Positions 1-64,000 of a DNA stretch of 64,000 nt are shown here, one piece after another. A model generated the notes under the pieces. It was not told where the DNA came from. It searched no databases and worked only from the letters and a program-made list of their open reading frames with translations. A program made the position numbers and the translations under genes. Each line of letters opens with the position of its first letter. Position 1 is the first letter of the stretch. The stretch is taken from positions 62,001 to 126,000 of the forward strand of contig JAFRJK010000005.1 of assembly GCA_017432305.1 (NCBI GenBank). Direction: 5' to 3'. The stretch comes from Candidatus Saccharimonadota bacterium (GTDB lineage Bacteria; Patescibacteriota; Saccharimonadia; Saccharimonadales; Saccharimonadaceae).

Positions 1-36
1 GTATTTGCGGTAATTACAGGTAAAGGAAGCGAGTAA
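1..36 (+). CDS. Tail of an upstream gene (partial)
   Basis: Frame 1 is open from the window edge and reads VFAVITGKGSE before a TAA at 34-36. Only eleven residues are visible, so neither identity nor reality can be established. The position, 26 bases before the valS start, would fit the preceding gene of the same transcription unit. Confidence 0.3.
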   Translation, partial: VFAVITGKGSE

Positions 37-62
37 GAGGTTTAAAGAGGAAGGAAGAGAAA

Positions 63-2858
63 ATGGGAGAAAAAATGAAATTTAGCAGTAGTTACGAACC
101 TGGGGATTTCGAGACAGATATTTATGCGGCTTGGGAAGCAGCTGGGAAGTTTTTGCCAAAAAGTGGGGTTAAAGACGCGTCAGAAATGGCCGTAGAAGGC
201 TCTGAGAATAGCCATAAGCGCTTTTCAATCGTAATGCCTCCTCCTAACGCGAACGGGAATCTACACATCGGACACGGGCTTACAGTGGCTCTAGAGGACA
301 GTTTAACGAGGTATTATAGGCTTCGTGGAGAGAAATCTTGGTATATTCCAGGGGCGGACCATGCTGGGTTTGAAACTTGGGTGGTTTACGAGAGGACGCT
401 CGAAAAAGAGGGGCACACGAGGTTTGAGTTTAGCCAAAGTGAACTTTACGCGAGAGTTTGGGACTTTGTTGAGCAGCAGAGGGGGAATATGGAGTTACAA
501 CTTCGCGCACTTGGAGCAAGCTGTTCATGGGAAGATTTAACCTTTACGCTAGATGAGAATGTTGTTCGTCGCGTTTATTCCACTTTCGAAAAGATGTGGA
601 AGGACGGGATGATTTATAGGGGCGAGAAACTCGTTAATTTCTGTACGAAGCACCAGACGGCGTTTGCGGATATTGAGGTGGAACATAAAGATGAGCCAGG
701 ATTTTTGTGGGATATAGGTTATGAATTAACTGAACCAACGGGTGATTTAACAGAGATAGTGGTGTCAACAACAAGGCCGGAGACGCTTTTCGGAGATACG
801 GCGGTTGCGGTGAACCCGGAAGATGCGCGATATAAAGAGGTGATTGGGAAGACAGTTAAATTACCGCTTACAAAACGTGAAATTCCGGTCGTGGCAGATG
901 AACACGCGGACCCGGAGTATGGGACAGGGGCGGTGAAGATTACGCCGGCACACGATACGGATGATTTCGAAGTTGGACTCAGACACGATTTACCGAGAGT
1001 TACAGTGATTGGGTTTGACGGGAAGATGTTACCGGAGGCTGGTGAGGAATATGCTGGTTTAACCACTGAGGAATGTCGAAAGAAAGTCCTAAAAGATTTG
1101 GAAGAACAAGGACTACTTCGAGGCGAGAAGAAGATTACGCACTCGGTTTCACATTGTTATAAGTGCGATACGGTGATTGAGCCACTCCTAAAGGAACAAT
1201 GGTTTATTGATACGGAGAAATTAGCAGCGGTTGCAATTGAGCACCTCGAGAAAGACGAAATTAAATTCCATCCAGAGAATAAGAAGAAAGTCTTAATTAA
1301 CTACCTCAAGGGACTGAAGGATTGGAATATTAGTCGTCAGATTCCTTGGGGGATTGCGATTCCGATGTTTAGGAAGATGGATGATTCAACGGCTTCGCCG
1401 GCGGTTGATCCAAGTAATGCGCCAGAGTGGATTTTCGATACTAGGACAAATTTGGATGAAATTGAAATTTCGGGCGTGAAATATCGCCGTGATGAGGATA
1501 CTTTCGATACTTGGTTCTCGTCGAGCCATTGGCCGATTGTTTGTACGGACTGGGAAGAGGGAATTCCGAATGAATTCTATCCACTTAACGTAATGGAGAC
1601 AGGGGCGGATATTCTCTTCGCTTGGGTGGCGAGAATGATTATGATGGGGCTTTATGTGACTGGAGAAGTGCCATTTAAGGAAGTTTATCTTCACGGGTTA
1701 GTGCTTGATGAGCACGGGAAGAAGATGAGCAAGTCGAAGGGGAACGTGATTAACCCAATGGATCTCGTTTCGAAATATGGTTCGGATGCGTTTAGACTTG
1801 GAATTTTACGTGGCCGTTCGGCGGGGATGAATCAGGCATTCTCGGAAAATTCAGTTATTTCAGGACAAAAACTTTGTAATAAGCTTTGGAACATTTCGAG
1901 ATTTATTCAGGGGATTGTTGATGAGGAAGTCGAGGAAAAAGGGTTTTCTTATGCAAATGTTGATGTGGTGCTTGAGAACGAAGGTTCGGGCGGAGTTACA
2001 GGGGCGGATGAGAGCCGCTATGGCGAAGGTTCGGCAATTCACTCGTCGGAATCAGATTCGATTAATCCAGAGCAATACCAATATACGACAAATAACATGG
2101 GGGAGGATTGGATTTGTCGCGAATTAGATAGATGCCGAGAGATGGTAAGTCAATGTATGGCGGAATATCGTTTCGCAGAGGCGGTTGAGATTTTATACTC
2201 GACGATTTGGGATAAATATGCGGATTGGTTTGTCGAGAGCCAGAAGATTTATAAGAATACTTCCCTGCTCAAGGCGAGCCTCGAGACGATTCTTACGATG
2301 CTTCACCCATTTGCGCCGTTTGTAACAGAGGCGATTTGGCAGAATTTGTCTTGGACGGATGGGATGATTATTGATTCGAAATGGCCTTCGAGACTTGAAT
2401 ATGATGAGATTTCGGCGGAGAATTTCGAGAGACTTCGAACTGTTGTTTCGGAAATTCGAGCAACAAATGTTGGGCTAGCTAATGTTTCGAGAGGCGAGAA
2501 ATATGGGCTACTTTACGGTGAAGATACGCTAGTTGATGATAACACATTACTCGTTAAGTTTTTGAGCCGGGTGCCATCGGTAGCATCGACAAATGGAGCG
2601 CCAAGAGGACTTCGGTTAGCGCTTCCGGGACATGAACTTTATCTAGATGTCCCTTCTGAGGTGGTTTTGAAATATCGTGATTCCCTTTCAGAGAAGATTT
2701 TAGCGGTTGGGAAAGAATTAGATGCGCTTAATGCAAGGATGATGAACCCGGCTTATGTTGAAAGGGCACCGGCACAACTCGTGAAAGAGACGAGAGATGC
2801 GATTTCCGAGAAAGAAGATTTGATTTCGAGATTAAAGGGGCAACTAGAGGCAATTTAA
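63..2858 (+). CDS. valS: Valine--tRNA ligase
   Basis: Class I aminoacyl-tRNA synthetase that charges tRNA-Val and edits misactivated threonine. Seen: the HIGH motif as NLHIGHGL near residue 67, the CP1 editing region with STTRPETLFGD and the GTGAVKITPAHD loop, zinc-type CTKHQTAF and SHCYKCD segments, KKMSKSKGN near residue 554, and a C-terminal coiled coil. At 931 residues it has a usual length. A low-complexity acidic/Ser-rich insertion lies in the anticodon-binding region at about residues 620-680. The ATG at 63 follows a purine-rich stretch; an in-frame ATG at 75 is a possible alternative. The cassette cluster begins three bases after its stop. Confidence 0.97.
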   Translation: MGEKMKFSSSYEPGDFETDIYAAWEAAGKFLPKSGVKDASEMAVEGSENSHKRFSIVMPPPNANGNLHIGHGLTVALEDSLTRYYRLRGEKSWYIPGADHAGFETWVVYERTLEKEGHTRFEFSQSELYARVWDFVEQQRGNMELQLRALGASCSWEDLTFTLDENVVRRVYSTFEKMWKDGMIYRGEKLVNFCTKHQTAFADIEVEHKDEPGFLWDIGYELTEPTGDLTEIVVSTTRPETLFGDTAVAVNPEDARYKEVIGKTVKLPLTKREIPVVADEHADPEYGTGAVKITPAHDTDDFEVGLRHDLPRVTVIGFDGKMLPEAGEEYAGLTTEECRKKVLKDLEEQGLLRGEKKITHSVSHCYKCDTVIEPLLKEQWFIDTEKLAAVAIEHLEKDEIKFHPENKKKVLINYLKGLKDWNISRQIPWGIAIPMFRKMDDSTASPAVDPSNAPEWIFDTRTNLDEIEISGVKYRRDEDTFDTWFSSSHWPIVCTDWEEGIPNEFYPLNVMETGADILFAWVARMIMMGLYVTGEVPFKEVYLHGLVLDEHGKKMSKSKGNVINPMDLVSKYGSDAFRLGILRGRSAGMNQAFSENSVISGQKLCNKLWNISRFIQGIVDEEVEEKGFSYANVDVVLENEGSGGVTGADESRYGEGSAIHSSESDSINPEQYQYTTNNMGEDWICRELDRCREMVSQCMAEYRFAEAVEILYSTIWDKYADWFVESQKIYKNTSLLKASLETILTMLHPFAPFVTEAIWQNLSWTDGMIIDSKWPSRLEYDEISAENFERLRTVVSEIRATNVGLANVSRGEKYGLLYGEDTLVDDNTLLVKFLSRVPSVASTNGAPRGLRLALPGHELYLDVPSEVVLKYRDSLSEKILAVGKELDALNARMMNPAYVERAPAQLVKETRDAISEKEDLISRLKGQLEAI

Positions 2859-2861
2859 GGG

Positions 2862-3024
2862 GAAAATCACAAACCCTAAACCTAGATTACGGAACACTCA
2901 CGTCAAGAAAATCTCTTTTTCTATCCAGGCTCCGCCAAGAAACTTGTGCTCGCGTGGTATAGAAAAAGAGATTTTCGTTGGTTCGTGTTTTTAGTGTAAT
3001 CTAGGTTTAGGTTTGCTGATTTTC
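2862..3024. repeat. 163-bp long inverted repeat at the left edge of cassette cluster 1
   Basis: Outer arms 2862-2890 and 2996-3024 are complementary over about 27 of 29 bases, with termini GAAAATCA and TGATTTTC. Inner arms 2907-2924 and 2959-2976 are a perfect 18-bp match, leaving a loop at about 2925-2958. It starts three bases after the valS stop and ends about 20 bases before the tail of cassette A. A shorter element with the same ends sits in the same position beside cassette G (13739-13799). It could be a terminator-like 3' end of an ancestral gene or a MITE-like element; no target-site duplication is evident. Confidence 0.75.
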
Positions 3025-3039
3025 TCTTCCCTTTTTCTC

Positions 3040-3250
3040 TATTCCTTACGCAACGGATAGATCTTCCGAAGCCTCTCACAGTGCCAGCATCCGCTCTAAC
3101 GTAAGATACTGGACCAGCGTCTATTCCAGTATCCATGTAGTGCGCTTTATCTTCATCAAGAGCGGTTTTGGCCCATAATACGGCGCTCGTTATTCGTCTC
3201 CCGATATTCCCAAAATGTCGCTCATACATCCCACCCCTCCAAAAATCCAA
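3040..3250 (-). other. Silent cassette A (variable C-terminal module, triad 1)
   Basis: Minus-strand open segment starting TTGGATTTTTGG and reading LDFWRGGMYERHFGNIG, ending VRGFGRSIRCVRN. It has no ribosome site and no ATG; the leading TTG belongs to the shared head. It keeps the cassette pattern DFWRGG, variable middle, then RGFGxxIRC. The frame stays open past the tail to 2921 through the hairpin DNA. It lies head to head with cassette B, with about 40 bases between the heads. Confidence 0.7.
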
Positions 3251-3291
3251 GATAGTACTAAAGCTATAATGTCCTAATATTGTTCTGTTGA

Positions 3292-3495
3292 TATTTTTGG
3301 AGGGGTGGGCATTACTATCTGTCAGATGGCGGTCTCTGGGGACGTGCTGTCGAGGGTCGCTGGTGGCAGTCGGTACTATATTCGAGCACCGAAGGTTGTT
3401 ATATATCTCTAAGAGTTGAGAATGGTACTGCTATCAGTTGGTTACCTGGTTATGGTGCTAGGGGTTTCGGGATTTCTATCTGTTGCGCAACGGAC
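3292..3495 (+). other. Silent cassette B (triad 1)
   Basis: Plus-strand open segment of 68 codons reading YFWRGGHYYLSDGGLWGR, then an RWWQS block, then GARGFGISICCATD. A TGA lies immediately upstream in frame, so it cannot be translated from upstream as it stands. The usual Arg of the R-C-A-T-D tail is Cys here. Its last 18 bases overlap the end of cassette C in the opposite orientation at the palindrome TGTTGCGCAACGGA. Confidence 0.7.
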
Positions 3496-3687
3496 AACAC
3501 GCCCACCATCACGACGCCAACCATAGGCAGGATGTATTTCGGCAGTGCCATTATTCACATAAGTAGCTAAAGTAAAAGCGGCAGAAGAGGAGGTAGCCCT
3601 TCTCGACCACCAACGCCCGTTGTGTTCCCGGCCAAATATCGCACCAGAGTCTCCCACATTATAATACCCACCCCTCCAAAAATCCAA
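3478..3687 (-). other. Silent cassette C (triad 1)
   Basis: Minus-strand open segment of 70 codons reading LDFWRGGYYNVGDSG, an NGRWWSRRATSS block, and GGRVVRCATD at the palindromic tail shared with cassette B. It is the only cassette with a strong Shine-Dalgarno and ATG upstream (3755-3771 on the same strand), but that start is in a different frame (see the 32-codon ORF at 3659-3757). Confidence 0.72.
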
Positions 3688-3757
3688 GAGAGTAAAAATA
3701 AGTCCCCGTAGGGGGTGACGAGGCTTTATAGCGAATCTGGAATTCTAATACACCCAT
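3659..3757 (-). CDS. Short ORF with a strong ribosome site leading into cassette C out of frame
   Basis: On the minus strand AAAGGAGGTG (3771-3762) precedes an ATG at 3757 with near-ideal spacing. Translation gives MGVLEFQIRYKASSPP, then TGTYFYSLGFLEGWVL and a stop at 3659. The reading passes through the head repeat of cassette C in the frame that yields GFLEGW rather than DFWRGG, so a one-base shift would fuse it to the cassette. It may be the remnant of an expression-site 5' end, or a spurious ORF. Confidence 0.35.
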   Translation of the reverse strand: MGVLEFQIRYKASSPPTGTYFYSLGFLEGWVL

Positions 3758-3898
3758 ACCGCACCTCCTTTCTATCTTAAAGTTCAAGATCTAAGCCTCG
3801 CCACCTTTTTAGGATATCTTGATATGAATAAGAGTGTAAGCATGAGTGGTTTTTGTTGTAAAAAATACAACATTTTTCCCTGTTGGAGGGGAGATTTT
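3688..3898. other. Spacer between triads 1 and 2, with inverted repeat
   Basis: This stretch holds no cassette. Inverted repeats of 13 bp with one mismatch (3714-3726 and 3793-3805) enclose the Shine-Dalgarno/ATG described for cassette C, so in RNA the start could sit in a large loop. A small hairpin (TGTTGT/ACAACA on the minus strand) lies near 3860. The minus-strand frame of cassette D stays open into it to about 3806. Confidence 0.45.
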
Positions 3899-4099
3899 TA
3901 TGCAACGGATAAACATTCCCATACTTTTTGGCGGATAGAAGTTGACTACTCCAGCGTCGACGCCAGATTCGAGTGAAGTATTGGAAGTGAGACCGACTAT
4001 AGCACTTGTGCCAGTAGTGCGGCCGGACCAATAGCCTGGCACAGTACGGCTTGAAATTCGACCGTTACCACCGACAATTACCCCACCCCTCCAAAAATA
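3899..4099 (-). other. Silent cassette D (triad 2)
   Basis: Minus-strand open segment of 67 codons: YFWRGGVIVGGNGRISSRTV, a GYWSGRTTGTSA block, then SMGMFIRCI at the tail. The head is GATATTTTTGGAGGGGTGG, the same variant as in cassette B. After the tail the frame continues for about 30 codons to a stop. It lies head to head with cassette E; the roughly 50 bases between the heads contain a TAAGTTTA/TAAACTTA hairpin. Confidence 0.7.
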
Positions 4100-4151
4100 T
4101 CAACAGAGCAACTTTAAGTTTATAGGTAAACTTATCAGAAATAGTGTTCTC

Positions 4152-4364
4152 TTGGATTTTTGGAGGGGTGGTGAATATGCTTATACTTACGGGAACGTGC
4201 ACGTACGTACTCAGTGGGGGCGAATTTGGTATAACCGTGCTACTGGGTCCGATCGTGCAGCTGACGCTAATCTAGGTCTGCATACTGGGGGCAGCACTAC
4301 CTTTGTGCACCATGGCTGGGCGGATATTCGGGGGTTCGGGTTTCCTCTCCGTTGTGCAACGGAT
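4152..4364 (+). other. Silent cassette E (triad 2)
   Basis: Plus-strand open segment of 71 codons: LDFWRGGEYAYTYGNVHVRT, a WGRIWYNRATGSDRAA block, then IRGFGFPLRCATD. No start or ribosome site. The last 18 bases overlap cassette F in antisense with matching codon register, so each codon of the R-C-A-T-D tail faces a codon of the partner's tail. The frame stays open across the antisense of F to 4583 as a by-product. Confidence 0.72.
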
Positions 4365-4568
4365 GAAATTCCCGAATCCCCTCAAATCATTGGTAGCGGG
4401 GTAAATCGCACCGTAAGCGGCAACTCCGCTAGGGTATGTGATTTCGGTATGGAGTACAATTCCTCCCGTGCTATTACCCGCCTGCGACGTAAGGAAGTGG
4501 CTTTGTTCGAGATAAGCGCCGATACTACCATACGAACGAGCATATCTCCCACCCCTCCAAAAATCCAA
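4347..4568 (-). other. Silent cassette F (triad 2)
   Basis: Minus-strand open segment of 74 codons: LDFWRGGRYARSYGSIGAYL, a variable middle, then LRGFGNFIRCTTE. Tail overlaps cassette E at CCGTTGTGCAACGGAT. The region upstream of the head on this strand (4569-4617) is AT-rich with no obvious ribosome site or promoter. This is the right-hand end of cluster 1, about 50 bases from the DUF1653 gene. Confidence 0.72.
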
Positions 4569-4617
4569 TCGAAACAAAATTAAGTATTTTAATAGAGGTG
4601 GAATTTCTAATTCCCTT

Positions 4618-4920
4618 TTAGTCGTTGAGCTTTTCGAAGCGGTATTTTTGTTTAACTTCGGGGTATTTTTTATGATCGACTCTAGAACAAAACATCTCAG
4701 CTGGGCGGGCGTAGAGTTTATAATTTCCTCTTTGGTCCTTGTCGTAGAGTGCTTTATAAATCACGAGTTCGTCGCGAGTTTCGGAGTGGGTGGCGAGGCC
4801 GACAATTTCGTAGAGATAGAGATTTGGGATTTTTTCGAGGTCTTCCCTCGTCGCCAATTCCCTCTTAAAATGTTTTATACGGTCACCAGGGGTGAAATGA
4901 TCGTAAAAGTAGTCGTTCAT
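4618..4920 (-). CDS. DUF1653 family protein
   Basis: 100-residue protein whose sequence follows the DUF1653 pattern: a [12 protein letters not shown] opening, then [24 protein letters not shown], then [17 protein letters not shown]1653 proteins are small soluble proteins of unknown biochemical role, so no function is claimed. The start at 4920 is supported by GAGGGAA a few bases upstream and a TGCTATAAT box at 4939-4947. An antisense ORF at 4648-4953 is a shadow. Confidence 0.9.
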
Positions 4921-4938
4921 AATTCCCTCTTTTTCTTT

Positions 4939-4947
4939 ATTATAGCA
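4939..4947 (-). promoter_or_regulatory. Extended -10 promoter of the DUF1653 gene
   Basis: TGCTATAAT on the minus strand, 18 bases before the ATG; unlike most promoters here it leaves room for a Shine-Dalgarno (GAGGGAA). Confidence 0.6.
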
Positions 4948-5123
4948 TGGTAGTTCCCCACTAAGCCGGTGTTTTGTGCCTTAGGATTGGGGGATTTCCT
5001 GTGAAAAAGGTTGTGGTTTATCAAATTTCATGTTTTAGCATAAACAAAATACTATGCATTAGTCTTCCATAAGCATTTTCTTGTGAAATTAGTTGTGTGA
5101 AATAGACATAAGTTTTATTTTAC

Positions 5124-5152
5124 TTGACAACACAAAATAAGTATTGTATAAC
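5124..5152 (+). promoter_or_regulatory. Consensus sigma70-type promoter without an obvious gene
   Basis: TTGACA at 5124-5129, a 17-base spacer, TATAAC at 5147-5152. Most other promoters in this window are recognised only by an extended -10, so a full -35/-10 pair stands out. The next start codon is about 370 bases downstream. Confidence 0.6.
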
Positions 5153-5424
5153 TTATAATCTATCCCTGTTTTTTAAAGTTTTTGTCTTCCCAATTATGCT
5201 AACGTCTTTAGTTATGAGAGCGATCAGATTCTCTCAACTTCGCTGTTAAAACTCAAAATGCATAATTGTTACGCTTATTTTAGCAAAAGCGGGTTGCTAA
5301 GTCAAATGGTTGCTAGAATAACGGATAAGGAAGAAAAAGGGAAATAACGGATTTTGTGGAAAATGGTTATGGTTTTATGGGCGTTTTTAGAGGGCCGAGA
5401 AAGGTAATTTACCCCTTGGGCGCT

Positions 5425-5451
5425 GCGCGCACTCACTTCGTTCGTGCGCGC
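5425..5451. repeat. GC-rich hairpin
   Basis: GCGCGCAC (5425-5432) and GTGCGCGC (5444-5451) form a perfect 8-bp stem with an 11-base loop, in otherwise AT-rich DNA. No T-run follows, so it is not a canonical terminator; it resembles a REP-type palindrome. Confidence 0.55.
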
Positions 5452-5504
5452 TGGCACATTTTAGGTTATCTTAAAAATAGGGAAGTGAGACAGAAAGGGG
5501 ATTG

Positions 5505-5513
5505 TGGTATAAT
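5505..5513 (+). promoter_or_regulatory. Extended -10, leaderless promoter
   Basis: TGGTATAAT ends six bases before the ATG at 5520, so transcription should start at or near the start codon. Confidence 0.65.
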
Positions 5514-5519
5514 CTGGTT

Positions 5520-5729
5520 ATGGCATATATTCGGCAATTCGAAACTTCTTCGGGGGCGACTGGGGTGCAGGTGCTTTATAAAGAGTATGGAAAAGTTGTG
5601 AAAACCGTGCATGTTGGATCGGCGAAAACAGAGAAGGGAATTACGAAACTTTTAAAAAAAGCGCAGGAAATTATCGACGGAGATAAAAGCCCGCTGTTTA
5701 ATCTTTCGAAATTTGATAAAAAGGGGTAA
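5520..5729 (+). CDS. Small protein resembling the N-terminal domain of IS1634/IS4-type transposases
   Basis: 69 residues beginning MAYIRQFETSSGATGVQVLY, then VHVGSAKTEKGITKLLKKAQ. From memory this matches the opening segment of IS1634/IS4-type transposases (RTxSGATAVQ...HIGSAHTEAEL). The catalytic DDE domain is absent: the ORF stops at 5729 and a different gene starts 16 bases later. ATG 5520 is preferred over the in-frame ATG at 5502, because the latter precedes the -10 box. It is either a decayed insertion sequence or a retained stand-alone domain. No terminal inverted repeats were found. Confidence 0.6.
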   Translation: MAYIRQFETSSGATGVQVLYKEYGKVVKTVHVGSAKTEKGITKLLKKAQEIIDGDKSPLFNLSKFDKKG

Positions 5730-5745
5730 CGATAAGAGGTAGAAA

Positions 5746-7206
5746 ATGGAAAGAATAGAAGTAACGGAGTCGGGAGACAGAGATTTGGATAAAAATGCGG
5801 AAAACCCGGGACAGGGCTGGGAAAACTTGAGCAGGGAAACAGAGGAGCCGAATTGGGGGATTGTTGATGAGATGGAAGCGCAGCTCGAGGGGGAAGAGGT
5901 TGAGCGAGAAAAAAGCGAGTATGAGAAGTTTTCGGAGGAGATTGCCAATACACATGTGGTGGTTTATGAGCAGCTGAACGCGTCGAATGATAAGGAGGCA
6001 AAGGCGGAATTTCTAGAGAACGACGAGTTGACACGTCCGAATAATTTTTATGGGAATTTGGACGTGGCGAAAGATCTGGAAAATCTCAAGGAATTAGACA
6101 GGATAAAAGAGGAAATAAACGAGACTTCGATGTCGGAAAAAGAAAAGAGGGCGCTCGAGGTTTTCTGGGATGATAATAAGAGAAAAAATGACTTTCTTAT
6201 TTCCAACTATGTCTATAACACGGCGAAAACTCCAGAGGAGAAGGAAGAAGCGAAGAAGTGGCACGAAGAAGTGAATGAGGCGCTTTATGGAAAGCCGGAT
6301 GAGGGTACTTTCTATGCAATTTTAAGAGAGAAGCTAGAATCGATTTCGCCGGAGACGGAAGAGGAAAAAGCGGAGCAAAAGGCGTTGATTGAGAAAATTG
6401 GGGATCTTCCAGAGGCGGGAGTCGGAAGGTTCAAGCCAAAAGGGGAGACGGTTGCGCGATTTTCAGAGGTGATTAATGAGTTTTTCGGGGGATTTTTAGC
6501 ACATATTCCGGAAGAGAAGGAAGAATTTTCGTCGGAAGAGATAGTTGCGATTATTAACGAGATTTTAGAGGAAGAGTTTGATGGGGGAACGGAATATACG
6601 GCGGTAATTGACTCGGGGAAGGCGAATGCATCAGTGAATAATGATGAGAGAAAGATAAAATTCCCAGAGGGGAAGACTTATAGTAAAGATAGAGCGAAGG
6701 CACTAATTTGTCATGAGCTTGGGACTCACGTGATGCGAGCAATTCCGTATGAAGGCCATCCGAACGTAGCATTTTCGAGGGAATTACCAGGAAATGTGGA
6801 GTTCGATGAGGGGGTGGCGAAATGTGTCGAACAGGCAATAAAAGGGAAATACGAAGATTCGGGAATTTATCACTACATCAATATCGGGATGGCAAATTTT
6901 AAGGGGAAGAATTTCCGAGAAGTTTATGAAATTTCGAAGAGTTTGAACAAGTTAGATAAGAAGGATACGCGGAGCGAAGATAAGGTTTTAACCGATGTTC
7001 AGAGATGTTTTAGAGGGACGGGAGAACTGCCGAACAACAAAGACCTCGCGTATTACAACGGGGCGAATCAGGTTTGGAAGTATATCGAAGAGAATATTGA
7101 CGATCCGGAGCTTTTAATGGATCATTTATTCCTTTCAGGGAAGACGATTGCAACAGATAAGAGCCAAGAGAGATTGGTCTACGAAACAAAGGTCGGGGGA
7201 CTATAA
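5746..7206 (+). CDS. DUF1704-like (tyrosine carboxypeptidase / MATCAP-type) zinc metallopeptidase
   Basis: 486 residues. The N-terminal half is highly acidic and probably helical. The C-terminal half carries the zinc motif HELGTH at residues 323-328 within RAKALICHELGTHVMRAI, and a downstream acidic ligand candidate in EFDEGVAKC near residue 355. The HExGTH plus xEGxA layout is that of the DUF1704 'QEGLA motif' family, related to MATCAP tyrosine carboxypeptidases. No signal peptide is seen, so a cytoplasmic or host-directed role is open. The start has only a weak purine-rich leader. The substrate is unknown. Confidence 0.7.
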   Translation: MERIEVTESGDRDLDKNAENPGQGWENLSRETEEPNWGIVDEMEAQLEGEEVEREKSEYEKFSEEIANTHVVVYEQLNASNDKEAKAEFLENDELTRPNNFYGNLDVAKDLENLKELDRIKEEINETSMSEKEKRALEVFWDDNKRKNDFLISNYVYNTAKTPEEKEEAKKWHEEVNEALYGKPDEGTFYAILREKLESISPETEEEKAEQKALIEKIGDLPEAGVGRFKPKGETVARFSEVINEFFGGFLAHIPEEKEEFSSEEIVAIINEILEEEFDGGTEYTAVIDSGKANASVNNDERKIKFPEGKTYSKDRAKALICHELGTHVMRAIPYEGHPNVAFSRELPGNVEFDEGVAKCVEQAIKGKYEDSGIYHYINIGMANFKGKNFREVYEISKSLNKLDKKDTRSEDKVLTDVQRCFRGTGELPNNKDLAYYNGANQVWKYIEENIDDPELLMDHLFLSGKTIATDKSQERLVYETKVGGL

Positions 7207-7207
7207 G

Positions 7208-8182
7208 CTAGGATTTTAGTTTCCGAAGAGTGCGGTTTATTTTTCTTGCCATCTTATAAAGGCGATATTTTCCGGGATTTAGGATGAGGTCGTAAGTGCC
7301 ACAATAAGAGATGGCTTCGCCACCAAAGCTCTTTTTAAAATCGGTGAAACCGGCCCAAGGGTGATCTTTTCCGGCGCCATCAGGGGCGATTCCCCAGAAA
7401 TCGAAGCGTTTTAGGCCTTTTTCTTTTGCATCGAAGAGGGCGGTCGTGAGGAGGGCGACAGTCGCAGGGAGTTTGCGATAGTTGTAATCAGAGGCAGATT
7501 GCATATAGAAGCGGGTGTCGTCGTAATCGAAGAACAGGGAAGCAGCAATGATTTTTGGGTCGTCAATTTTTTCGGATTCGTCTTTTAGAGATTGGTTATT
7601 CGCCGGGTTATAAGTGACGAGATAGAGAGAAGCAAAATCTTGTTCGAGCTCGGCTTTTAGGTAATCCTCAGAGAAGGCGATGATGCCTTTATCTTTTGCG
7701 ACGGCGCTCTGGAGACGGACGAGTTCTTTAATTTTTTCAGGGTTTTTCGTCGAGAGAACAGAGAGGCCTTTTTTCGCGAATTGGTTGTAACGGGTGCGAG
7801 TTCCCTGAGAAAAGCCGGAAACTATCGCGTCTTTACCAGCTTCGAGGCTTAAAATCCAGGTATCGGCCGGATTTAGGTCTTTAGACTTCACGATATTTGA
7901 CTGTTTAAGCAAATATGAGGCCGTTTCAGGGCATTGTGGCTCGATTCTAATAAAGGTTACGCTTTTTTCTTTTGCGAGGCTAAGAAGGGCTTCTAGGGCG
8001 GTTTTAGCGGCATTTTTATCGCGGATTACTGGGCCGTAGGGCAGGTAGAGATAGTTTCCGAAGCGAGTTTTCTTCAAAATTGCGAGAAATTGAAAATCTT
8101 TTTCTTCGACGAAAAAGGTGGTCTCGCCGAGAGATTTTTGAAGTTTTTCCCACTCTTTTGTCTGTTGTAAGGGAGTATTCAT
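7208..8182 (-). CDS. femX: FemX/FemAB-family peptidyltransferase (peptidoglycan cross-bridge)
   Basis: 324 residues, the usual length of the lipid II aminoacyltransferase family that uses aminoacyl-tRNA to add a bridge residue to the stem peptide. Seen: an opening QTKEWEKLQ, a NYLYLPYGPVI strand, a TRYNQFAKKGL segment, and the C-terminal signature RFDFWGIAPDGAGKDHPW followed by GFTDFKKSFGGE, typical of GNAT-fold FemX/MurM proteins. It implies a Gram-positive-type wall with branched peptides. Transcribed divergently from dnaX through back-to-back -10 boxes; the start lies eight bases from its -10. The stop is two bases from the stop of the upstream metallopeptidase gene (convergent). Confidence 0.9.
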   Translation of the reverse strand: MNTPLQQTKEWEKLQKSLGETTFFVEEKDFQFLAILKKTRFGNYLYLPYGPVIRDKNAAKTALEALLSLAKEKSVTFIRIEPQCPETASYLLKQSNIVKSKDLNPADTWILSLEAGKDAIVSGFSQGTRTRYNQFAKKGLSVLSTKNPEKIKELVRLQSAVAKDKGIIAFSEDYLKAELEQDFASLYLVTYNPANNQSLKDESEKIDDPKIIAASLFFDYDDTRFYMQSASDYNYRKLPATVALLTTALFDAKEKGLKRFDFWGIAPDGAGKDHPWAGFTDFKKSFGGEAISYCGTYDLILNPGKYRLYKMARKINRTLRKLKS

Positions 8183-8190
8183 CGGTTTTT

Positions 8191-8214
8191 ATTATAGCAT
8201 AAATTTGGTATAAT
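8191..8214. promoter_or_regulatory. Divergent promoters of femX and dnaX
   Basis: Minus strand TGCTATAAT (8199-8191) ends 8 bases before the femX ATG. Plus strand TGGTATAAT (8206-8214) ends 9 bases before the dnaX ATG. Both look nearly leaderless and are 6 bases apart, so simultaneous polymerase binding would be excluded. Confidence 0.7.
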
Positions 8215-8223
8215 AAAGACAAG

Positions 8224-9747
8224 ATGGGAAAGGCGTTGTATCGAAAATATCGACCGATTTCGCTCTCGAGTGTTATTGGACAAGACGCGGTCGTGAAACC
8301 GCTTTCCTCGGCGATTGAGTCTGGGAATTTTTCGCACGCCTATATCTTTACTGGGCCGAGAGGATGTGGAAAGACGAGTGTGGCTCGGATTTTTGCACAC
8401 GAGATAAACGGTTTTCCTTATAAACTTGAGGATTCTTACGTCGATATTATTGAGATTGATGGAGCATCAAATACCGGAATCGACAATATTCGTGATCTTC
8501 GAGAAAAGGCGATGATTGCGCCGACTGAGGGAAAATATAAGGTTTATATCATCGATGAATTTCACATGCTGTCGAAATCGGCGTTCAATGCACTTCTAAA
8601 AATCATGGAAGAACCGCCAGAGCACGTTATTTTTCTACTTGCGACAACGAATCTTGAGAAAGTGCCGGTAACAATTACTTCGAGAGCGCAGGTTTTTAAC
8701 TTTAAACTAGCAGATTTTGAGACAATTTTTAAACACTTATCGGAGATTTCGAAAAAAGAGGGAATTAAAATTTCGAAAGAGGCCTTAGAAATTATTGCTC
8801 GACGAGGTGGGGGGAGTTTTCGCGATTCAATTTCGTTGCTTGACCAGATTTCAAACCTTAAAAAACGGGGGGAGGAAATTTCGGCGGAAGATGTTGATAA
8901 TGCCTTAGGGCTTCCAGAAGAAATGAAAATTAGAGAACTTCTTTCGGCTTTTGAGGTGGGAGAAAATGAGAAAACAGCGGAGATCTTAAGGGATTTAATC
9001 AATTCAGGTTCATCGGCAGAAAATATTGCGGCGAATATTATCGAGCGGATTGTTGAGAATCCGACGGCGAAAAGTTTAGGATTAGTTTCGAAATTGTTCG
9101 AGGTACAATATCCGTTCGCAGAGGCGAAATTACTCGTTGCATTTTTGGATGCGGAGAAGATTCCGGGGTTTAAGGTGAGTGAAGCGCCGAAAGTAGTTTT
9201 AGCAAAAACGGAAGAGCTAAGAAAAACGGAGGCGAGTGAGGGAAAAAAGATTGAATCGTCGAGGAAGACGGAGCTTTTAAAGAAAATTGAAGAAGCAAAG
9301 AAAAATGAGAAGAAACGTGCCGATGAAGAAAAAGTCGAGGCGCCAAAAGAGTTAATCGAGAAAAGTTTGGCGGATTCGGTGATAAAAGACGGAAAGTTAG
9401 ACCTTCTAGCATACGTGAAAGATGTGAAAGAGATGAACGGAATGCTCGGAGCGCTAGTTTTAAAGGCAAAATTTAAGGTTTCTGGGGATGATGTTTCAAT
9501 TTATCCAGCAAATAAGAGCCACGTTTTAGTTTTAAAAAGTAAAAATAATTTGAATGTTCTTAGGGAAGCGGCGCCGGGATATCAAGTCACGGTTGTGGAT
9601 ATTTCGGAAGAGAGAATACCAGAGGACGCGACTTTTCCACTTGGGGAAAAGAAAGAGGTGGTTAGCCCAAAAATGAGGGAAACGATAGAGAGTATTTCTG
9701 ATATAATGGGAGCAGGGATTAAGGATGCGAGTGGGGATCCGTTTTAG
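8224..9747 (+). CDS. dnaX: DNA polymerase III subunit gamma/tau
   Basis: Clamp-loader ATPase of the replisome. Seen: RKYRPISLSSVIGQD, Walker A GPRGCGKTS (about 44-52), IIEIDGASNTGIDNIRDL, Walker B VYIIDEFHML, sensor LLATTN and the TSRAQVF arginine-finger region, then a Lys/Glu-rich linker and a small C-terminal domain. The four zinc-binding cysteines normally found between Walker A and the EIDAAS motif are missing; that stretch is shortened to HEINGFPYKLEDSYVD. Length 507. dnaB follows after 20 bases, consistent with an operon. Confidence 0.95.
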   Translation: MGKALYRKYRPISLSSVIGQDAVVKPLSSAIESGNFSHAYIFTGPRGCGKTSVARIFAHEINGFPYKLEDSYVDIIEIDGASNTGIDNIRDLREKAMIAPTEGKYKVYIIDEFHMLSKSAFNALLKIMEEPPEHVIFLLATTNLEKVPVTITSRAQVFNFKLADFETIFKHLSEISKKEGIKISKEALEIIARRGGGSFRDSISLLDQISNLKKRGEEISAEDVDNALGLPEEMKIRELLSAFEVGENEKTAEILRDLINSGSSAENIAANIIERIVENPTAKSLGLVSKLFEVQYPFAEAKLLVAFLDAEKIPGFKVSEAPKVVLAKTEELRKTEASEGKKIESSRKTELLKKIEEAKKNEKKRADEEKVEAPKELIEKSLADSVIKDGKLDLLAYVKDVKEMNGMLGALVLKAKFKVSGDDVSIYPANKSHVLVLKSKNNLNVLREAAPGYQVTVVDISEERIPEDATFPLGEKKEVVSPKMRETIESISDIMGAGIKDASGDPF

Positions 9748-9767
9748 AGACTAATTTAGGAGGTAGA

Positions 9768-11132
9768 ATGCCAGAGAAGACCGCTCAAAAAGAGGGGAGA
9801 ATTACACCGCAAGATTTAGATGCTGAGAGGTCGCTTCTTGGGGCGATTTTGATTGATGATGCGGCTTTTCCGGACGTCCTAGAAAGAGTTTCGCCGAAAG
9901 ATTTTTATGATAAAAAGCATGGCGCGATTTTCCGTGCGATGGTCGATCTTTATGAGCGCTCGCAACCGATTGACCTTTTAACCGTTACGGCGGAATTAAA
10001 GAGCAAAAAACTCCTAAAAGAAATCGGGGGGTCGCCATATCTCGCGGAGCTTTCGAACGTTGTGCCGGTTGCGTCGCACATGAAATCTTATGCGGAATTG
10101 GTTGAGAAAGCGTCGATTAGACGAAGGCTAATTCGAGCAGGGACTAAGATTACTGAGGGGGCGTATGACGGGGAAAAAGAGATTGGTACTTTGCTTGGAG
10201 ATGCGGAAAAAGAATTATTCGAGGTTTCGGATAAAACGATCAAGAGTGATTACTCGGCGATGAGTGAACTCTTAGTTGAGGCGTTCGATAAGATGGAAGA
10301 TCTTCATAAAAATAAGGGAGCGCTTAGAGGACTTAAGACTGGATTTGTTGATATTGATAAGAAAACGGCGGGATTTCAGAAGAGTGATTTGATTATTATC
10401 GGGGCGCGTCCATCGATGGGTAAAACGACAATGGCGCAAAACTTGGCATATAACGTTGCGGATATAAATAAGAAAGGCGTCTTATTCTTCTCGCTCGAGA
10501 TGGCGAAAAGCGATATTATTGATAAGATGGTCTCGACGGTTTCGGGGGTGGATTCTTGGAAAATCCAGACTGGGAACCTTTCGGACAAGGACTTTGAGAA
10601 AATTGGCGATGCGCTCGGAGAAATGAGCGAAGTTCCGATTTATATTGACGACACATCTTCGATGACAGTGCTTGAGATTAGAAATAAGGCGCGTCGAGCA
10701 GTACATGATCACGATATTGGGCTGATTATTATCGACTACTTACAGCTTATCCAAGGTTCGGATCGATATAAAGGGAACCGTGTTCAGGAGGTGACAGAAA
10801 TTTCGCGTGGATTAAAGATTTTAGCAAAGGAGCTAGAGATTCCGGTGATTGCGCTTGCGCAGCTTTCGCGTAGCGTGACAGGGCGCGATGATCCAAGGCC
10901 AGTTTTGTCTGACCTCCGTGAATCGGGTTCAATTGAGCAAGATGCGGACCTTGTAATGTTCTTGCACCGTCCAGATTATTATCACCAAGAAGATGATTAC
11001 GTGAAGACAAATGTGACGGAACTTCTAATTGCGAAGCACCGTCGTGGTGAGACTGGGAAAATTAAATTATACTTTGATGGAAAGACGAGCCAGTTCTTAT
11101 CACTTGATGAATCTCATGGCGAGAGTAAGTAA
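9768..11132 (+). CDS. dnaB: Replicative DNA helicase
   Basis: Hexameric 5'-3' fork helicase, 454 residues, no intein. Seen: N-terminal domain starting at DLDAERSLLGAILID, RecA-type core with Walker A GARPSMGKTT, SLEMAKSDI, Walker B IGLIIIDYLQLI, then LSRSVTGRDDPRP and LRESGSIEQDADLVMFLHR. A good ribosome site (TAGGAGGTAGA) precedes the ATG. Lies behind dnaX in the same orientation. Confidence 0.97.
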   Translation: MPEKTAQKEGRITPQDLDAERSLLGAILIDDAAFPDVLERVSPKDFYDKKHGAIFRAMVDLYERSQPIDLLTVTAELKSKKLLKEIGGSPYLAELSNVVPVASHMKSYAELVEKASIRRRLIRAGTKITEGAYDGEKEIGTLLGDAEKELFEVSDKTIKSDYSAMSELLVEAFDKMEDLHKNKGALRGLKTGFVDIDKKTAGFQKSDLIIIGARPSMGKTTMAQNLAYNVADINKKGVLFFSLEMAKSDIIDKMVSTVSGVDSWKIQTGNLSDKDFEKIGDALGEMSEVPIYIDDTSSMTVLEIRNKARRAVHDHDIGLIIIDYLQLIQGSDRYKGNRVQEVTEISRGLKILAKELEIPVIALAQLSRSVTGRDDPRPVLSDLRESGSIEQDADLVMFLHRPDYYHQEDDYVKTNVTELLIAKHRRGETGKIKLYFDGKTSQFLSLDESHGESK

Positions 11133-11137
11133 TTTTG

Positions 11138-11146
11138 TGGTATAAT
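11138..11146 (+). promoter_or_regulatory. Extended -10 promoter
   Basis: TGGTATAAT, 23 bases before the ATG at 11170; a GTGGGAG ribosome-site candidate fits in the short leader. Confidence 0.6.
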
Positions 11147-11169
11147 AGAAATAGATCGAGTGGGAGACT

Positions 11170-12675
11170 ATGAAAAAACGAACGATTTCTAAAATGTTTT
11201 TATACCGACATCGTTTCGGTATTGGGTATCTGCTTTTAAGTTTGTTTTTTGTGGCGATGCTCGCTTTTATGCCGATGGTGGCACCAAACGGACTTTCTGA
11301 AGCGGAGATGGAATCGGCAGTTACAAGTACGAATTTAAATCATGGAACGATTTTATCGGGTAATATAATCGATCTTCCTTACCATGTGCTTCAAAAATTT
11401 AGCATTATGGTTTTTGGACTAACGACTTATGGGATAAAACTTCCGAGTATTATTATCGGGGGATTTTTAGGATTTCTTTTAATCTTGCTACTTAACCGAT
11501 GGTTTAAAAATAACGTCGCAATTATGGCGAGTGTGCTGGCGATTTTATCGTCGAGCTTTCTTTATGTTGCAGGTTCGGGAACGCCGCTTATTATGATTGT
11601 ATTTTGGCCAACTTTGCTCTTTTGGCTTGGTTCGAAAATCCAAGGCGTGAATAAACCGAAACCGTTTTACTGTTTTGTGTTTGCAATATTTTTGCTACTT
11701 AGCATTTTCACACCATACATGATTTATCTTGCGCTTTTTATTGTATTCTATGCCTTTTTCCATCCACATCTTCGCTTTACAATTATGCATCTTCCGAAAA
11801 TTCCATTGATTTTAGTGGTTTTGATTGTGCTCGGTGGAGGAACGCTTGTGACAATGAACGTTTTATCAAACGAAGCGGTGATTCGCCAAATGTTGTTTAT
11901 GGATAATTTCACTTGGAATAACTATTTCCTAAATATTAAAGAGGCATTTTTACCGTTCTTTAAGTGGAGCGGGATGGTTGAAAGCACATTTTTAGCACCA
12001 CTTATAGGACTTGCTTCACTTGCACTCGCAATTACGGGGTTAATCTCAACTTACAAAGGATTTTTCGCTTCGAGAAATTCAATTGCGACCTACTTAATTA
12101 TTTTCACAGTTTTAATTTCTGGATTTGAGCCAACTTATGCGATTCTTCTAACTCTTCCACTCGCAATTTTAATTGCGCATGGATTTAAATATATTCTTAA
12201 TAAGTGGTATGGGCTTTTCCCGGAGAACCCTTATGCGAGAGTGTTCGGGATTTTGCCGATTGCAGTATTTTTAGGAGTTATGATTATCTCGGATATTTCA
12301 CATTTCGTTTTCGGGTATCGTTATAATCCAGCGGTGGCAAATAATTTTTCGAACGATTTAATACTTGTTAAGAAAAACGTGAGTGAAAATTCGGCGCTAG
12401 TTGTGGTGGATGAAAAGGCTTACGAATTTTATAAAATACTTGAAAATAAGACGATTTTAGGTTGGGAAAAGAAAATTACAGTCTTAAATTCGGTTCCGGA
12501 AATTCCAAAGGGTAATATTGTAACGCTTGGAAGATTGGAAGAGAATTTAGATGAAGGGGAAGTTTCAGTTTTGGCTGGATACAAACTTGATAGAATTATT
12601 ACAAACTCGAAATCACAAAATTCAGATAGACTTTATCTTTATACTCCAAAGACAGGTGAGGATTTAGCAAACTAG
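11170..12675 (+). CDS. GT-C type membrane glycosyltransferase-like protein
   Basis: 501 residues with about ten hydrophobic segments. The first extracytoplasmic loop has an acidic SEAEMES motif after the first membrane helix, the position where GT-C/ArnT/PMT family enzymes carry catalytic acids, and LPYHVLQK follows. A soluble C-terminal part of about 110 residues follows the last helix (around residue 395). This suggests a polyprenyl-linked sugar transferase for surface glycans; the substrate is unknown. Ends three bases from the convergent tsaD. Confidence 0.7.
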   Translation: MKKRTISKMFLYRHRFGIGYLLLSLFFVAMLAFMPMVAPNGLSEAEMESAVTSTNLNHGTILSGNIIDLPYHVLQKFSIMVFGLTTYGIKLPSIIIGGFLGFLLILLLNRWFKNNVAIMASVLAILSSSFLYVAGSGTPLIMIVFWPTLLFWLGSKIQGVNKPKPFYCFVFAIFLLLSIFTPYMIYLALFIVFYAFFHPHLRFTIMHLPKIPLILVVLIVLGGGTLVTMNVLSNEAVIRQMLFMDNFTWNNYFLNIKEAFLPFFKWSGMVESTFLAPLIGLASLALAITGLISTYKGFFASRNSIATYLIIFTVLISGFEPTYAILLTLPLAILIAHGFKYILNKWYGLFPENPYARVFGILPIAVFLGVMIISDISHFVFGYRYNPAVANNFSNDLILVKKNVSENSALVVVDEKAYEFYKILENKTILGWEKKITVLNSVPEIPKGNIVTLGRLEENLDEGEVSVLAGYKLDRIITNSKSQNSDRLYLYTPKTGEDLAN

Positions 12676-12678
12676 GCT

Positions 12679-13713
12679 TTAAGCAATGCTTGAGCGAGGC
12701 ATGATATTTAGAGCGTAAGGATCGGTTGGTTCTACGCCACTTTTTATTTCAAAATAAGCAGCAGCTGCGACCATTGCACCGTTATCGCCAGAGAATTTTC
12801 GTTCAGGGAAGAAAACGTTAGGAAGACGCTTCTCGGTTTCGGAGCGTAAAAGTTCGTTTGCGGAAACACCACCAGCAACGACGAAAGACTTTGTCTCAGG
12901 ATTTTCAGCATAGGCTTTTTCTAGCTTAGAAAGAAGATAGTCGACAGCAGTCTTTTCGAAACTGGCCGCGAAATCGGCAACTTGTTGGCTAGAGAGATGA
13001 TTTTTTAGATCGTGGGACGGGTGGGAAATTGGAAGATTTAATTCTTTTTGAACGGTGCGAAGGACTGCGGTCTTAAGACCGGAGAAGGAAAAGTCAAGGT
13101 TTTCGACGTTTGGTTTCGGGAATTTATATTTATTAGAATCACCGTTTTTCCCGGCGCTCGTAATAGCTGGACCGCCAGGATAGGGGAGACCGAGAATTTT
13201 TGCGACTTTATCAAAACACTCACCGACAGCATCATCGCGAGTTGTACCGATAATTTCAAAGTCATTATGCGCAGACATTTTAAGAATCTGCGTATGACCA
13301 CCGGAAACAACTAATGATAGTAGCGGGAATTCGGGAGTTTTTTTAGTATTTAACCAGTTTGCATAGATATGAGATTTTAGATGGTGGACGGCGTAGAGCG
13401 GTTTTTGATGGATTATTGCAAGAGTGCGAGCAGTGAGAGTCCCGATAAGAAGAGAGCCGAGGAGTCCCGGAGTATGAGTGACGGCGATTGCGTCAATATC
13501 ATCCCAAGTTTTATTTGCATCGGCTAAAGCTTTTTTTACGACTGGCATCATTACTTCAAGATGATTTCTTGCGGCAACTTCAGGAATGACTCCGCCATAT
13601 TCGGCGAAAATATCGATTTGAGAAACAACGACATTACTCAAAACTTTAGCCTCGTCTTCGACGATGGAAGCGGCGGTTTCGTCACATGAAGTTTCAATCC
13701 CTAGAATTAGCAT
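12679..13713 (-). CDS. tsaD: tRNA N6-adenosine threonylcarbamoyltransferase
   Basis: Catalytic subunit of t6A37 formation on ANN-decoding tRNAs. Seen: GIETSCDETAASIV at the start, GGVIPEVAARNH, the metal site HHLKSHIYANW, VVSGGHTQI, GDNGAMVAAAAYFE near the C-terminus. 344 residues, normal length. Transcribed from a -10 box six bases before the ATG, so leaderless. The second cassette cluster begins 25 bases upstream of it. Confidence 0.97.
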   Translation of the reverse strand: MLILGIETSCDETAASIVEDEAKVLSNVVVSQIDIFAEYGGVIPEVAARNHLEVMMPVVKKALADANKTWDDIDAIAVTHTPGLLGSLLIGTLTARTLAIIHQKPLYAVHHLKSHIYANWLNTKKTPEFPLLSLVVSGGHTQILKMSAHNDFEIIGTTRDDAVGECFDKVAKILGLPYPGGPAITSAGKNGDSNKYKFPKPNVENLDFSFSGLKTAVLRTVQKELNLPISHPSHDLKNHLSSQQVADFAASFEKTAVDYLLSKLEKAYAENPETKSFVVAGGVSANELLRSETEKRLPNVFFPERKFSGDNGAMVAAAAYFEIKSGVEPTDPYALNIMPRSSIA

Positions 13714-13719
13714 ATAGAT

Positions 13720-13728
13720 ATTATAACA
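13720..13728 (-). promoter_or_regulatory. Leaderless promoter of tsaD
   Basis: TGTTATAAT on the minus strand ends six bases before the ATG at 13713; no Shine-Dalgarno is possible. Confidence 0.65.
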
Positions 13729-13738
13729 GATAGGGGTT

Positions 13739-13799
13739 GAAAATCACAAACTCTAGTAAACGTGAAATTACCTAAATTTGGTAATCTTCGCTGATTTTC
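13739..13799. repeat. 61-bp element with the same ends as the 2862-3024 hairpin
   Basis: Left end GAAAATCACAAAC and right end GCTGATTTTC match the ends of the element at 2862-3024, and ATTACC/GGTAAT (about 13768-13783) forms an internal stem. It directly abuts the tail of cassette G, in the same relative place as the larger element beside cassette A, and supplies the last codons of G. Confidence 0.65.
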
Positions 13800-14017
13800 T
13801 CTACGCAACGGATTTGAAATCCATACGTGCGCTGGTCGTAGCTGAATAACACATTTGACTTAAGAACGCCATTATGCGAAGTTAAATATATCCCAAGCCT
13901 ATAGCCATCATTATTGGAGCCAGACAGGTTTCCCCACCAACGACCGCCACCAGCTCGGCTCCAACCCACTCTACCGTCCTTAGAGGCGTAATATCCCGCA
14001 TTACTCCAAAAATCCAA
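13772..14017 (-). other. Silent cassette G (triad 3)
   Basis: Minus-strand open segment with its own stop: LDFWSNAGYYASKDGRVG, a GGRWWGNLSG block, YGFQIRC, then VEKISEDYQI and TAA at 13772. The head is diverged (WSNAG for WRGG). Upstream DNA shares ACTTATTTTTACTC with cassette C. This is the clearest view of how a complete member of the family may end, since the tail and stop are continuous with the GAAAATCA element. Confidence 0.7.
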
Positions 14018-14059
14018 CGGAGTAAAAATAAGTACAATATAAAATATTATGCTCTCTCG

Positions 14060-14260
14060 AATTTTTGGAGGGGTGGGAATGCTGCATGGCAAGGTGGTGT
14101 GCATGGTCGAACAGTTGCCAGTCACCGATGGGAGAATTTTGCATTTAATTTGACGACTTCTTATGCTTTTGGCGCATGGTCTGATGGAGGTTCAACCGGT
14201 GTTTATCTGCCAAATCAAAATGCCAAAGGCAATGGCTTTTCTCTCCGTTGCGTAACGAAT
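14060..14260 (+). other. Silent cassette H (triad 3)
   Basis: Plus-strand open segment of 67 codons: NFWRGGNAAWQGGVHGRTVA, SHRWENFAFNLTT, then GNGFSLRCVTN. No start codon or ribosome site. Overlaps cassette I tail to tail at CCGTTGCGTAACGAAT, again in antisense codon register. Confidence 0.7.
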
Positions 14261-14461
14261 AGAATATCCATTCCCCCGAACCACAATACCTTGCGGATTG
14301 AAAACAGTAGTACTGGGGCTGGTGGTAGTATTTATATTAGTACCAAAATAACTAATAAACTCATTATCAATGACACGGCTAGAGTAATAGCGATTTCCGA
14401 AAAGTCTATCAAGGATAGCATCATTGGTGCGGTCATATCTCCCACCCCTCCAAAAATCCAA
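14243..14461 (-). other. Silent cassette I (triad 3)
   Basis: Minus-strand open segment of 73 codons: LDFWRGGRYDRTNDAILDRL, a GNRYYSSRVIDN block, then VRGNGYSIRYATE. The tail Cys is replaced by Tyr because the shared palindrome carries GTA instead of GCA. Right-hand end of cluster 2; the ABC permease gene ends 10 bases away. Confidence 0.7.
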
Positions 14462-14470
14462 ACAGAGTAA

Positions 14471-15718
14471 TTAATTAGCTTTAAGGGAGTCGATTGGGTT
14501 TCGGCGAGCAGCTTTGAAGGCTGGGTAGAGGCCAAAAATTGTGCCAACGACGATTGGAATCCAGAGTACAGCAAGAACGATTTGGATATTAATATATGGT
14601 GCGAATGGAGTAATAATCGAAATTAAGAAGGCAGCGATATAGCCGAGAACCATTCCGAGGAGTCCACCAAGCACACAGAGAATTAGACTTTCAAATAAGA
14701 ATTGGAGGAAGATATTTGTATTTGAAGCTCCGACGGCTTTTCGAATTCCGATTTCATGAGTTCTTTCAGCAACAGAGACGAGCATAATATTCATTACGCC
14801 AATACCGCCGACAATAAGGGAGATACTAGCAACGAGCGTTAGCATGCTCGAAACGATATCGAAGAATGAACCGGCAGGATGGGTGATTTGATCACCATAA
14901 GCAACAGTGAAATTCTTTTCGCCGTTTTTAGTGGCGCTTAAGACCTCGCTAATTTTTTCGGCGGTCGAGGCGGTTTTTTCTTCGTTCGCTACACGAACGT
15001 TAATTTGTTGGATTTGAAGATTTTGATCAAGAGTTTTTAAGTGATTTATATTTACGAGAACGGTGTCATCGAAGTTTACGCTATTGAAATTGATTGGGGA
15101 ATTAGCTTCGGAAAGGATGCCGACGATAATAAAGCGTTCGCCAAGGAGAGTGAAAGTCTTTCCGACTGGCTCCATTGTTCCAAAGAGTTTGAGAGATAAA
15201 TCACGACCAATCACGGCAGATTTAAGAGTGCCATTTTTAAGGAAAGTGCCAGATTTTAGAGTTAAACCAGCGATATTTTGGAGTTCTTCGTTCGTTCCAA
15301 GAACATTTCCGGCTTCGACGGTACGATCGCCAACGAGGGTATTTGTCGAGATAGCGAGCGGGGAAACGGCAACGACTGGGAATTCTGATTCGGCGGAAGC
15401 GTTAGGGTTAAGAAGTGCAATGGTTGTTGCGTCATTTAAGGTTAGGTTCGACTTATTAAAATGGTTAGTTTTTGTTAATTCGCTTAAAATATCGTTAATT
15501 TCATCTTTAGAATCGCTCGGACGGACGACAATTAAATTCCCGCCAACAGCGTCAACTTGGGTTTTAATGAGGTTTGTGATACTACCCATTAAACTCAAAA
15601 TTAAGATAATACTAGCAACGCCAATTGCGATACCAAGACAGGTCAGGAAAGTCCTACCACGACGCTCTTTTAAAGAGGTTTTTGCGAGTTCGAAATGTGT
15701 ACGAAGAAGTAATGCCAT
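14471..15718 (-). CDS. MacB-like ABC transporter permease
   Basis: 415 residues with the MacB_PCD/FtsX layout: an N-terminal membrane helix after RRGRTFLTCLGIAIGVASI, a large periplasmic-type domain (about 45-290), then three helices with GGIGVMNIMLVSVAERTHEIG and RKAVGA, ending PAFKAARRNPIDSLK. Overlaps the stop of its ATPase partner by one base (start 15718). Such pairs are mechanotransmission exporters of peptides or lipoproteins; the cargo is unknown. Confidence 0.9.
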   Translation of the reverse strand: MALLLRTHFELAKTSLKERRGRTFLTCLGIAIGVASIILILSLMGSITNLIKTQVDAVGGNLIVVRPSDSKDEINDILSELTKTNHFNKSNLTLNDATTIALLNPNASAESEFPVVAVSPLAISTNTLVGDRTVEAGNVLGTNEELQNIAGLTLKSGTFLKNGTLKSAVIGRDLSLKLFGTMEPVGKTFTLLGERFIIVGILSEANSPINFNSVNFDDTVLVNINHLKTLDQNLQIQQINVRVANEEKTASTAEKISEVLSATKNGEKNFTVAYGDQITHPAGSFFDIVSSMLTLVASISLIVGGIGVMNIMLVSVAERTHEIGIRKAVGASNTNIFLQFLFESLILCVLGGLLGMVLGYIAAFLISIITPFAPYINIQIVLAVLWIPIVVGTIFGLYPAFKAARRNPIDSLKAN

Positions 15719-16821
15719 TATTTTTTCTCCTTTGCTAATTCTTCAATTGAAGGAATTTCTTGGATTTTTACGTCACGGTCACTAGAAATAGCGGATTCAG
15801 GCATCGGGAAAGGTTTTTTCGGTTTTGGTGGAAGTTTTTTCTTTGCCTTTTTAGCCCTTTCGGCAGCTTTTTTCGCTCGTTCAGCAGCGCGGCGCTTCTT
15901 TTCTTTTGCGCGTTCAATGTCTTCAAGGCTGAGGCCAGAGCCGAGTTCATCCGGATCGGAAATACGTTTTGAGGCGAGATCGGAACGGGCTTCGAAACTA
16001 TCCGTGTCAGCTTCAAGTTTTAGATCTCTTTCGATGAATTGTTCAGGTTCGTTTTCATCATTATCGTCACGCTCAATACGGTCGTGAATTGGGACTGGAA
16101 GGTCTTCATCGGAGACAGTTTTAATATCTTCGTCAATTCCACCATCGAGCATGTGAATTACACGAGTGGCGTAGGTTGTTAGATTAGGGTTATGTGTCAC
16201 CATAATAATAGTGTTGCCTTCAGAGTGAATACGGCGAAGTTCTTCCATTACGATATGAGAGCTTCTCGAATCAAGGCTACCGGTTGGCTCGTCAGCGAGA
16301 ATGATTTCTGGTTTAGAAACGAGAGAACGAGCGATTGCAACACGTTGTTTTTGTCCACCGGAAAGTTGGGACGGAAAGAAATATTCGCGTTCGCCAAGAT
16401 GGAAACGTTGGAGAGTGTCTGAGGCTTGAATGAGACGGTGAGTTTTTGAAGCTCCAGAGTAAACGAGAGGAAGAGCAACGTTTTCAATTACGGTTAAATT
16501 CGGGATAAGGTTGAAATCTTGGAAAATAAAACCAATGTTCTTTGCTCGGATGCGAGATTTACCGCGAGCCGAAAAACCACTGACTTTTTTCCCATTTAGG
16601 CGATAAGTCCCGGCGGTTGGTTTATCGAGCAAACCAAGAACATTTAAGAGAGTTGTCTTTCCACAACCAGATGGGCCCATAATCATGATAAATTCACCGC
16701 GCTTTACTGTCATAGAGAAGTTTTTCAGCGCGAACGATTCCGCATCGCCATATCCATAGCTGCGACAAACGTCAACCAACTCTATGAGCTCATTCGAGCT
16801 TTTATTTTCCTCGCTGTTCAT
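15718..16821 (-). CDS. ABC transporter ATP-binding protein (MacB/LolD type) with a basic C-terminal extension
   Basis: Walker [10 protein letters not shown] (about 49-57), signature [14 protein letters not shown], Walker [13 protein letters not shown] and H-loop [10 protein letters not shown] are all intact in the first 230 residues. A further 130 or so residues are acidic and then Lys/Ala-rich (repeated RAKKA units, PPKPKKPFP), which is not part of the usual 230-residue family and may be a cytoplasmic tether. The gene precedes and overlaps the permease, forming a two-gene operon. Confidence 0.92.
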
Positions 16822-16829
16822 TAAGGCAC

Positions 16830-16836
16830 ATTATAG
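16830..16836 (-). promoter_or_regulatory. -10 promoter of the ABC operon
   Basis: CTATAAT on the minus strand ends 8 bases before the ATG at 16821; no Shine-Dalgarno. Confidence 0.5.
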
Positions 16837-16881
16837 ACCTTAATAGGGGAAAAATCAAGATTTGAAATAGAGTTTTTTCTG

Positions 16882-16890
16882 TGCTAAAAT
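16882..16890 (+). promoter_or_regulatory. Extended -10 promoter of the LCP gene
   Basis: TGCTAAAAT, with a leader of about 20 bases holding GTGGAG before the ATG at 16917. Confidence 0.55.
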
Positions 16891-16916
16891 GGTTATATTA
16901 AAGTGGAGTTATTTTA

Positions 16917-18443
16917 ATGGCTAATAAAAAAGCTACAAAGAAGACAGTTGCAAAAACGAAGAAGTCAACTGTTTCTAAAAAACCGGCTGCGAAGAGAAAA
17001 ATAATCGATCCAATGATGGTTTCTCCGAGAAAGGCAAGGAAAGACGAGAGGACTTTAGCAAATACTGCGATTGAAAATGAAGTCGATTTTGAAGTAAAAG
17101 ATGAAGAGGAAGATAATGACGATACCTTTTTAAGTGAGGAATCGCTTTATAGTATTGACGATTTAAGTAGAAAAGATCATAGAAAAACTGATAAAAAAGT
17201 AACTCCGATGAAAGAGAAAAAAGAAGTTGAACTAGATAAAAGCGAGCACGAAAAAACTCGTGAAGAGCTTAGAAAAGAGAGGGCGGAAGCCGAGAAACGT
17301 CGTAAAAAAGCAGGAAAGAAAGCTAAAACGAAAACTCCACTTTGGGCAAAAATTTTAATTGCATTTTTAATTTTAATTATTGCTGCGTTGGGCGTTGCAG
17401 GATGGTATTTCTTTAATATTTATAGTGCTGCTTCGGGTGTGCTTGAGGGGAATCCGATGGATGCACTCATCAATAAGAAACCACTTGCAAAAGATGAACA
17501 AGGTAGAACTAATATCTTAATTTTCGGTACAGCGGAAGATGATGAAGGACACGGTGGAGCGATGTTGACCGACTCGATTTTAGTAGTCTCGCTTGACCAA
17601 GATAGAAAAATTGCTTCGACTTTCTCGGTTCCGAGAGACCTTTGGGTGAATTATACCGTGGCTGGAGAGAAAGCCTTAAGCTGTTCGGTTGGTTATAAAG
17701 GAAAGATTAACGCAACTTATTATTGTGCACAAAGAGCAAATGATAATAGTAAAGAAGAGGGTTCAAAGTACTTCGCAAAGAAGATTATGGAGATTACTGG
17801 AATCGATATTCAATATTATGTTGCGGTTGATTTCTCGGTGCTTCGCGATGTCGTAAACACGCTCGGGGGAATTGATGTTGATGTTCATGCGACGGATGAT
17901 AGAGGAATTCTCGATTATTGTATGAATAATCTTAAACTTAACAAGGGGATGAACTATAATCTTGACGGGGAAACGGTACTTCGCTTAGCGCGTGCTCGTA
18001 ACGCAAAGGGCGGATATGGGCTTGCAAACTCAAACTTTGACCGTGAGATTAACCAACAGAGAATCATTAATGCAATTAAAGATAAAGCACTTAATGTTGG
18101 GATCTTACTCGATCTTAATAAGGTTAAGTCGATGCTTGCATCGTTTGGTGAGAATGTAAAGACAAATATCACTTGGGCAGAGATGGGTACGGCAATCGAT
18201 GTTGCGACTGGACTTCATGGCGATGTCGAATCAATTGATACAAGACCGTTATTCGGAACTGGACGAATTGGGAACCAAAGCGTTGTAATTCCGAAGGGAG
18301 CAAATGTTGATTCGGATTATTCACTCTATAACTATAATAAGATTCAACTTTATCTAAGAGAACAACTTGATCAAGATACGAAGGATTATGATAAGTCATT
18401 AGAACAACCGGCAGAAGAAGAGAATAAAGAAGAAAATAAATAG
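16917..18443 (+). CDS. LytR-CpsA-Psr (LCP) family ligase
   Basis: 508 residues: a Lys-rich cytoplasmic tail of about 140 residues, one membrane helix (about 142-164), then the extracellular LCP domain. Seen: NILIFGTAED, LTDSILVVSLD, FSVPRDLWVN, VDFSVLRDVVNTLGGIDV, LARARN and NFDREINQQRI with the conserved Asp/Arg residues that bind the polyprenyl pyrophosphate. LCP enzymes attach polyprenyl-linked glycans to peptidoglycan or proteins. The long charged cytoplasmic tail is unusual. Followed by several hairpins and a bidirectional terminator. Confidence 0.92.
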   Translation: MANKKATKKTVAKTKKSTVSKKPAAKRKIIDPMMVSPRKARKDERTLANTAIENEVDFEVKDEEEDNDDTFLSEESLYSIDDLSRKDHRKTDKKVTPMKEKKEVELDKSEHEKTREELRKERAEAEKRRKKAGKKAKTKTPLWAKILIAFLILIIAALGVAGWYFFNIYSAASGVLEGNPMDALINKKPLAKDEQGRTNILIFGTAEDDEGHGGAMLTDSILVVSLDQDRKIASTFSVPRDLWVNYTVAGEKALSCSVGYKGKINATYYCAQRANDNSKEEGSKYFAKKIMEITGIDIQYYVAVDFSVLRDVVNTLGGIDVDVHATDDRGILDYCMNNLKLNKGMNYNLDGETVLRLARARNAKGGYGLANSNFDREINQQRIINAIKDKALNVGILLDLNKVKSMLASFGENVKTNITWAEMGTAIDVATGLHGDVESIDTRPLFGTGRIGNQSVVIPKGANVDSDYSLYNYNKIQLYLREQLDQDTKDYDKSLEQPAEEENKEENK

Positions 18444-18457
18444 GGGGCGACGAGACT

Positions 18458-18485
18458 AGAAAAATGCCCTTTTGGACATTTTTCT
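18458..18485 (+). terminator. Hairpin just after the LCP gene
   Basis: AGAAAAATG and CATTTTTCT form a 9-bp perfect stem with a 10-base loop, 15 bases after the LCP stop. The T-rich right arm could serve as the terminator tail. Confidence 0.45.
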
Positions 18486-18503
18486 TCGGAGGGGCGTCGC
18501 TTC

Positions 18504-18532
18504 CGAAAAACGAAAGTAAACTTTCTTTTTCG
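18504..18532. repeat. Second hairpin downstream of the LCP gene
   Basis: CGAAAAA-C-GAAAGT pairs with ACTTTC-TTTTTCG over 13 bp with one bulged C. It lies between two other hairpins; its role is unclear. The rest of the 18444-18590 gap shows no gene. Confidence 0.4.
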
Positions 18533-18582
18533 TCAGCTCCTACCTCCGTCGAACTACGTTCTCGTCTCGCTAAATCAACGTC

Positions 18583-18615
18583 ACAAAAATTAAGACCTAA
18601 AGGTCTTATTTTTTG
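18583..18615. terminator. Bidirectional terminator between the LCP gene and tRNA-Asp
   Basis: TAAGACCT (18591-18598) and AGGTCTTA (18601-18608) flanked by an A-run on the left and a T-run on the right. It can end the LCP transcript rightward and the tRNA-Asp transcript leftward. Confidence 0.75.
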
Positions 18616-18692
18616 TGGCGGATCCGACGAGACTCGAACTCGCGACCTCTGCCGTGACAGGGCAGCGCTCTAACCAACTGAGCTACGAATCC
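18616..18692 (-). tRNA. tRNA-Asp (GTC)
   Basis: 77 bases including an encoded CCA. Acceptor GGATTCG/CGGATCC with discriminator G, D-arm GCTC-GAGC, anticodon stem CTGCC/GGCAG with loop CTGTCAC giving anticodon GTC, and T-loop GTTCGAGTC. As a GUN anticodon it is a substrate for queuosine modification; queH lies elsewhere in the window. Confidence 0.97.
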
Positions 18693-18735
18693 ATAAATTT
18701 ACTTAATTATAACCTATATCTTGTGTTTTTGCAAG

Positions 18736-18837
18736 AGAAAAACTGGTCTGAGTAGATCACTATGCGCTCTTCTCTGACAGGCGTTTTCCTAAACAAAATA
18801 TGCAAAACATATTTTCTTTAGAAAAACTGGTCTGAGT
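18736..18837. repeat. Direct repeat duplicating the 3' end of tRNA-Pro
   Basis: The 18-base AGAAAAACTGGTCTGAGT occurs at 18736-18753 and again at 18820-18837. The second copy contains the 3' acceptor strand, discriminator and CCA of tRNA-Pro. The roughly 66 bases between copies contain no gene. This is the pattern left by an attL/attR pair or by a small local duplication. Confidence 0.65.
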
Positions 18838-18903
18838 GGCGAGACTCGAACTCGCGGCCTCAGCGTCCCGAACGCTGCGCGCTACCAACTGCGCCACACC
18901 CAG
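18828..18903 (-). tRNA. tRNA-Pro (CGG)
   Basis: 76 bases with encoded CCA. Acceptor CTGGGTG/CACTCAG with the C1-G72 pair typical of tRNA-Pro, anticodon stem CAGCG/CGCTG with loop TTCGGGA giving CGG, and T-loop GTTCGAGTC. The 3' end is partly duplicated about 84 bases downstream. Confidence 0.96.
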
Positions 18904-18912
18904 ATAAGACAT

Positions 18913-18920
18913 ATTTTACA
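18913..18920 (-). promoter_or_regulatory. Probable -10 box of tRNA-Pro
   Basis: TGTAAAAT on the minus strand, 9 bases upstream of the mature 5' end. The 13-base AAAATATGTCTTA just downstream of it recurs as one arm of the palindrome beside tRNA-Lys (56868-56896). Confidence 0.4.
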
Positions 18921-18964
18921 ACAGAGAAGGGTATTTTTCAAGGATGGGATTTTTATAACGCGAG

Positions 18965-18973
18965 TGCTATAAT
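18965..18973 (+). promoter_or_regulatory. Leaderless promoter
   Basis: TGCTATAAT ends six bases before the ATG at 18980. Confidence 0.65.
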
Positions 18974-18979
18974 TTTTGT

Positions 18980-20347
18980 ATGGGAGACAAAAAGAAGGTA
19001 AAAGAAATCATAAAAAATATCGAAAAAACGAAAAATAGGGTGGCCTCAAAATTCGACAAAAGATTCGAAGAAAAAGAGCGCCTTTTTTCGTTAGTCATGC
19101 CGGTTTTATTTGGAGTTGTCTTTCTTATTTTCTCAGTCATTAATCTTAAATCGCCAGTATCATATAACGAAGCATATTCGGCGTATCTCGTTCGAGGCGA
19201 TTTCTCGCAAGTTATAGGAGAATCGATAAATAGTTTAAACCCGCCAATTTTTTATATTGTCCTAAAGATGTGGTCGTCAATTTTTGGAACAAGTGAAGTC
19301 GCGATGCGGTTTATGTCGATTTTCTTCGGGCTGGTTTCAATTGTAGTTTTATACCAGCTTTTAAAGAAATGGTTCAATGTTAAGATTGCAATTTCTGGGA
19401 CATTTTTCGTTGCAATCTCGCCAATGTTTATCAGATACGCGCAAGAAATTGGGTCCTATACAATGATGACAGCAATTACTTTAATGGTGGTTTATTTCTT
19501 AGACTCGCGATTAGATAATTCAAAGGCGAAAAAAGGGAAGAAAAATAAAAATAAGAAGTTAAAAACGGTTTTGATAATTTTTGGAGCAATTATTTTATCG
19601 TATCTCCCGAGGGTGATTATTCGTTTAGCTTCAACAAAAGGTGGGGAAGAAATTTCGGGATTTTCGATGAAAAGTCCAGCAGATCTTGTCTCAAATGTGT
19701 TGTTTTATAAAAATGCGGGGGAGGTCGAATCCTGGATTGCAATATTCGGAATTATTACGTTCGGGGCGATAGCTTATAATGCCTATAAACTATTTAAGAC
19801 AACGACAATAAAGAACAGAACGACGCTAAGTAAAATTTTAATATTGATTGCAATACCAATAATTCTAATGACAGTATTCTCACTACCGCCGTTTAGGGGC
19901 TCATTTATTAGCAGAGATGTACTTTTTTCAGTAGTTTTAATTTGGGCGATGGTTGGGATAACAATAACCTTAACAAAAGATAAAAAAGTAAAGAAAATTT
20001 TAATGATTTTAATGTTGATTGTTTCTTTGTTTGGGATAGTAAACGTCCAAACAAGAGAACCAGAAAGCCATATTAAAGATATTATGGCCGAGGTTTTTAT
20101 GGTGGCAGAAGAAAAAGAACCGATTTTAATTGGAAATGAAGAAAAATATTATGAAGGAGTGTTTTACTCTAGTGAGAAACATCCGGTGAGTAGATTTGAG
20201 GGTAAAGCGGAAGACGAAAAGTTCTGGTATGTTTTTAATCGCCCAAAAACAGGGGAAGAGGTAGAACTCCCGGAGGCTTTTTCGGAATATTATATTAAGT
20301 CCGAGATTACACTCGATCATTACACAGCTTTAGAACTTTCAAAGTAA
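18980..20347 (+). CDS. GT-C/ArnT-like (family 39) membrane glycosyltransferase
   Basis: 455 residues with around nine membrane helices. The first extracytoplasmic loop reads SYNEAYSAYLVRGDF, placing an acidic residue where GT39/ArnT enzymes have their catalytic Asp/Glu, and SLNPPIFYIVLKMW, APIRYAQE-like FIRYAQEIGSY follow, as in PMT/ArnT families. The N-terminus is Lys-rich and cytoplasmic. A soluble tail of about 90 residues ends the protein. It probably transfers a sugar from a polyprenyl phosphate to a surface acceptor. Confidence 0.8.
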   Translation: MGDKKKVKEIIKNIEKTKNRVASKFDKRFEEKERLFSLVMPVLFGVVFLIFSVINLKSPVSYNEAYSAYLVRGDFSQVIGESINSLNPPIFYIVLKMWSSIFGTSEVAMRFMSIFFGLVSIVVLYQLLKKWFNVKIAISGTFFVAISPMFIRYAQEIGSYTMMTAITLMVVYFLDSRLDNSKAKKGKKNKNKKLKTVLIIFGAIILSYLPRVIIRLASTKGGEEISGFSMKSPADLVSNVLFYKNAGEVESWIAIFGIITFGAIAYNAYKLFKTTTIKNRTTLSKILILIAIPIILMTVFSLPPFRGSFISRDVLFSVVLIWAMVGITITLTKDKKVKKILMILMLIVSLFGIVNVQTREPESHIKDIMAEVFMVAEEKEPILIGNEEKYYEGVFYSSEKHPVSRFEGKAEDEKFWYVFNRPKTGEEVELPEAFSEYYIKSEITLDHYTALELSK

Positions 20348-20369
20348 CCTGTAAAAACCATTATGTTTA

Positions 20370-20378
20370 TGGTAAAAT
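20370..20378 (+). promoter_or_regulatory. Near-leaderless promoter of pyk
   Basis: TGGTAAAAT ends nine bases before the ATG at 20388. Confidence 0.55.
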
Positions 20379-20387
20379 AAGTATAAT

Positions 20388-21821
20388 ATGAGTAGATTAT
20401 TTAAGAGGACAAAAATTTTGGCCACGATTGGGCCGGCTGTTTTTGATAAAGATAAAATTGAAGAATTAATTATGGCTGGGGTGAACGGTTGCCGAATGAA
20501 CTTTTCGCATGGAAGTTATGAGGAACGTGACCAACATATAAAATGGATTCGTGAGGCGGCAGCAAAGAAAGGTCGTTCAGTTGCGATTTTACAAGATTTG
20601 CAAGGTCCAAAGATCCGTCTTGGGGAGTTAAAAGACAACCATTTCGACGTAAAAAAAGGTGACGAATTAATTTTAGATTTTTCAATTCAGGAGCATGATG
20701 GAACGAATGTTTTACCAGTTCAATATAATCTTGCTGAGAGGATGAAAGTTGGGGAACCGCTCTTTATGTTCGACGGGAAAATCCGATCGAAAGTGACAGA
20801 GATCGTTTCAAAAACGGCGATTAAAGTTGAGGTAGAAAATGATGGGTACCTCATGTCTAAGAAAGGCCTTAATCTTCCAGATACAGATTTTGGTGGGGAT
20901 GTGATTACCGAAAAAGATATGGCGGATATTGAATTCGGTGCGAGTAGAGACTTTGATTATGTTGCAATGAGTTTTGTTCAAAGTGCGGACGACATTGACA
21001 AGCTCCGACAAATTTTATTAGCACATGGTTCGACAGCACAAGTTATTGCGAAGATTGAGACGAAGAAAGCAATCGAGAGTGATGAAAAGATGAGAGCGAT
21101 TGTTAAGGCGACGGACGGAATTATGGTTGCGAGAGGAGACATGGCGGTCGAGGCAGGGAACGAAGTTGTGCCGATTGTCCAGAGAAAATTAATCGCACTT
21201 TGTCGTCAATATGGAAAGATGGTGATTGTTGCTACGCAAATGATGGGCTCGATGGTTGATAATCCAGAACCTTCGAGAGCTGAAGTTTCAGATGTAGCAA
21301 ACGCAGTAATTCAAGGGGCGGATGCAGTGATGCTAAGTGATGAAACGGCGAACGGCAAATACCCAATCGAAGCGGTGAAAGAGATGAAAAAGGTGATTCT
21401 CTACACTCAAAACCACACGCGAATTATGCCGATTAAGAGCGAAATTACGGGAGAGTACGAGGACTATGACGCAGTAGCGGATGCAGCAGCGAGATTGGCG
21501 GAAAAAATCGAAGCAGATGTGATTTTATGCGAAACTTCTTCGGGGGCAACGGCGGCGGCGATTGCAGCACAAAGACCGAATGTCCCAATTATTACCGTGA
21601 CTTCAAATGCTCGCGTTGCGGGACAGCTGGCACTTACTTATGCGAACTCGGCGTTTGTGCGCCCATTTTCAGAGACTTATGGGATTGATTTAGCACAGGA
21701 GCTTGCGGAGTCGGATTACTTAAAGAAAAGAGAAGATAGGGATTATATTTTGGCGGTGATTGTTTCAGGCCAGCCAAATACTGTTGGTGGGACAGATACG
21801 ATTCAAATTAGAAAAGTTTAA
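20388..21821 (+). CDS. pyk: Pyruvate kinase
   Basis: Converts phosphoenolpyruvate and ADP to pyruvate and ATP. 477 residues. Seen: TKILATIGPAV, MNFSHGSYEERDQH, LQDLQGPKIRLG, the catalytic Lys in VIAKIETKKAIE, MVARGDMAVEAG (the usual RGDLGVE is altered), and ATQMMGSMVDNPEPSRAEVSDVAN, then the C-terminal allosteric domain. pgk follows after 24 bases with a good ribosome site, giving a small lower-glycolysis operon. Confidence 0.97.
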   Translation: MSRLFKRTKILATIGPAVFDKDKIEELIMAGVNGCRMNFSHGSYEERDQHIKWIREAAAKKGRSVAILQDLQGPKIRLGELKDNHFDVKKGDELILDFSIQEHDGTNVLPVQYNLAERMKVGEPLFMFDGKIRSKVTEIVSKTAIKVEVENDGYLMSKKGLNLPDTDFGGDVITEKDMADIEFGASRDFDYVAMSFVQSADDIDKLRQILLAHGSTAQVIAKIETKKAIESDEKMRAIVKATDGIMVARGDMAVEAGNEVVPIVQRKLIALCRQYGKMVIVATQMMGSMVDNPEPSRAEVSDVANAVIQGADAVMLSDETANGKYPIEAVKEMKKVILYTQNHTRIMPIKSEITGEYEDYDAVADAAARLAEKIEADVILCETSSGATAAAIAAQRPNVPIITVTSNARVAGQLALTYANSAFVRPFSETYGIDLAQELAESDYLKKREDRDYILAVIVSGQPNTVGGTDTIQIRKV

Positions 21822-21845
21822 GTAGTTTTTAAATTTGGAGGTGAT

Positions 21846-22916
21846 ATGTTCGAAAAACAGACGATTCGTGATATTAAATTTAAAGGAAAAACAGTTCTTG
21901 TCCGGGTTGATTATAATGTGCCGATGAAAGACGGAAAGGTCACTTCGGATTTAAGGATTCGAGCAAGTTTACCGACGATTGAATCTTTAATTAATGGGGG
22001 AGCGAAGAAGATTATTTTAATTTCGCATCTAGGAAGACCGGAAGGAATGAAGAACCCAGAACTGTCTTTAAGACCGGTCGCGGAAGTCCTAGGAGGGCTC
22101 GTTAATGTTCCGGTAAAATTTATTTCGGATGTTTCGGGACCAGATGTTGAAGATGAAATTAAGAAGGCACCAAATGGTTCGATTGTTCTACTCGAAAACT
22201 TAAGATTTTGGCCGGGAGAAGAGAAAAATTCGGCGGACTTTGCAAGAGAAATTGTCGAAAGCACGCATGCGGATTTCTTCGTTCAGGATGGATTCGCAGT
22301 TATTCATAGGGCGCACGCATCGACTGAGGCAATTACACATGAGTTGCCAAGCGTTGCGGGGCTTTTAGTTGAGAAAGAGGTTTCAGTTTTAACTTCAGCA
22401 ATTTCAAATCCGAAACAACCAGTACTCGTTATTATTGGTGGAGCGAAAGTCGATGATAAAGAGCCTTTAATTTCGAAGTTTTTAGGTATTGCGGAAAATA
22501 TCTTCGTTGGAGGAAAGATTGCGGCGGATGGATATAAGAGTGAATCTCCGAAAATTTCAGTTGCGGCGGACTTTGTTGAAGACGAAGAGGGAAATAAATG
22601 CGATATCGGGCCGGAATCGGTATCTACAATTCTTGAGATGGTAGGTTCGGCGGAGACGGTGATTTGGAATGGAACGGTTGGGCTGGTCGAGAAAGAACCA
22701 TTTGATAAAGGCTCAGTCGCAATTGCGGAAGCGATTGGAAAACGCTCGGATGTTACGTCGATTATTTGTGGGGGAGATACGAGTGGGTTTGTCGAAGGAT
22801 TGCAAGCCCTAAAACCAGAACTAAAATATTCACTCGTTTCAACAGGGGGCGGAGCAAGTTTAGAACTATTATCTGGGCTAGAGCTTCCGGGGCTTAGTGT
22901 ATTATTAGATAAATAA
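21846..22916 (+). CDS. pgk: Phosphoglycerate kinase (short form)
   Basis: Substrate-level ATP formation from 1,3-bisphosphoglycerate. Seen: RVDYNVPMKDGKVTSDLRIR, ISHLGRPEG, LLENLRFWPGEEKN, VIIGGAKVDDK, WNGTVGLVEKEPF, and the nucleotide loop GGDTSGF with VSTGGGASLELLSG. At 356 residues it is 30-40 shorter than usual; the missing part is in the C-terminal Rossmann domain after FVGGKIAADGYK, where the helix before the VAADF strand is lost. Ribosome site TTGGAGGTGAT. Confidence 0.96.
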   Translation: MFEKQTIRDIKFKGKTVLVRVDYNVPMKDGKVTSDLRIRASLPTIESLINGGAKKIILISHLGRPEGMKNPELSLRPVAEVLGGLVNVPVKFISDVSGPDVEDEIKKAPNGSIVLLENLRFWPGEEKNSADFAREIVESTHADFFVQDGFAVIHRAHASTEAITHELPSVAGLLVEKEVSVLTSAISNPKQPVLVIIGGAKVDDKEPLISKFLGIAENIFVGGKIAADGYKSESPKISVAADFVEDEEGNKCDIGPESVSTILEMVGSAETVIWNGTVGLVEKEPFDKGSVAIAEAIGKRSDVTSIICGGDTSGFVEGLQALKPELKYSLVSTGGGASLELLSGLELPGLSVLLDK

Positions 22917-22948
22917 AAACTTCTTATGCTCGCGAAAAGTGCGGTTTG

Positions 22949-22957
22949 TGATATAAT
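22949..22957 (+). promoter_or_regulatory. Extended -10 promoter
   Basis: TGATATAAT, with an AAGGAG ribosome site in the 28-base leader of the DUF975 gene. Confidence 0.6.
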
Positions 22958-22985
22958 AATGGTAATATAATTAAGGAGTTAAAAA

Positions 22986-23564
22986 ATGGATCGCGCTGCG
23001 ATTAAAGCTCATGCAAAAGAGGCAATTTCTGGAAAGATTTTTATTCTCTTTGCAATTTCTATCATCATAGCAATTGTCGGGGGTATTTGTGGAGTTATTC
23101 CAGTTGTTGGATGGCTCGCACTTATCGTAATCGAGGGCCCAATCATGTTCTCGATGTCGAGAATTTATCTCGGTATTGCTGGTAAAAACAAAGAACCAAA
23201 AATCGAGAATCTTAAAGATGGTTTCGAAGGTGAAAACTTTACTCGTTCATTTGTTGGATTCCTTCGTTATACCGTTTTTGTATTCCTTTGGAGTCTTCTT
23301 TTCTGGATTCCAGGTATCATTAAGAGTATCGCTTATTCGCAGATGTTCTACCTTATGGCTGAGGATAAGAAATTAGATGCAGCAGAAGCACAAAAGAAAT
23401 CAATGGAAATCATGGAAGGTCACAAGATGGAATATTTCGTTCTTCAACTTTCCTTCATCCTTTGGTATCTTCTCGTTGGTATTACATTCGGTCTCGCATA
23501 TATCTATGTCGGACCATACACTGAGACAGCTAAAGCTGAATTCCATCGTAGACTTAAAAAATAA
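22986..23564 (+). CDS. DUF975 family integral membrane protein
   Basis: 192 residues with four to five membrane segments. Follows the DUF975 pattern: AAIKAHAKEAISGKIFILF at the start, LFWIPGIIKSIAYSQMFYLM, then DAAEAQKKSMEIMEGHKMEYF and a final LSFILWYLLVGITFG helix. The function of the family is unknown. Codon use is less purine-biased than that of neighbours, suggesting high expression. Followed by two strong terminators. Confidence 0.85.
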   Translation: MDRAAIKAHAKEAISGKIFILFAISIIIAIVGGICGVIPVVGWLALIVIEGPIMFSMSRIYLGIAGKNKEPKIENLKDGFEGENFTRSFVGFLRYTVFVFLWSLLFWIPGIIKSIAYSQMFYLMAEDKKLDAAEAQKKSMEIMEGHKMEYFVLQLSFILWYLLVGITFGLAYIYVGPYTETAKAEFHRRLKK

Positions 23565-23594
23565 GAAATCGCCCCTACGGGGGCAATTTCTTTC
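23565..23594 (+). terminator. Terminator of the DUF975 gene
   Basis: GAAAT-c-GCCCC / GGGGC-a-ATTTC stem with loop TAC(G), followed by TTTC, directly after the stop codon. Confidence 0.75.
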
Positions 23595-23612
23595 TGGCAG
23601 GTGGGTGCCTCT

Positions 23613-23642
23613 AAAAAACGGACTTTTAAAAGTTCGTTTTTT
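23613..23642. terminator. Second, nearly symmetrical terminator
   Basis: AAAAAACG-g-ACTTTTAAAAGT-t-CGTTTTTT is a near-perfect 30-base palindrome with an A-run before and a T-run after, so it can act in both directions. It insulates the sugar cluster from upstream transcription. Confidence 0.7.
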
Positions 23643-23675
23643 ATTGGACTTCTACGCCTGTAATCTCTTTTTTTG

Positions 23676-23684
23676 TGGTATAAT
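23676..23684 (+). promoter_or_regulatory. Promoter of the surface-sugar cluster
   Basis: TGGTATAAT, 24 bases before the ATG at 23709; the leader contains TGGAG. Confidence 0.65.
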
Positions 23685-23708
23685 TATGTAAAATATGTGG
23701 AGTAAAAA

Positions 23709-24830
23709 ATGATAGATTTTAATGTCCCGCCATATACTGAGCGAGGAGAGGAATATGTCAGAGAGGCGATTGCAAACCATAAGATTTGTGGTGATGGTCC
23801 GTTTACGAAGAAGTGTCATGATTGGCTAGAGAAGAAAACTGGCTCGAAAGGGCTTTTGACAACTTCTGGGACGTCGGCGCTAGAGATGGCGGCGTTGCTT
23901 GCTGGGATTGGGCCGGGGGATGAAGTAATTTGCCCGTCATACACATTTACCTCGACGGCAGCGGCGTTTGCTATTAGAGGTGCGAAAATTGTTTTTGTTG
24001 ATATTAGACCGGATACAATGAATATTGACGAGAACTTAATTGAAGACGCGATTACCGAAAAGACAAAAGCAATTGTCCCGGTGCATTATGCTGGTGTGGC
24101 TTGTGAGATGGATAAGATTATGGAAATCGCGAGGAAGCATAACTTAATCGTGATTGAGGACGCGGCACAAGGTGTAATGAGCAAATACAAAGGGAAGATG
24201 CTCGGGACAATCGGAGATTATGGTTGCTATTCGTTCCATGAGACAAAAAATTACAGCATGGGTGAAGGTGGCGCGATTTTAATTAACACCGGAGATAAAG
24301 ATTTCGAACGAGCGGAAATTGTCCGCGAGAAGGGAACAAACCGTAGTAAATTCTTTAGAGGTCAAGTTGATAAATATACTTGGGTTGATGTTGGAAGCTC
24401 ATATCTTCCAAGTGATATTAATGCGGCATATTTGCTCGGACAACTTGAGATTGCGGATGAAATCAACGAGGAACGTTTGAAAAATTGGCAAACCTACTAT
24501 GACAACCTCAAAGATATTTCAGAAATTGAACTCCCGACAATTCCTGAGGAGTGTGAACATAATGCACACATGTTCTATATTAAAGTGAAAGATTTGGAGA
24601 CTAGAACAAAACTACTTGCGTTTCTAAGAGAAAGTGGAATTGGGGCGGTATTCCATTATATCCCACTTCACTCTTCGCCAGCTGGAAAGAAATTCTGCCG
24701 ATTTAACGGAGAAGATAAATATACAACGAAAGAGAGTGAGAGATTAATTCGACTCCCGATGTATAAGGGGCTAAAAGAGGAAGAAGTGCTTGAAGCTTGT
24801 AAGAAAGTAGCGGAGTTTTATGGAAAATAA
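23709..24830 (+). CDS. wecE: WecE/RffA-type sugar 4-aminotransferase (DegT/DnrJ/EryC1/StrS family)
   Basis: PLP enzyme that aminates a 4-keto-6-deoxy nucleotide sugar. 373 residues. Seen: FNVPPYTERGEEYVREAI, TTSGTSALEMAALL, VICPSYTFTSTAAAF, IEDAAQG, and the PLP lysine in YSFHETKNYSMGEGGA, the arrangement typical of WecE. It opens a run of tightly spaced genes (ATP-grasp, epimerase, GT2, two small transporters, GT-C) that looks like one operon for making, loading and flipping a lipid-linked sugar. Its own 4-keto sugar dehydratase is not in the window. Confidence 0.88.
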   Translation: MIDFNVPPYTERGEEYVREAIANHKICGDGPFTKKCHDWLEKKTGSKGLLTTSGTSALEMAALLAGIGPGDEVICPSYTFTSTAAAFAIRGAKIVFVDIRPDTMNIDENLIEDAITEKTKAIVPVHYAGVACEMDKIMEIARKHNLIVIEDAAQGVMSKYKGKMLGTIGDYGCYSFHETKNYSMGEGGAILINTGDKDFERAEIVREKGTNRSKFFRGQVDKYTWVDVGSSYLPSDINAAYLLGQLEIADEINEERLKNWQTYYDNLKDISEIELPTIPEECEHNAHMFYIKVKDLETRTKLLAFLRESGIGAVFHYIPLHSSPAGKKFCRFNGEDKYTTKESERLIRLPMYKGLKEEEVLEACKKVAEFYGK

Positions 24831-25944
24831 AAAGCTAGTAGTTATCGGGGCAAATGATTTTCAAAATCAGTTAATCTTAAAAGCGAAGGAACTCGGGTTT
24901 GAAACGCACGTTTTTGCTTGGCAAGATGGCTCGATTGGGGAGAAAACTGCGGATTTCTTTTACCCGATTAGTATTGTCGAGAAAGACGAAATTTTAGAGA
25001 AATGTAAAGAGATTAAGCCGGCAGGGGTTTGTTCGATTGCGAGCGATTTAGCTTCAATTACAGTTAATTATGTTGCGGGAGGGTTGGGCCTTACTTGTAA
25101 TACGCCGGAAGATTCAGAAATTAGAACAAATAAATATCTAATGCGACAAGCAATGATGGACTTTGGCGTAAAGACACCAAAGTTTAAAAAAGTTTCTGAG
25201 GGGGATGAAATTGATGTTTCGGGGATGGAATTCCCGATGATTGTTAAACCGACAGATCGAAGTGGCTCAAGAGGAATTACAAAAGTTTTAGAAGAGAGTG
25301 GACTTTTAGCGGCAGTAGAAAATGCAACGAAATATTCATTTGAAAAAAGTGCAATTATCGAAGAGTTTATCGAAGGGGAAGAATATTCCTGCGAATGTAT
25401 TTCTTATCAAGGGAAGCACCACTTTTTAGCATTCACGAAGAAATATACGACTGGAGCGCCACATTTTATTGAGACTGGGCATGTTGAGCCGTCTGATATT
25501 CCAGAGGATAGACAAGAGAAAATTAAGGAAGAGATTTTTAAGGCGCTAGATAGTCTAAAAATTCAAAATAGTGCAAGCCATACGGAATTCAAGATTGATA
25601 ATAAAGGTAACTTTGGGATTATCGAGATTGGCGCAAGGATGGGCGGAGATTGTATCGGCTCAGATTTAGTGAAATTGTCGACTGGCAAAGATTTTGTGAA
25701 GATGGTGATTGAGGTTGCGACGGGGGAAGAGCCAGATTTGTCAGTTGTTTCAAAACCAGTTAGGGCGGAAATCAAATTTATTTTCACGAAAGAGGATTTG
25801 GATGAGCTCGAGAGAGTGAAGCAAGAAAGCCCAGAAAAGATTTATCGAATTTCGGAAATGGAATTAGATAATATGGGGAAAACAGAAGATTCATCGTCAA
25901 GGGTAGGATATTATATTTTAACATCGGAAAAGGAGGAAAGATGA
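24820..25944 (+). CDS. ATP-grasp family ligase
   Basis: 374 residues. Rossmann-like pre-ATP-grasp domain (LVVIGANDFQNQLILKAKEL), then the ATP-grasp core: RTNKYLMRQAMMDFGV, FPMIVKPTDRSGSRGI with the glycine-rich loop, SAIIEEFIEGEEYSCE, and the metal ligands in GNFGIIEIGARMGGD. It should join a carboxylate to an amine using ATP. Beside an aminosugar aminotransferase it may acylate the new amino group with an amino acid; that is inference. Overlaps wecE by 11 bases and the next gene by 4. Confidence 0.85.
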   Translation: MENKKLVVIGANDFQNQLILKAKELGFETHVFAWQDGSIGEKTADFFYPISIVEKDEILEKCKEIKPAGVCSIASDLASITVNYVAGGLGLTCNTPEDSEIRTNKYLMRQAMMDFGVKTPKFKKVSEGDEIDVSGMEFPMIVKPTDRSGSRGITKVLEESGLLAAVENATKYSFEKSAIIEEFIEGEEYSCECISYQGKHHFLAFTKKYTTGAPHFIETGHVEPSDIPEDRQEKIKEEIFKALDSLKIQNSASHTEFKIDNKGNFGIIEIGARMGGDCIGSDLVKLSTGKDFVKMVIEVATGEEPDLSVVSKPVRAEIKFIFTKEDLDELERVKQESPEKIYRISEMELDNMGKTEDSSSRVGYYILTSEKEER

Positions 25945-26933
25945 AAGAAAAGATTATCGTTTTAGGATCGTCGGGAAATATTGGGATGTATTTTATCGAC
26001 TATTTAATGGGACATCTCGACCTAGATAAATATGAAATTATTGCAACAGGGAGACGCCCGGAATACCCGTTTGAATTTTATAAGGGGAAATATGTCCAAC
26101 TCGATATTTTAAACAAGGAAGATTTCTCAAAACTCCCAACCGAAGGCGTTAAAGCAGTGGTAGATTTTGCAGGAGTCTTACCGGCATATCTTGCTGATGA
26201 TGACCCACAAATTTATGTCGACGTGAACGTTTCTGGGACTTTGAATATTCTTGAGTACTGCCGAAAGGTGAAAGCAGAGAGAATTATTTATACTCAGACC
26301 TGGGCAGTTTTAAACGGTTACCTTAAAGATAAGAAACCACTTCGTTCAGACGTACCAGTAAAGCCAATTAGGACTGGGGATCACGCGATCTATACCGCAA
26401 CAAAGATGGCAGCAGCGGAATTAATCCGCGATTATCATGCGATGTATGGAATTAAGGACTTTATCTTTAGGCTCCCGAATATCTATATGTATTCGCCAGA
26501 TACACATTATTATGTTGATGGGAAACCAGTTTTAATTTCTTATCGTTATATTATTCAAAAGGCAATGAAGGGGGAGGATATCGAGCTTTGGGGAAACCCA
26601 GATTTAGGGAAAGACGTCGTCTATGTTAAAGATCTTTGTCAGATGATTTTCAAAGCGATGTTTACGGATATTGAAGAGGGAACCTATAACGCTGGAACGG
26701 GAATTAAGACTTCGATGCGTGAGCAAATTGAGGGGATGATTAAAGTGTTCTCGCCGAAAGACAAGCCATCGAAGATTATTGAATGTCCGGATAAAAAAGA
26801 TTGTGATGATTTCGTGATGGATATCGAGAACATTAAGAAAGACCTCGGTTACGAGCCAGAGTACACCTATATTAAATATCTTGAAGACTATAAAAAAGAA
26901 ATGGAACGTAATCGTTTTATAAAAAAGGGATAA
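25941..26933 (+). CDS. NAD-dependent epimerase/dehydratase (extended SDR)
   Basis: 330 residues. Nucleotide-binding VLGSSGNIGMYFIDYL, an Asp after the second strand in KYVQLDIL, DFAGVLP, and the YxxxK catalytic pair in IYTATKMAAAELIRDY. Acts on a nucleotide sugar in the same pathway as its neighbours. Start codon overlaps the previous TGA in ATGA. Confidence 0.88.
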   Translation: MKEKIIVLGSSGNIGMYFIDYLMGHLDLDKYEIIATGRRPEYPFEFYKGKYVQLDILNKEDFSKLPTEGVKAVVDFAGVLPAYLADDDPQIYVDVNVSGTLNILEYCRKVKAERIIYTQTWAVLNGYLKDKKPLRSDVPVKPIRTGDHAIYTATKMAAAELIRDYHAMYGIKDFIFRLPNIYMYSPDTHYYVDGKPVLISYRYIIQKAMKGEDIELWGNPDLGKDVVYVKDLCQMIFKAMFTDIEEGTYNAGTGIKTSMREQIEGMIKVFSPKDKPSKIIECPDKKDCDDFVMDIENIKKDLGYEPEYTYIKYLEDYKKEMERNRFIKKG

Positions 26934-26934
26934 A

Positions 26935-27888
26935 ATGACAAAAATAAGTTTTGTAATTCCGTGTTATCGAAGTTCGAAAACTGTCGGGAAAGTAATCGAC
27001 GAAATCGATGAAGTAATTAAGGCACATAAGGGCTATGATTATGAAGTGGTGGCAGTAAATGATTGTTCTCCGGACGATACCTGGGCGACACTTCGAGAAA
27101 TTGCGAAGAAAAACAAGAAAGTTAAGGCGGTAAACCTTGCTAAAAATATGAATAGGCCGGGAGCGGTTATGGCGGGACTTAATCTCTCAGGTGGCGATTT
27201 TGTCGTAATGATGGATGACGATGGGCAATGTCCGATGGATCACCTTTTCGATTTGGTGAAAGAACTTGAAGATGGACACGACGTCGCGATGGCAAAATAT
27301 ACGGAATATAAGCAAGGCTTATTTAAGAGTTTCGGAACTTGGTTTAACCGAAAAACGACCGAAATTATTATGGAGAAACCAAAAGGGCTCGACTTTACAA
27401 ACTTTATCATCATGAAGAAATATGTGAAGGATGAGATTATAAAGTATAAGAATCCTTATCCATATTTTACTGGATTGCTTCTTCGAACAACGAAAGACAT
27501 TGTGAATGTAAAGATGGAGGAGAGAGAAAGGCTTGCCGGTTCGACAAACTTCACGTTTAAGAAGATGGTCTCACTTTGGATGAACGGGTTTACGGCCTTT
27601 TCGATTAAACCACTTCGAATTGCGACGGTACTCGGGATAATTTCATCGGTGGTTGGGTTTATCTTTGGGGTAGTCGTGATTTTTAAGCAAATCTTCTCTG
27701 GGTTTAGCGTTTCGGCAGGATATAGCTCGCTTATGGCTGTGGTTCTATTCGTTGGAGGTATTATTATGCTGATGCTTGGGTTAATCGGCGAATATCTCGG
27801 GAGAATTTATATTAGTATCAATAATTCGCCACAATTTGTGATTAAAGAAACAATAAACGTTGAAGGAAAAGATGAAGGGGAAAAGTAA
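26935..27888 (+). CDS. Membrane-anchored GT2 glycosyltransferase (ArnC/GtrB/DPM-like)
   Basis: 317 residues. GT-A fold with SFVIPCYRSSKTVGKVIDEI, VNDCSPDDTW, and the nucleotide/metal motif VMMDDDGQCP, then two C-terminal membrane helices (about 230-250 and 265-290). This layout is that of enzymes that put a sugar on undecaprenyl phosphate. It fits between the nucleotide-sugar enzymes and the two small flippase-like proteins that follow. Confidence 0.9.
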   Translation: MTKISFVIPCYRSSKTVGKVIDEIDEVIKAHKGYDYEVVAVNDCSPDDTWATLREIAKKNKKVKAVNLAKNMNRPGAVMAGLNLSGGDFVVMMDDDGQCPMDHLFDLVKELEDGHDVAMAKYTEYKQGLFKSFGTWFNRKTTEIIMEKPKGLDFTNFIIMKKYVKDEIIKYKNPYPYFTGLLLRTTKDIVNVKMEERERLAGSTNFTFKKMVSLWMNGFTAFSIKPLRIATVLGIISSVVGFIFGVVVIFKQIFSGFSVSAGYSSLMAVVLFVGGIIMLMLGLIGEYLGRIYISINNSPQFVIKETINVEGKDEGEK

Positions 27889-28213
27889 ATATCTCTTTTT
27901 GCACGGGCTTTTAATCGTTTATTCTTTTTGTGGCGTTTTTTCGAAATTAGCAGCGGGAAATGATTTTCTATCGGTGCCATTTATAATTTTTTATGGATTG
28001 TCACTATTGCTTCTCGGAATTTATGCAGTTTTTTGGCAACAGATTTTAAAACACTTTGCTCTAACGGAGGCGTTTTTCAATAAAGCGGTGATTGTGATTT
28101 GGGGGATGGTTTGGGGGGCGCTATTTTTCGGAGAACAAATTACGGTAAATATGGTAATTGGGGCGGTTATCATTATTATCGGGATAAGAGTTTTAGCGAG
28201 GGATTATGAGTAG
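27872..28213 (+). CDS. Small four-helix transporter subunit (EamA/ArnE-F/SMR-like), first of a pair
   Basis: 113 residues with four hydrophobic helices. VYSFCGVFSKLAAGNDFLS and the closing WGMVWGALFFGEQITVNMVIG helix follow the half-EamA/ArnE-F pattern. The ATG at 27872 is preferred over an in-frame TTG at 27860; it lies within the previous gene and overlaps it by 17 bases. Together with the next gene it could form a heterodimeric flippase for the lipid-linked sugar. Confidence 0.8.
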   Translation: MKGKSKYLFLHGLLIVYSFCGVFSKLAAGNDFLSVPFIIFYGLSLLLLGIYAVFWQQILKHFALTEAFFNKAVIVIWGMVWGALFFGEQITVNMVIGAVIIIIGIRVLARDYE

Positions 28214-28553
28214 CGAAACTTTATTATTCTCGGGGCTTTACCTTTTCGGCGTAATTATTTCGGCGATTGCACAAGTTTTGCTTAAAAAATCAGCAGATAA
28301 AAAACACGAGAGCAAGCTAAAGGAATACTTAAACGTTCCAACAATGAGTGCATATTTTATGTTCTTTTTAGCGACAGTTTGTAATGTTTTCGCATATAAA
28401 TATATCTCTCTTTCAGTTGGGCCAGTGCTTTCAATGACGGAATATATTTTTGTAGCGGTGCTTTCTCTAGTATTTTTGAAAGAGAAAATTGATAAGAGAA
28501 AAGCGATTGGGCTTCTAATCGTTTTTGTTGGGGTAGCGGTGTTTGTTTTATAG
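28206..28553 (+). CDS. Small four-helix transporter subunit (EamA/ArnE-F/SMR-like), second of a pair
   Basis: 115 residues, four helices. GVIISAIAQVLLKKSADKK near the start (the Gln-Lys motif common in SMR/EamA helix 1), YISLSVGPVLSMTEYIFVAV and VFLKEKIDKRKAIGLLIVF at the end. Overlaps the previous gene by 8 bases, so translation is probably coupled. Confidence 0.82.
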   Translation: MSSETLLFSGLYLFGVIISAIAQVLLKKSADKKHESKLKEYLNVPTMSAYFMFFLATVCNVFAYKYISLSVGPVLSMTEYIFVAVLSLVFLKEKIDKRKAIGLLIVFVGVAVFVL

Positions 28554-28560
28554 GAGGGTT

Positions 28561-30048
28561 ATGAAAAAGGGAGAAAAATTTAAGAAAATTTTTGAAAAAT
28601 TAAAGGGCAAGGGTTCACTTTTTCTAGTATTATACGTAATCCTATTTTGTGGAACGGCAGCGTTGTTTACTTATCGAAATTCGGCGCCGGACGAGGAACT
28701 ACGTTACGATATTGTTAAATATGTTTCGGAAAACTTACAAATTCCGAGCGGGGATGATCCGGCAGTCAGGAACTCGGTTTGGGGATTTTCTTACGCTTTT
28801 CAACCAATAACATCCCAAATTTTAGCGGGGTTAGTGATGAGAGGCGTGACGACCTTTACGGATTCTTATCATATTGTGATTTTCTCGGCGAGATTTATTA
28901 ATATTGTTTGGATTTTAGTCTATGCATTTTTCGTTTTAAAAATTTCGCGGAAGTTGTTTAAGAAAGGAATTTACCGAACGATTTTTGTGATTATAACAAC
29001 TTTAACGCCACAGGTTTTGTATATCGGAAGTTATATTAATAATGATGCGATGGCGATGGCTTCGGTTGCGATGGTGATTTATGCTTGGTTGATTGGGATT
29101 GAGAAGAAATGGAATTATAAAACTTGTATTTTGCTTGCGGTTGGAATCGGACTTTTAATGATGTCCTATTACAACGCGTATGGGTATATTTTAGCGAGTA
29201 TGATTTTGTTTTTCGGCGTGAGTATCGTTCGGAAAGTTGGAATAAAAGAAGTGCTAAAGAAGAGTGCGGTGGTTATTTGGATTGTGTTCATGCTTGCGGG
29301 ATGGTGGTTTATTCGAAGTGCGGTGCTTTATAACGGGGATATGCTCGGGCTAAAGACGGCTAGGGAATATAGCGAGAAATACGCGATGTCTAAAAGCGCA
29401 GAACCGATGCAATGCGTAATGGCACCAGAAGGACGAAAGAAGACATTGAAAGAGTGCTCGATTTTATCAGAATCGTTTAAGCCTTCGGAGAGGGATACGT
29501 CGGCAAACAAAGGCGAGACACTTGGATATATGCTTTATGATAGGGAATGGACGAAAAATGTACGGCATAGTTTTTATGGAAACTTCGGGTATATGAATTT
29601 GCCGATGCATTTTGAACTTTATGAGTTTTATGAAATTATGGTTGGGATTGGATTATTCGGAGTTTTTGGGTATTTAATTTATCGATTATACCTAAGAATT
29701 TATAAGAAAAAGAAAGAAAAAGAAGAACTAGAACCGGTCTTTAATACGGAGATGAAACTCGAGAAAGAAGAGAAAAGATTACTTTATACTGCGATGATTT
29801 TCGGGGCGGTAACAGTAGTTGGACTAAGCATTTATTATTCATTCTTCCTTGACTTCCAGCCACAAGGACGGTACATTCTTCCGATTATGATCCCGGTAAT
29901 GTTCTTTGCGGTGAAAGGGTTAGAATTCATCCTTAAAGATTTAAAAGGATGGCTTAGAAATATCATCCTCGGGATTTTTATCGCAGTCTTTATTTTCACG
30001 CCACTATTTGAATTATTTGCTTATATTTTGCCAAATTTGACGTACTAA
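28561..30048 (+). CDS. Polytopic GT-C-like membrane protein (DUF2142/GT39-like)
   Basis: 495 residues, around ten helices. An acidic SAPDEELRYDIVKYVSEN loop follows the first helix, and a NNDAMAMASVAMV helix resembles DUF2142/GT39 proteins. A Cys-containing loop lies at about residues 270-330. Start ATG 28561 is chosen because TAGGAGGG sits just before it; an upstream in-frame TTG has none. As the last gene of the sugar block it is the likely sugar transferase to the final acceptor. Confidence 0.75.
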   Translation: MKKGEKFKKIFEKLKGKGSLFLVLYVILFCGTAALFTYRNSAPDEELRYDIVKYVSENLQIPSGDDPAVRNSVWGFSYAFQPITSQILAGLVMRGVTTFTDSYHIVIFSARFINIVWILVYAFFVLKISRKLFKKGIYRTIFVIITTLTPQVLYIGSYINNDAMAMASVAMVIYAWLIGIEKKWNYKTCILLAVGIGLLMMSYYNAYGYILASMILFFGVSIVRKVGIKEVLKKSAVVIWIVFMLAGWWFIRSAVLYNGDMLGLKTAREYSEKYAMSKSAEPMQCVMAPEGRKKTLKECSILSESFKPSERDTSANKGETLGYMLYDREWTKNVRHSFYGNFGYMNLPMHFELYEFYEIMVGIGLFGVFGYLIYRLYLRIYKKKKEKEELEPVFNTEMKLEKEEKRLLYTAMIFGAVTVVGLSIYYSFFLDFQPQGRYILPIMIPVMFFAVKGLEFILKDLKGWLRNIILGIFIAVFIFTPLFELFAYILPNLTY

Positions 30049-30065
30049 ACTTAGCGTTTTAACTG

Positions 30066-30074
30066 TGGTATAAT
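30066..30074 (+). promoter_or_regulatory. Promoter of the ABC exporter pair
   Basis: TGGTATAAT ends 12 bases before the ATG at 30087; no Shine-Dalgarno is seen. Confidence 0.6.
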
Positions 30075-30086
30075 TTATAGGTTATT

Positions 30087-31850
30087 ATGTTTAAGATGCT
30101 TAGATATCTTAGGCCTTATTGGAAGGGAGCGTTAATCCTTGTAGTTTCAATAGGGATACAGGCATGGGGAACACTCAGGCTTCCGACTTTGATGTCTCAA
30201 ATTGTGAATGATGGAATTGCCGCAAACAATGGGACGGGGGACATGAGTTTTATCATTCTTACCGGGCTAAAAATGGTTGCTTGGGCTGGGATTTCGGCAC
30301 TCGGGGCGCTTTCATCAGCGTATTTTTCAGCGAAAATTGGCTCGGCGATAGGGCGAGATATTAGAGAGGATTTATTTAAGAAGATTTTATCATTCTCAAT
30401 CTCGGAGATTGACGATTTTTCAACTGCATCTTTAATTACGCGGACGACAAACGATATTTCGACGGTGCAGAATACACTTATTATGATGCTTTCAATGATG
30501 CTTCGAGTACCGATGATGGCGGTGGGTGCGATTGTTGAGGCGGTGATTTTAGCTCCGGATATGACTTGGATTCTTGCGCTTTCAGTCGGGATTTTAGTTG
30601 GGCTAATTATCGTGATTTTAGCGGCTGTGATGCCGAAGTTTATGCTTTATCAAAAATTAATCGATCGAATTAACCTTTTAACGAGAGAAAATTTAACTGG
30701 GCTAAGAGTAATTCGAGCATTTAATAACGAGAAATATGAAGCGGAGAAATTTGATAAAACTAATAAAAAAGTAATGAAGACAGATTTTTTTATCGGGGCG
30801 GTGATGGGTTTAGAATCGCCACTCATGATGTTAATTTTTAACGGAACGAGCTTACTTTGTATTTATATCGGGATTTCGCATCTAGAATTTGATGCAAGTT
30901 ATCTCGGGAAAATGATGGCGTTTATGCAATATGCAATTCAAGTTATTTTATCGTTCTTCTTCCTCGCAATAATCTTCGTGATGATCCCGAGGGCTTCGGT
31001 TTCGGCGAAGCGTATTAATGAAGTTTTAAAGGTGAATCCGAAAATAAAATGGAAAGAAAAGAGTATTAAGAAGCCAGAAGAAGAGCCATCGGTTGAGTTT
31101 AAAAATGTAGATTTTAAATATGCTGGAGCGGACGAGGAAGTTCTAGAAAAGATTTCATTCAAAGCAAAAGCTGGAGAAACAACAGCATTTATTGGATCGA
31201 CTGGTTCGGGAAAATCGACATTAATTAATCTAATTCCGAGATTTTATGATGTGACAAGCGGAGAAGTACTAGTTAGCGGAGTGAACGTAAAAGATTATGT
31301 GATGGACGATTTAATGAAGAAAATTGGGTATGTGCCACAGAGGGGATTTTTATTTTCTGGAACAGTAAAGTCGAACATCTTATTCGGGGCGGATTTGACG
31401 AATGAGAAAGAGATGGAGGAGGTAGCGAGAATCGCACAAGCGGAAGAATTTATTTCGAGATTGGATGAAAAATATGAATCAAAAATTGTTGAAGGGGGGA
31501 CAAACGTTTCGGGTGGGCAAAGGCAGAGACTTTCGATTGCGAGAGCGATTGCGAAGAAGCCGGAAATTTATATTTTCGATGATGCATTTTCGGCACTTGA
31601 TATGAAGACGGATAAAAAACTCAGAGAGGCGCTAAAACCGGTGACGAAAAATGCGGTGGTTTTAATTGTGGCGCAAAGAGTTTCAACAGTGCGTTTAGCA
31701 GACCAAATTGTGGTTTTAGACGAAGGAAAAGTAGTTGGTAAAGGCAAACACGGGGAATTACTTAAGAGTTGTAAGGTTTATCAGGAAATCTGTCAATCGC
31801 AATTTTCGGAGGAGGAATACGAGAGGGAGGTAAGAGATGCCAGGGCCTAG
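30087..31850 (+). CDS. ABC exporter subunit with a degenerate ATPase site (TM287-like)
   Basis: 587 residues, six-helix exporter domain followed by an ATPase domain. Walker A GSTGSGKST and signature NVSGGQRQRLSIARA are intact, but Walker B is IYIFDDAFSALD (Asp in place of the catalytic Glu) and the switch His is Gln (VLIVAQRVST). These two changes mark the non-catalytic half of heterodimeric exporters such as TM287/288. Overlaps the partner gene by 14 bases. Confidence 0.92.
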   Translation: MFKMLRYLRPYWKGALILVVSIGIQAWGTLRLPTLMSQIVNDGIAANNGTGDMSFIILTGLKMVAWAGISALGALSSAYFSAKIGSAIGRDIREDLFKKILSFSISEIDDFSTASLITRTTNDISTVQNTLIMMLSMMLRVPMMAVGAIVEAVILAPDMTWILALSVGILVGLIIVILAAVMPKFMLYQKLIDRINLLTRENLTGLRVIRAFNNEKYEAEKFDKTNKKVMKTDFFIGAVMGLESPLMMLIFNGTSLLCIYIGISHLEFDASYLGKMMAFMQYAIQVILSFFFLAIIFVMIPRASVSAKRINEVLKVNPKIKWKEKSIKKPEEEPSVEFKNVDFKYAGADEEVLEKISFKAKAGETTAFIGSTGSGKSTLINLIPRFYDVTSGEVLVSGVNVKDYVMDDLMKKIGYVPQRGFLFSGTVKSNILFGADLTNEKEMEEVARIAQAEEFISRLDEKYESKIVEGGTNVSGGQRQRLSIARAIAKKPEIYIFDDAFSALDMKTDKKLREALKPVTKNAVVLIVAQRVSTVRLADQIVVLDEGKVVGKGKHGELLKSCKVYQEICQSQFSEEEYEREVRDARA

Positions 31851-33624
31851 AAATGTAATTCAGAAACCGAAAAATTTCGAAAAGACGTTTAAGCGATTTA
31901 TGAAGGAACTTGGGACTTATAAAGTCCAGATTATTGTTACGGTAATTTTCACGGCAATATCGGTACTTTTAACGTTATTTGGGCCGATGGTACTAGGGAT
32001 GATGACAACAAGTGCGACGAGCTCGATTGCCGCAGGGAAGGGGATTTTATGGGATGAGATTATTGGGCTAGTTATACTTTTAATCTCGCTTTATGTGATT
32101 TCGGGAATAATTTCGTATGTTCAAGAATTGATTTTAACACGAATTTCGGCAAGATTTTCAAATAAAATGCGCTCTAAGATTCTTGATAAAATCTCGAGAT
32201 TGCCGATGAGCTATTTTGACCATGCAAAAATTGGTGACGTAATGTCGAGGATGACAAACGATGTCGATACGGCGGTGGGAAATTTAGCTCAGACAATAAA
32301 TGAAATTGTTATAAGTGTTGTGACGTTAGTTGGCATTACGGCGATGATGCTAATTATCTCGGTCCCGCTTTCACTTGTGGCAATTATTGCAATTCCAGTC
32401 TCGACGATTTTCGTGAAGCGAATTGCAGAAAAAGCACAAAAGCATTTTAAGAGGCAGAGGACAATACTTGGGGAACTAAATTCAAGGATTGAAGAAGATT
32501 ATACAGGGCAGTTGATTATTAAGGCGAACAGTCATGAGAAGAAAACTTTAGCGGAGTTCAAAGAAGCAAACGACAGGTTATACGAGGCGTCTTTCAAGTC
32601 ACAGTTCTTTGGAACGTTACCTTTTCCGATTACGCATATTTTCACGCATTTTGCATATATTATTATATGTGTGCTTGGGGGGTATTTTGCAATTATCGGA
32701 GCGATTACGATTGGGAACGTACAAGCATTTATTCAATATGTGAATCAATTTAATCGACCGATTACTGAAGTGGCTCAGCTTAGCGCAACGATTCAGCAGA
32801 TTATGGCGGCGGCAGAAAGAGTGTTTGATTTTCTTGACCTAGAGGAGATGGCAGAGGAAGAGGAAACAGAAATAAGGGCGGACGAGATTTCAGGAGAGGT
32901 GGAATTTCATGATGTAAACTTTTCTTATAACGCAGATAAGCCGGTAATCCGTAATTTTTCGGCAAAAATTTCTCCGGGGATGAAAGTGGCGATTGTTGGT
33001 CCGACAGGAGCAGGAAAGACGACAATCGTAAATCTCCTTATGCGTTTTTATGATCCAGATTCAGGATATATTACGATTGATGGGAAACCGACAAGAGAAA
33101 TGTCGCGGGCTAATGTCAGGAAGTTGTTTGGGATGGTTCTGCAAGATACTTGGCTATTTTCGGGGACGATTCTAAATAATTTGAAGTATGGGGCGGGGAA
33201 GAATATTCCGGAAGAGGAAGTGAAAAAGGCAATAAAAGCAACCGGGATTGATCATTTTATCGAATCTTTACCACATGGGCTTAATACTGTGATTGATGAG
33301 GACTCAGATAATATTTCGGCGGGAGAAAAACAGCTCCTCACGATTGCGCGAGCGATGGTGGCGAATCCGCCAATGCTGATTTTAGATGAGGCAACTTCGA
33401 ATGTCGATACGAGGACGGAACAGATGATTCAAGATGCATTTTCGCGCCTAACAAAAGGGCGAACATCATTCGTAATTGCGCATCGGCTTTCGACAATTCG
33501 AGAATCGGATTTAATCTTAGTGATGAAGGATGGGAATATTGTCGAGCAGGGTAAGCATGAAGAACTGCTTTCTATGAATGGTTTTTATGCGGAGCTCTAT
33601 AACTCGCAATTTTCGGAATCTTAA
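31837..33624 (+). CDS. ABC exporter subunit with the canonical catalytic residues (TM288-like)
   Basis: 595 residues. Walker A GPTGAGKTT, Walker B MLILDEATSNVD with the catalytic Glu, switch HR in SFVIAHRLST. Its signature reads NISAGEKQLLTIARA instead of LSGGQ, the expected variant for the composite degenerate site. With the preceding gene it forms a heterodimeric exporter of lipid, peptide or drug type; its place after the sugar block makes a surface glycolipid or peptide plausible. Confidence 0.93.
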   Translation: MPGPRNVIQKPKNFEKTFKRFMKELGTYKVQIIVTVIFTAISVLLTLFGPMVLGMMTTSATSSIAAGKGILWDEIIGLVILLISLYVISGIISYVQELILTRISARFSNKMRSKILDKISRLPMSYFDHAKIGDVMSRMTNDVDTAVGNLAQTINEIVISVVTLVGITAMMLIISVPLSLVAIIAIPVSTIFVKRIAEKAQKHFKRQRTILGELNSRIEEDYTGQLIIKANSHEKKTLAEFKEANDRLYEASFKSQFFGTLPFPITHIFTHFAYIIICVLGGYFAIIGAITIGNVQAFIQYVNQFNRPITEVAQLSATIQQIMAAAERVFDFLDLEEMAEEEETEIRADEISGEVEFHDVNFSYNADKPVIRNFSAKISPGMKVAIVGPTGAGKTTIVNLLMRFYDPDSGYITIDGKPTREMSRANVRKLFGMVLQDTWLFSGTILNNLKYGAGKNIPEEEVKKAIKATGIDHFIESLPHGLNTVIDEDSDNISAGEKQLLTIARAMVANPPMLILDEATSNVDTRTEQMIQDAFSRLTKGRTSFVIAHRLSTIRESDLILVMKDGNIVEQGKHEELLSMNGFYAELYNSQFSES

Positions 33625-33648
33625 TTCGTTGAAACGGGGCTTAATCTA

Positions 33649-33657
33649 TGGTAAGAT
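33649..33657 (+). promoter_or_regulatory. Leaderless promoter
   Basis: TGGTAAGAT ends six bases before the ATG at 33664. Confidence 0.5.
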
Positions 33658-33663
33658 TAAGGA

Positions 33664-34959
33664 ATGAAGAAGGTTTTATTTAAGTCGTTAAAAGCGAAAC
33701 TAGAAAAGGTGGAAGATTTCAAAAAAGAAAAAAATAATCCGAATTTTCCGAGATGGCAGAAGTTAATTATCTTTACGATTATTCTTGCGATTTTTGCGTC
33801 GGCGGGATTTCTTTTCTATAAACAAGCAGAAGGAATTTATTACCATCATTTTGATACGTCTTATATTCCACCACACGAGATTAAATATCCTGGGCAATAT
33901 CAAAAGACTTATACTTCAGACCTTTCGGGACATATCGAATCGGCACTTCGAACCGATATTCCAGCTTATACGATTACAAAACCTCTATATCGTTTCGTTT
34001 TTTGGCATTTGGGTGGAACGTTTGGAATTGCAATATTACTTGCGGCGTTTGTGGTCGGGGCGATTTGGGCGACGAAGAAATTGCTCGATTATTACTACGA
34101 TGAAAAACACGAATTCAAAACTTGGATTTGGGCAATTTTACTCAACTTTAATATCGCTATTTATCTACCTTGGATTACACAATATTTTAATACGGGGGTG
34201 CAGGAGCCAAACGAGTGGCACAACTCAACTTATACGATTATGAAATTCTTCGCGTTGCTTGCGATGCTACTCTATTTCAAGATAGAGAAGAACTATCTAA
34301 AGCATATCGATGCGAAAAAATATATTGTTTTTACGGCGCTACTTTTAATTGTTAATGCGGTTAAACCAACATTTATCATTGCGTTCGCGCCGGCGATGCT
34401 CTTATTCTTTATTATTGATTTCTTTAAGAATATTAAGAATAAAAAAGCGATTGGAAATATTATTATTTTCGGGTGCTCGGTTTTAATTTCGCTTTCAGTT
34501 TTAATTTATCAGAGTAAAGTTTTATATGGGACAGGCGAGAACAGTGACGGAAGTGGAATCGCGGTGAGCGTGCTTACGGCCTTAAAGATGTATCATCCAT
34601 ATCCTTTGATTTCGATTTTACAATCAGCGGCGTTCCCACTATTTATTCTATTTACGAACTTAAAGACGGTCTTATCGGATAGGAAACATTCATTTGTACT
34701 TGCAATGAATGCGGTAGCCCTTCCACTTTATCTCTTCTTTGTCGAGACTGGCCCGAGAGCTGGAGATGGAAACTTTGACTGGAGTTATACATTTACTTTG
34801 ATGATGGCATTTATCTCGAGTGTAAGTATTCTTCGAGCTCTTCCAAAGAAAAAGACGAACGTAGTTTATCTTGCAGTGGCATATCTTCTACTCGCGGCAC
34901 ACATTGTTTCAGGATTAATTTATTACGGCGTACTGCTTTCGGGCGGAGCGTATAACTAA
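33664..34959 (+). CDS. Polytopic membrane protein, unknown (possibly GT-C-like)
   Basis: 431 residues with about ten helices after a charged N-terminal 40 residues. The first outer loop contains HHFDTSYIPPHEIKYPG and later DIPAYTITKPLYRFVFWHLGG. These layouts are common in predicted polytopic glycosyltransferases, but no catalytic motif is convincing. Also contains VETGPRAGDGNFDWSY in a late loop. Function not assigned. Confidence 0.7.
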   Translation: MKKVLFKSLKAKLEKVEDFKKEKNNPNFPRWQKLIIFTIILAIFASAGFLFYKQAEGIYYHHFDTSYIPPHEIKYPGQYQKTYTSDLSGHIESALRTDIPAYTITKPLYRFVFWHLGGTFGIAILLAAFVVGAIWATKKLLDYYYDEKHEFKTWIWAILLNFNIAIYLPWITQYFNTGVQEPNEWHNSTYTIMKFFALLAMLLYFKIEKNYLKHIDAKKYIVFTALLLIVNAVKPTFIIAFAPAMLLFFIIDFFKNIKNKKAIGNIIIFGCSVLISLSVLIYQSKVLYGTGENSDGSGIAVSVLTALKMYHPYPLISILQSAAFPLFILFTNLKTVLSDRKHSFVLAMNAVALPLYLFFVETGPRAGDGNFDWSYTFTLMMAFISSVSILRALPKKKTNVVYLAVAYLLLAAHIVSGLIYYGVLLSGGAYN

Positions 34960-34980
34960 TTATTTTAGAAAGACGAAAAA

Positions 34981-36102
34981 TTACTTCTTTTCGATTTTCC
35001 CGTCGTTTCCGATTTTTGCATTAATACTCCAAGAATTTAAGTCATTGATAATCTTTTGCTTTCGCTCGCCGTCGAGGAGGGAAGTTTTGTAATCTTTTTG
35101 GAGAGCTGGGAGCATGTAATATTCTAAGGCTTTATCGGGGTTTATTACCATTTTAAAGAGGGCGGTTTCGACTTCTTCTTGGTTAAAAAGGAAGTTCCCG
35201 AGATTATAAATAATCGGCTTCTCATTATAAATTTCAACACCTTGGAGGACGTGGGCGTGATGGCCAATTACGGCGTCGGCGCCGGCATCGATATAAGCTT
35301 TCGCGCTACTAACTTGTTCTTTTTCGAGATCGTGGGAGTTTTCGCGGCCGAAATGGATGATTGGGATGATAAAATCGATTGATTCATCTTTTCGGAGTTC
35401 TTTTATTAAATTAATCATTTCGGTCGGGTCATAGCAACGAAAAACTCCGGGAGAGGTCGCGGTCGCGCCGGCAGTTACAATATTTTTCTCGGCACGAGTT
35501 GCGGCGACAAAAGCAAATTTAAAATCGCCAATCGTTGCATAATAAGGCTTCTTTGCTTCTTCGAGATTGCGACCGGCACCGATATGAGGAATTTTATATT
35601 CTTCGAAGGCATCTAACATGTCGAGAAAGGCATCTTTTCCGTAATCGTAGACGTGGTTATTCGCAAGAGAAACGAGATCGACACCCATTTCTTCGTAGAT
35701 TTTTAGGCGTTCTGGTTTTGCGCGGAAAGTGTAGAGTTTATTAAGAGCTTGGCCGCGAGTAGATACGGTGAATTCGGAGTTTGCGACCATAAAATCGGCA
35801 CTTTTCATTTCGTTTAGCATTTTTTCTTCGAGAATTCCAGTAACTCCGCCGCGTTCGTCATATTTTGGAGCGATGTGCCAATTATCGGCGAGGGAAACGT
35901 CGCCAACAAAATCGAGAGTAATTGGTTTTTTCGGTTCTTCCGGTTCCTTTTCTTCAACTTTAGAGGTTTGGTTTTCGGAGTTTTCGGTAGAGTTTTTATC
36001 GGTTCGATTTTTTATCATGAAGAAGAGAGTTGTTCCGGCGACAGCGATGAGAATAAGAGAGATAATGATGAAGAATTTTGAAGATTTTTTGAGAGCTTTC
36101 AT
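34981..36102 (-). CDS. CapA family protein (metallophosphatase-like, wall/capsule associated)
   Basis: 373 residues. One N-terminal membrane helix (about 10-32), then the CapA/PGA_cap domain: DFVGDVSLADN, VANSEFTVSTRG, DLVSLANNHVYDYG, IPIIHFGREN, and GADAVIGHHAHVLQGVEIY followed by NLGNFLF. The conserved Asp, Asn and His residues match the calcineurin-like metal site. Family members act in polyglutamate capsule or wall polymer handling; the exact substrate is unknown here. Leaderless start seven bases from a -10 box. Confidence 0.9.
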   Translation of the reverse strand: MKALKKSSKFFIIISLILIAVAGTTLFFMIKNRTDKNSTENSENQTSKVEEKEPEEPKKPITLDFVGDVSLADNWHIAPKYDERGGVTGILEEKMLNEMKSADFMVANSEFTVSTRGQALNKLYTFRAKPERLKIYEEMGVDLVSLANNHVYDYGKDAFLDMLDAFEEYKIPHIGAGRNLEEAKKPYYATIGDFKFAFVAATRAEKNIVTAGATATSPGVFRCYDPTEMINLIKELRKDESIDFIIPIIHFGRENSHDLEKEQVSSAKAYIDAGADAVIGHHAHVLQGVEIYNEKPIIYNLGNFLFNQEEVETALFKMVINPDKALEYYMLPALQKDYKTSLLDGERKQKIINDLNSWSINAKIGNDGKIEKK

Positions 36103-36109
36103 TAAGGAA

Positions 36110-36132
36110 ATTATAGCATAACAGTGTATAAT
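36110..36132. promoter_or_regulatory. Divergent promoters of capA and tdk
   Basis: Minus strand TGCTATAAT (36118-36110), 7 bases before the CapA ATG; plus strand TATAAT at 36127-36132 for tdk, whose 17-base leader holds AAGAGG. Confidence 0.6.
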
Positions 36133-36149
36133 AGAAGAAAAGAGGTTTT

Positions 36150-36746
36150 ATGGCGAAGTTATATTTCAGATACGGGGCAATGGGGTGCGGGAAAACAATG
36201 CAATTACTTCAGGTCGCGTTTAATTACGAGGAGCGCGGACACAGGGTTTTCGTTTTAAAACCGAAGACGGATACAAGGCGGGACACGAAACTTTGGACGA
36301 GGATTGGTCCGGAAAGGGAAGTCGATTTTTGTTTTTCGAAAGAAGATGATTTGTTCGAAGTTATTTCGGAGGCATTTAAGAGGAAAAAATTTTCTTGTGT
36401 TTTAGTTGATGAGGCGCAGTTTTTAAGCGCGAAACAAGTCGACGAGTTGATGGATGTAGTGACGGAATTTGAGATTCCGGTAATGGCATATGGGCTTCGA
36501 CTTAATTTCCGAAATGAGGATGGCGGATTCGAGGGAGCGACGAGATTACTCCAAATTGCGCACGATATAACAGAGATAAAAACGATCTGTGAGTGCGGAA
36601 GGAAGGCGACTTGTAACGCGAGATTTTTAGACGGGAAATTCGTTGCAGATGGGCCGGATATCTTGATTGATGACGGGAAAACGAAGATTGAATATCGGGC
36701 GATTTGTCCGAAGTGCTACAAGGAATATAAGGAAGGGAAGAAATAA
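36150..36746 (+). CDS. tdk: Thymidine kinase (type II)
   Basis: Phosphorylates thymidine for salvage. 198 residues. Walker A YGAMGCGKT, LKPKTDTRRDT, catalytic Glu in VLVDEAQFL, MAYGLRLNFRNEDGG, and the zinc cysteines CECGRKATC and CPKCY. The presence of tdk, tmk and ung together fits a cell that depends on salvaged nucleosides. The stop overlaps the tmk start by one base. Confidence 0.95.
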   Translation: MAKLYFRYGAMGCGKTMQLLQVAFNYEERGHRVFVLKPKTDTRRDTKLWTRIGPEREVDFCFSKEDDLFEVISEAFKRKKFSCVLVDEAQFLSAKQVDELMDVVTEFEIPVMAYGLRLNFRNEDGGFEGATRLLQIAHDITEIKTICECGRKATCNARFLDGKFVADGPDILIDDGKTKIEYRAICPKCYKEYKEGKK

Positions 36747-37369
36747 TGCATATTGTGATTGAAGGGCAGGACGCGACGGGAAAAGATACGCAGGCGAAGT
36801 TGCTCGCGGAATATTTACGTTCTAAGGGGAAGAATGTCGTTCACTATTCGGAATCCGGTACAGGGAGCGAGGACGAGTTTATTCGGGAAATTGCAAAATT
36901 AAATTATGGTTCAAAACAGGACATTGACCACCGAACGAGAGTGATGCTTTATCTTGTTAATAGATATGAACAGTGGCGAAAATTGGCGGAACCGGCTCTC
37001 CGAGCTGGGGATGTTGTGATTACGACAAGGAGTTGGTTCTCAACTTTGATTTATGAGGGATATGCAGCAGGGGTTTCGAGAACGTTTATTAAAAAACTTC
37101 ATAAAACCGTGATGCCGGAAAGTTATTTTCATCCAGATAAACAAGTAATTATGATTTTGTCGGACGAAGCGAGGGTAAAAAGATTAGAAAGCCAAGCGAA
37201 AGAACAGGGGAGAAGTGGTGAAGTCTGGAAGTCGCAACCGGATGAATTCCAGAAGAAATTAAATGCGGGATATTTAAAAGTTGCGAAGGAATATGGCGTG
37301 CCGACGCTAGATGCAGAGGGAACAATCCCAGAAGTATTTGAAGATTTAAAAAAATTGTTCGAGTTTTAA
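36746..37369 (+). CDS. tmk: Thymidylate kinase-like protein
   Basis: 207 residues. P-loop EGQDATGKDTQAKLLAEYL, RYEQWRKLAEPALRAGDVVI, TTRSWFSTLIYEG (DRY-like motif changed to TRS), and a lid segment with Arg/Lys. The P-loop has Asp where the family normally has Ser/Thr (GKDTQ for GKSTQ), and the DR motif is altered, so it is a divergent member; activity on dTMP is inferred from operon context with tdk and ung. Confidence 0.82.
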   Translation: MHIVIEGQDATGKDTQAKLLAEYLRSKGKNVVHYSESGTGSEDEFIREIAKLNYGSKQDIDHRTRVMLYLVNRYEQWRKLAEPALRAGDVVITTRSWFSTLIYEGYAAGVSRTFIKKLHKTVMPESYFHPDKQVIMILSDEARVKRLESQAKEQGRSGEVWKSQPDEFQKKLNAGYLKVAKEYGVPTLDAEGTIPEVFEDLKKLFEF

Positions 37370-37370
37370 G

Positions 37371-38021
37371 ATGGACGAAAGTTGGAAGCCGTTTTTGAAG
37401 TCGGAGTTTAGTAAGCCTTATTTTAAAGAATTATCCGAGTTTTTACATAAGGAATATGAGGGGAAGACAATTTTTCCACCTAGACAAGCGGTTTTTCGAG
37501 CGTTTTCGACTGATCTAAATAAAATAAATGTGGTAATATTAGGGCAGGACCCATATCACACCCCTGGTGTTGCGGATGGGCTTGCATTTTCGGTTTCTTC
37601 TAAATCGGACTATATGCCACCGAGTTTAATAAATATCTATAAAGAAATCGATAGCGATATTGGGGCGCATGTAAATAAAAATGGAGACCTTTCGGGATGG
37701 CAGAGGCAGGGAGTTTTGCTTCTTAACAACGTTCTTACGGTTGAGGCGCACAAAGCTGGTTCGCACAGGGGGAGAGGTTGGGAAGAGTTTACTGAGGCGG
37801 TGATAAAATATCTAAATTCCGAGAGAGAAAACCTAGTCTTTATTCTTTGGGGGAGAGATGCAAGAAATAAGAAAAATCTAATTGACCCATCGAAGCATTT
37901 AATTTTAGAGTCGGCGCACCCATCGCCACTTTCGGCATATCACGGATTTTTTGGTTCAAAGCCATTCTCGAAAGCAAATGAATATTTGAACGAGCACGGG
38001 AAATTACCAATATTATGGTAA
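37371..38021 (+). CDS. ung: Uracil-DNA glycosylase
   Basis: Removes uracil from DNA. 216 residues. Catalytic water-activating motif [51 protein letters not shown], and the DNA-intercalation loop [15 protein letters not shown] with the conserved His. One base separates it from tmk. The rpoD promoter overlaps its last codons. Confidence 0.96.
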
Positions 38022-38024
38022 AAT
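38016..38024 (+). promoter_or_regulatory. Promoter of rpoD inside the end of ung
   Basis: TGGTAAAAT spans the last codon and stop of ung, about 45 bases before the preferred rpoD start at 38069. Confidence 0.5.
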
Positions 38025-38068
38025 ACTTTTGCTTGAAAAAAAGCCAATTTTATGATAATTTTATTGTA

Positions 38069-39034
38069 ATGAATGATACTGATGATGAAATTTTGACTGG
38101 CCTTAGCGGGCCTGAGGAGCCGGATTTTTCTGAGCTTGGCGCAGAAGAAGAGCTCTCGGAGGAAGATTTAGAGATCACAGCAGACAACGTTGATCAGTTT
38201 GCTGATGACTCGGTTAAGATGTACCTTCGCGAAATTGGGAAAATTCCGCTTTTAACTGCAGAAGAAGAGCTAGACTTAGCGCAAAAAGCAGCAAAGGGAA
38301 ATAAAAAAGCGAAAGATAAAATGGTCGAAGCAAATATGCGTCTTGTTGTTTCGATTGCAAAAAGATACTCTGGTAGAGGTCTAGATTTTCTTGATTTAAT
38401 CCAAGAGGGAAATACGGGGCTTCTTAGAGCAGTTGAGAAATTTGATCCGGAGAAGGGATTTAAGTTTTCGACTTATGCAACTTGGTGGATTCGCCAAGCG
38501 ATTACGCGTGCGATTGCCGACCAAGCAAGAACAATTCGTATCCCGGTACACATGGTTGAGACAATTAATAAAGTACTTCGTGCCTCAAGAAAACTTACGG
38601 CGGAATTGAACCGTGAGCCGACCATTGAAGAAATCGCAAAAGAGATGGATATGGATGTCGACAAAGTCGATTACGTTATGCGAATTAAGCAAGATATCGC
38701 GTCGCTTGATGCATCGGTTGGGAAAGACGGTGATGATGAAGATTCTGTGCTCGGGGATTTTGTCGAAGATGAAGATCGAATTTCGCCAGAAGACTCGGCA
38801 GCAAACCAAATGCTAAAAGAACAGCTTGCAGATATTATTTCGACACTTTCTGAAAGGGAACAAAAGATTATTAAACTTCGTTTCGGGATTGGCGGGGGAA
38901 GACCTCACACGCTCGAGGAAGTTGGTGCGGAATTTTCGGTTACTCGTGAACGTATCCGTCAGATTGAAGCAAAGGCACTTTCGAAACTTCGCAAAAATAA
39001 AGATACAAAAAAATTACAAGAGTATTTGAGATAA
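38069..39034 (+). CDS. rpoD: Primary RNA polymerase sigma factor
   Basis: 321 residues from ATG 38069; the in-frame ATG at 38015 overlaps ung and the -10 box and is rejected. Region 1.2 [21 protein letters not shown], region 2 with [23 protein letters not shown] and the -10-reading [18 protein letters not shown], region 3 HMVETINK, region 4 [17 protein letters not shown] and [17 protein letters not shown]. Region 1.1 is missing, leaving a short acidic N-terminus. It should read the TGnTATAAT boxes seen throughout the window. Confidence 0.96.
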
Positions 39035-39035
39035 G

Positions 39036-39044
39036 TGTTATAAT
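39036..39044 (+). promoter_or_regulatory. Leaderless promoter
   Basis: TGTTATAAT ends six bases before the ATG at 39051; it begins directly after the rpoD stop. Confidence 0.65.
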
Positions 39045-39050
39045 TAAAAT

Positions 39051-39380
39051 ATGGATGGAATTCTAAGGTTTTTTGCAGAAACATGTGGTGGAGTTGAAAC
39101 CGCTTTAGTTAAATGCGATAGTGGCTCTGGTGATGGTGCTGCGATTTTTGATGTTTTAGCAATTGCACTTAATATTATGACCTGGGGTGTTGGGGCAGCG
39201 GCAGTAATTGGTGTAGTTATTTCTGGGTATCAATATATAACGGCACGGGATAATTCAGCACAAGTTGCAAAAGCAAAAAATCGTATTTTACAGATTGTGA
39301 TTGGGCTTGCAGTTTGGGTATTATTCTGGGGAATTTTGCAGTTCTTACTACCAGGCGGATTGTTTGCTGATGGTTCTTAA
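39051..39380 (+). CDS. VirB2/TrbC-like T4SS pilin-type membrane protein
   Basis: 109 residues with two hydrophobic helices (about 36-60 and 82-103) joined by a short basic loop ITARDNSAQVAKAKNRI, the plan of VirB2/TrbC-like pilins found widely in CPR genomes. The N-terminal segment carries two Cys (TCGG, KCDS). No other conjugation gene is nearby, so it may serve a different envelope role. Confidence 0.65.
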   Translation: MDGILRFFAETCGGVETALVKCDSGSGDGAAIFDVLAIALNIMTWGVGAAAVIGVVISGYQYITARDNSAQVAKAKNRILQIVIGLAVWVLFWGILQFLLPGGLFADGS

Positions 39381-39400
39381 ACTCTAATTTTGAGGGTGAA

Positions 39401-40369
39401 ATGGAGTTAAAAGAGCTAGAAGAAAAAATCTCAGGACAGAAGTGCCGAGTTATTTTGGTCTATAATCCACGTTCGTCGAAAGCGAAGCGGGTGACAGAAG
39501 AAGTGATTGATCCGATTCGGAAAATTCCGGGGATTATGGTTGGAAAATATGAGGTAAAACCAACTGATGTGGATGATAACGCAAGATCGCTTGCAAAAAT
39601 TTTGCTAGATAACGATATTGTAATTACGGCGGGGGGAGACGGGACTGCGACGATTGGTTTAAACGGGACGATGTTGTCGGGGAAGGACGTAAGATTTATG
39701 GCACTTCCTTATGGGAATTTTAACGATATGGCGAGGACTTTAAAACACGCTAGCGGGAAGGAATTATACCCTTTAGAGGCGAAAATTGATGGAGTGCATT
39801 ATCGTTATGCGGCTTGTTATTTTACGATTGGAATGTTTGCGGAATCAACGGAGATTTTTGATTCAGAGAAGACAAGAAAGAAGCTCCAAAAAGGGGACAA
39901 GGGGATTTTCTTCTCACTTCGAACACTCATAAGATGGTATTTTAAAAATAAACGAAAAGTTTTTATTCCGCCGTTTAAATATTCATCGACAACTAGAACT
40001 TATGATAAAAACGGAGTATTCCAGACACGAGTAAAAATATTGAACACGGACGAAACAAAGGGGATTTCGGATTATTTAGCTATAAATGGGCTTTCGGTTG
40101 CAAAAATGATGAAAGGCGGGAAGGAATTTTATAGCAGTAAGACAGATTTCTTGTCGACAACTGGGAGATTAAATAAGATTTTTAGATTAGCTACGTTTAT
40201 GAGGAAGAGCGTTTTTCGACGAATTCCGGCGGATATTACAACGGAGGATGTTATCACGTTCCCAGATTATGGGGATATTGAGATTCAAGCAGAGGGGGAA
40301 TATAAGAGACTAAATCACGTTGGAAAAATTGTGATAGGAAAAGCGGAAAAATCTATAAAAATTTTGTAG
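39401..40369 (+). CDS. Diacylglycerol/lipid kinase family protein
   Basis: 322 residues. VILVYNPRSSKAKRVTEEV, then the catalytic-domain motif IVITAGGDGTATIGLNG and ALPYGNFNDMARTL, as in DgkB/YegS-type lipid kinases. No membrane helix is seen. Probable role: phosphorylation of diacylglycerol or another lipid at the membrane. Ribosome-site candidate GAGGGTG before ATG 39401. Confidence 0.85.
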   Translation: MELKELEEKISGQKCRVILVYNPRSSKAKRVTEEVIDPIRKIPGIMVGKYEVKPTDVDDNARSLAKILLDNDIVITAGGDGTATIGLNGTMLSGKDVRFMALPYGNFNDMARTLKHASGKELYPLEAKIDGVHYRYAACYFTIGMFAESTEIFDSEKTRKKLQKGDKGIFFSLRTLIRWYFKNKRKVFIPPFKYSSTTRTYDKNGVFQTRVKILNTDETKGISDYLAINGLSVAKMMKGGKEFYSSKTDFLSTTGRLNKIFRLATFMRKSVFRRIPADITTEDVITFPDYGDIEIQAEGEYKRLNHVGKIVIGKAEKSIKIL

Positions 40370-40409
40370 GTTTCTTGCGGTAAATCTCTTGTAAAAATTA
40401 AAGTTCTTA

Positions 40410-40418
40410 TGCTATAAT
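40410..40418 (+). promoter_or_regulatory. Promoter of the type IV pilus operon
   Basis: TGCTATAAT ends nine bases before the pilM ATG at 40428. Confidence 0.65.
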
Positions 40419-40427
40419 GAGAACAGT

Positions 40428-41474
40428 ATGAGTTTATTACGTGGCGTGGGCGACTTCTTCGCATTAGATATCGGTACGAATTCAATCCGTTTGATTCAAC
40501 TTTCTGGTGATGCGGAAAGGGGTTGGGCGCTTGAAAAATATGCTTATGTGCCGATTGATCCAAAAGTAGCTCTAGATGGTTCTGAGATTGGAAAGAGAAA
40601 GCTCGCCGAGACAATTTTAGGGGCGAAGGAACAAGCTGGGATTAGAACGAAAAACGTGGCATTAGGTCTTCCGGCAAGAAAGACTTACACCTCGATTATT
40701 GAAGTGCCAAATGCACCAAAGAAAGAGGTTGGAAAGACGATTCGTTATGAGGCAGATCAATATATTCCGATGGCGGTAGAAGAGGCAAAGGTTGATTTTG
40801 CAGTGCTTGGAGTTTCTCCAAATGATCCACTTAAGGCAGAAATTTTGATTTCTTCGACAGCGAAAGAATATGCTGAAGAGAGAATGGAAGATATTGAGAA
40901 CATCGGGCTTAATGTGATTGCGCAAGAGCCGGAGCCAATTGCAATGACGAGAGCGCTTGCACCGGTTGGAATGACAGATGGAAGAATGTTGATTGATCTT
41001 GGTGAAAAATCAACTGACCTAGTCGTGATTTATCAGGGAGCACCGAGGCTTGTGCGTTCAATTCCTGGGGGGTTGAATCAATTTGTCGAGACAGTTGCGG
41101 ACACACTTTCGGTACGTCCAGACCAAGCAAAACAATTTATCCTTAAATTCGGTCTTGCACAAGATAAACTTGAGGGGCAAGTCTTTAAAGCGCTTGATAG
41201 TTCACTCGAGACTTTCGCAATGGAAATGAGTAAATCAGTTAGATTCTTCCAAACAAAATATGTCGGTGCACAAATTGGAGGGATTATCCTCTCTGGGTTC
41301 GCTGGGATTATCCCGTTTATTGCAGAGTATATGGAAGTTAAGACGAATATCCCGACGATTCAAGGTAACCCTTGGCAATATGTACGTGTTACTCCGGAAC
41401 AACAACAGGCACTCCTCCCGGTTGCATCTGAGTTTGCAGTGGCGATTGGGCTAGCAGAAAGGAGCAACGAGTAA
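40428..41474 (+). CDS. pilM: Type IV pilus assembly protein PilM
   Basis: Actin-like cytoplasmic ATPase of the pilus alignment complex. 348 residues. FFALDIGTNSIRLIQL (phosphate 1 loop), NVALGLPARKTYTSII, MLIDLGEKSTDLVVIYQGAP (phosphate 2), and IGGIILSGFAGIIPFI (adenosine motif). Its stop overlaps the pilN start by one base, giving coupled translation. Confidence 0.93.
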   Translation: MSLLRGVGDFFALDIGTNSIRLIQLSGDAERGWALEKYAYVPIDPKVALDGSEIGKRKLAETILGAKEQAGIRTKNVALGLPARKTYTSIIEVPNAPKKEVGKTIRYEADQYIPMAVEEAKVDFAVLGVSPNDPLKAEILISSTAKEYAEERMEDIENIGLNVIAQEPEPIAMTRALAPVGMTDGRMLIDLGEKSTDLVVIYQGAPRLVRSIPGGLNQFVETVADTLSVRPDQAKQFILKFGLAQDKLEGQVFKALDSSLETFAMEMSKSVRFFQTKYVGAQIGGIILSGFAGIIPFIAEYMEVKTNIPTIQGNPWQYVRVTPEQQQALLPVASEFAVAIGLAERSNE

Positions 41475-42928
41475 TGGTGAAGAAGAAATTTGACTTTAAG
41501 ACGATGCACCTTAAAGATATTCCGAAATTTGCGATTGCATTCTTTAAGGGTGAGGTTGGCGATGAAGAAGAAATGATGACAACCCAAACTGGGTTTTATG
41601 AGATTAACCTCGTTCCAGACGTAAAAACTGAGATGATCAAAACCCAGAAAGTTCGAAACTTAGTTTTCTTCATTTGTATCATTATTAGTATCGCGTCAGT
41701 TTCGACGGTGGCGGTTTTAGGTTCGGTCAAAGGTGCACAAGATTTGACGATGACTGGTCAGGATAAACACCTCAAAAATCTTTCCTCGAAGATTTTAGGA
41801 TATGATGAACTCGCGGAATTCTTAACAGTTCAAAACCAGATTAATGGTGTTTCGAAAATTGAAGATAACCAAAAGGTTCTATCTCGTGCAGTTTCGTTCT
41901 TGAACTCACTACTCCCGAGTGGTGCAGATAAGATTGAGGTTTCGGAGCTTTCAATTGATTTAACGGAATCGACTTTGACGTTTGATGCACAAGCAAACGC
42001 AGGGAAGGAACCATACATCGATTATCGTGTGCTAGAAGCATTTATGAAACGTACAAACTTAATGACATTCGATTATGGGCGTTATGTTGATTCGACCGGA
42101 AATAACATCCCGTCGCGTTGTATCGAAGAATATGACCCTGTAAGTGGGAAGATGCATGAAGAGAATGGAAGCATCTATGCAATTTGGAAACGTGGCGAGA
42201 AGGGTTGCGACCCAACTCCAAGCGATAATTCCAACACTACGGAAGGATCTGCTACTGTTACGATTACTGATACAAGTGTAGATGCTACTAAAATGGTGAA
42301 CGGACAGTCGAGAACCGCCACAATTACTGGGCGTATCACTACATCGGCTGACTCTGATGGTAACCAAACTCGGGTGATTGAATATATCCCGAGCGAGAAG
42401 ATTTATCGTACCCCACAATTCACAAGTTGGCACAATGGCGATTCTTGGGACACCTCTAAAGATGGTGTTGATGACGTGATAATTAAACCGGGTGATGAGG
42501 CAACAAAAGTTAACATCACAAACCATGTATACACTCCGGTAATGGGGCTTGATGGTTCGATTTCGGGGATTCCACACTTTGATAGTAAATGCATTACTTA
42601 TTCTGGTGAGGAGACCGAAGAAAACGGTAAAAAGAATGTAAAATGGTCGGCAAATAATGAGTGCCAACTTGTTCCAGATGGGATTGTGATAAATAGCTCG
42701 TCAAATGGTCGTGATACGGACGATAATTTAGTGCTTCGTTTCTCAGCATTAGTTAAAATCAATGCGGATGCATTCGCGTTTAGAAATAAACATATTATGG
42801 CGATTGGGCCAAATAGTCAAAACGTAACTGATTCGTATGTCCAGCTCGAAAAAATCTTCGCGGCACCAGCAACAGATTGTTCTGCGGGTGACACGGAATG
42901 TCAAAATGCGAGAACAACAGGAGAATAA
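41474..42928 (+). CDS. pilN: PilN-like pilus assembly protein with a large extracytoplasmic insertion
   Basis: 484 residues against about 190 for typical PilN. A PilM-binding-type segment YEINLVPDVK precedes one membrane helix (about 60-82). The outer part has the usual coiled and ferredoxin-like stretch, then a Ser/Thr/Asn/Asp-rich region with TITDTSVDATK, DTSKDGVDDVI and several Cys (CIEEY, GCDPT, CITYS, CQLV). Assignment is by position between pilM and a pilO-like gene plus topology; the insertion may replace lipoprotein partners absent in a monoderm-like envelope. Confidence 0.75.
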   Translation: MVKKKFDFKTMHLKDIPKFAIAFFKGEVGDEEEMMTTQTGFYEINLVPDVKTEMIKTQKVRNLVFFICIIISIASVSTVAVLGSVKGAQDLTMTGQDKHLKNLSSKILGYDELAEFLTVQNQINGVSKIEDNQKVLSRAVSFLNSLLPSGADKIEVSELSIDLTESTLTFDAQANAGKEPYIDYRVLEAFMKRTNLMTFDYGRYVDSTGNNIPSRCIEEYDPVSGKMHEENGSIYAIWKRGEKGCDPTPSDNSNTTEGSATVTITDTSVDATKMVNGQSRTATITGRITTSADSDGNQTRVIEYIPSEKIYRTPQFTSWHNGDSWDTSKDGVDDVIIKPGDEATKVNITNHVYTPVMGLDGSISGIPHFDSKCITYSGEETEENGKKNVKWSANNECQLVPDGIVINSSSNGRDTDDNLVLRFSALVKINADAFAFRNKHIMAIGPNSQNVTDSYVQLEKIFAAPATDCSAGDTECQNARTTGE

Positions 42929-42930
42929 AA

Positions 42931-43878
42931 ATGGCAGAAATAGCAGTAGGAAAAAGAATTAAAATCAGTAAAATCCAACAGCACATGATGCTGGCAGTGC
43001 TTGGAGCTTCGCTCGTTTTTGGAGTTTCGCTAGTTTTGTCAATTTATTTCGTGAAATATATTATTTTCAATACAACAGTGATTAATGAAAAAGATGTAGC
43101 GATTGAAAATTACTATAAAGCAATTTCGAACGTTGGGATTTGTATTGATTCAAATGGTGATAAGAAGTTTACGGATAGGGAACTAGAAAAATGTGTGCCG
43201 AATGATATTGATGTAAACGATATTCAAGGTACTTTACGTTATAACGTTCTAGTTGGGATGACCGAAAACGAAGATCTTGAATCGGTGGCTAGAGAAGGGA
43301 TTTCTTCAACTTGTTATGACCCAGCAACGGGCAAGAAATTCAACTTTACGGAGCTTTACCAAAATGCAGAAACCGAAGAAGCTCGACAACAATATCTTTA
43401 TGATATTAAACTTTGTTCGTCGCTTCGCGTGATTCCAGATGCACTTCCAGCTTCGCAAAACCAAGAAGCACTTCTATCTTCGATGAATCAAATCTTCCTA
43501 CTTTCGGGGCTTCAGCCAGAGGCATTGTCGCCGAGCAACACCGGTGCAGTTTCGCCAGTTAATGGTCTTGAAGTGATTCCGATTTCAGTTTCGATTAAAG
43601 AAAATATCTTAAAATCTACAAGATTGCTCGAGAATCTTGAGCGTTCAATTCGCTCGTTCTACTTTACAAATGCAACGATTACTTGGAGAGGTGGGATGGA
43701 CGGTCAGACGAACCTTGAACTTGCGGCACAAGCTTTAGCATTCTATACGAACCAAGTTGAGGCGACTGAAACTCAGAAGACAATTTATGCTTCGGCAGAT
43801 GCAAAGAAAGCGAGCGGAACGACTGCAGCGGGTCAAACTGCGGTGGAGAAAGCAGAAAGTAAGGTAACGGGGAAGTAA
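42931..43878 (+). CDS. pilO: PilO-like membrane protein with an EF-hand-like loop
   Basis: 315 residues from ATG 42931, chosen because AGGAGAATAAAA precedes it; an ATG at 42898 in the pilN tail lacks a site. One membrane helix near residues 22-48, then an outer domain. Residues about 82-93 (DSNGDKKFTDRE) fit a 12-residue EF-hand loop with acids at 1, 3, 5 and 12, flanked by Cys (GICIDS...EKCV). Identity as PilO is by gene order and topology only. Confidence 0.65.
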   Translation: MAEIAVGKRIKISKIQQHMMLAVLGASLVFGVSLVLSIYFVKYIIFNTTVINEKDVAIENYYKAISNVGICIDSNGDKKFTDRELEKCVPNDIDVNDIQGTLRYNVLVGMTENEDLESVAREGISSTCYDPATGKKFNFTELYQNAETEEARQQYLYDIKLCSSLRVIPDALPASQNQEALLSSMNQIFLLSGLQPEALSPSNTGAVSPVNGLEVIPISVSIKENILKSTRLLENLERSIRSFYFTNATITWRGGMDGQTNLELAAQALAFYTNQVEATETQKTIYASADAKKASGTTAAGQTAVEKAESKVTGK

Positions 43879-43879
43879 T

Positions 43880-44317
43880 ATGAAACAATCAGATATTTTC
43901 TCAATTATCATTATCGGAACAGTCGGGACTTTAGCGGCTTATTTCGCAGTAAATGCTTTACTTGGTGATCCTAACTTACAATCGGTAACAATTAAGACGA
44001 TTGAAGAGATTTCGCCAGCTTTGACAGAACCAGATCCAGAACTTTTTAACTCAAACGCAATCAACCCGACGGTTGAGGTCTTGATTGATGGATGTGAGGA
44101 CGTGGATAAGAACGGAATTCTTTCAAGAGAAGAACTCATAAAGTGTAAAAAGATTGAAGATGACACAAAAGTTGAGGAAGAACAATCAAAATTAGTTTAT
44201 TGTCCAGATGGGACGATTGTGCTAGATAGCCTAGATAAATGTCCAAAAACCGAGAATAAACAAGAAGTGCCAGCTGAGGAACCTGAAAGGGAGCCTGAAA
44301 ATGGCACTACTGACTAA
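43880..44317 (+). CDS. Small membrane-anchored protein with an EF-hand-like loop, in the pilP position
   Basis: 145 residues. One N-terminal membrane helix (about 6-27), then an acidic outer segment. DVDKNGILSREE is a complete EF-hand-type loop between two Cys (GCEDVD...IKCKK). A second Cys pair lies in LVYCPDGTIVLDSLDKCPK, and the C-terminus is Glu/Pro-rich. I do not recognise the family. It sits where pilP lies in classical operons, but shows no lipobox or PilP similarity. Confidence 0.7.
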   Translation: MKQSDIFSIIIIGTVGTLAAYFAVNALLGDPNLQSVTIKTIEEISPALTEPDPELFNSNAINPTVEVLIDGCEDVDKNGILSREELIKCKKIEDDTKVEEEQSKLVYCPDGTIVLDSLDKCPKTENKQEVPAEEPEREPENGTTD

Positions 44318-46067
44318 AGAAATTCAAGAGAGAGTTGTTAAGCTGCTAGTTTCGGAGGGGCTAGTTTCGGCTGAACAAGTACAAGAAGCCCAGGCGGAGG
44401 TTTTAAAGACGAGACAGCCGATTTTGGCACTTCTTACATCAAAGAAAATCACAGATGATGAGACGGTGAGTCATGCAACGGCTTCGGTGATGGGGGTGCC
44501 GTATGTTAATCTTAACAATGTTAGGATGGATACGGAGATTTTGACGTTGGTGCCGCACGAAGTGGCGGAACGCTCGATGGTGGTGCCATTAGGCGAGAAA
44601 AATGGGACACTTTACGTCGCGATGCTCGATGCGCAGAATGTCCAATCGACAGATTATCTTGCAACATTAGTCCAAAAACCAATTCGCACGATGATGGCGA
44701 GCGAGGTAGGCTTAAGAGCAGCCCTCGCACAATATCAAGGTGACTTTTCGGCGGTTGATAAAGCGGTTAAATCTGCAAACCAGGAAGTGGCGCAGAAAAC
44801 CGCGAACGCGGACGTAAAAACGATTACACAAGATTCGCCAATTTCGAAGGCGCTCGCTACAATTCTCGAATACGCGGCACGTTCGAAAGCGTCTGATATC
44901 CATATTGAACCGCTTGAAGATTCGCTTGTGATTAGATGTAGGGTTGATGGTGTGCTTCGAAAAGTGATGGACCTTCCAAAGTCGATTGAGCCGGCATTAG
45001 TTTCGAGGATTAAGATTTTGGCAGACCTTAAAATTGATGAACACCGTATTCCGCAAGACGGTCAGTTTACAGTTTCGGTGGCAGGGAAAGAGATTGACCT
45101 TCGTATTGCAATTTCGCCAGTAGTATGGGGTGAGCAAGTGGTGATTCGTCTTCTTGATAAAAGCGGTACAACGCTTAATATTGAGACAATGGGGATGGCT
45201 GGGCATGCACTTGCGATGGTTGACAGAGGAATCTCGAAGCCAAACGGAATGATTCTAACTTCTGGCCCGACTGGCTCTGGTAAATCGACGACTTTGTATG
45301 CTTTGATTACAAAAATTTTCGATGAGAAGATTAATATTGTTACGCTTGAGGATCCGGTTGAGTATAAGATGGATGGCGTAAACCAAATCCAGGTGAACGT
45401 TGACGCTGGGTTAACTTTTGCAGCTGGACTTCGTTCGATTTTACGTCAAGACCCGGACGTAGTGATGGTTGGGGAGATTCGTGACTCAGAAACGGCAAAT
45501 CTCGCAGTCCAAGCGGCGCTTACCGGTCACCTAGTCTTATCGACACTTCACACGAACTCGGCAGCAGGTATCTTGCCAAGGCTTCTTGATATGGGAATTG
45601 AGCCATTCCTCTTAGCGTCGACACTTAATACGGTGATTGGCCAGCGATTAGTTCGACGTGTGGCAGATAAGAGGGAGGCATATAACTCGACAGATATTGA
45701 AACGAAACAAATTAATGACTTAATTGGTTCGCTTTTGCCACAGAGCCAAGAACAAGTGGCAGTAGTGTCGGATGATTTAGGCTATCCTGGGTTGCCAGTA
45801 GTAAGCCAAAGTGGGTACACTTTAGTTAAAGGGGTAGAGGACCGTGATACACCAGGTGGGTATAAGGGGCGAGCTGGTCTTTATGAGACAATTGAGGTGG
45901 ATGATGATATTCAGAAACTCGTGATTTCACATTCGACTTCGAGCGAGATTATGAAGATTGCAAAGATGAAGGGAACGCTTACAATGCGTCAAGATGGAAT
46001 GCTTAAAGCGCTCTCTGGGATTACGACGATTTCAGAGGTGAATAGGGTGGCATCCGACCTTGCTTAA
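44301..46067 (+). CDS. pilB: Type IV pilus extension ATPase PilB (GspE family)
   Basis: 588 residues. N-terminal MshEN-type domain (LLVSEGLVSAEQVQEAQAE), then the ATPase: SKASDIHIEPLEDSLVIRCR, RIKILADLKIDEHRIPQDG, Walker A TSGPTGSGKSTTLY, Asp box VTLEDPVEYKMDGVNQ, Walker B RQDPDVVMVGEIRDSETA, His box LVLSTLHTNSA. The tetracysteine zinc module before GYKGRAGLYE is absent; a Ser/Gln-rich stretch of about 70 residues is there instead. AAGGGAG precedes the ATG, which overlaps the previous gene by 17 bases. Confidence 0.95.
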   Translation: MALLTKEIQERVVKLLVSEGLVSAEQVQEAQAEVLKTRQPILALLTSKKITDDETVSHATASVMGVPYVNLNNVRMDTEILTLVPHEVAERSMVVPLGEKNGTLYVAMLDAQNVQSTDYLATLVQKPIRTMMASEVGLRAALAQYQGDFSAVDKAVKSANQEVAQKTANADVKTITQDSPISKALATILEYAARSKASDIHIEPLEDSLVIRCRVDGVLRKVMDLPKSIEPALVSRIKILADLKIDEHRIPQDGQFTVSVAGKEIDLRIAISPVVWGEQVVIRLLDKSGTTLNIETMGMAGHALAMVDRGISKPNGMILTSGPTGSGKSTTLYALITKIFDEKINIVTLEDPVEYKMDGVNQIQVNVDAGLTFAAGLRSILRQDPDVVMVGEIRDSETANLAVQAALTGHLVLSTLHTNSAAGILPRLLDMGIEPFLLASTLNTVIGQRLVRRVADKREAYNSTDIETKQINDLIGSLLPQSQEQVAVVSDDLGYPGLPVVSQSGYTLVKGVEDRDTPGGYKGRAGLYETIEVDDDIQKLVISHSTSSEIMKIAKMKGTLTMRQDGMLKALSGITTISEVNRVASDLA

Positions 46068-46079
46068 CGAAAGTGGTTA

Positions 46080-46088
46080 TGGTAAAAT
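46080..46088 (+). promoter_or_regulatory. Internal promoter before pilT
   Basis: TGGTAAAAT between pilB and pilT, with a leader of about 27 bases; would allow separate control of the retraction half of the operon. Confidence 0.5.
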
Positions 46089-46115
46089 AAAAGGAAGAAA
46101 ATAAGGGTAGGTAAC

Positions 46116-47492
46116 ATGCAAAACGAAAATCCAGTAGAAGAAACTATGCCGACTGCACCAGAGATGGAAGCGCAGACGGGAACTCAAGTTGGTACTCCGA
46201 CTAGTATACCGATTGAGGCGCCGGCTGAAGTATCAGCAGAGGACTCGGCTGAGACAAACGAGCCAGGCTCTGATGTTCCGGTAGCACAAGAGACGGCTTC
46301 GGTGACTGATCATAGTATGGTCCAATCATCGACTCCAACTAATGATGCAGATTTTAATTCGGCAGTTCCGACGACAAGTACAATCGCGGCGGCAGCTGCG
46401 GCAGCATCGACTCCGACAGCAGTGCCATCTTCTGTTCGTATCGAAGTTTTGCTTGAAGAATGTATTAAGAAAAATGCATCTGATATCCATATCCAAGTTG
46501 GTCTTCCTCCGATTCTTCGTATTGATGGTGCTTTACAACCTATCCAAAACACTCCAATTTTAACCGAAGATATGGTCGAAAAACTTGTCTTTTCGACGCT
46601 TGACTCGATGCAACGCGAAACCCTTTCGAAAGACAAAGAGTTCGATTATTCGTTCTCGTTCGGCGATGTGGCACGTTTCCGTGTTAACGCCTTTAATGAA
46701 AAAGGGAATCTTGCGGCGGCATTTCGTCTTATCCCGACAAAGATGCCGACAATTGATGAGCTGGGTATGCCACAAGTGGTTTCGACCTTTGCAGATTTCC
46801 CACGTGGCTTAGTCCTTGTTACAGGTCCTACTGGTTCTGGTAAATCTACTACTCTTGCAGCTTTGATTAATAAAATTAATACTGAAAAATCGGTCCATAT
46901 CGTCACGATTGAGGATCCAATTGAGTTTACACACAAGTCGAAACGTTCGGTTGTAGTTCAACGTGAGGTCCATTATGATACATTCTCATTTGCACGGGCT
47001 TTGAAGTCGGTACTTCGCCAAGATCCAGATGTCGTGCTTCTTGGTGAGATGCGTGACCTTGAAACTATCTCCTCGGCAATCACGATTGCAGAAACGGGAC
47101 ACTTAGTCTTCGCAACACTTCACACAAACTCGGCAGCACAGTCGATTGACCGTATGGTTGACGTGTTCCCAGCAGAACAACAACCACAGATTCGTTCACA
47201 ACTTTCGGCGGTCTTAATGGCGGTTTGTTCGCAACGTCTTATTCCGGCAATTGGTGGTGGACGTGTCGTTGCAGCGGAAATTATGATTGCAAACTCGGCA
47301 GTTAGATCAATTATTCGTGAAGGTAAAACTCACCAACTCGATACAACGATTCAGACTGGTGCGAACGAAGGTATGCAGACGATGGATAGAACGCTTGCGA
47401 AACTCGTTCAACAGGGAACTATTACTTATGATAATGCACGTGAATATGCAGTTGATATGCACGAATTTGAAAGGTTAGTGAAGGGCATTTAA
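46116..47492 (+). CDS. pilT: Type IV pilus retraction ATPase PilT, with a low-complexity N-terminal extension
   Basis: 458 residues; about 105 N-terminal residues are Ala/Thr/Pro/Glu-rich and probably disordered. The core starts at IEVLLEECIKKNASDIHIQVG, with Walker A VTGPTGSGKSTTLA, Asp box VTIEDPIEFTHKSKRSVV, Walker B RQDPDVVLLGEMRDLETI, His box LVFATLHTNSAAQSIDRM and the PilT signature AAEIMIANSAVRSIIREGK. Powers pilus retraction. Confidence 0.95.
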   Translation: MQNENPVEETMPTAPEMEAQTGTQVGTPTSIPIEAPAEVSAEDSAETNEPGSDVPVAQETASVTDHSMVQSSTPTNDADFNSAVPTTSTIAAAAAAASTPTAVPSSVRIEVLLEECIKKNASDIHIQVGLPPILRIDGALQPIQNTPILTEDMVEKLVFSTLDSMQRETLSKDKEFDYSFSFGDVARFRVNAFNEKGNLAAAFRLIPTKMPTIDELGMPQVVSTFADFPRGLVLVTGPTGSGKSTTLAALINKINTEKSVHIVTIEDPIEFTHKSKRSVVVQREVHYDTFSFARALKSVLRQDPDVVLLGEMRDLETISSAITIAETGHLVFATLHTNSAAQSIDRMVDVFPAEQQPQIRSQLSAVLMAVCSQRLIPAIGGGRVVAAEIMIANSAVRSIIREGKTHQLDTTIQTGANEGMQTMDRTLAKLVQQGTITYDNAREYAVDMHEFERLVKGI

Positions 47493-47499
47493 AAGCTAA

Positions 47500-48711
47500 A
47501 TGAAGCGATTTACATATAGAGCTAGGGACAGCAAGACTGGAAAGATCGTTAAAGGGGCGATCCAAGCTGAGAGTGAAAGAACTGCTGGCAAGCTTTTGAT
47601 TGAACAGGGATTTACGCCTGATAAAATCGTGGAAGAGGAAGAAGGCGGTCTTTTATCGCGTCTTCAAAATAAAATTAGAAATAAGGATAAAAATGTCTTC
47701 ACGAGGCAATTTGCAACGCTTATTGGGGCGGGGTTGCCACTTTCAAACTCGCTGAGAGTGGTGGCGGAGCAAACTCAAAGTAAGCCAATGCGAAAAGTGA
47801 TTGAGGCGTTGCTTTCGGACGTGGAAGCAGGTAAGACGTTAACTGAAACATGCCAGAAATACCCAGATGTGTTTGATAATCTCTATATTGCATTACTTCG
47901 TGCAGGTGAGACGTCCGGTACACTTGATTTATCGTTGATACGCCTAGCGGATCAGAAGGAAAAAGACGAGAAGATGATGTCCGATATTCGTGGTGCGTTA
48001 ACTTACCCAGCAATTATTTTACTTGTGATTATCGCAGTTTTAATCTTTATGGTGCTCGTGGTTGTGCCACAAGTTGAAGATCTTTACCATGATCTTGGGA
48101 AAGAGCTCCCTTGGGCAACGGCATTTTTAGTTGGAGTTTCGAATTTTATTATCGAGCAATGGTTTGTGGTTTTGATTGTGCTTGCGGTTGCGGTATGGTT
48201 CTTAATCCAGTTTACGAAGACGGATGTTGGGAAGAGATGGGGTGCGATTATAAAGCTAAATGTCCCGCTATTTAAGGGATTATTCCTTCGACTCTATAAC
48301 GCAAGATTTGCGAGGACGGCACAAAACCTACTCTCAACTGGTGTTTCGATTCAAGATTCGCTTCGGATTTCGGGTGAGGCAATTGGAAATATCATGGTTC
48401 AAGAACAAATTGAAATTGTGATGGAAAAAGTGAAACAAGGTAAGCCACTTTCGGAATCTTTAAAGTCAAGAAGTTATATCTTACCACTCGTTCCGCAGAT
48501 GGCGTCGATTGGTGAGCAATCCGGTAAAATCGATGAGATGCTAGGGAAGGCGGCAACGGTCTATGAGAATGAGCTTGATGAACAAATTCGAACGATTTCT
48601 ACCTTAATCGAGCCAATTTTAATGGTGGTGATGGCACTCCTTGTTGGATTTATCGTGATTGCGGTCTTAATGCCAATTTACGCAATCGTTTCGGATGTTC
48701 AAAGCGGATAA
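47500..48711 (+). CDS. pilC: Type IV pilus inner-membrane platform protein PilC
   Basis: 403 residues with two T2SSF repeats: FTRQFATLIGAGLPLSNSLR with LSDVEAGKTLTE, and FARTAQNLLSTGVSIQDSLR with VKQGKPLSESLK. Three helices sit at about 170-195, 220-240 and 375-400. The N-terminal TYRARDSKTGKIVKGAIQAE segment is intact. Works with PilB and PilT at the membrane. Confidence 0.96.
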   Translation: MKRFTYRARDSKTGKIVKGAIQAESERTAGKLLIEQGFTPDKIVEEEEGGLLSRLQNKIRNKDKNVFTRQFATLIGAGLPLSNSLRVVAEQTQSKPMRKVIEALLSDVEAGKTLTETCQKYPDVFDNLYIALLRAGETSGTLDLSLIRLADQKEKDEKMMSDIRGALTYPAIILLVIIAVLIFMVLVVVPQVEDLYHDLGKELPWATAFLVGVSNFIIEQWFVVLIVLAVAVWFLIQFTKTDVGKRWGAIIKLNVPLFKGLFLRLYNARFARTAQNLLSTGVSIQDSLRISGEAIGNIMVQEQIEIVMEKVKQGKPLSESLKSRSYILPLVPQMASIGEQSGKIDEMLGKAATVYENELDEQIRTISTLIEPILMVVMALLVGFIVIAVLMPIYAIVSDVQSG

Positions 48712-48725
48712 AGAAACGGAGGTCT

Positions 48726-50312
48726 ATGAAAAAACAAACAATTTTAAGAAGTGCTGTTTTTGTTAGTGCGATAATGATATCTAGCCTAGTTGGATTCTCG
48801 ACTAACTACGTTTTTGCAACTCCACCAACTTCGCCAAACGGTAACCAAAATGGGGGAAATGGTGGTTCAGCTAATGTGACGTATTCTACGAAAAATGAAT
48901 TTAAAAAGAGTAATTCTCAGAGTAATGTTTTTTACGAGTCAACAACTGGGGGCGAAAACGCAATTCTAGCTTCGGCGGGGACGTTAAATCTTACAAATCC
49001 GACCGTAAAAAAGAGCGGTGATAGTAATGGTGATAATGCGGATTTTTATGGGACAAATGCGGCGGTACTTTCGATTGAATCGTCAAAAATAAAGATTTCG
49101 GGTGGGGAAATTACGACAAACGGCGCACATGCAAATGCGGTGTTTGCCTATGGAAACTCGACAATTGATATTAGCGATGCAACAATTAAAACCACATCGA
49201 ACAACTCCGGTGGCGTAATGGTAACTGGAGGGGGGACTTTAAACGCGACGAATTTAGTGGTCGAGACAGACGGAAATTCTTCAGCACCGATTCGTTCAGA
49301 TAGAGGTGGTGGGACGATGACAATTTCAGGTGGAGAATATACTTCAAACGGAATCGGTTCGCCAGCAATTTACTCGACGGCAAATATCACGGTTAAAGGT
49401 GGTGACACAACTTTAAAATCTAACGCTTCGGAAGGAGTGGTGATTGAGGGGGCGAATTCAGTTTCGATTGAGGATGGAACTTCAATTATTGCAAATAACA
49501 CGAAGTTAAATGGAAATTCGGAGACTTATAAGAGTATCTTTATCTATCAATCGATGAGTGGGGATGCGAGCGAAGGAACGGGGACGTTTAGTATCAAGGA
49601 TTCGAGTGTCGATACTCTAAATGGTGATACGTTCTTCGTTACAAACACGAACGCAAAAATTGAAATTGAACACTCGAAATTCACTTATGGCGAGAGCGCA
49701 GATTTAACAAATAGAGCGTTTTTACGCATACAAGCTGGGAAGTGGGGGAAGAGCGGGAAAAATGGCGGAAATGTTACCCTGACTTCGAAAAATAGTCCTT
49801 TGCGTGGGAATATCGTGGTTGATAAAATTTCAACACTAGATGCAACTCTAGCAGAAAAAACAGAATTTTTAGGTGCGATTAATACTGCGAAAATTGCAAA
49901 AGAAATTACGATTTCGCTTGATAAAACTTCGAGAATTATCCTAACTGGTGATAGTTATATCACGACTTTGAAAAATGAAGTGGAAGATAACTCAAATATT
50001 TATGCAAACGGACATAAACTCTATATAAATGGGACAGAGGTAAAGATTAATCAAAATGCGCCGGAAGAGTGGACTTATGATTTTTCTAGAGCAGAGGAGA
50101 GTGAAGTAACTACGGCGACGGAAGCAAAAGAAGACGACAAGACTTGGTTAGTGATTATTCTTGTGGCTTCTGGAGTGGTGTTAATTGTTGCAGTAACAAT
50201 GGTCGTGATTACATTCGAGAAAAAGAAAAAGGAAAAACGTTTTAATGAAGAAGCTATAGCTATTTCACAAGCAGAAAATAATAGTTTAAAGAAGCCTTGG
50301 GAAAAAGCTTAA
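48726..50312 (+). CDS. Surface beta-helix protein with signal peptide and C-terminal membrane anchor
   Basis: 528 residues. Signal peptide (FVSAIMISSLVGFSTNYVFATP, cleavage near residue 31), then a region of about 400 residues of short Asn/Gly/Ser/Thr-rich strands such as IKISGGEITTNGA, TMTISGGEYTSNG and NITVKGGDTTLKS, the look of a right-handed parallel beta-helix adhesin. A membrane helix (about 475-497) and a KKKKEKR stop-transfer end it. It follows pilC by 14 bases with ACGGAGGTC, so it may be co-expressed with the pili as an attachment factor. The ligand is unknown. Confidence 0.8.
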   Translation: MKKQTILRSAVFVSAIMISSLVGFSTNYVFATPPTSPNGNQNGGNGGSANVTYSTKNEFKKSNSQSNVFYESTTGGENAILASAGTLNLTNPTVKKSGDSNGDNADFYGTNAAVLSIESSKIKISGGEITTNGAHANAVFAYGNSTIDISDATIKTTSNNSGGVMVTGGGTLNATNLVVETDGNSSAPIRSDRGGGTMTISGGEYTSNGIGSPAIYSTANITVKGGDTTLKSNASEGVVIEGANSVSIEDGTSIIANNTKLNGNSETYKSIFIYQSMSGDASEGTGTFSIKDSSVDTLNGDTFFVTNTNAKIEIEHSKFTYGESADLTNRAFLRIQAGKWGKSGKNGGNVTLTSKNSPLRGNIVVDKISTLDATLAEKTEFLGAINTAKIAKEITISLDKTSRIILTGDSYITTLKNEVEDNSNIYANGHKLYINGTEVKINQNAPEEWTYDFSRAEESEVTTATEAKEDDKTWLVIILVASGVVLIVAVTMVVITFEKKKKEKRFNEEAIAISQAENNSLKKPWEKA

Positions 50313-50314
50313 GC

Positions 50315-50343
50315 TTGCAAAAATATGAAAAATCTAGTATATT
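50315..50343 (+). promoter_or_regulatory. Candidate promoter upstream of the PLD-like gene
   Basis: TTGCAA, 17-base spacer, TATATT. Transcripts would start near 50350 and pass through the hairpin at 50367-50390 before the gene. Confidence 0.4.
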
Positions 50344-50366
50344 TTAGGTAGGATTTTGATTGGAAG

Positions 50367-50390
50367 GCAGAGATGATTTCTCTGCTTTTT
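50367..50390 (+). terminator. Intrinsic terminator, possibly an attenuator
   Basis: GCAGAGA (50367-50373) and TCTCTGC (50379-50385) with a five-base loop, followed by five T. It is the natural end of the pil/adhesin transcript, but also lies downstream of the promoter at 50315-50343 and 23 bases before the next ATG. Confidence 0.7.
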
Positions 50391-50412
50391 GTTGGCGAGA
50401 ACAAGGGGAAAA

Positions 50413-50802
50413 ATGTGTAATATTATAGATATTATCCGTTCAGCGGACAAAACAATCGTTTTAATAGATGACTATGTGGACGAACAGGCTCTGAAAATTT
50501 TGAGCTATAAAAAAGACCACGTTAGTGTAAAAGTTTATTCAAGAAACTCATTTTTTGCGAATATGAGGAATGTTAAGAGGAGAATAACTTTTCGAGCGGG
50601 GTTTGACTATATTGTGACAAGTGAATTTAGCGATAGATACTTATTAATTGATGGGAAAAATCTTTATATTTTGTCTGGGTCGCTCAGAAGAACAGGGAAA
50701 AGAGGGAATTTTGCGGTTCGGATATTTGGCTATGAGGAAGTGAAAAGGATGCTATATCGGATGGAAAATATAGAGAAGTTAAAGGTAAGATATATGATAT
50801 AA
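50413..50802 (+). CDS. PLD-like domain protein (C-terminal domain type of phage ORF6N proteins)
   Basis: 129 residues from ATG 50413 (GGGG four bases upstream; the in-frame TTG at 50389 is within the terminator and is rejected). TIVLIDDYVDEQALKILSYK, then VSVKVYS, then FSDRYLLIDGKNLYILSGSL. From memory this resembles the domain found after ORF6N in phage proteins (IDxYVDExxLxxLS ... HDRFLIID). The usual HD is SD here, so the phospholipase-D-type His is lost. ORF6N itself is absent. Probably a phage-derived orphan. Confidence 0.55.
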   Translation: MCNIIDIIRSADKTIVLIDDYVDEQALKILSYKKDHVSVKVYSRNSFFANMRNVKRRITFRAGFDYIVTSEFSDRYLLIDGKNLYILSGSLRRTGKRGNFAVRIFGYEEVKRMLYRMENIEKLKVRYMI

Positions 50803-50803
50803 T
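50795..50803 (+). promoter_or_regulatory. Leaderless promoter
   Basis: TGATATAAT overlaps the stop of the preceding gene and ends six bases before the ATG at 50810. Confidence 0.6.
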
Positions 50804-50809
50804 AGAGGC

Positions 50810-51391
50810 ATGGATGAGAAAGACGTAAAAGATAAAGACATCAAAATTTTGGCAGTTGTTGGAATGAGTGGATCTGGGAAATCGGTAGTGGTTGACCATT
50901 TGACGTCGCTTGGTTTTCCGAAAGTATATTTCGGAGGAATGATTTTAAAAGAGATGGAAAATCGGGGGATTGGAATTACGCCGGAAAATGAGAAGAAGTT
51001 CCGCGAGATGATTCGAGAGACAGAGGGGAAAGATTGGGTTGTTTTACAAGTTGTGAAAGAAGTTAAGAACTTAATCAGTGCGGGACAAAAGAGAATCGTT
51101 TTAGATGGTCTTTATACTTGGACGGAGTATAAGATTTTAAAGAAAGAATTTCCGGGAAAAATTACAGTGCTTTCGGTGGTGGTTGATAAGAATTTGAGAC
51201 ATGGTAGAGTTGGGAAAAGGGCTGAGAGGCCGCTTAATACAGAGGAGATTCAAGAGCGTGATAGATCTGAGATTGAGAATCTAGAAAAAGGTGGACCGAT
51301 TGCGATTGCGGATTATTACGTCTTAAATAACTCGACAGTCGAAGATTTGAACAATGGGGTGGATGAAGTCTTAAAAAAGATTGAATTTTAG
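50810..51391 (+). CDS. Dephospho-CoA kinase-like / AAA nucleoside kinase
   Basis: 193 residues. P-loop AVVGMSGSGKSVVVDHL, YFGGMILKEMENRG, IVLDGLYTWTEYKIL, SVVVDKNLRHGRVGKR and RDRSEIENLEKGGPIAIADYYVLN, the plan of CoaE-like kinases and of archaeal 'AAA family' relatives. Substrate not certain: it could be dephospho-CoA or a nucleotide. polA follows after 10 bases. Confidence 0.7.
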   Translation: MDEKDVKDKDIKILAVVGMSGSGKSVVVDHLTSLGFPKVYFGGMILKEMENRGIGITPENEKKFREMIRETEGKDWVVLQVVKEVKNLISAGQKRIVLDGLYTWTEYKILKKEFPGKITVLSVVVDKNLRHGRVGKRAERPLNTEEIQERDRSEIENLEKGGPIAIADYYVLNNSTVEDLNNGVDEVLKKIEF

Positions 51392-51401
51392 GGAGGCTAA
51401 A

Positions 51402-53849
51402 ATGAAAAGACTAGTAGTGATCGATGGGAAAAGTGTTTTTTATCGAGGCTACTATGCGATGGGGAATCTTTCGCGTGGGGACGGAACGCCGACGTCGGGA
51501 ATATATGGATTCGCGACAATCGCAATGGAAATCGTAAAGAAACTTTCTCCGACTAAAGTGGTAGTGGCTTGGGATAAGGCGCATACTTCAACAGAGAAGA
51601 GACTCGCGATTTATTCGGAATATAAGGCAGGAAGAGTAAAGCCACCGGAAGATTTTTATGCTCAAATTCCACTTCTTAAAGACTTAATTTTAGCTTTAGG
51701 ATGGGGATTTTTAGAGTGTGATGGATACGAAGCGGATGATATTATCGGAACTTTAGCCCTACAAGCCGATAAAGAATTAGATAAAAATGGGAAATGCGAA
51801 TGGGAGACCTTTATCGTTTCGAGCGATCTTGATATGCTTCAAGTGGTGGATGAAAATACAAGGATGTACCGACTTTTGAAGGGATTTTCGAGTCTTGAAG
51901 AGTTGGATGTTAAGGGGGTGGAAGAGAAATACGGGATAAAGAAGGCACAATTTTTAGACCTCAAGGCAATAAAAGGAGATGCATCGGATAATATTCCGGG
52001 GGTACCAGGAATTGGCGAAAAAGGAGCAGTAAAACTCTTAAATGAATATGGGACGCTTGACGGAGTTTATGATCATATTAATGAGATTACAGGCTCGATT
52101 CAGAAGAAGTTGATTGAGGGGAAAGAGTCGGTTTATATGTCTTATCAACTTGCTAAAATCATGACAGATGCGCCGATATCGTTGGAGGATGTACCAGATT
52201 TAGTAATCAATAAAGAGAGGATTGTTAAGGCTTTAAAGGATTTAGAGTTTTTCTCGTTAGTTCGAAAGTATAGCGAGGAACTAGGAGGAGTTAAAACTAG
52301 GACGGGCGAAGAGGAAAAACGGAGCGAGCTAAAGGAAGCTCTAAAAAGGGCAAGGGAAAAGACAGAAGAGTCGAAAAAAGAAGTCTCAGGAGAAAAATTA
52401 GAAGAAATCCCGAAAGATTTGATTATCCGAAAAGATATTAAAGCGGAAATGCATTCAAACGAGGAGTTCGCAAAGCGGATTCTAGGCGGAGAGAAGTATT
52501 GGGATGTTAACCAAGCAGAGTTTTTGATTGACCCACTTTCAAGAAGGGGAGAGAATCAGCTTGGACTTGATTTTGAGACGGATTTAAACGAAAGATATCT
52601 AAAAGAAAGAGCGATTTTTAGTAAAAATGAGCGACTTTTTAAGGTCTTTTCAGAGTTTGATTTACCGATGATACCGGTTCTTTATAAAATGGAAAAAATC
52701 GGAGTTAGGATATCGAAAGACCACTTTAACAGATTAAAAACGGAGTTTGAAAAGCGGGTCTCGGAGATTGAACAAAAAATTTATACAGTTTCTGGGACTA
52801 AATTCAATATAAATTCACCGATTCAACTGTCTGAAGTTTTATTTGAAAAGTTAGCACTCCCAACGAAGGGAATAAAAAAGACTTCGAGGGGTTTTTCAAC
52901 TGGTGCGAAGGAGCTAGAAAAGTTAGTAAACACGCATGAGATTATCCCATTAATCATGGAATATCGAGAAAATGCAAAATTGCTCTCGACTTATATTCTC
53001 CCGTTACCAGCCTTAGTGGATAAAGATGACACGATTCACACAACTTTTACGCAAGATGTGACAGCTACAGGAAGGCTTTCTTCTATTAACCCAAATCTTC
53101 AAAATATTCCAGTTCGAACGGAGGTGGGGAAGGAAATTCGAAAAGGATTTGTCGCGAGAGAGGGAAAGGTCTTTATTTCGGCGGATTATGCACAATTCGA
53201 ACTTCGTCTTGCGGCGGCACTTGCAAATGATGAAGCGCTAATCTCGAACTTTAACTCGGGAGTAGATATTCATACAAAGACGGCAAGCGAGGTGTTCAAT
53301 GTGCCAATGGATGAGGTGACAAAGGGACAACGTCGAGCGGCGAAAGTGATTAATTTCGGAGTGATGTATGGGATGAGTCCAAAGGGATTAGCCGATGCGA
53401 CAGGGATGAGTTATTATGAAGCGAAGAATTTTATTGAGGATTATTTCAAGGTTCGAAGTCCAATTAAGGATTACTTAAATAAAATTCTAGAACAGGCAAA
53501 GACGCTTGGTTATGTTGAGACACTTTATGGACGAAGGCGCCCGACGCCGGATGTAAAGTCACCGAATTTTGTGGTTCGGATGGCGGCGGAAAGAGCGGCG
53601 CAAAACATGCCGATTCAGGGGACAGAAGCGGACTTAATGAAGCGAGCAATGATTGAAGTTGATAAGATTTTACCAAAGGGTGCAGACCTAGTTTTACAGA
53701 TTCACGATAGTTTGATTGTTGAATGTGATTGGGATTTGGCAAAGGAAGTTTCAAAAGTTCTAAAGCATGTGATGGAGACGGTCGCACCAGAATTGCCGGT
53801 AAAGCTGGCGGTTGAGATTACGACGGGGAAAGATTGGGGCGAACTATAA
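51402..53849 (+). CDS. polA: DNA polymerase I without a proofreading exonuclease
   Basis: 815 residues from ATG 51402, preceded by GGGAGG; the in-frame TTG at 51381 is rejected. 5'-3' nuclease domain (VIDGKSVFYRGYYAM, CDGYEADDIIGTLA, SSDLDMLQ, IKGDASDNIPGVPGIGEKGA). The middle 290-410 region is a charged linker with no intact exonuclease motifs, as in Taq. Polymerase motifs A SADYAQFELRLAAAL, B RRAAKVINFGVMYGMS and C LQIHDSLIVEC (Ser replaces the usual Glu after HD). Confidence 0.95.
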   Translation: MKRLVVIDGKSVFYRGYYAMGNLSRGDGTPTSGIYGFATIAMEIVKKLSPTKVVVAWDKAHTSTEKRLAIYSEYKAGRVKPPEDFYAQIPLLKDLILALGWGFLECDGYEADDIIGTLALQADKELDKNGKCEWETFIVSSDLDMLQVVDENTRMYRLLKGFSSLEELDVKGVEEKYGIKKAQFLDLKAIKGDASDNIPGVPGIGEKGAVKLLNEYGTLDGVYDHINEITGSIQKKLIEGKESVYMSYQLAKIMTDAPISLEDVPDLVINKERIVKALKDLEFFSLVRKYSEELGGVKTRTGEEEKRSELKEALKRAREKTEESKKEVSGEKLEEIPKDLIIRKDIKAEMHSNEEFAKRILGGEKYWDVNQAEFLIDPLSRRGENQLGLDFETDLNERYLKERAIFSKNERLFKVFSEFDLPMIPVLYKMEKIGVRISKDHFNRLKTEFEKRVSEIEQKIYTVSGTKFNINSPIQLSEVLFEKLALPTKGIKKTSRGFSTGAKELEKLVNTHEIIPLIMEYRENAKLLSTYILPLPALVDKDDTIHTTFTQDVTATGRLSSINPNLQNIPVRTEVGKEIRKGFVAREGKVFISADYAQFELRLAAALANDEALISNFNSGVDIHTKTASEVFNVPMDEVTKGQRRAAKVINFGVMYGMSPKGLADATGMSYYEAKNFIEDYFKVRSPIKDYLNKILEQAKTLGYVETLYGRRRPTPDVKSPNFVVRMAAERAAQNMPIQGTEADLMKRAMIEVDKILPKGADLVLQIHDSLIVECDWDLAKEVSKVLKHVMETVAPELPVKLAVEITTGKDWGEL

Positions 53850-53869
53850 CACTAAATAAAAGCGCTTTA

Positions 53870-53878
53870 TGATATAAT
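53870..53878 (+). promoter_or_regulatory. Extended -10 promoter
   Basis: TGATATAAT ends 13 bases before the ATG at 53892. Confidence 0.55.
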
Positions 53879-53891
53879 ATAAGCAGCGTTT

Positions 53892-54296
53892 ATGAAAAAA
53901 ATAGTCGAAGATTTAAAGATAATTTTTAAGAAACACAAGTCAGTGCTTTTTATTATGACAATTTTGTTCTTGGCGTCGCTTGCGCTTTTCATTTTTGCGC
54001 TCTTAAATCTTGGTTCAAATACGACAGTTGTTAAGACCTCTTATGGCGATATTGGAAGATACCAAGGCGGGGAAATCTCGTCGATGGCTAATTCTGGAGG
54101 ATATTCTGATGGGGTTTGGACGGAGAGATTTGCATATCCAATTTTGGCAATTGTTTTTGGGGTTTTGCATAATTTTTTGGCGATTAAATTGTTTGAGAAG
54201 AAAGGGAAAGGGGCGGCGATTTTGTTCTTAGTTTTCTCAATTGCGATGGTGATTATGACGTTTATAGTTTTCGGGAGATTACTCGGAGAAGGCTAG
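53892..54296 (+). CDS. Small membrane protein, unknown
   Basis: 134 residues with three predicted helices (about 18-40, 76-95, 104-126) and an outer loop VVKTSYGDIGRYQGGEISS between the first two. No family recognised. It is followed after 27 bases by a GT2 enzyme and may be its accessory subunit. Confidence 0.75.
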   Translation: MKKIVEDLKIIFKKHKSVLFIMTILFLASLALFIFALLNLGSNTTVVKTSYGDIGRYQGGEISSMANSGGYSDGVWTERFAYPILAIVFGVLHNFLAIKLFEKKGKGAAILFLVFSIAMVIMTFIVFGRLLGEG

Positions 54297-54323
54297 AAAA
54301 CGAATCTTAGATTGAGGTTTAAG

Positions 54324-56084
54324 ATGAAAAAATTGAAGAAAAAAGAACCAAGATTTTTGCCACATACAAAGAGTGATTGGGCTGATAATGAAATCCCACA
54401 GGGAAAGAGAACAAGAAAATATCGTTTTTTTGAGATTTTACCAGGCGTTTTATCTTATTCGATAATTATAATTTTAATTGTACTTTCGATTGTTTCGCCG
54501 GCGCTTGGGTCAATTTATTTACTTGCGATTATTGCAATCACATTGGTAAAAGCAGTTGGAGTGGCTTATCGTACGGTCCAAGGTTATAACACGGTGAAGC
54601 GAGCAGAGAGAGTCGATTGGCATAAGCGAGTGGAGGACTTAAAAGATCCGCACGAGGCTTATGAAAGACTATATTCAACAGAGGTAAAGCGACTAAAACT
54701 TCTTGACGTTGCAAGACTAAAACACGATCACAATAAAGAGAAAGAACTAGAAAAATATTCATTTCATGTCGAGGACCATTTAGCGATTTTAAAGGCGATG
54801 GCAGCAGGGGAAGAAGGTTTTATTGACCCAAGAGGGATTTTCCACGCAGTGCTTCTAATGGCATATAACGAGGGAATTGAGGTTTTAGAACCATCGATTG
54901 AAGCAGTTTTAAATTCGACTTTTCCGAGTGAAAAAATTATTATGGTGCTTGGGTATGAAGAGCGTGGTGGGGAGGAAATGGAAAAAACTGCAAAAGAGCT
55001 GCTTAAAAAATATGAGTCAAAATTTTATAAGTTTATGATTGTAAAACACCCAGATGGATTGCCGGGTGAGATAAAGGGGAAGGGACCAAACCTATGTTAT
55101 GCAGGAAAGGCATTAGAGCAATTTGTTCGTGATGAAAAAATCCCAATTGAAAATGTGATTGTAACCTCACTTGATTCAGACAATAGAATGAGTGAGAAAT
55201 ATCTTGATTATGTTGCGTACGAATTTGCAACTCGTCCAGACAGACAGAGATTAAGTTACCAACCGGTTTCGCTCTTTATGAATAATATTTGGGATGCGAC
55301 AGCACCAATGCGGGTGATTGCGATTTCGAACTCGTTCTTTAATGTGATTTCGACGATGCGTCCACATACAATTAGAAATTTCGCATCACACTCGCAACCG
55401 CTGAAGGCACTTTCGGAAATGGACTTTTGGAGTAAGAGAACAATTGTCGAAGACGGGCACCAATATTGGAGAAGTTTGTTCCATTTTCATGGGGATTATG
55501 AAGTAATTCCAATCAGAGTTGCGATTTATCAGGACGCGGTTCTAGAAGAGACATTTTTAAAAACTTTGAAGGCACAGTTTGTTCAACTTAGACGATGGGA
55601 TTATGGTGCAAGTGATGTGGCGTTTGTTGGGGTGAGACTGTTTTCAAAAGAAAGAAAGAGAGTGGGGAAGATGAAATTTATTCCGCTTCTCGCAAAGTTT
55701 TGGCGACTTTTAGATGGACATGTAATGCTTGCGGCAATGAGCCCGATTGTGGCATTCGGGGGCTGGGTACCGAGATTAATGAATTATGAATCGAAGGATT
55801 TAATTACTTATAATCTTCCGGAGACGGTTGGGATTGTACAGTTTTTTGCGTCGATTGGGCTTATGGCGACGATTATCGTATCGCTTCGGATGCTCCCGCC
55901 GAGACCGTCTAACTCGAAGAAAATTCCGAAAATCGTTATGGTTCTTCAATGGGTGCTTATGCCAGTAGTTGCGATTGTTTATCAGAGCTTTTGCGCGTTT
56001 TATTCCCAAACAAGGCTCATGCTTGGGAAATATATGGAGAAGTTTGATGTGACGAAAAAAGTAATAAAGAAAAAGCCAAGTTAA
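54324..56084 (+). CDS. Membrane GT2 glycosyltransferase of the processive (BcsA/hyaluronan synthase-like) type
   Basis: 586 residues from ATG 54324, with GAGG upstream; an in-frame TTG at 54312 is discounted. Two N-terminal helices (about 30-75), a GT-A domain with MVLGYEERGGEEME, a DxD-type VTSLDSDNRMSEKYLD, ED in TIVEDGHQYW, and a QxxRW-type QLRRWDYG that marks processive synthases. Three or four C-terminal helices follow. Probably makes or extends a surface polysaccharide. Confidence 0.85.
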   Translation: MKKLKKKEPRFLPHTKSDWADNEIPQGKRTRKYRFFEILPGVLSYSIIIILIVLSIVSPALGSIYLLAIIAITLVKAVGVAYRTVQGYNTVKRAERVDWHKRVEDLKDPHEAYERLYSTEVKRLKLLDVARLKHDHNKEKELEKYSFHVEDHLAILKAMAAGEEGFIDPRGIFHAVLLMAYNEGIEVLEPSIEAVLNSTFPSEKIIMVLGYEERGGEEMEKTAKELLKKYESKFYKFMIVKHPDGLPGEIKGKGPNLCYAGKALEQFVRDEKIPIENVIVTSLDSDNRMSEKYLDYVAYEFATRPDRQRLSYQPVSLFMNNIWDATAPMRVIAISNSFFNVISTMRPHTIRNFASHSQPLKALSEMDFWSKRTIVEDGHQYWRSLFHFHGDYEVIPIRVAIYQDAVLEETFLKTLKAQFVQLRRWDYGASDVAFVGVRLFSKERKRVGKMKFIPLLAKFWRLLDGHVMLAAMSPIVAFGGWVPRLMNYESKDLITYNLPETVGIVQFFASIGLMATIIVSLRMLPPRPSNSKKIPKIVMVLQWVLMPVVAIVYQSFCAFYSQTRLMLGKYMEKFDVTKKVIKKKPS

Positions 56085-56710
56085 TTTTTCGTAGTTTCTT
56101 CAATAAGACGGCGGGCGTTTTCGTTCGTTGGTTTTAAATTTAATTCTTTGAATAATTTTTTATTGTTTTTAGCAAAGGTAGATTCTTCTTCGGAATAAAC
56201 ACATCCGCAATATTTTTGCATATAGAGACCGGCGGCACGAGCTTCATCTTGGCCGTAACGCCAACCTTCACGGAAATCGCGGTAGAGAAAAGTTAAATTA
56301 TATTCGGTTGCTAGCTCTTCGAGAAGCTTGGCGATAAAATCGTGTTTTTGGTAGATGGAGTAGAGAAGAGTAGTAGAAACCGTGTCGAAATTATTGGCTT
56401 TTGCGTATTCACAGAGCTTTCGGAGGCGGAGGGGATAACAATAGGCTTCACAGCGCTTTGAGAGGTCATCTAAAGCGCTTTTGTTTATATTGCAGACAAA
56501 TTCGTCAAGTCCGTACTCGTCCTCTACTATGAGGCTTACATTAACTTTATTAGCATAAACTTTTAGACAATCGCGACGAGCGATGTATTCTTGCATGGGA
56601 TGGATGTTTGGATTATAGAAAAAGAGAGTTGGCTCGATATTTTCGTCACGTAAAGATTTTATACAATAGACACTACAGGGAGCGCAGCAGGTGTGGAGTA
56701 AAAGTTTCAT
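56081..56710 (-). CDS. queH: Epoxyqueuosine reductase QueH
   Basis: 209 residues. Converts epoxyqueuosine to queuosine in tRNA. Cys-rich signature LLLHTCCAPCSVYC, YNPNIHPMQEYIARRD, RCEAYCYPLRLRKLCEYAK, STTLLYSIYQKHDFI, and KYCGCVYSEEES, which together carry the iron-sulfur and metal cysteines of the family. A 39-codon ORF lies just upstream on the same strand. The 3' end overlaps the convergent GT2 gene by 4 bases. Confidence 0.93.
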   Translation of the reverse strand: MKLLLHTCCAPCSVYCIKSLRDENIEPTLFFYNPNIHPMQEYIARRDCLKVYANKVNVSLIVEDEYGLDEFVCNINKSALDDLSKRCEAYCYPLRLRKLCEYAKANNFDTVSTTLLYSIYQKHDFIAKLLEELATEYNLTFLYRDFREGWRYGQDEARAAGLYMQKYCGCVYSEEESTFAKNNKKLFKELNLKPTNENARRLIEETTKN

Positions 56711-56725
56711 TAGTCCTTCTTTTTC

Positions 56726-56845
56726 TTAAAATTCGATTTTTTCAAAAAGGGAATTAAACTTTTTCTTATTTCTATCTTTTAAATCGTAGGTATTTAGAAT
56801 AGAAGATTTTCTAATTTCGATACTATTTTTAATATTTTCGTCCAT
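56726..56845 (-). CDS. Small ORF of 39 codons upstream of queH
   Basis: Reads MDENIKNSIEIRKSS, then a basic stretch DLKDRNKKKFNSLFEKIEF and TAA. A GGGAG site lies eight bases before the ATG at 56845. It ends 15 bases before the queH ATG, so the two could be co-transcribed. No family recognised; it could be a leader peptide or a small protein. Confidence 0.45.
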   Translation of the reverse strand: MDENIKNSIEIRKSSILNTYDLKDRNKKKFNSLFEKIEF

Positions 56846-56867
56846 AGTTTAACTCCCGTGGATATTA

Positions 56868-56896
56868 AAAATATGTCTTATACTAAGACATATTTT
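56868..56896. terminator. Perfect 13-bp inverted repeat after tRNA-Lys
   Basis: AAAATATGTCTTA (56868-56880) and TAAGACATATTTT (56884-56896) with a three-base loop. On the minus strand it follows tRNA-Lys by about 16 bases and is trailed by TTTTT, so it is probably the tRNA terminator; a perfect palindrome upstream of the small ORF and queH could also be an operator. Confidence 0.55.
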
Positions 56897-56912
56897 CTGT
56901 AATTGTCAAGGT

Positions 56913-56989
56913 TGGTGATCCGGGTGGGGCTCGAACCCACGACACCAAGCTTAAGAGGCTCGTGCTCTAACCAGCTGAGCTACCGGACC
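56913..56989 (-). tRNA. tRNA-Lys (CTT)
   Basis: 77 bases with encoded CCA. Acceptor GGTCCGG/CCGGATC with one G-T pair, D-arm GCTC/GAGC, anticodon stem CGAGC/GCTTG with loop CTCTTAA giving CTT, T-loop GTTCGAGCC, discriminator A. Confidence 0.97.
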
Positions 56990-57002
56990 GAATCACTCTG
57001 TT

Positions 57003-57011
57003 ATTATACCA
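57003..57011 (-). promoter_or_regulatory. Promoter of tRNA-Lys
   Basis: TGGTATAAT on the minus strand, 13 bases before the mature tRNA 5' end. Confidence 0.65.
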
Positions 57012-57054
57012 CAGATTAGAGATTTTGAAAAGAGGAGGATTTTTATTCCACTTA

Positions 57055-57063
57055 TGCTAAAAT
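57055..57063 (+). promoter_or_regulatory. Leaderless promoter
   Basis: TGCTAAAAT ends six bases before the ATG at 57070. Confidence 0.6.
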
Positions 57064-57069
57064 AGAAAT

Positions 57070-57447
57070 ATGGAAAAGAAAATTAAAGCATACGAGAAAT
57101 TTATTGAAGAGAAAACTAGTGGGAAACTTGGGCCGATTGAACGGGTGAAAGTCGCAGAATACCACAAAGAGATGGTTGCAAACTTTCAACATGAAAGACT
57201 CATCCATTTAATTATTATGTTGTTTTTCGTTGCAGTTTCGCTAGTTTTAATAGGGGCACTTGCTTGGAATATTTGTGAGATGGGATTGATGTTTGAGATG
57301 GTTGCGTTTTATTTCTTAACCGCGCTCGTTGTTGTCCTTACTGCTTTTTACATTAAGCATTATTACTTTTTAGAGAATCATATTCAAGGACTTTATAAGT
57401 ATACAAAAAAGATTAGACTCGGCGGGGACGATAAAGAAGAAAAATAG
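57070..57447 (+). CDS. Small two-helix membrane protein, unknown
   Basis: 125 residues: a charged N-terminal 45 residues (KIKAYEKFIEEKTSGKLGPI), helices at about 47-68 and 76-96, and a Lys/Asp-rich tail. It has its own promoter and terminator. No family recognised. Confidence 0.75.
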   Translation: MEKKIKAYEKFIEEKTSGKLGPIERVKVAEYHKEMVANFQHERLIHLIIMLFFVAVSLVLIGALAWNICEMGLMFEMVAFYFLTALVVVLTAFYIKHYYFLENHIQGLYKYTKKIRLGGDDKEEK

Positions 57448-57454
57448 AAATAAC

Positions 57455-57485
57455 AAAAAACGAGAGAGAAAAACTCTCGTTTTTA
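57455..57485. terminator. Shared convergent terminator
   Basis: AAAAAACGAGAG and CTCTCGTTTTT pair as an A-stem-T structure between two convergent genes, so it serves both directions. Confidence 0.75.
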
Positions 57486-58412
57486 TTAGCTGAAGAAAAC
57501 TAGGACGATGATTGGAAGAGTGATGGCTGAGAGAATTGTCGAAAGGACGACAAGTTCGGAGCTTTCGGTCTGGTTGCCGCCGTATTTTTCAGCAAAAAGA
57601 CCGAGTGAAGTTGCGGTAGGAAGAGCTTGAATAAGAGTACAGATTAAGACGACTTCGGAAGGAAAATGTAATAGGGTTGTTATTAGCCAAGTTGTTATTG
57701 GCGCGAGAACAAGTTGTAAAAGCGCAATGATTGCAAGACGCCAGCGTTTTAAAACTGTTTCGAGATGCGCGTGCGAGAGCATATAACCAATACAAATTAA
57801 GCTTAGTGGAGTAGTTGCGGCAGCAACGTAAGAAACTGCGTTTGAAATTGGGGAAGGGAGTTTTATTTGGGCGAGGAAGAGAATTGCTCCGATTGCGACG
57901 GCGAGAATGTTCGGATTAGTTAGAAGATCTTTTAAAAATTTTACGGAGAGTTTTCGTTCAAAAAGCCAAACGCCGTAAGAAAAGAGGGCAATATTAAATG
58001 CGACAATGAATCCGCAATAGGGAATAATTCCGGTTTGGCCAAAAGCAGTTGAGATGAGTGGATAACCGAGAAAAGTTGCGTTATTAAAGACGAAAGCGAA
58101 TTTTGCTTCGTGTCTTAAATCGCCTTTAAAGAATTGGTTTGTGAAGAGAAAATAAGAGAGAATTATCATTGCAAGCATGGTTAAAAAGCCAGCGATAAAA
58201 CCTTGAGAAAAAAGCGAAATCGAGTCAGCGGAATATTCAGAAGGAAAAGCATTTAGGAGAGCGGCAGGCATGAAAACAGAGAGGAGAAGATTAACAAGAT
58301 CACGATTTGTGTCTTTCCCAATCATGTGAAAACGGCCCAAAATGAAACCGAGTACAATAATTATCGCAATCGTTATGAGAGAAAAATAGAAAGTTTGGAG
58401 ATCTATACTCAT
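57486..58412 (-). CDS. AEC (auxin efflux carrier) family transporter
   Basis: 308 residues, about ten helices. IIVLGFILGRFHMIGKDTNRDLVNLL, FIAGFLTMLAMIILSYFLF, FNNATFLGYPLISTAFGQTG and YVAAATTPLSLICIGYMLSH are characteristic of the family (AEC/PIN-like organic anion carriers). The substrate, probably a small organic acid, is unknown. Leaderless start. Confidence 0.9.
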   Translation of the reverse strand: MSIDLQTFYFSLITIAIIIVLGFILGRFHMIGKDTNRDLVNLLLSVFMPAALLNAFPSEYSADSISLFSQGFIAGFLTMLAMIILSYFLFTNQFFKGDLRHEAKFAFVFNNATFLGYPLISTAFGQTGIIPYCGFIVAFNIALFSYGVWLFERKLSVKFLKDLLTNPNILAVAIGAILFLAQIKLPSPISNAVSYVAAATTPLSLICIGYMLSHAHLETVLKRWRLAIIALLQLVLAPITTWLITTLLHFPSEVVLICTLIQALPTATSLGLFAEKYGGNQTESSELVVLSTILSAITLPIIVLVFFS

Positions 58413-58418
58413 GTTTAT

Positions 58419-58427
58419 ATTTTAGCA
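58419..58427 (-). promoter_or_regulatory. Leaderless promoter of the AEC transporter
   Basis: TGCTAAAAT on the minus strand ends six bases before the ATG at 58412. Confidence 0.6.
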
Positions 58428-58446
58428 TAAGCGGAATAGACAAAAC

Positions 58447-58480
58447 AAAAATCCACCAGTTTTAGAGCTGGTGGATTTTA
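58447..58480 (-). terminator. Terminator of the gene at 58488-58934
   Basis: AAAATCCACCAG and CTGGTGGATTTT, a 12-bp perfect stem with an 8-base loop, followed on the minus strand by TTTGTTTTG. Confidence 0.75.
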
Positions 58481-58487
58481 AGGCTGA

Positions 58488-58934
58488 TTATTTACCTTGG
58501 CGTTTGAATTTCATGGTTTCGGTTTCGACAGTAATAGTGACATAATCGCCATCTAATTTATAATCGGTTTCTTTAGTTTCGCCATCAGCTTCGAGTTTGA
58601 TTTTCTTGTCGTCATAGGTGAATTTTTGAGAGCTTGCATCGTCGCCACCGGTTGTTTCGAGAACGCCGGTTTTATCGCCCTTAAATTCGACGGTCATATT
58701 CATGCCAAAGCCTTTAATAAGGTTTACCATTGTGGTATTTTCTTGGCCATCTTGGATATAGGAATAGAGATCGTATTTACCAACGACTTTATTTCCGCTA
58801 TTTAAAACAATACAAAGAACAACTGCCGCAACGACGAGTACGATACCGCCGATGATTGCTCCAATGATACCTTTGTTACTTTTAGCCTCAGATTTAGGAG
58901 CTTCTTCAGCTTTTGCAGCTTTTTCGTCTGCCAT
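58488..58934 (-). CDS. Membrane-anchored small beta-rich protein, unknown
   Basis: 148 residues: Ala/Lys/Glu-rich N-terminal tail, one membrane helix (about 23-45), and an outer domain of roughly 95 residues reading VVGKYDLYSYIQDGQ, MNMTVEFKGDKTGVLET, DYKLDGDYVTITVETETMKF. This pattern of short strands recalls small lipocalin-like or DUF4854-like domains, but that is tentative. Ribosome site AAGGAGG precedes the ATG. Confidence 0.75.
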   Translation of the reverse strand: MADEKAAKAEEAPKSEAKSNKGIIGAIIGGIVLVVAAVVLCIVLNSGNKVVGKYDLYSYIQDGQENTTMVNLIKGFGMNMTVEFKGDKTGVLETTGGDDASSQKFTYDDKKIKLEADGETKETDYKLDGDYVTITVETETMKFKRQGK

Positions 58935-59020
58935 TTTTCCTCCTTAAGATTTATTTAATTTAAGTATAACAAATTTTGATATAAAAAAACAAGTGCCTAG
59001 ACGTTTCAAGGGGAAGAGAG

Positions 59021-59026
59021 TATAAT
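59021..59026 (+). promoter_or_regulatory. -10 box of pheST
   Basis: TATAAT ends seven bases before the ATG at 59034; no TG extension and no clear -35. Confidence 0.5.
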
Positions 59027-59033
59027 AGAAACA

Positions 59034-59978
59034 ATGGAAATTGAGAAGTTAAAAGAGGAGCTTAAAGCTCTAAATAAAGAATATGCCAAAATTAAAACGA
59101 TTCCGGTCGAGGAGCGTAAAGCTTTTGGCGAAGAAATGAATAAAAAGAAGCAAGCTATCTTGGATAAAATTAAGGTGGCAGAAGAAGCGGCAGAAGACGC
59201 TAAGGTTGAGCCACTCGATATTACAGCACCATTTAGTGTGAATGGTGAGGTAAAAGAATTCCGAAAGGGCTCGAAACACCCGCTTATGACTGAATTAGAT
59301 AGAGTTGTCGACATTTATCAAGCGATGGGCTTTAATGTGATGGAACCGAGGCAACTTGATGATGAATTCCATATGTTTGATTCTTTAAACTTCTCAAAAG
59401 GACATCCAGCTAGAGACGGTTATGATACTTTTAGGACGGCAGAAAACTTTATTCCAATTGCACATACTTCGGCGATGCAAAACCGTGCGCTCACAACTTA
59501 TAAAGATAGACTAGAGAAAGGTGGACAAATCGCGGTCGTGATTCCAGGTCGTGTTTTTAGAAACGAGGATGTTGACCCGACACATGAACACACATTTTAC
59601 CAATGTGAAGGGGTTTATGTTGCAGAAGAAGCAACAATGGGGCAATTACTCGGAATCTTTAAGAACTTCTTCGAGACTTATTATGGACAGAGTCTTAAGA
59701 TTAAGACACAACCGGGGTATTTTCCATTTACGGAACCTTCGTTTGAACTTCTAGTTGAGAAACCAAAGTCACTTGGCGGAAAGGGCGACGGATGGCTTGA
59801 ACTCTTAGGATGTGGGATGATTCATCCAAACGTTCTAAAAGCAGCTGGAATCGACCCAGAGAAATATAAAGGATTTGCCTGGGGCGGGGGAATTGATCGA
59901 CTTGTGATGATGAAATATATGCTAAATGACGTCCGTTATTTCGAGAGTGGTAAATTAGATTTCTTGGAGGAGTTTTAG
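59034..59978 (+). CDS. pheS: Phenylalanine--tRNA ligase alpha subunit
   Basis: Class II synthetase catalytic subunit. 314 residues with an N-terminal coiled coil of about 60 residues. HPLMTELDRVVDIYQAMGF (motif 1), HTSAMQNRALTTYK, VIPGRVFRNEDVDPTHEHTFYQCEG split over motif 2, and GCGMIHPNVLKAAG with GFAWGGGIDRLVMMKYML (motif 3). pheT begins at the next base. Confidence 0.97.
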   Translation: MEIEKLKEELKALNKEYAKIKTIPVEERKAFGEEMNKKKQAILDKIKVAEEAAEDAKVEPLDITAPFSVNGEVKEFRKGSKHPLMTELDRVVDIYQAMGFNVMEPRQLDDEFHMFDSLNFSKGHPARDGYDTFRTAENFIPIAHTSAMQNRALTTYKDRLEKGGQIAVVIPGRVFRNEDVDPTHEHTFYQCEGVYVAEEATMGQLLGIFKNFFETYYGQSLKIKTQPGYFPFTEPSFELLVEKPKSLGGKGDGWLELLGCGMIHPNVLKAAGIDPEKYKGFAWGGGIDRLVMMKYMLNDVRYFESGKLDFLEEF

Positions 59979-62486
59979 ATGCTGGTAAGTTTAAATGAGA
60001 TCAAAAAACTTGTTGAAATTCCTGCGGGGGTTTCGACGGATGAGCTTGTTAAATTGATCGGCTCGAGATTGGTCGAAGTCGAGGGGACGATTGATTTATC
60101 GAAGAAATATAAGGGAATTAAAATTGTTGAGGTGGTATCGGCTGAAGATATCCCAGAAACACATTTACATCTCTGTAAAATTAATGCTGGGACTGGTTCG
60201 GAAATCCAAGTTGTTTGTGGAGCGCCAAACGTTAGGACTGGTATGCTTGCGGTTTGGCTTGCACCTGGATGTGTTGTCCCGCAAACTTTCGGAGGAGAGA
60301 ATTTTGAGCTTAGTGTTCGAAAGCTTCGCGGTTATGAGAGCAATGGGATGCTCGCCGGATTAGACGAGCTAGATTTAGGCGACGACCACTCGGGAATTGT
60401 TGAGATTGATCCGAAATTTGCAAAAGCGGGAGATGATTTTGCTGAGAAATTTGAGCTTAAAGATACGATTTTAGATATTGAAAATAAATCTTTGACACAT
60501 CGTCCGGATACATTCGGATTAATCGGATTCGCGAGAGAAGTCGCGGGGATTTTAGGGGTGAAATTTGAAGAACCAGTTGAAAAATTTGGTGACCTCGAGA
60601 TTACAACTACGCTTTCGCCAGATACACTTTCGGAATATGTTTCGGATGCGGAGAAAGTTTGGGTTGAGGTTGAAGATAAAAATCTTTGTCCAAGATATAC
60701 AGCTGGAGTGTTTGAAGTTTCGAATACTGGTCTAGAGTCGGCTTTAGAGGGAAATAAATATCTAACTCTAAATGACGTTTTCTTGGCGAAAGCTGGGATG
60801 AAGAAGATTTCAAAGATTGTTGATGCCACAAACATTACGATGTTAATGACAGGACAACCACTTCATGCGTTTGACTATGATAAATTTGTTAAAGTAGGAG
60901 CTAAAACCTCTTCCACGTCTCAAGGGGCGACTGGTGGGGCGGATGAGCCAAAGATTGTTGTCAGGGTGGCAAAAAAAGGCGAGAAATTAACGCTTCTTGA
61001 CGGAAAGGAAGTCGAACTCGTTGAGGGGAACGATATTGTAATTTGCTCAAACGAAACGCCGGTGGCGCTTGCTGGGGCGATGGGCGGAGAATCGACGGAA
61101 ATCGACGAGGATACGAAGAAAGTCATCTTGGAATCGGCGACATTTAGTCTTTATAATGAGCGAAAAATGCAAATGGCACACGGGATTTTCTCGGAAGCAA
61201 TTACGAGGTTTACAAAGGGACAACCGATGGCGGGAACGGTTCCAGCTTTGGCACGTTGTGCGTCGATGTTGCTTGATAGCCCGAAGAAAATTATCGATTT
61301 TGAAGTTTCAGAAACTTATAACGACAATGACGTTTTTGTCGAGCTTTCGCTTAGTGATATAAATAATCTATTAGGGACAAAATATACTATTTCCGAGGTC
61401 AAAGAAACACTAGAAAACGTCGGCTTTAGAGTCGAAACTAGCGACGATGAAGATTTAAGAGTTAAAGTCCCAGAGTGGAGAACCGATATCTCAATTCGTG
61501 AAGATGTGATTGAGGAGGTTGGAAGACTTCGCGGGTATGATAATATTCCATTAGACCTTCCACTTCGTCCATTTATCGGAGCAGAGAAGAACCCAATGTT
61601 TGAGCTAAAACGAGAGATGCGTTCGATTTTGTCCGATAGAATTGGGGCGAATGAGGTCCTTACATATTCATTTGTTTCGAAAGATTTACAAGAGAAAGTT
61701 GGTGAAGATTTTTCGGATTCTTACGAAATTGTAAACTCGATTTCGCCGGAACTTCAATGTTTTAGACAATCGATTTTGCCGAGCTTAATCGATAAAATGT
61801 ATGATAATATTAGAGCTTTACATAAAGATTTCATACTCTATGAGTTTAATCAAGTAACTTCGAAGAAATTAGGGTTAACAGATGAGAAAGTGCCAGAAAT
61901 TGAAAATCATGTTGCTTTAATCTCGACCGGAGATTTCTATGAGGCAAAGAGAACACTAGTTGAGCTCGGAAGAAGATTACATGTTGAGTTTGTCCTTGGT
62001 GAGAATAATGCCGCGGAGTTCCCGTATTTTGAGAAAGTACGTTCGGCTAAAGTGATGTTAGATGGTGAAACGGTCGGGGTAGTTGGAGAAATTAAGGGAA
62101 GAGTGCTTCGAAATTTCAAGTTGAAAAACGCTTCCGGGTTTGAGCTTAATCTCGATAAAATCGTCAAGATGCCTAGAAAAATTACAGCTGACTTAAAACT
62201 TTCAAAATTCCCGTTTGTTGAACGTGATTTGACTTTGAAAGTCTCAAGTGAGGCAAATTATGAGGAAATTAAAGAAGCGGTTATAAACGGGCTTTCTGGA
62301 ATTTCGGAACTAGTTTATAAAGTTAACCCAGTTTCGATTTATCAGGGCGAGGACAAAATGACGAAAAATATTTCGTTCCATGTTTCGTTTGCAAGCGAGG
62401 TTAAAACGCTCGAATCTAATGAAATCTCTGATATAATGAAGAATATTGAAGAGAAAATTTCTGAGGTCAAAGCAGAGGTAATTTAA
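59979..62486 (+). CDS. pheT: Phenylalanine--tRNA ligase beta subunit
   Basis: 835 residues. N-terminal EMAP-type tRNA-binding fold (LHLCKINAGTGSEIQVVCGAPNV), B3/B4 editing region with ESNGMLAGLDELDLG and VDATNITMLMTGQPLHAFD, B5, catalytic-like core (GANEVLTYSFVSK), and C-terminal FDX-ACB anticodon-binding domain (LKLSKFPFVERDLTLKV). A short Ser/Gly-rich insertion lies near residue 310. Forms the heterotetramer with PheS. Confidence 0.97.
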   Translation: MLVSLNEIKKLVEIPAGVSTDELVKLIGSRLVEVEGTIDLSKKYKGIKIVEVVSAEDIPETHLHLCKINAGTGSEIQVVCGAPNVRTGMLAVWLAPGCVVPQTFGGENFELSVRKLRGYESNGMLAGLDELDLGDDHSGIVEIDPKFAKAGDDFAEKFELKDTILDIENKSLTHRPDTFGLIGFAREVAGILGVKFEEPVEKFGDLEITTTLSPDTLSEYVSDAEKVWVEVEDKNLCPRYTAGVFEVSNTGLESALEGNKYLTLNDVFLAKAGMKKISKIVDATNITMLMTGQPLHAFDYDKFVKVGAKTSSTSQGATGGADEPKIVVRVAKKGEKLTLLDGKEVELVEGNDIVICSNETPVALAGAMGGESTEIDEDTKKVILESATFSLYNERKMQMAHGIFSEAITRFTKGQPMAGTVPALARCASMLLDSPKKIIDFEVSETYNDNDVFVELSLSDINNLLGTKYTISEVKETLENVGFRVETSDDEDLRVKVPEWRTDISIREDVIEEVGRLRGYDNIPLDLPLRPFIGAEKNPMFELKREMRSILSDRIGANEVLTYSFVSKDLQEKVGEDFSDSYEIVNSISPELQCFRQSILPSLIDKMYDNIRALHKDFILYEFNQVTSKKLGLTDEKVPEIENHVALISTGDFYEAKRTLVELGRRLHVEFVLGENNAAEFPYFEKVRSAKVMLDGETVGVVGEIKGRVLRNFKLKNASGFELNLDKIVKMPRKITADLKLSKFPFVERDLTLKVSSEANYEEIKEAVINGLSGISELVYKVNPVSIYQGEDKMTKNISFHVSFASEVKTLESNEISDIMKNIEEKISEVKAEVI

Positions 62487-62505
62487 TACAGTAAAAGGAG
62501 GCAAT

Positions 62506-63246
62506 ATGGACCAAAAACAGTTAAAAACCAGTTGGAGCCAGAGAATTGTTATCGGAGTGATTGCGTTTTTGATGCTATTTTCGACAGTAGCAGTTTATGC
62601 TTTAATTGTTCTTTCAAATGAGAAAAAAGCAAAAAATAATGCAGATGTTTCGGCGGAATTAGAGAAGCTCAAAGAAGAATTAACAGATAAAAAAACCGTA
62701 CTTGAGGCAAAAATTTCGGAACTATCGAACCAATATTACGGGAAGATGAGTGGATATCGTTCGTTAGTCCGTTCTTATAATGCAAACTCGGTTGATACGG
62801 CGGGGCTAAAAACGACCGATCTCGAAATTGGTACGGGTGCAGAAATTACCGAAGACAGCTCATATTACAGCTATTATATTGGCTGGTGTGCAGATGAAAG
62901 TGTATTTGATTCGTCATTTGATGTTTGGGATGGAGCAACGGCACTTGTCGATCCGTTAGCTTATGTTGTTGGAGAATCAAGCTTTGTTGCAGGTTGGGAA
63001 GAAGGTGTGATTGGGATGAAAACTGGTGGTGTAAGAGAAATTGATATCCCAGGAGAACTCGCTTATGGAGATACTCAAGAAGTTTGTGGAGCGTTAAACT
63101 CTCCGCTTAAATACCTCGTGATGGTCATTGACCCGGGTAGCGATTACAAGAAATTGATGGATGAATATGACAATTTAGTTACCCAATATTATACACTTTA
63201 TTATTCACAAAATCAGGATCTTCTAACTAATAACTCTGCGGAGTAA
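62506..63246 (+). CDS. Membrane-anchored FKBP-type peptidyl-prolyl isomerase
   Basis: 246 residues. One membrane helix (about 13-35), a coiled-coil segment (about 43-75), then an FKBP domain: TDLEIGTGAEITEDSS, YYIGWCADESVFDSSFD, SSFVAGWEEGVIGMKTGGVREIDIPGELAYGD. Key aromatic and Tyr residues of the pocket are present. Acts on proteins outside the membrane, probably helping fold exported pilus or surface proteins. Ribosome site AAAAGGAGGC. Followed after 2 bases by the VanY-type gene. Confidence 0.9.
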   Translation: MDQKQLKTSWSQRIVIGVIAFLMLFSTVAVYALIVLSNEKKAKNNADVSAELEKLKEELTDKKTVLEAKISELSNQYYGKMSGYRSLVRSYNANSVDTAGLKTTDLEIGTGAEITEDSSYYSYYIGWCADESVFDSSFDVWDGATALVDPLAYVVGESSFVAGWEEGVIGMKTGGVREIDIPGELAYGDTQEVCGALNSPLKYLVMVIDPGSDYKKLMDEYDNLVTQYYTLYYSQNQDLLTNNSAE

Positions 63247-63248
63247 AA

Positions 63249-64000
63249 ATGATAAAAGGCGTGGGGAAAGAGAAAAGAAAAATTAGCAAAAAGATGCTGA
63301 TAATCTTTGGTGTGGTTTTTGCGATCGTTGTTTCAGGGGTAATTACGGGGCTTGTTGTTGCTGGGAATATCAAACGCGAGAAAGAAGAAACGGCGAGAAT
63401 TGAAGAAGAAAAACAGCTTGAAGAGGAAAGAAAGGCGGAAGAGGAACGGAGACGCCAAGAGGAAGAAGAGCAAAAACGACAGGAAGAAGAAAAACAAGCT
63501 GAAGAAGAGAAAAAGAAAGAAGAAGAAAAAAAGAACATGCCGGCAGTTTCGGGTGGGAATTGTACCATTTCTTTTGGGAATTTAATGCTAATAAATCCAA
63601 ATTTTACAGTTTCGACGGATTGGATTGATAATCGGAAAAAATCCTTGATTTCAGTTTCAAAGACTTATGGAATAAAAGAGGGAAAATCAAGCAACGGCGA
63701 TAATTTGATGGAGGCGGAAGCGGCAAAGCATTTGAACGAGATGGTGAAGGCGTACGAGGCGTATAACTCGGGACATACGATGGTGACGAGGAGCTGTTAT
63801 CGTGCAAGAGGAACAACTTGCGGAAGACTTTGTGCAAAGACGGGAACGAGCGACCACCACACAGGACTAACTTGTGATTTAGTCGATTCAAGTTATGGAA
63901 CAGATCTCGACACGAGTAAATATAATGACCACAAAGAGTGGCAGTGGTTAAGAGAAAACTCATATAAATATGGTTTTATTGATAGATTCCCAGAGGCTTG
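63249..64000 (+). CDS. VanY-type D,D-carboxypeptidase (M15B), truncated by the window edge
   Basis: 250 codons are visible and open to the last base. One membrane helix (about 17-38), then about 60 residues of Glu/Lys/Arg-rich coiled coil, then the M15 peptidase domain: LMEAEAAKHLNEMVKAYE, SDHHTGLTCDLVD (zinc-binding SxHxxGxxxD), and WQWLRENSYKYGFIDRFPEA. It trims peptidoglycan stem peptides. The long helical stalk would hold the enzyme away from the membrane. Confidence 0.88.
   Translation, partial: MIKGVGKEKRKISKKMLIIFGVVFAIVVSGVITGLVVAGNIKREKEETARIEEEKQLEEERKAEEERRRQEEEEQKRQEEEKQAEEEKKKEEEKKNMPAVSGGNCTISFGNLMLINPNFTVSTDWIDNRKKSLISVSKTYGIKEGKSSNGDNLMEAEAAKHLNEMVKAYEAYNSGHTMVTRSCYRARGTTCGRLCAKTGTSDHHTGLTCDLVDSSYGTDLDTSKYNDHKEWQWLRENSYKYGFIDRFPEA

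What the first reader, a model, noticed from the sequence alone, without database searches (positions are those of the whole stretch)
3288..3690. Convergent pairs flanked by inverted head repeats resemble invertible (G-segment/shufflon-like) units
Each pair (for example B-C, 3292-3687) is bounded by inverted copies of TTTTTGGAGGGGTGGG. Inversion between them would swap which C-terminal module follows an upstream constant region, the logic of the phage Mu G segment and the R64 shufflon. The type IV pilus operon in the same window offers a possible surface partner, though that link is inference.
Basis: inference. Interest (0 to 1): 0.7.

Follow-up and report, generated by a model that had tools for sequence, protein, structure and literature searches.

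The report
Silent cassette library for a retroelement
The inverted repeats mark the start of about 115 short, unexpressed protein-end cassettes scattered through a tiny ruminant-gut type bacterial genome; they are stored spare versions of the part of one surface protein that a mutation-making retroelement rewrites, an arrangement I found no description of.

Summary
The repeats are real, but they are not a local invertible switch. TTTTTGGAGGGGTGG occurs 123 times in this 748-kb draft Saccharibacteria genome. Each copy is the 5' end of a ~65-codon cassette ending in IRC. 36 cassette pairs meet tail to tail.

All but one of the assembled copies lack an N-terminal gene part. The exception is a surface-type protein with a FISUMP domain. 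Its C-terminal end runs into a diversity-generating retroelement (DGR): an accessory gene, a reverse transcriptase and a template repeat. The first 17 template/variable-region differences all fall at template adenines.

Same-genus species carry comparable silent cassettes. In four of them these match the species' own template at 92-98% of non-A bases but differ at 37-48% of adenines, so they are DGR products. Unlinked cassettes share long tracts of the same random mutations, so DNA is copied between them.

Best reading: a DGR-fed library of silent variable regions. Conserved ends would serve as homology for gene conversion with the expressed gene; that last step is inferred. Inversion in place has no constant region to act on and no dedicated invertase. 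I found no description of such libraries; multi-VR DGRs and remote full-length targets are known.

The parts
3050..3244 (-). Silent cassette A (FWRGG...IRC), head at 3230-3246, tail facing the ValRS gene
3230..3309 (.). Two inverted heads with the head-to-head spacer (52 nt) between cassettes A and B
3295..3486 (+). Silent cassette B, first half of the convergent pair in the finding
3487..3681 (-). Silent cassette C, second half of that pair; abuts B at the tail palindrome
3902..4096 (-). Silent cassette D
4082..4172 (.). Inverted heads and spacer between D and E; the same spacer recurs at C2:220, with close copies at C1:78115 and C5:62249
4158..4355 (+). Silent cassette E; 91% identical to cassette C7:88508 on another contig with a shared central tract
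4356..4562 (-). Silent cassette F, convergent partner of E
13805..14012 (-). Silent cassette with degenerate head (FWSNAG..., IRC tail); limits approximate
14063..14251 (+). Silent cassette H
14252..14455 (-). Silent cassette I, convergent partner of H
3478..3495 (.). Tail palindrome of pair B-C (imperfect form of ATCCGTTGCGCAACGGAT), matching the VR-type and not the TR-type 3' end of the retroelement

Best explanation
The inverted repeats are the conserved 5' ends of silent copies of the variable region (VR) of a DGR target gene. The genome has one assembled expression locus (C8 end joined to C5 start): a surface-type protein whose C-terminal lectin-like half is the VR, followed by an accessory gene, a reverse transcriptase and an adenine-rich template repeat. 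About 115 further VR-type cassettes without an N-terminal gene part lie scattered in the genome, often as tail-to-tail pairs. Proposed mechanism: the DGR makes new variants by adenine mutagenesis (shown by sequence here and in relatives). Variants are deposited at silent sites (shown as products; route unknown). Cassettes exchange segments by DNA copying (shown in relatives). Conserved heads and tails act as short homology arms through which cassettes are copied into the expressed gene, giving switching among stored variants as well as new mutation (inferred). The pair layout is a storage form, perhaps giving each cassette an inverted repeat just past its homing site (inferred).
For: Genome-wide count and alternating layout. 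Only one assembled copy has a long N-terminus, with a FISUMP domain. The VR continues into an accessory ORF, an RT with YVDD, and a TR; the first 17 VR/TR mismatches are all at TR adenines. The closest relative G027 has the same complete order target-accessory-RT-TR. Cassette variability sits on TR AAY codons (permutation P below 5e-5). Two own cassettes are recent TR products: 6% and 13% non-A against 37% and 57% A mismatch. Silent cassettes in relatives are clear DGR products, non-A against A mismatch: G011 1.7/47.8%, G184 5.3/37.5%, G022 7.4/39.7%, G169 7.5/45.7%; G095 mixes old and new in arrays. Unlinked cassettes share 14-24 consecutive random mutations, some with breakpoints (shuffle maxima 7 and 9). 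109 of 114 own cassettes are open (3% expected per random frame), and head codons are fixed synonymously: AGG 109/109 against 10% of Arg codons inside. G095 has the same tail-to-tail palindromic pairs from different sequence. RecA is present. The target C-terminus models best against C-type lectin-like domains.
Against: No direct evidence of transfer from a silent cassette into the expressed gene: the expressed VR in the window's genome is explained by the current TR alone. All but two own cassettes differ from the current TR at 40-65% of non-A positions, so their DGR origin is by homology and analogy with relatives. Homology arms of about 26 nt (head) and 12 nt (tail) are short. The genome is an 8-contig draft; the expression gene is joined across a 72-bp contig overlap. 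Some shared tracts in relatives could be simple duplications.
Confidence: 0.65

Rival explanations
1. Ectopic DGR targets or by-products: the cassettes are off-target retrohoming or duplication products that are rewritten in trans by the DGR but are never expressed and have no storage role.
For: Silent copies are real DGR products in relatives; they keep the VR-type 3' end, and unpaired tails are more often followed by a hairpin (36% with z below -1.5 against 11% in controls), as DGR homing sites are. A 2019 survey (PMC6642488) already noted single templates with dozens to hundreds of VR copies.
Against: Old cassettes in the window's genome stay open (109/114) with codon-multiple length changes and fixed head codons although the interior is near saturation; by-products should decay. 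The paired layout recurs in G095.
Confidence: 0.2
2. Shufflon or G-segment: pairs invert between head repeats through a site-specific recombinase and switch the C-terminus of an adjacent gene.
For: Convergent half-ORFs between inverted sites resemble R64 segments; assembly ends offer alternative joins at repeated cassettes (C1 end overlaps both C2 start and C5 end).
Against: No constant region beside any array except the DGR locus; the only recombinase hits are a XerC/D-like protein, a phage-type integrase and two large serine integrases; relatives use different head sequences and also tandem direct arrays that cannot invert.
Confidence: 0.05
3. A mobile repeat element (MITE-like or spacer-centred unit with terminal ATCCGTTGCG repeats) that happens to carry VR-like sequence.
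For: Spacers of 40-60 nt fall into shared modular families, and units can be drawn as tail-head-spacer-head-tail.
Against: Interior is unique in nearly every copy (10 similar pairs among 108 sequences), the opposite of a recently transposed element; the interior tracks the DGR template codons; relatives carry the same cassettes without that spacer.
Confidence: 0.05
4. Cassettes are captured from other strains by DNA uptake rather than made in the cell, so the library is a record of neighbours' variable regions.
For: Nearly all own cassettes are mutually unrelated and few match the current template; a type IV pilus operon, which can serve DNA uptake, is present.
Against: The head GATTTTTGGAGGGG is found in numbers in no other of 174 same-genus genomes, so a donor with the same ends has not been seen; relatives' cassettes match their own template.
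Confidence: 0.08

Closest known systems
Diversity-generating retroelements (Bordetella BPP-1 type; CPR/Patescibacteria DGRs, clade 2 of Roux et al. 2021, PMC8144416)
   Same: RT, TR, accessory ORF, adenine-specific TR-to-VR change, VR at the C-terminus of a lectin-like target, VR and TR differing at the 3' end
   Different: Here and in several relatives the genome also holds dozens to about 120 VR-only copies without a gene, in arrays and palindromic pairs
DGRs with remote or multiple VRs (cyanobacteria, PMC7517822; survey PMC6642488; Thiohalocapsa, PMC10907252)
   Same: Many VR-like copies away from the RT, some acted on in trans
   Different: Those are described as VRs of (mostly full-length) target genes; here copies are N-terminus-less cassettes. 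G078 in this genus shows the full-length strategy instead
Borrelia vls and Neisseria pilE/pilS silent-cassette gene conversion
   Same: One expression site, many partial silent copies with short conserved ends, mosaic tracts
   Different: Interior diversity is generated by a reverse transcriptase; cassettes are genome-dispersed and often tail to tail; conversion into the expression site is not yet shown
R64 shufflon / phage Mu G segment
   Same: Convergent C-terminal half-ORFs between inverted sites
   Different: No adjacent constant gene, no dedicated invertase, dispersed over some 30 loci

Membership tests
Diversity-generating retroelement (the genome's expression locus) | Reverse transcriptase with YxDD motif beside the target | tested here: met
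   C5:1279-2403, RVT_1 E 2.8e-9, YVDDF
Diversity-generating retroelement (the genome's expression locus) | TR and VR differing almost only at TR adenines | tested here: met
   17 of 17 mismatches at A over positions 9-166; others only in the 3' homing region
Diversity-generating retroelement (the genome's expression locus) | VR at the C-terminus of a ligand-binding type target | tested here: met
   FISUMP domain E 7.7e-9, below the curated cut-off; model of the G027 orthologue best matches C-type lectin-like chains, Z up to 6.5
VR of the current DGR template (the window's own cassettes) | Match to TR at non-A positions | tested here: not met
   Window cassettes are not among the close ones; only C7:66331 and C7:66774 are. 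They are VR homologues, not products of today's TR
Silent cassettes made by a DGR (relatives) | Adenine-specific difference from the own TR in copies without an N-terminus | tested here: met
   G169, G011, G184, G022 and part of G095
vls/pilS-type gene-conversion system | Single expression site with many partial silent copies | tested here: met
   One assembled copy with 501 aa upstream; others at most 96 aa
vls/pilS-type gene-conversion system | Short conserved ends on each cassette | tested here: met
   Head codons fixed synonymously, tail CGTTGC in 84 of 107
vls/pilS-type gene-conversion system | Segmental, one-way transfer into the expression site | not testable with these tools
   Segment sharing among silent copies shown in G095 and G169; transfer into the expressed gene needs population reads
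Shufflon / G segment | Constant gene part next to the invertible segments | tested here: not met
   None in the window or beside any array except the DGR locus
Shufflon / G segment | Dedicated invertase gene nearby | tested here: not met
   Four site-specific recombinases by Pfam, none small serine or beside the window arrays
Shufflon / G segment | Both orientations found in a population | not testable with these tools
   No reads; no same-species contigs in IMG/VR

The most novel reading that the evidence does not exclude
A two-stage diversity system in episymbiotic bacteria. A retroelement hypermutates a surface lectin-like domain, and variants are kept in a genome-wide library of silent, palindromically paired cassettes that can be recalled by recombination. 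In logic this is like hypermutation plus pseudogene conversion in bird immunoglobulin genes.
Probability: 0.5. Interest if true: 0.92.

Novelty: new variant of a known kind. Interest (0 to 1): 0.85.

Why it matters
DGRs are thought to overwrite one variable region, so every earlier variant is lost. A silent library in a 0.7-Mb genome would mean that variants are stored and perhaps reused, which makes the question 'do DGR hosts keep a memory of useful variants?' directly testable. It would also link retroelement mutagenesis to classic silent-cassette gene conversion. In Saccharibacteria, which live on other bacteria, the target is a plausible host- or phage-facing adhesin. Surveys that look only near the RT miss these copies.

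Tried and rejected
Local invertible switch: rejected for lack of a constant region and an invertase. Same-species contigs in IMG/VR to compare orientations: none. First genome-contig scan with the single RT found nothing confirmed; the RT alignment worked. Foldseek on the target model gave no significant PDB hit; the VIA-align second look gave modest C-type-lectin-like matches, so the fold call is tentative; a profile search of PDB sequences found none. Pfam on the window cassettes alone: nothing. Target-primed reverse transcription on both strands of a palindromic tail was considered as the origin of the pairs, but a 2026 study (PMC12875486) describes priming within the template RNA and homing of the cDNA at single-stranded target DNA, so I do not favour it. 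G193 showed cassettes but no A-bias against the template candidate picked, so it is not counted as proof. G095 cassettes were tested against two templates and only the matching one (TR1) is informative.

Full report
WHAT IS THERE. Searching the whole draft genome (747,863 bases, 8 contigs) gave 123 copies, 61 forward and 62 reverse; the reversed control pattern gave 4 and 0. Reading each copy in frame shows one design: head (D/Y)FWRGG, about 60 variable residues, then a tail such as RGxGFxIRC. Heads alternate in orientation: 36 convergent pairs of 378-409 bp, separated by 42 head-to-head spacers, mostly 40-60 nt. In a pair the two tails meet in a palindrome, ideally ATCCGTTGCGCAACGGAT, which reads IRC-ATD on both strands. 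In the window the cassettes are A 3050-3244(-), B 3295-3486(+), C 3487-3681(-), D 3902-4096(-), E 4158-4355(+), F 4356-4562(-), a degenerate one near 13805-14012(-), H 14063-14251(+) and I 14252-14455(-).

THE EXPRESSION LOCUS. Cassettes have at most 96 residues of open frame upstream, with one exception: at the end of contig C8 the frame runs 501 residues upstream. That gene (GTG at C8:9291) has a membrane-like N-terminus and a FISUMP domain (E 7.7e-9, below the curated cut-off). Contig C5 starts with the next part of the same sequence (72-bp overlap): the end of the protein, a 331-aa ORF, a 375-aa reverse transcriptase (RVT_1 E 2.8e-9, YVDDF), then on the other strand an adenine-rich copy of the variable region. 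VR and TR differ at 17 positions between 9 and 166, every one an adenine of the TR; the remaining differences are in the 3' homing region. This is a diversity-generating retroelement. The join C8-C5 is inferred, but the closest relative G027 has the same order target-accessory-RT-TR on one contig. C6 and C8 end in the same 141 bp, and C8 starts with the end of the VR, so a second copy of the expressed VR probably sits between C6 and C8; its middle is not resolved.

ARE THE CASSETTES DGR MATERIAL? In the window's genome variability is concentrated on the AAY codons of the TR (mean entropy 3.68 bits; permutation P below 5e-5). Two cassettes, C7:66331 and C7:66774, are plain products of today's TR (6% and 13% non-A against 37% and 57% A mismatch). 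The other cassettes are old: 40-65% non-A mismatch, nearly all mutually unrelated. Yet 109 of 114 are open (about 3% of random frames would be), and head codons are frozen at the DNA level (AGG 109/109 while AGG is 10% of Arg codons inside). Ends are therefore conserved for a DNA-level reason and interiors as protein.

RELATIVES. RTs of this type are in 44 of 120 relatives searched. The exact 15-base head TTTTTGGAGGGGTGG was absent from 59 relatives, and the 14-mer GATTTTTGGAGGGG was found once each in only three of 173 other same-genus genomes. Relatives have other heads but the same arrangement: profile matches number 85 in G095, 66 in G193, 52 in G022, 32 in G184 and 28 in G011, most in short frames. 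Pooled over silent copies, non-A against A mismatch to the own TR is 1.7/47.8% in G011, 5.3/37.5% in G184, 7.4/39.7% in G022 and 7.5/45.7% in G169; in G169 23 of 28 in-register copies lie at 0-5.6% non-A. G095 holds new (2-12% non-A) and old copies side by side in tandem arrays of about 215 bp and 14 convergent pairs around CTCTCCGC..GCGGAGAG. So the paired layout arose with unrelated end sequences. G078 instead has many full-length target genes, and G027 has only VR and TR.

COPYING BETWEEN CASSETTES. Adenine changes are random, so a shared run of them is a fingerprint. In G169 two unlinked pairs share all 24 and 23 mutated sites; another shares 11 over nt 31-141 and differs only 5'; another shares 16. 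In G095 C3:14547 and C8:13 share 14 over nt 3-114 and then differ. Shuffled data never exceeded 9 and 7. DNA is thus copied between silent sites, sometimes in segments.

MECHANISM. Shown: DGR mutagenesis, silent storage, copying among stores, preserved reading frames and ends. Inferred: recall into the expressed gene through the conserved ends, using RecA (present) or DGR cDNA. Unpaired tails are followed by hairpins more often than control stretches (36% against 11% with z below -1.5); DGR homing sites carry such an inverted repeat (PMC12875486), so silent cassettes may themselves be homing targets. The pair layout may supply the inverted repeat (inference).

WHY NOT INVERSION. Flipping B-C would only exchange two cassettes that both lack an N-terminus. 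The Pfam-detected recombinases are a XerC/D-like protein, a phage-type integrase and two large serine integrases. The pilus operon exists (PilM, T2SSE x2, T2SSF) but nothing ties it to the cassettes.

LITERATURE. Papers I could open describe remote or multiple VRs, mostly in target genes (PMC7517822, PMC6642488, PMC10907252), and state that surveys near the RT miss remote targets (PMC8144416). None mentions silent VR-only cassettes. The main CPR DGR paper (Paul 2017) was not held, so prior notice there cannot be excluded.

VERDICT. Observation confirmed; inversion reading not supported; C-terminal module exchange plausible by another route. Identity as a DGR-related silent VR library: high confidence. 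Function as recall library: about 0.6.

Noticed in passing
window 2913-2970; also C1 start and end, C3 start, C7 start: A hairpin repeat CTCTTTTTCTAT...ATAGAAAAAGAG recurs beside cassette loci and at several contig ends; it is not part of the cassettes.
   Followed up: partly
contig ends C1/C2/C5 and C1/C7/C3 of the window's genome: C1 end overlaps both C2 start and C5 end, which carry the same half-cassette with one base difference; this may mean alternative genome junctions at cassettes or a collapsed duplication.
   Followed up: partly
L203:8345-8518 and L204:6041-7333: In G169 the template repeat lies about 28 kb from the RT on the same contig, unusually far for a DGR.
   Followed up: no
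G078 and G143: These same-genus species have many full-length target-like genes instead of short silent cassettes, an alternative strategy.
   Followed up: no
L068:291-1286, L092:5141-5977, L204:7326-8684: An ORF between target and RT is kept in several DGRs (331, 278, 452 aa) with no Pfam family above cut-off in the one tested; a candidate accessory protein.
   Followed up: no
window 3244-3295, 4096-4158 and 40 other sites: Head-to-head spacers fall into modular families with one GTTGGATT-type and one TAGTATT-type end; role unknown.
   Followed up: partly
window 40428-48711: Type IV pilus genes: PilM, two T2SSE ATPases and T2SSF.
   Followed up: partly
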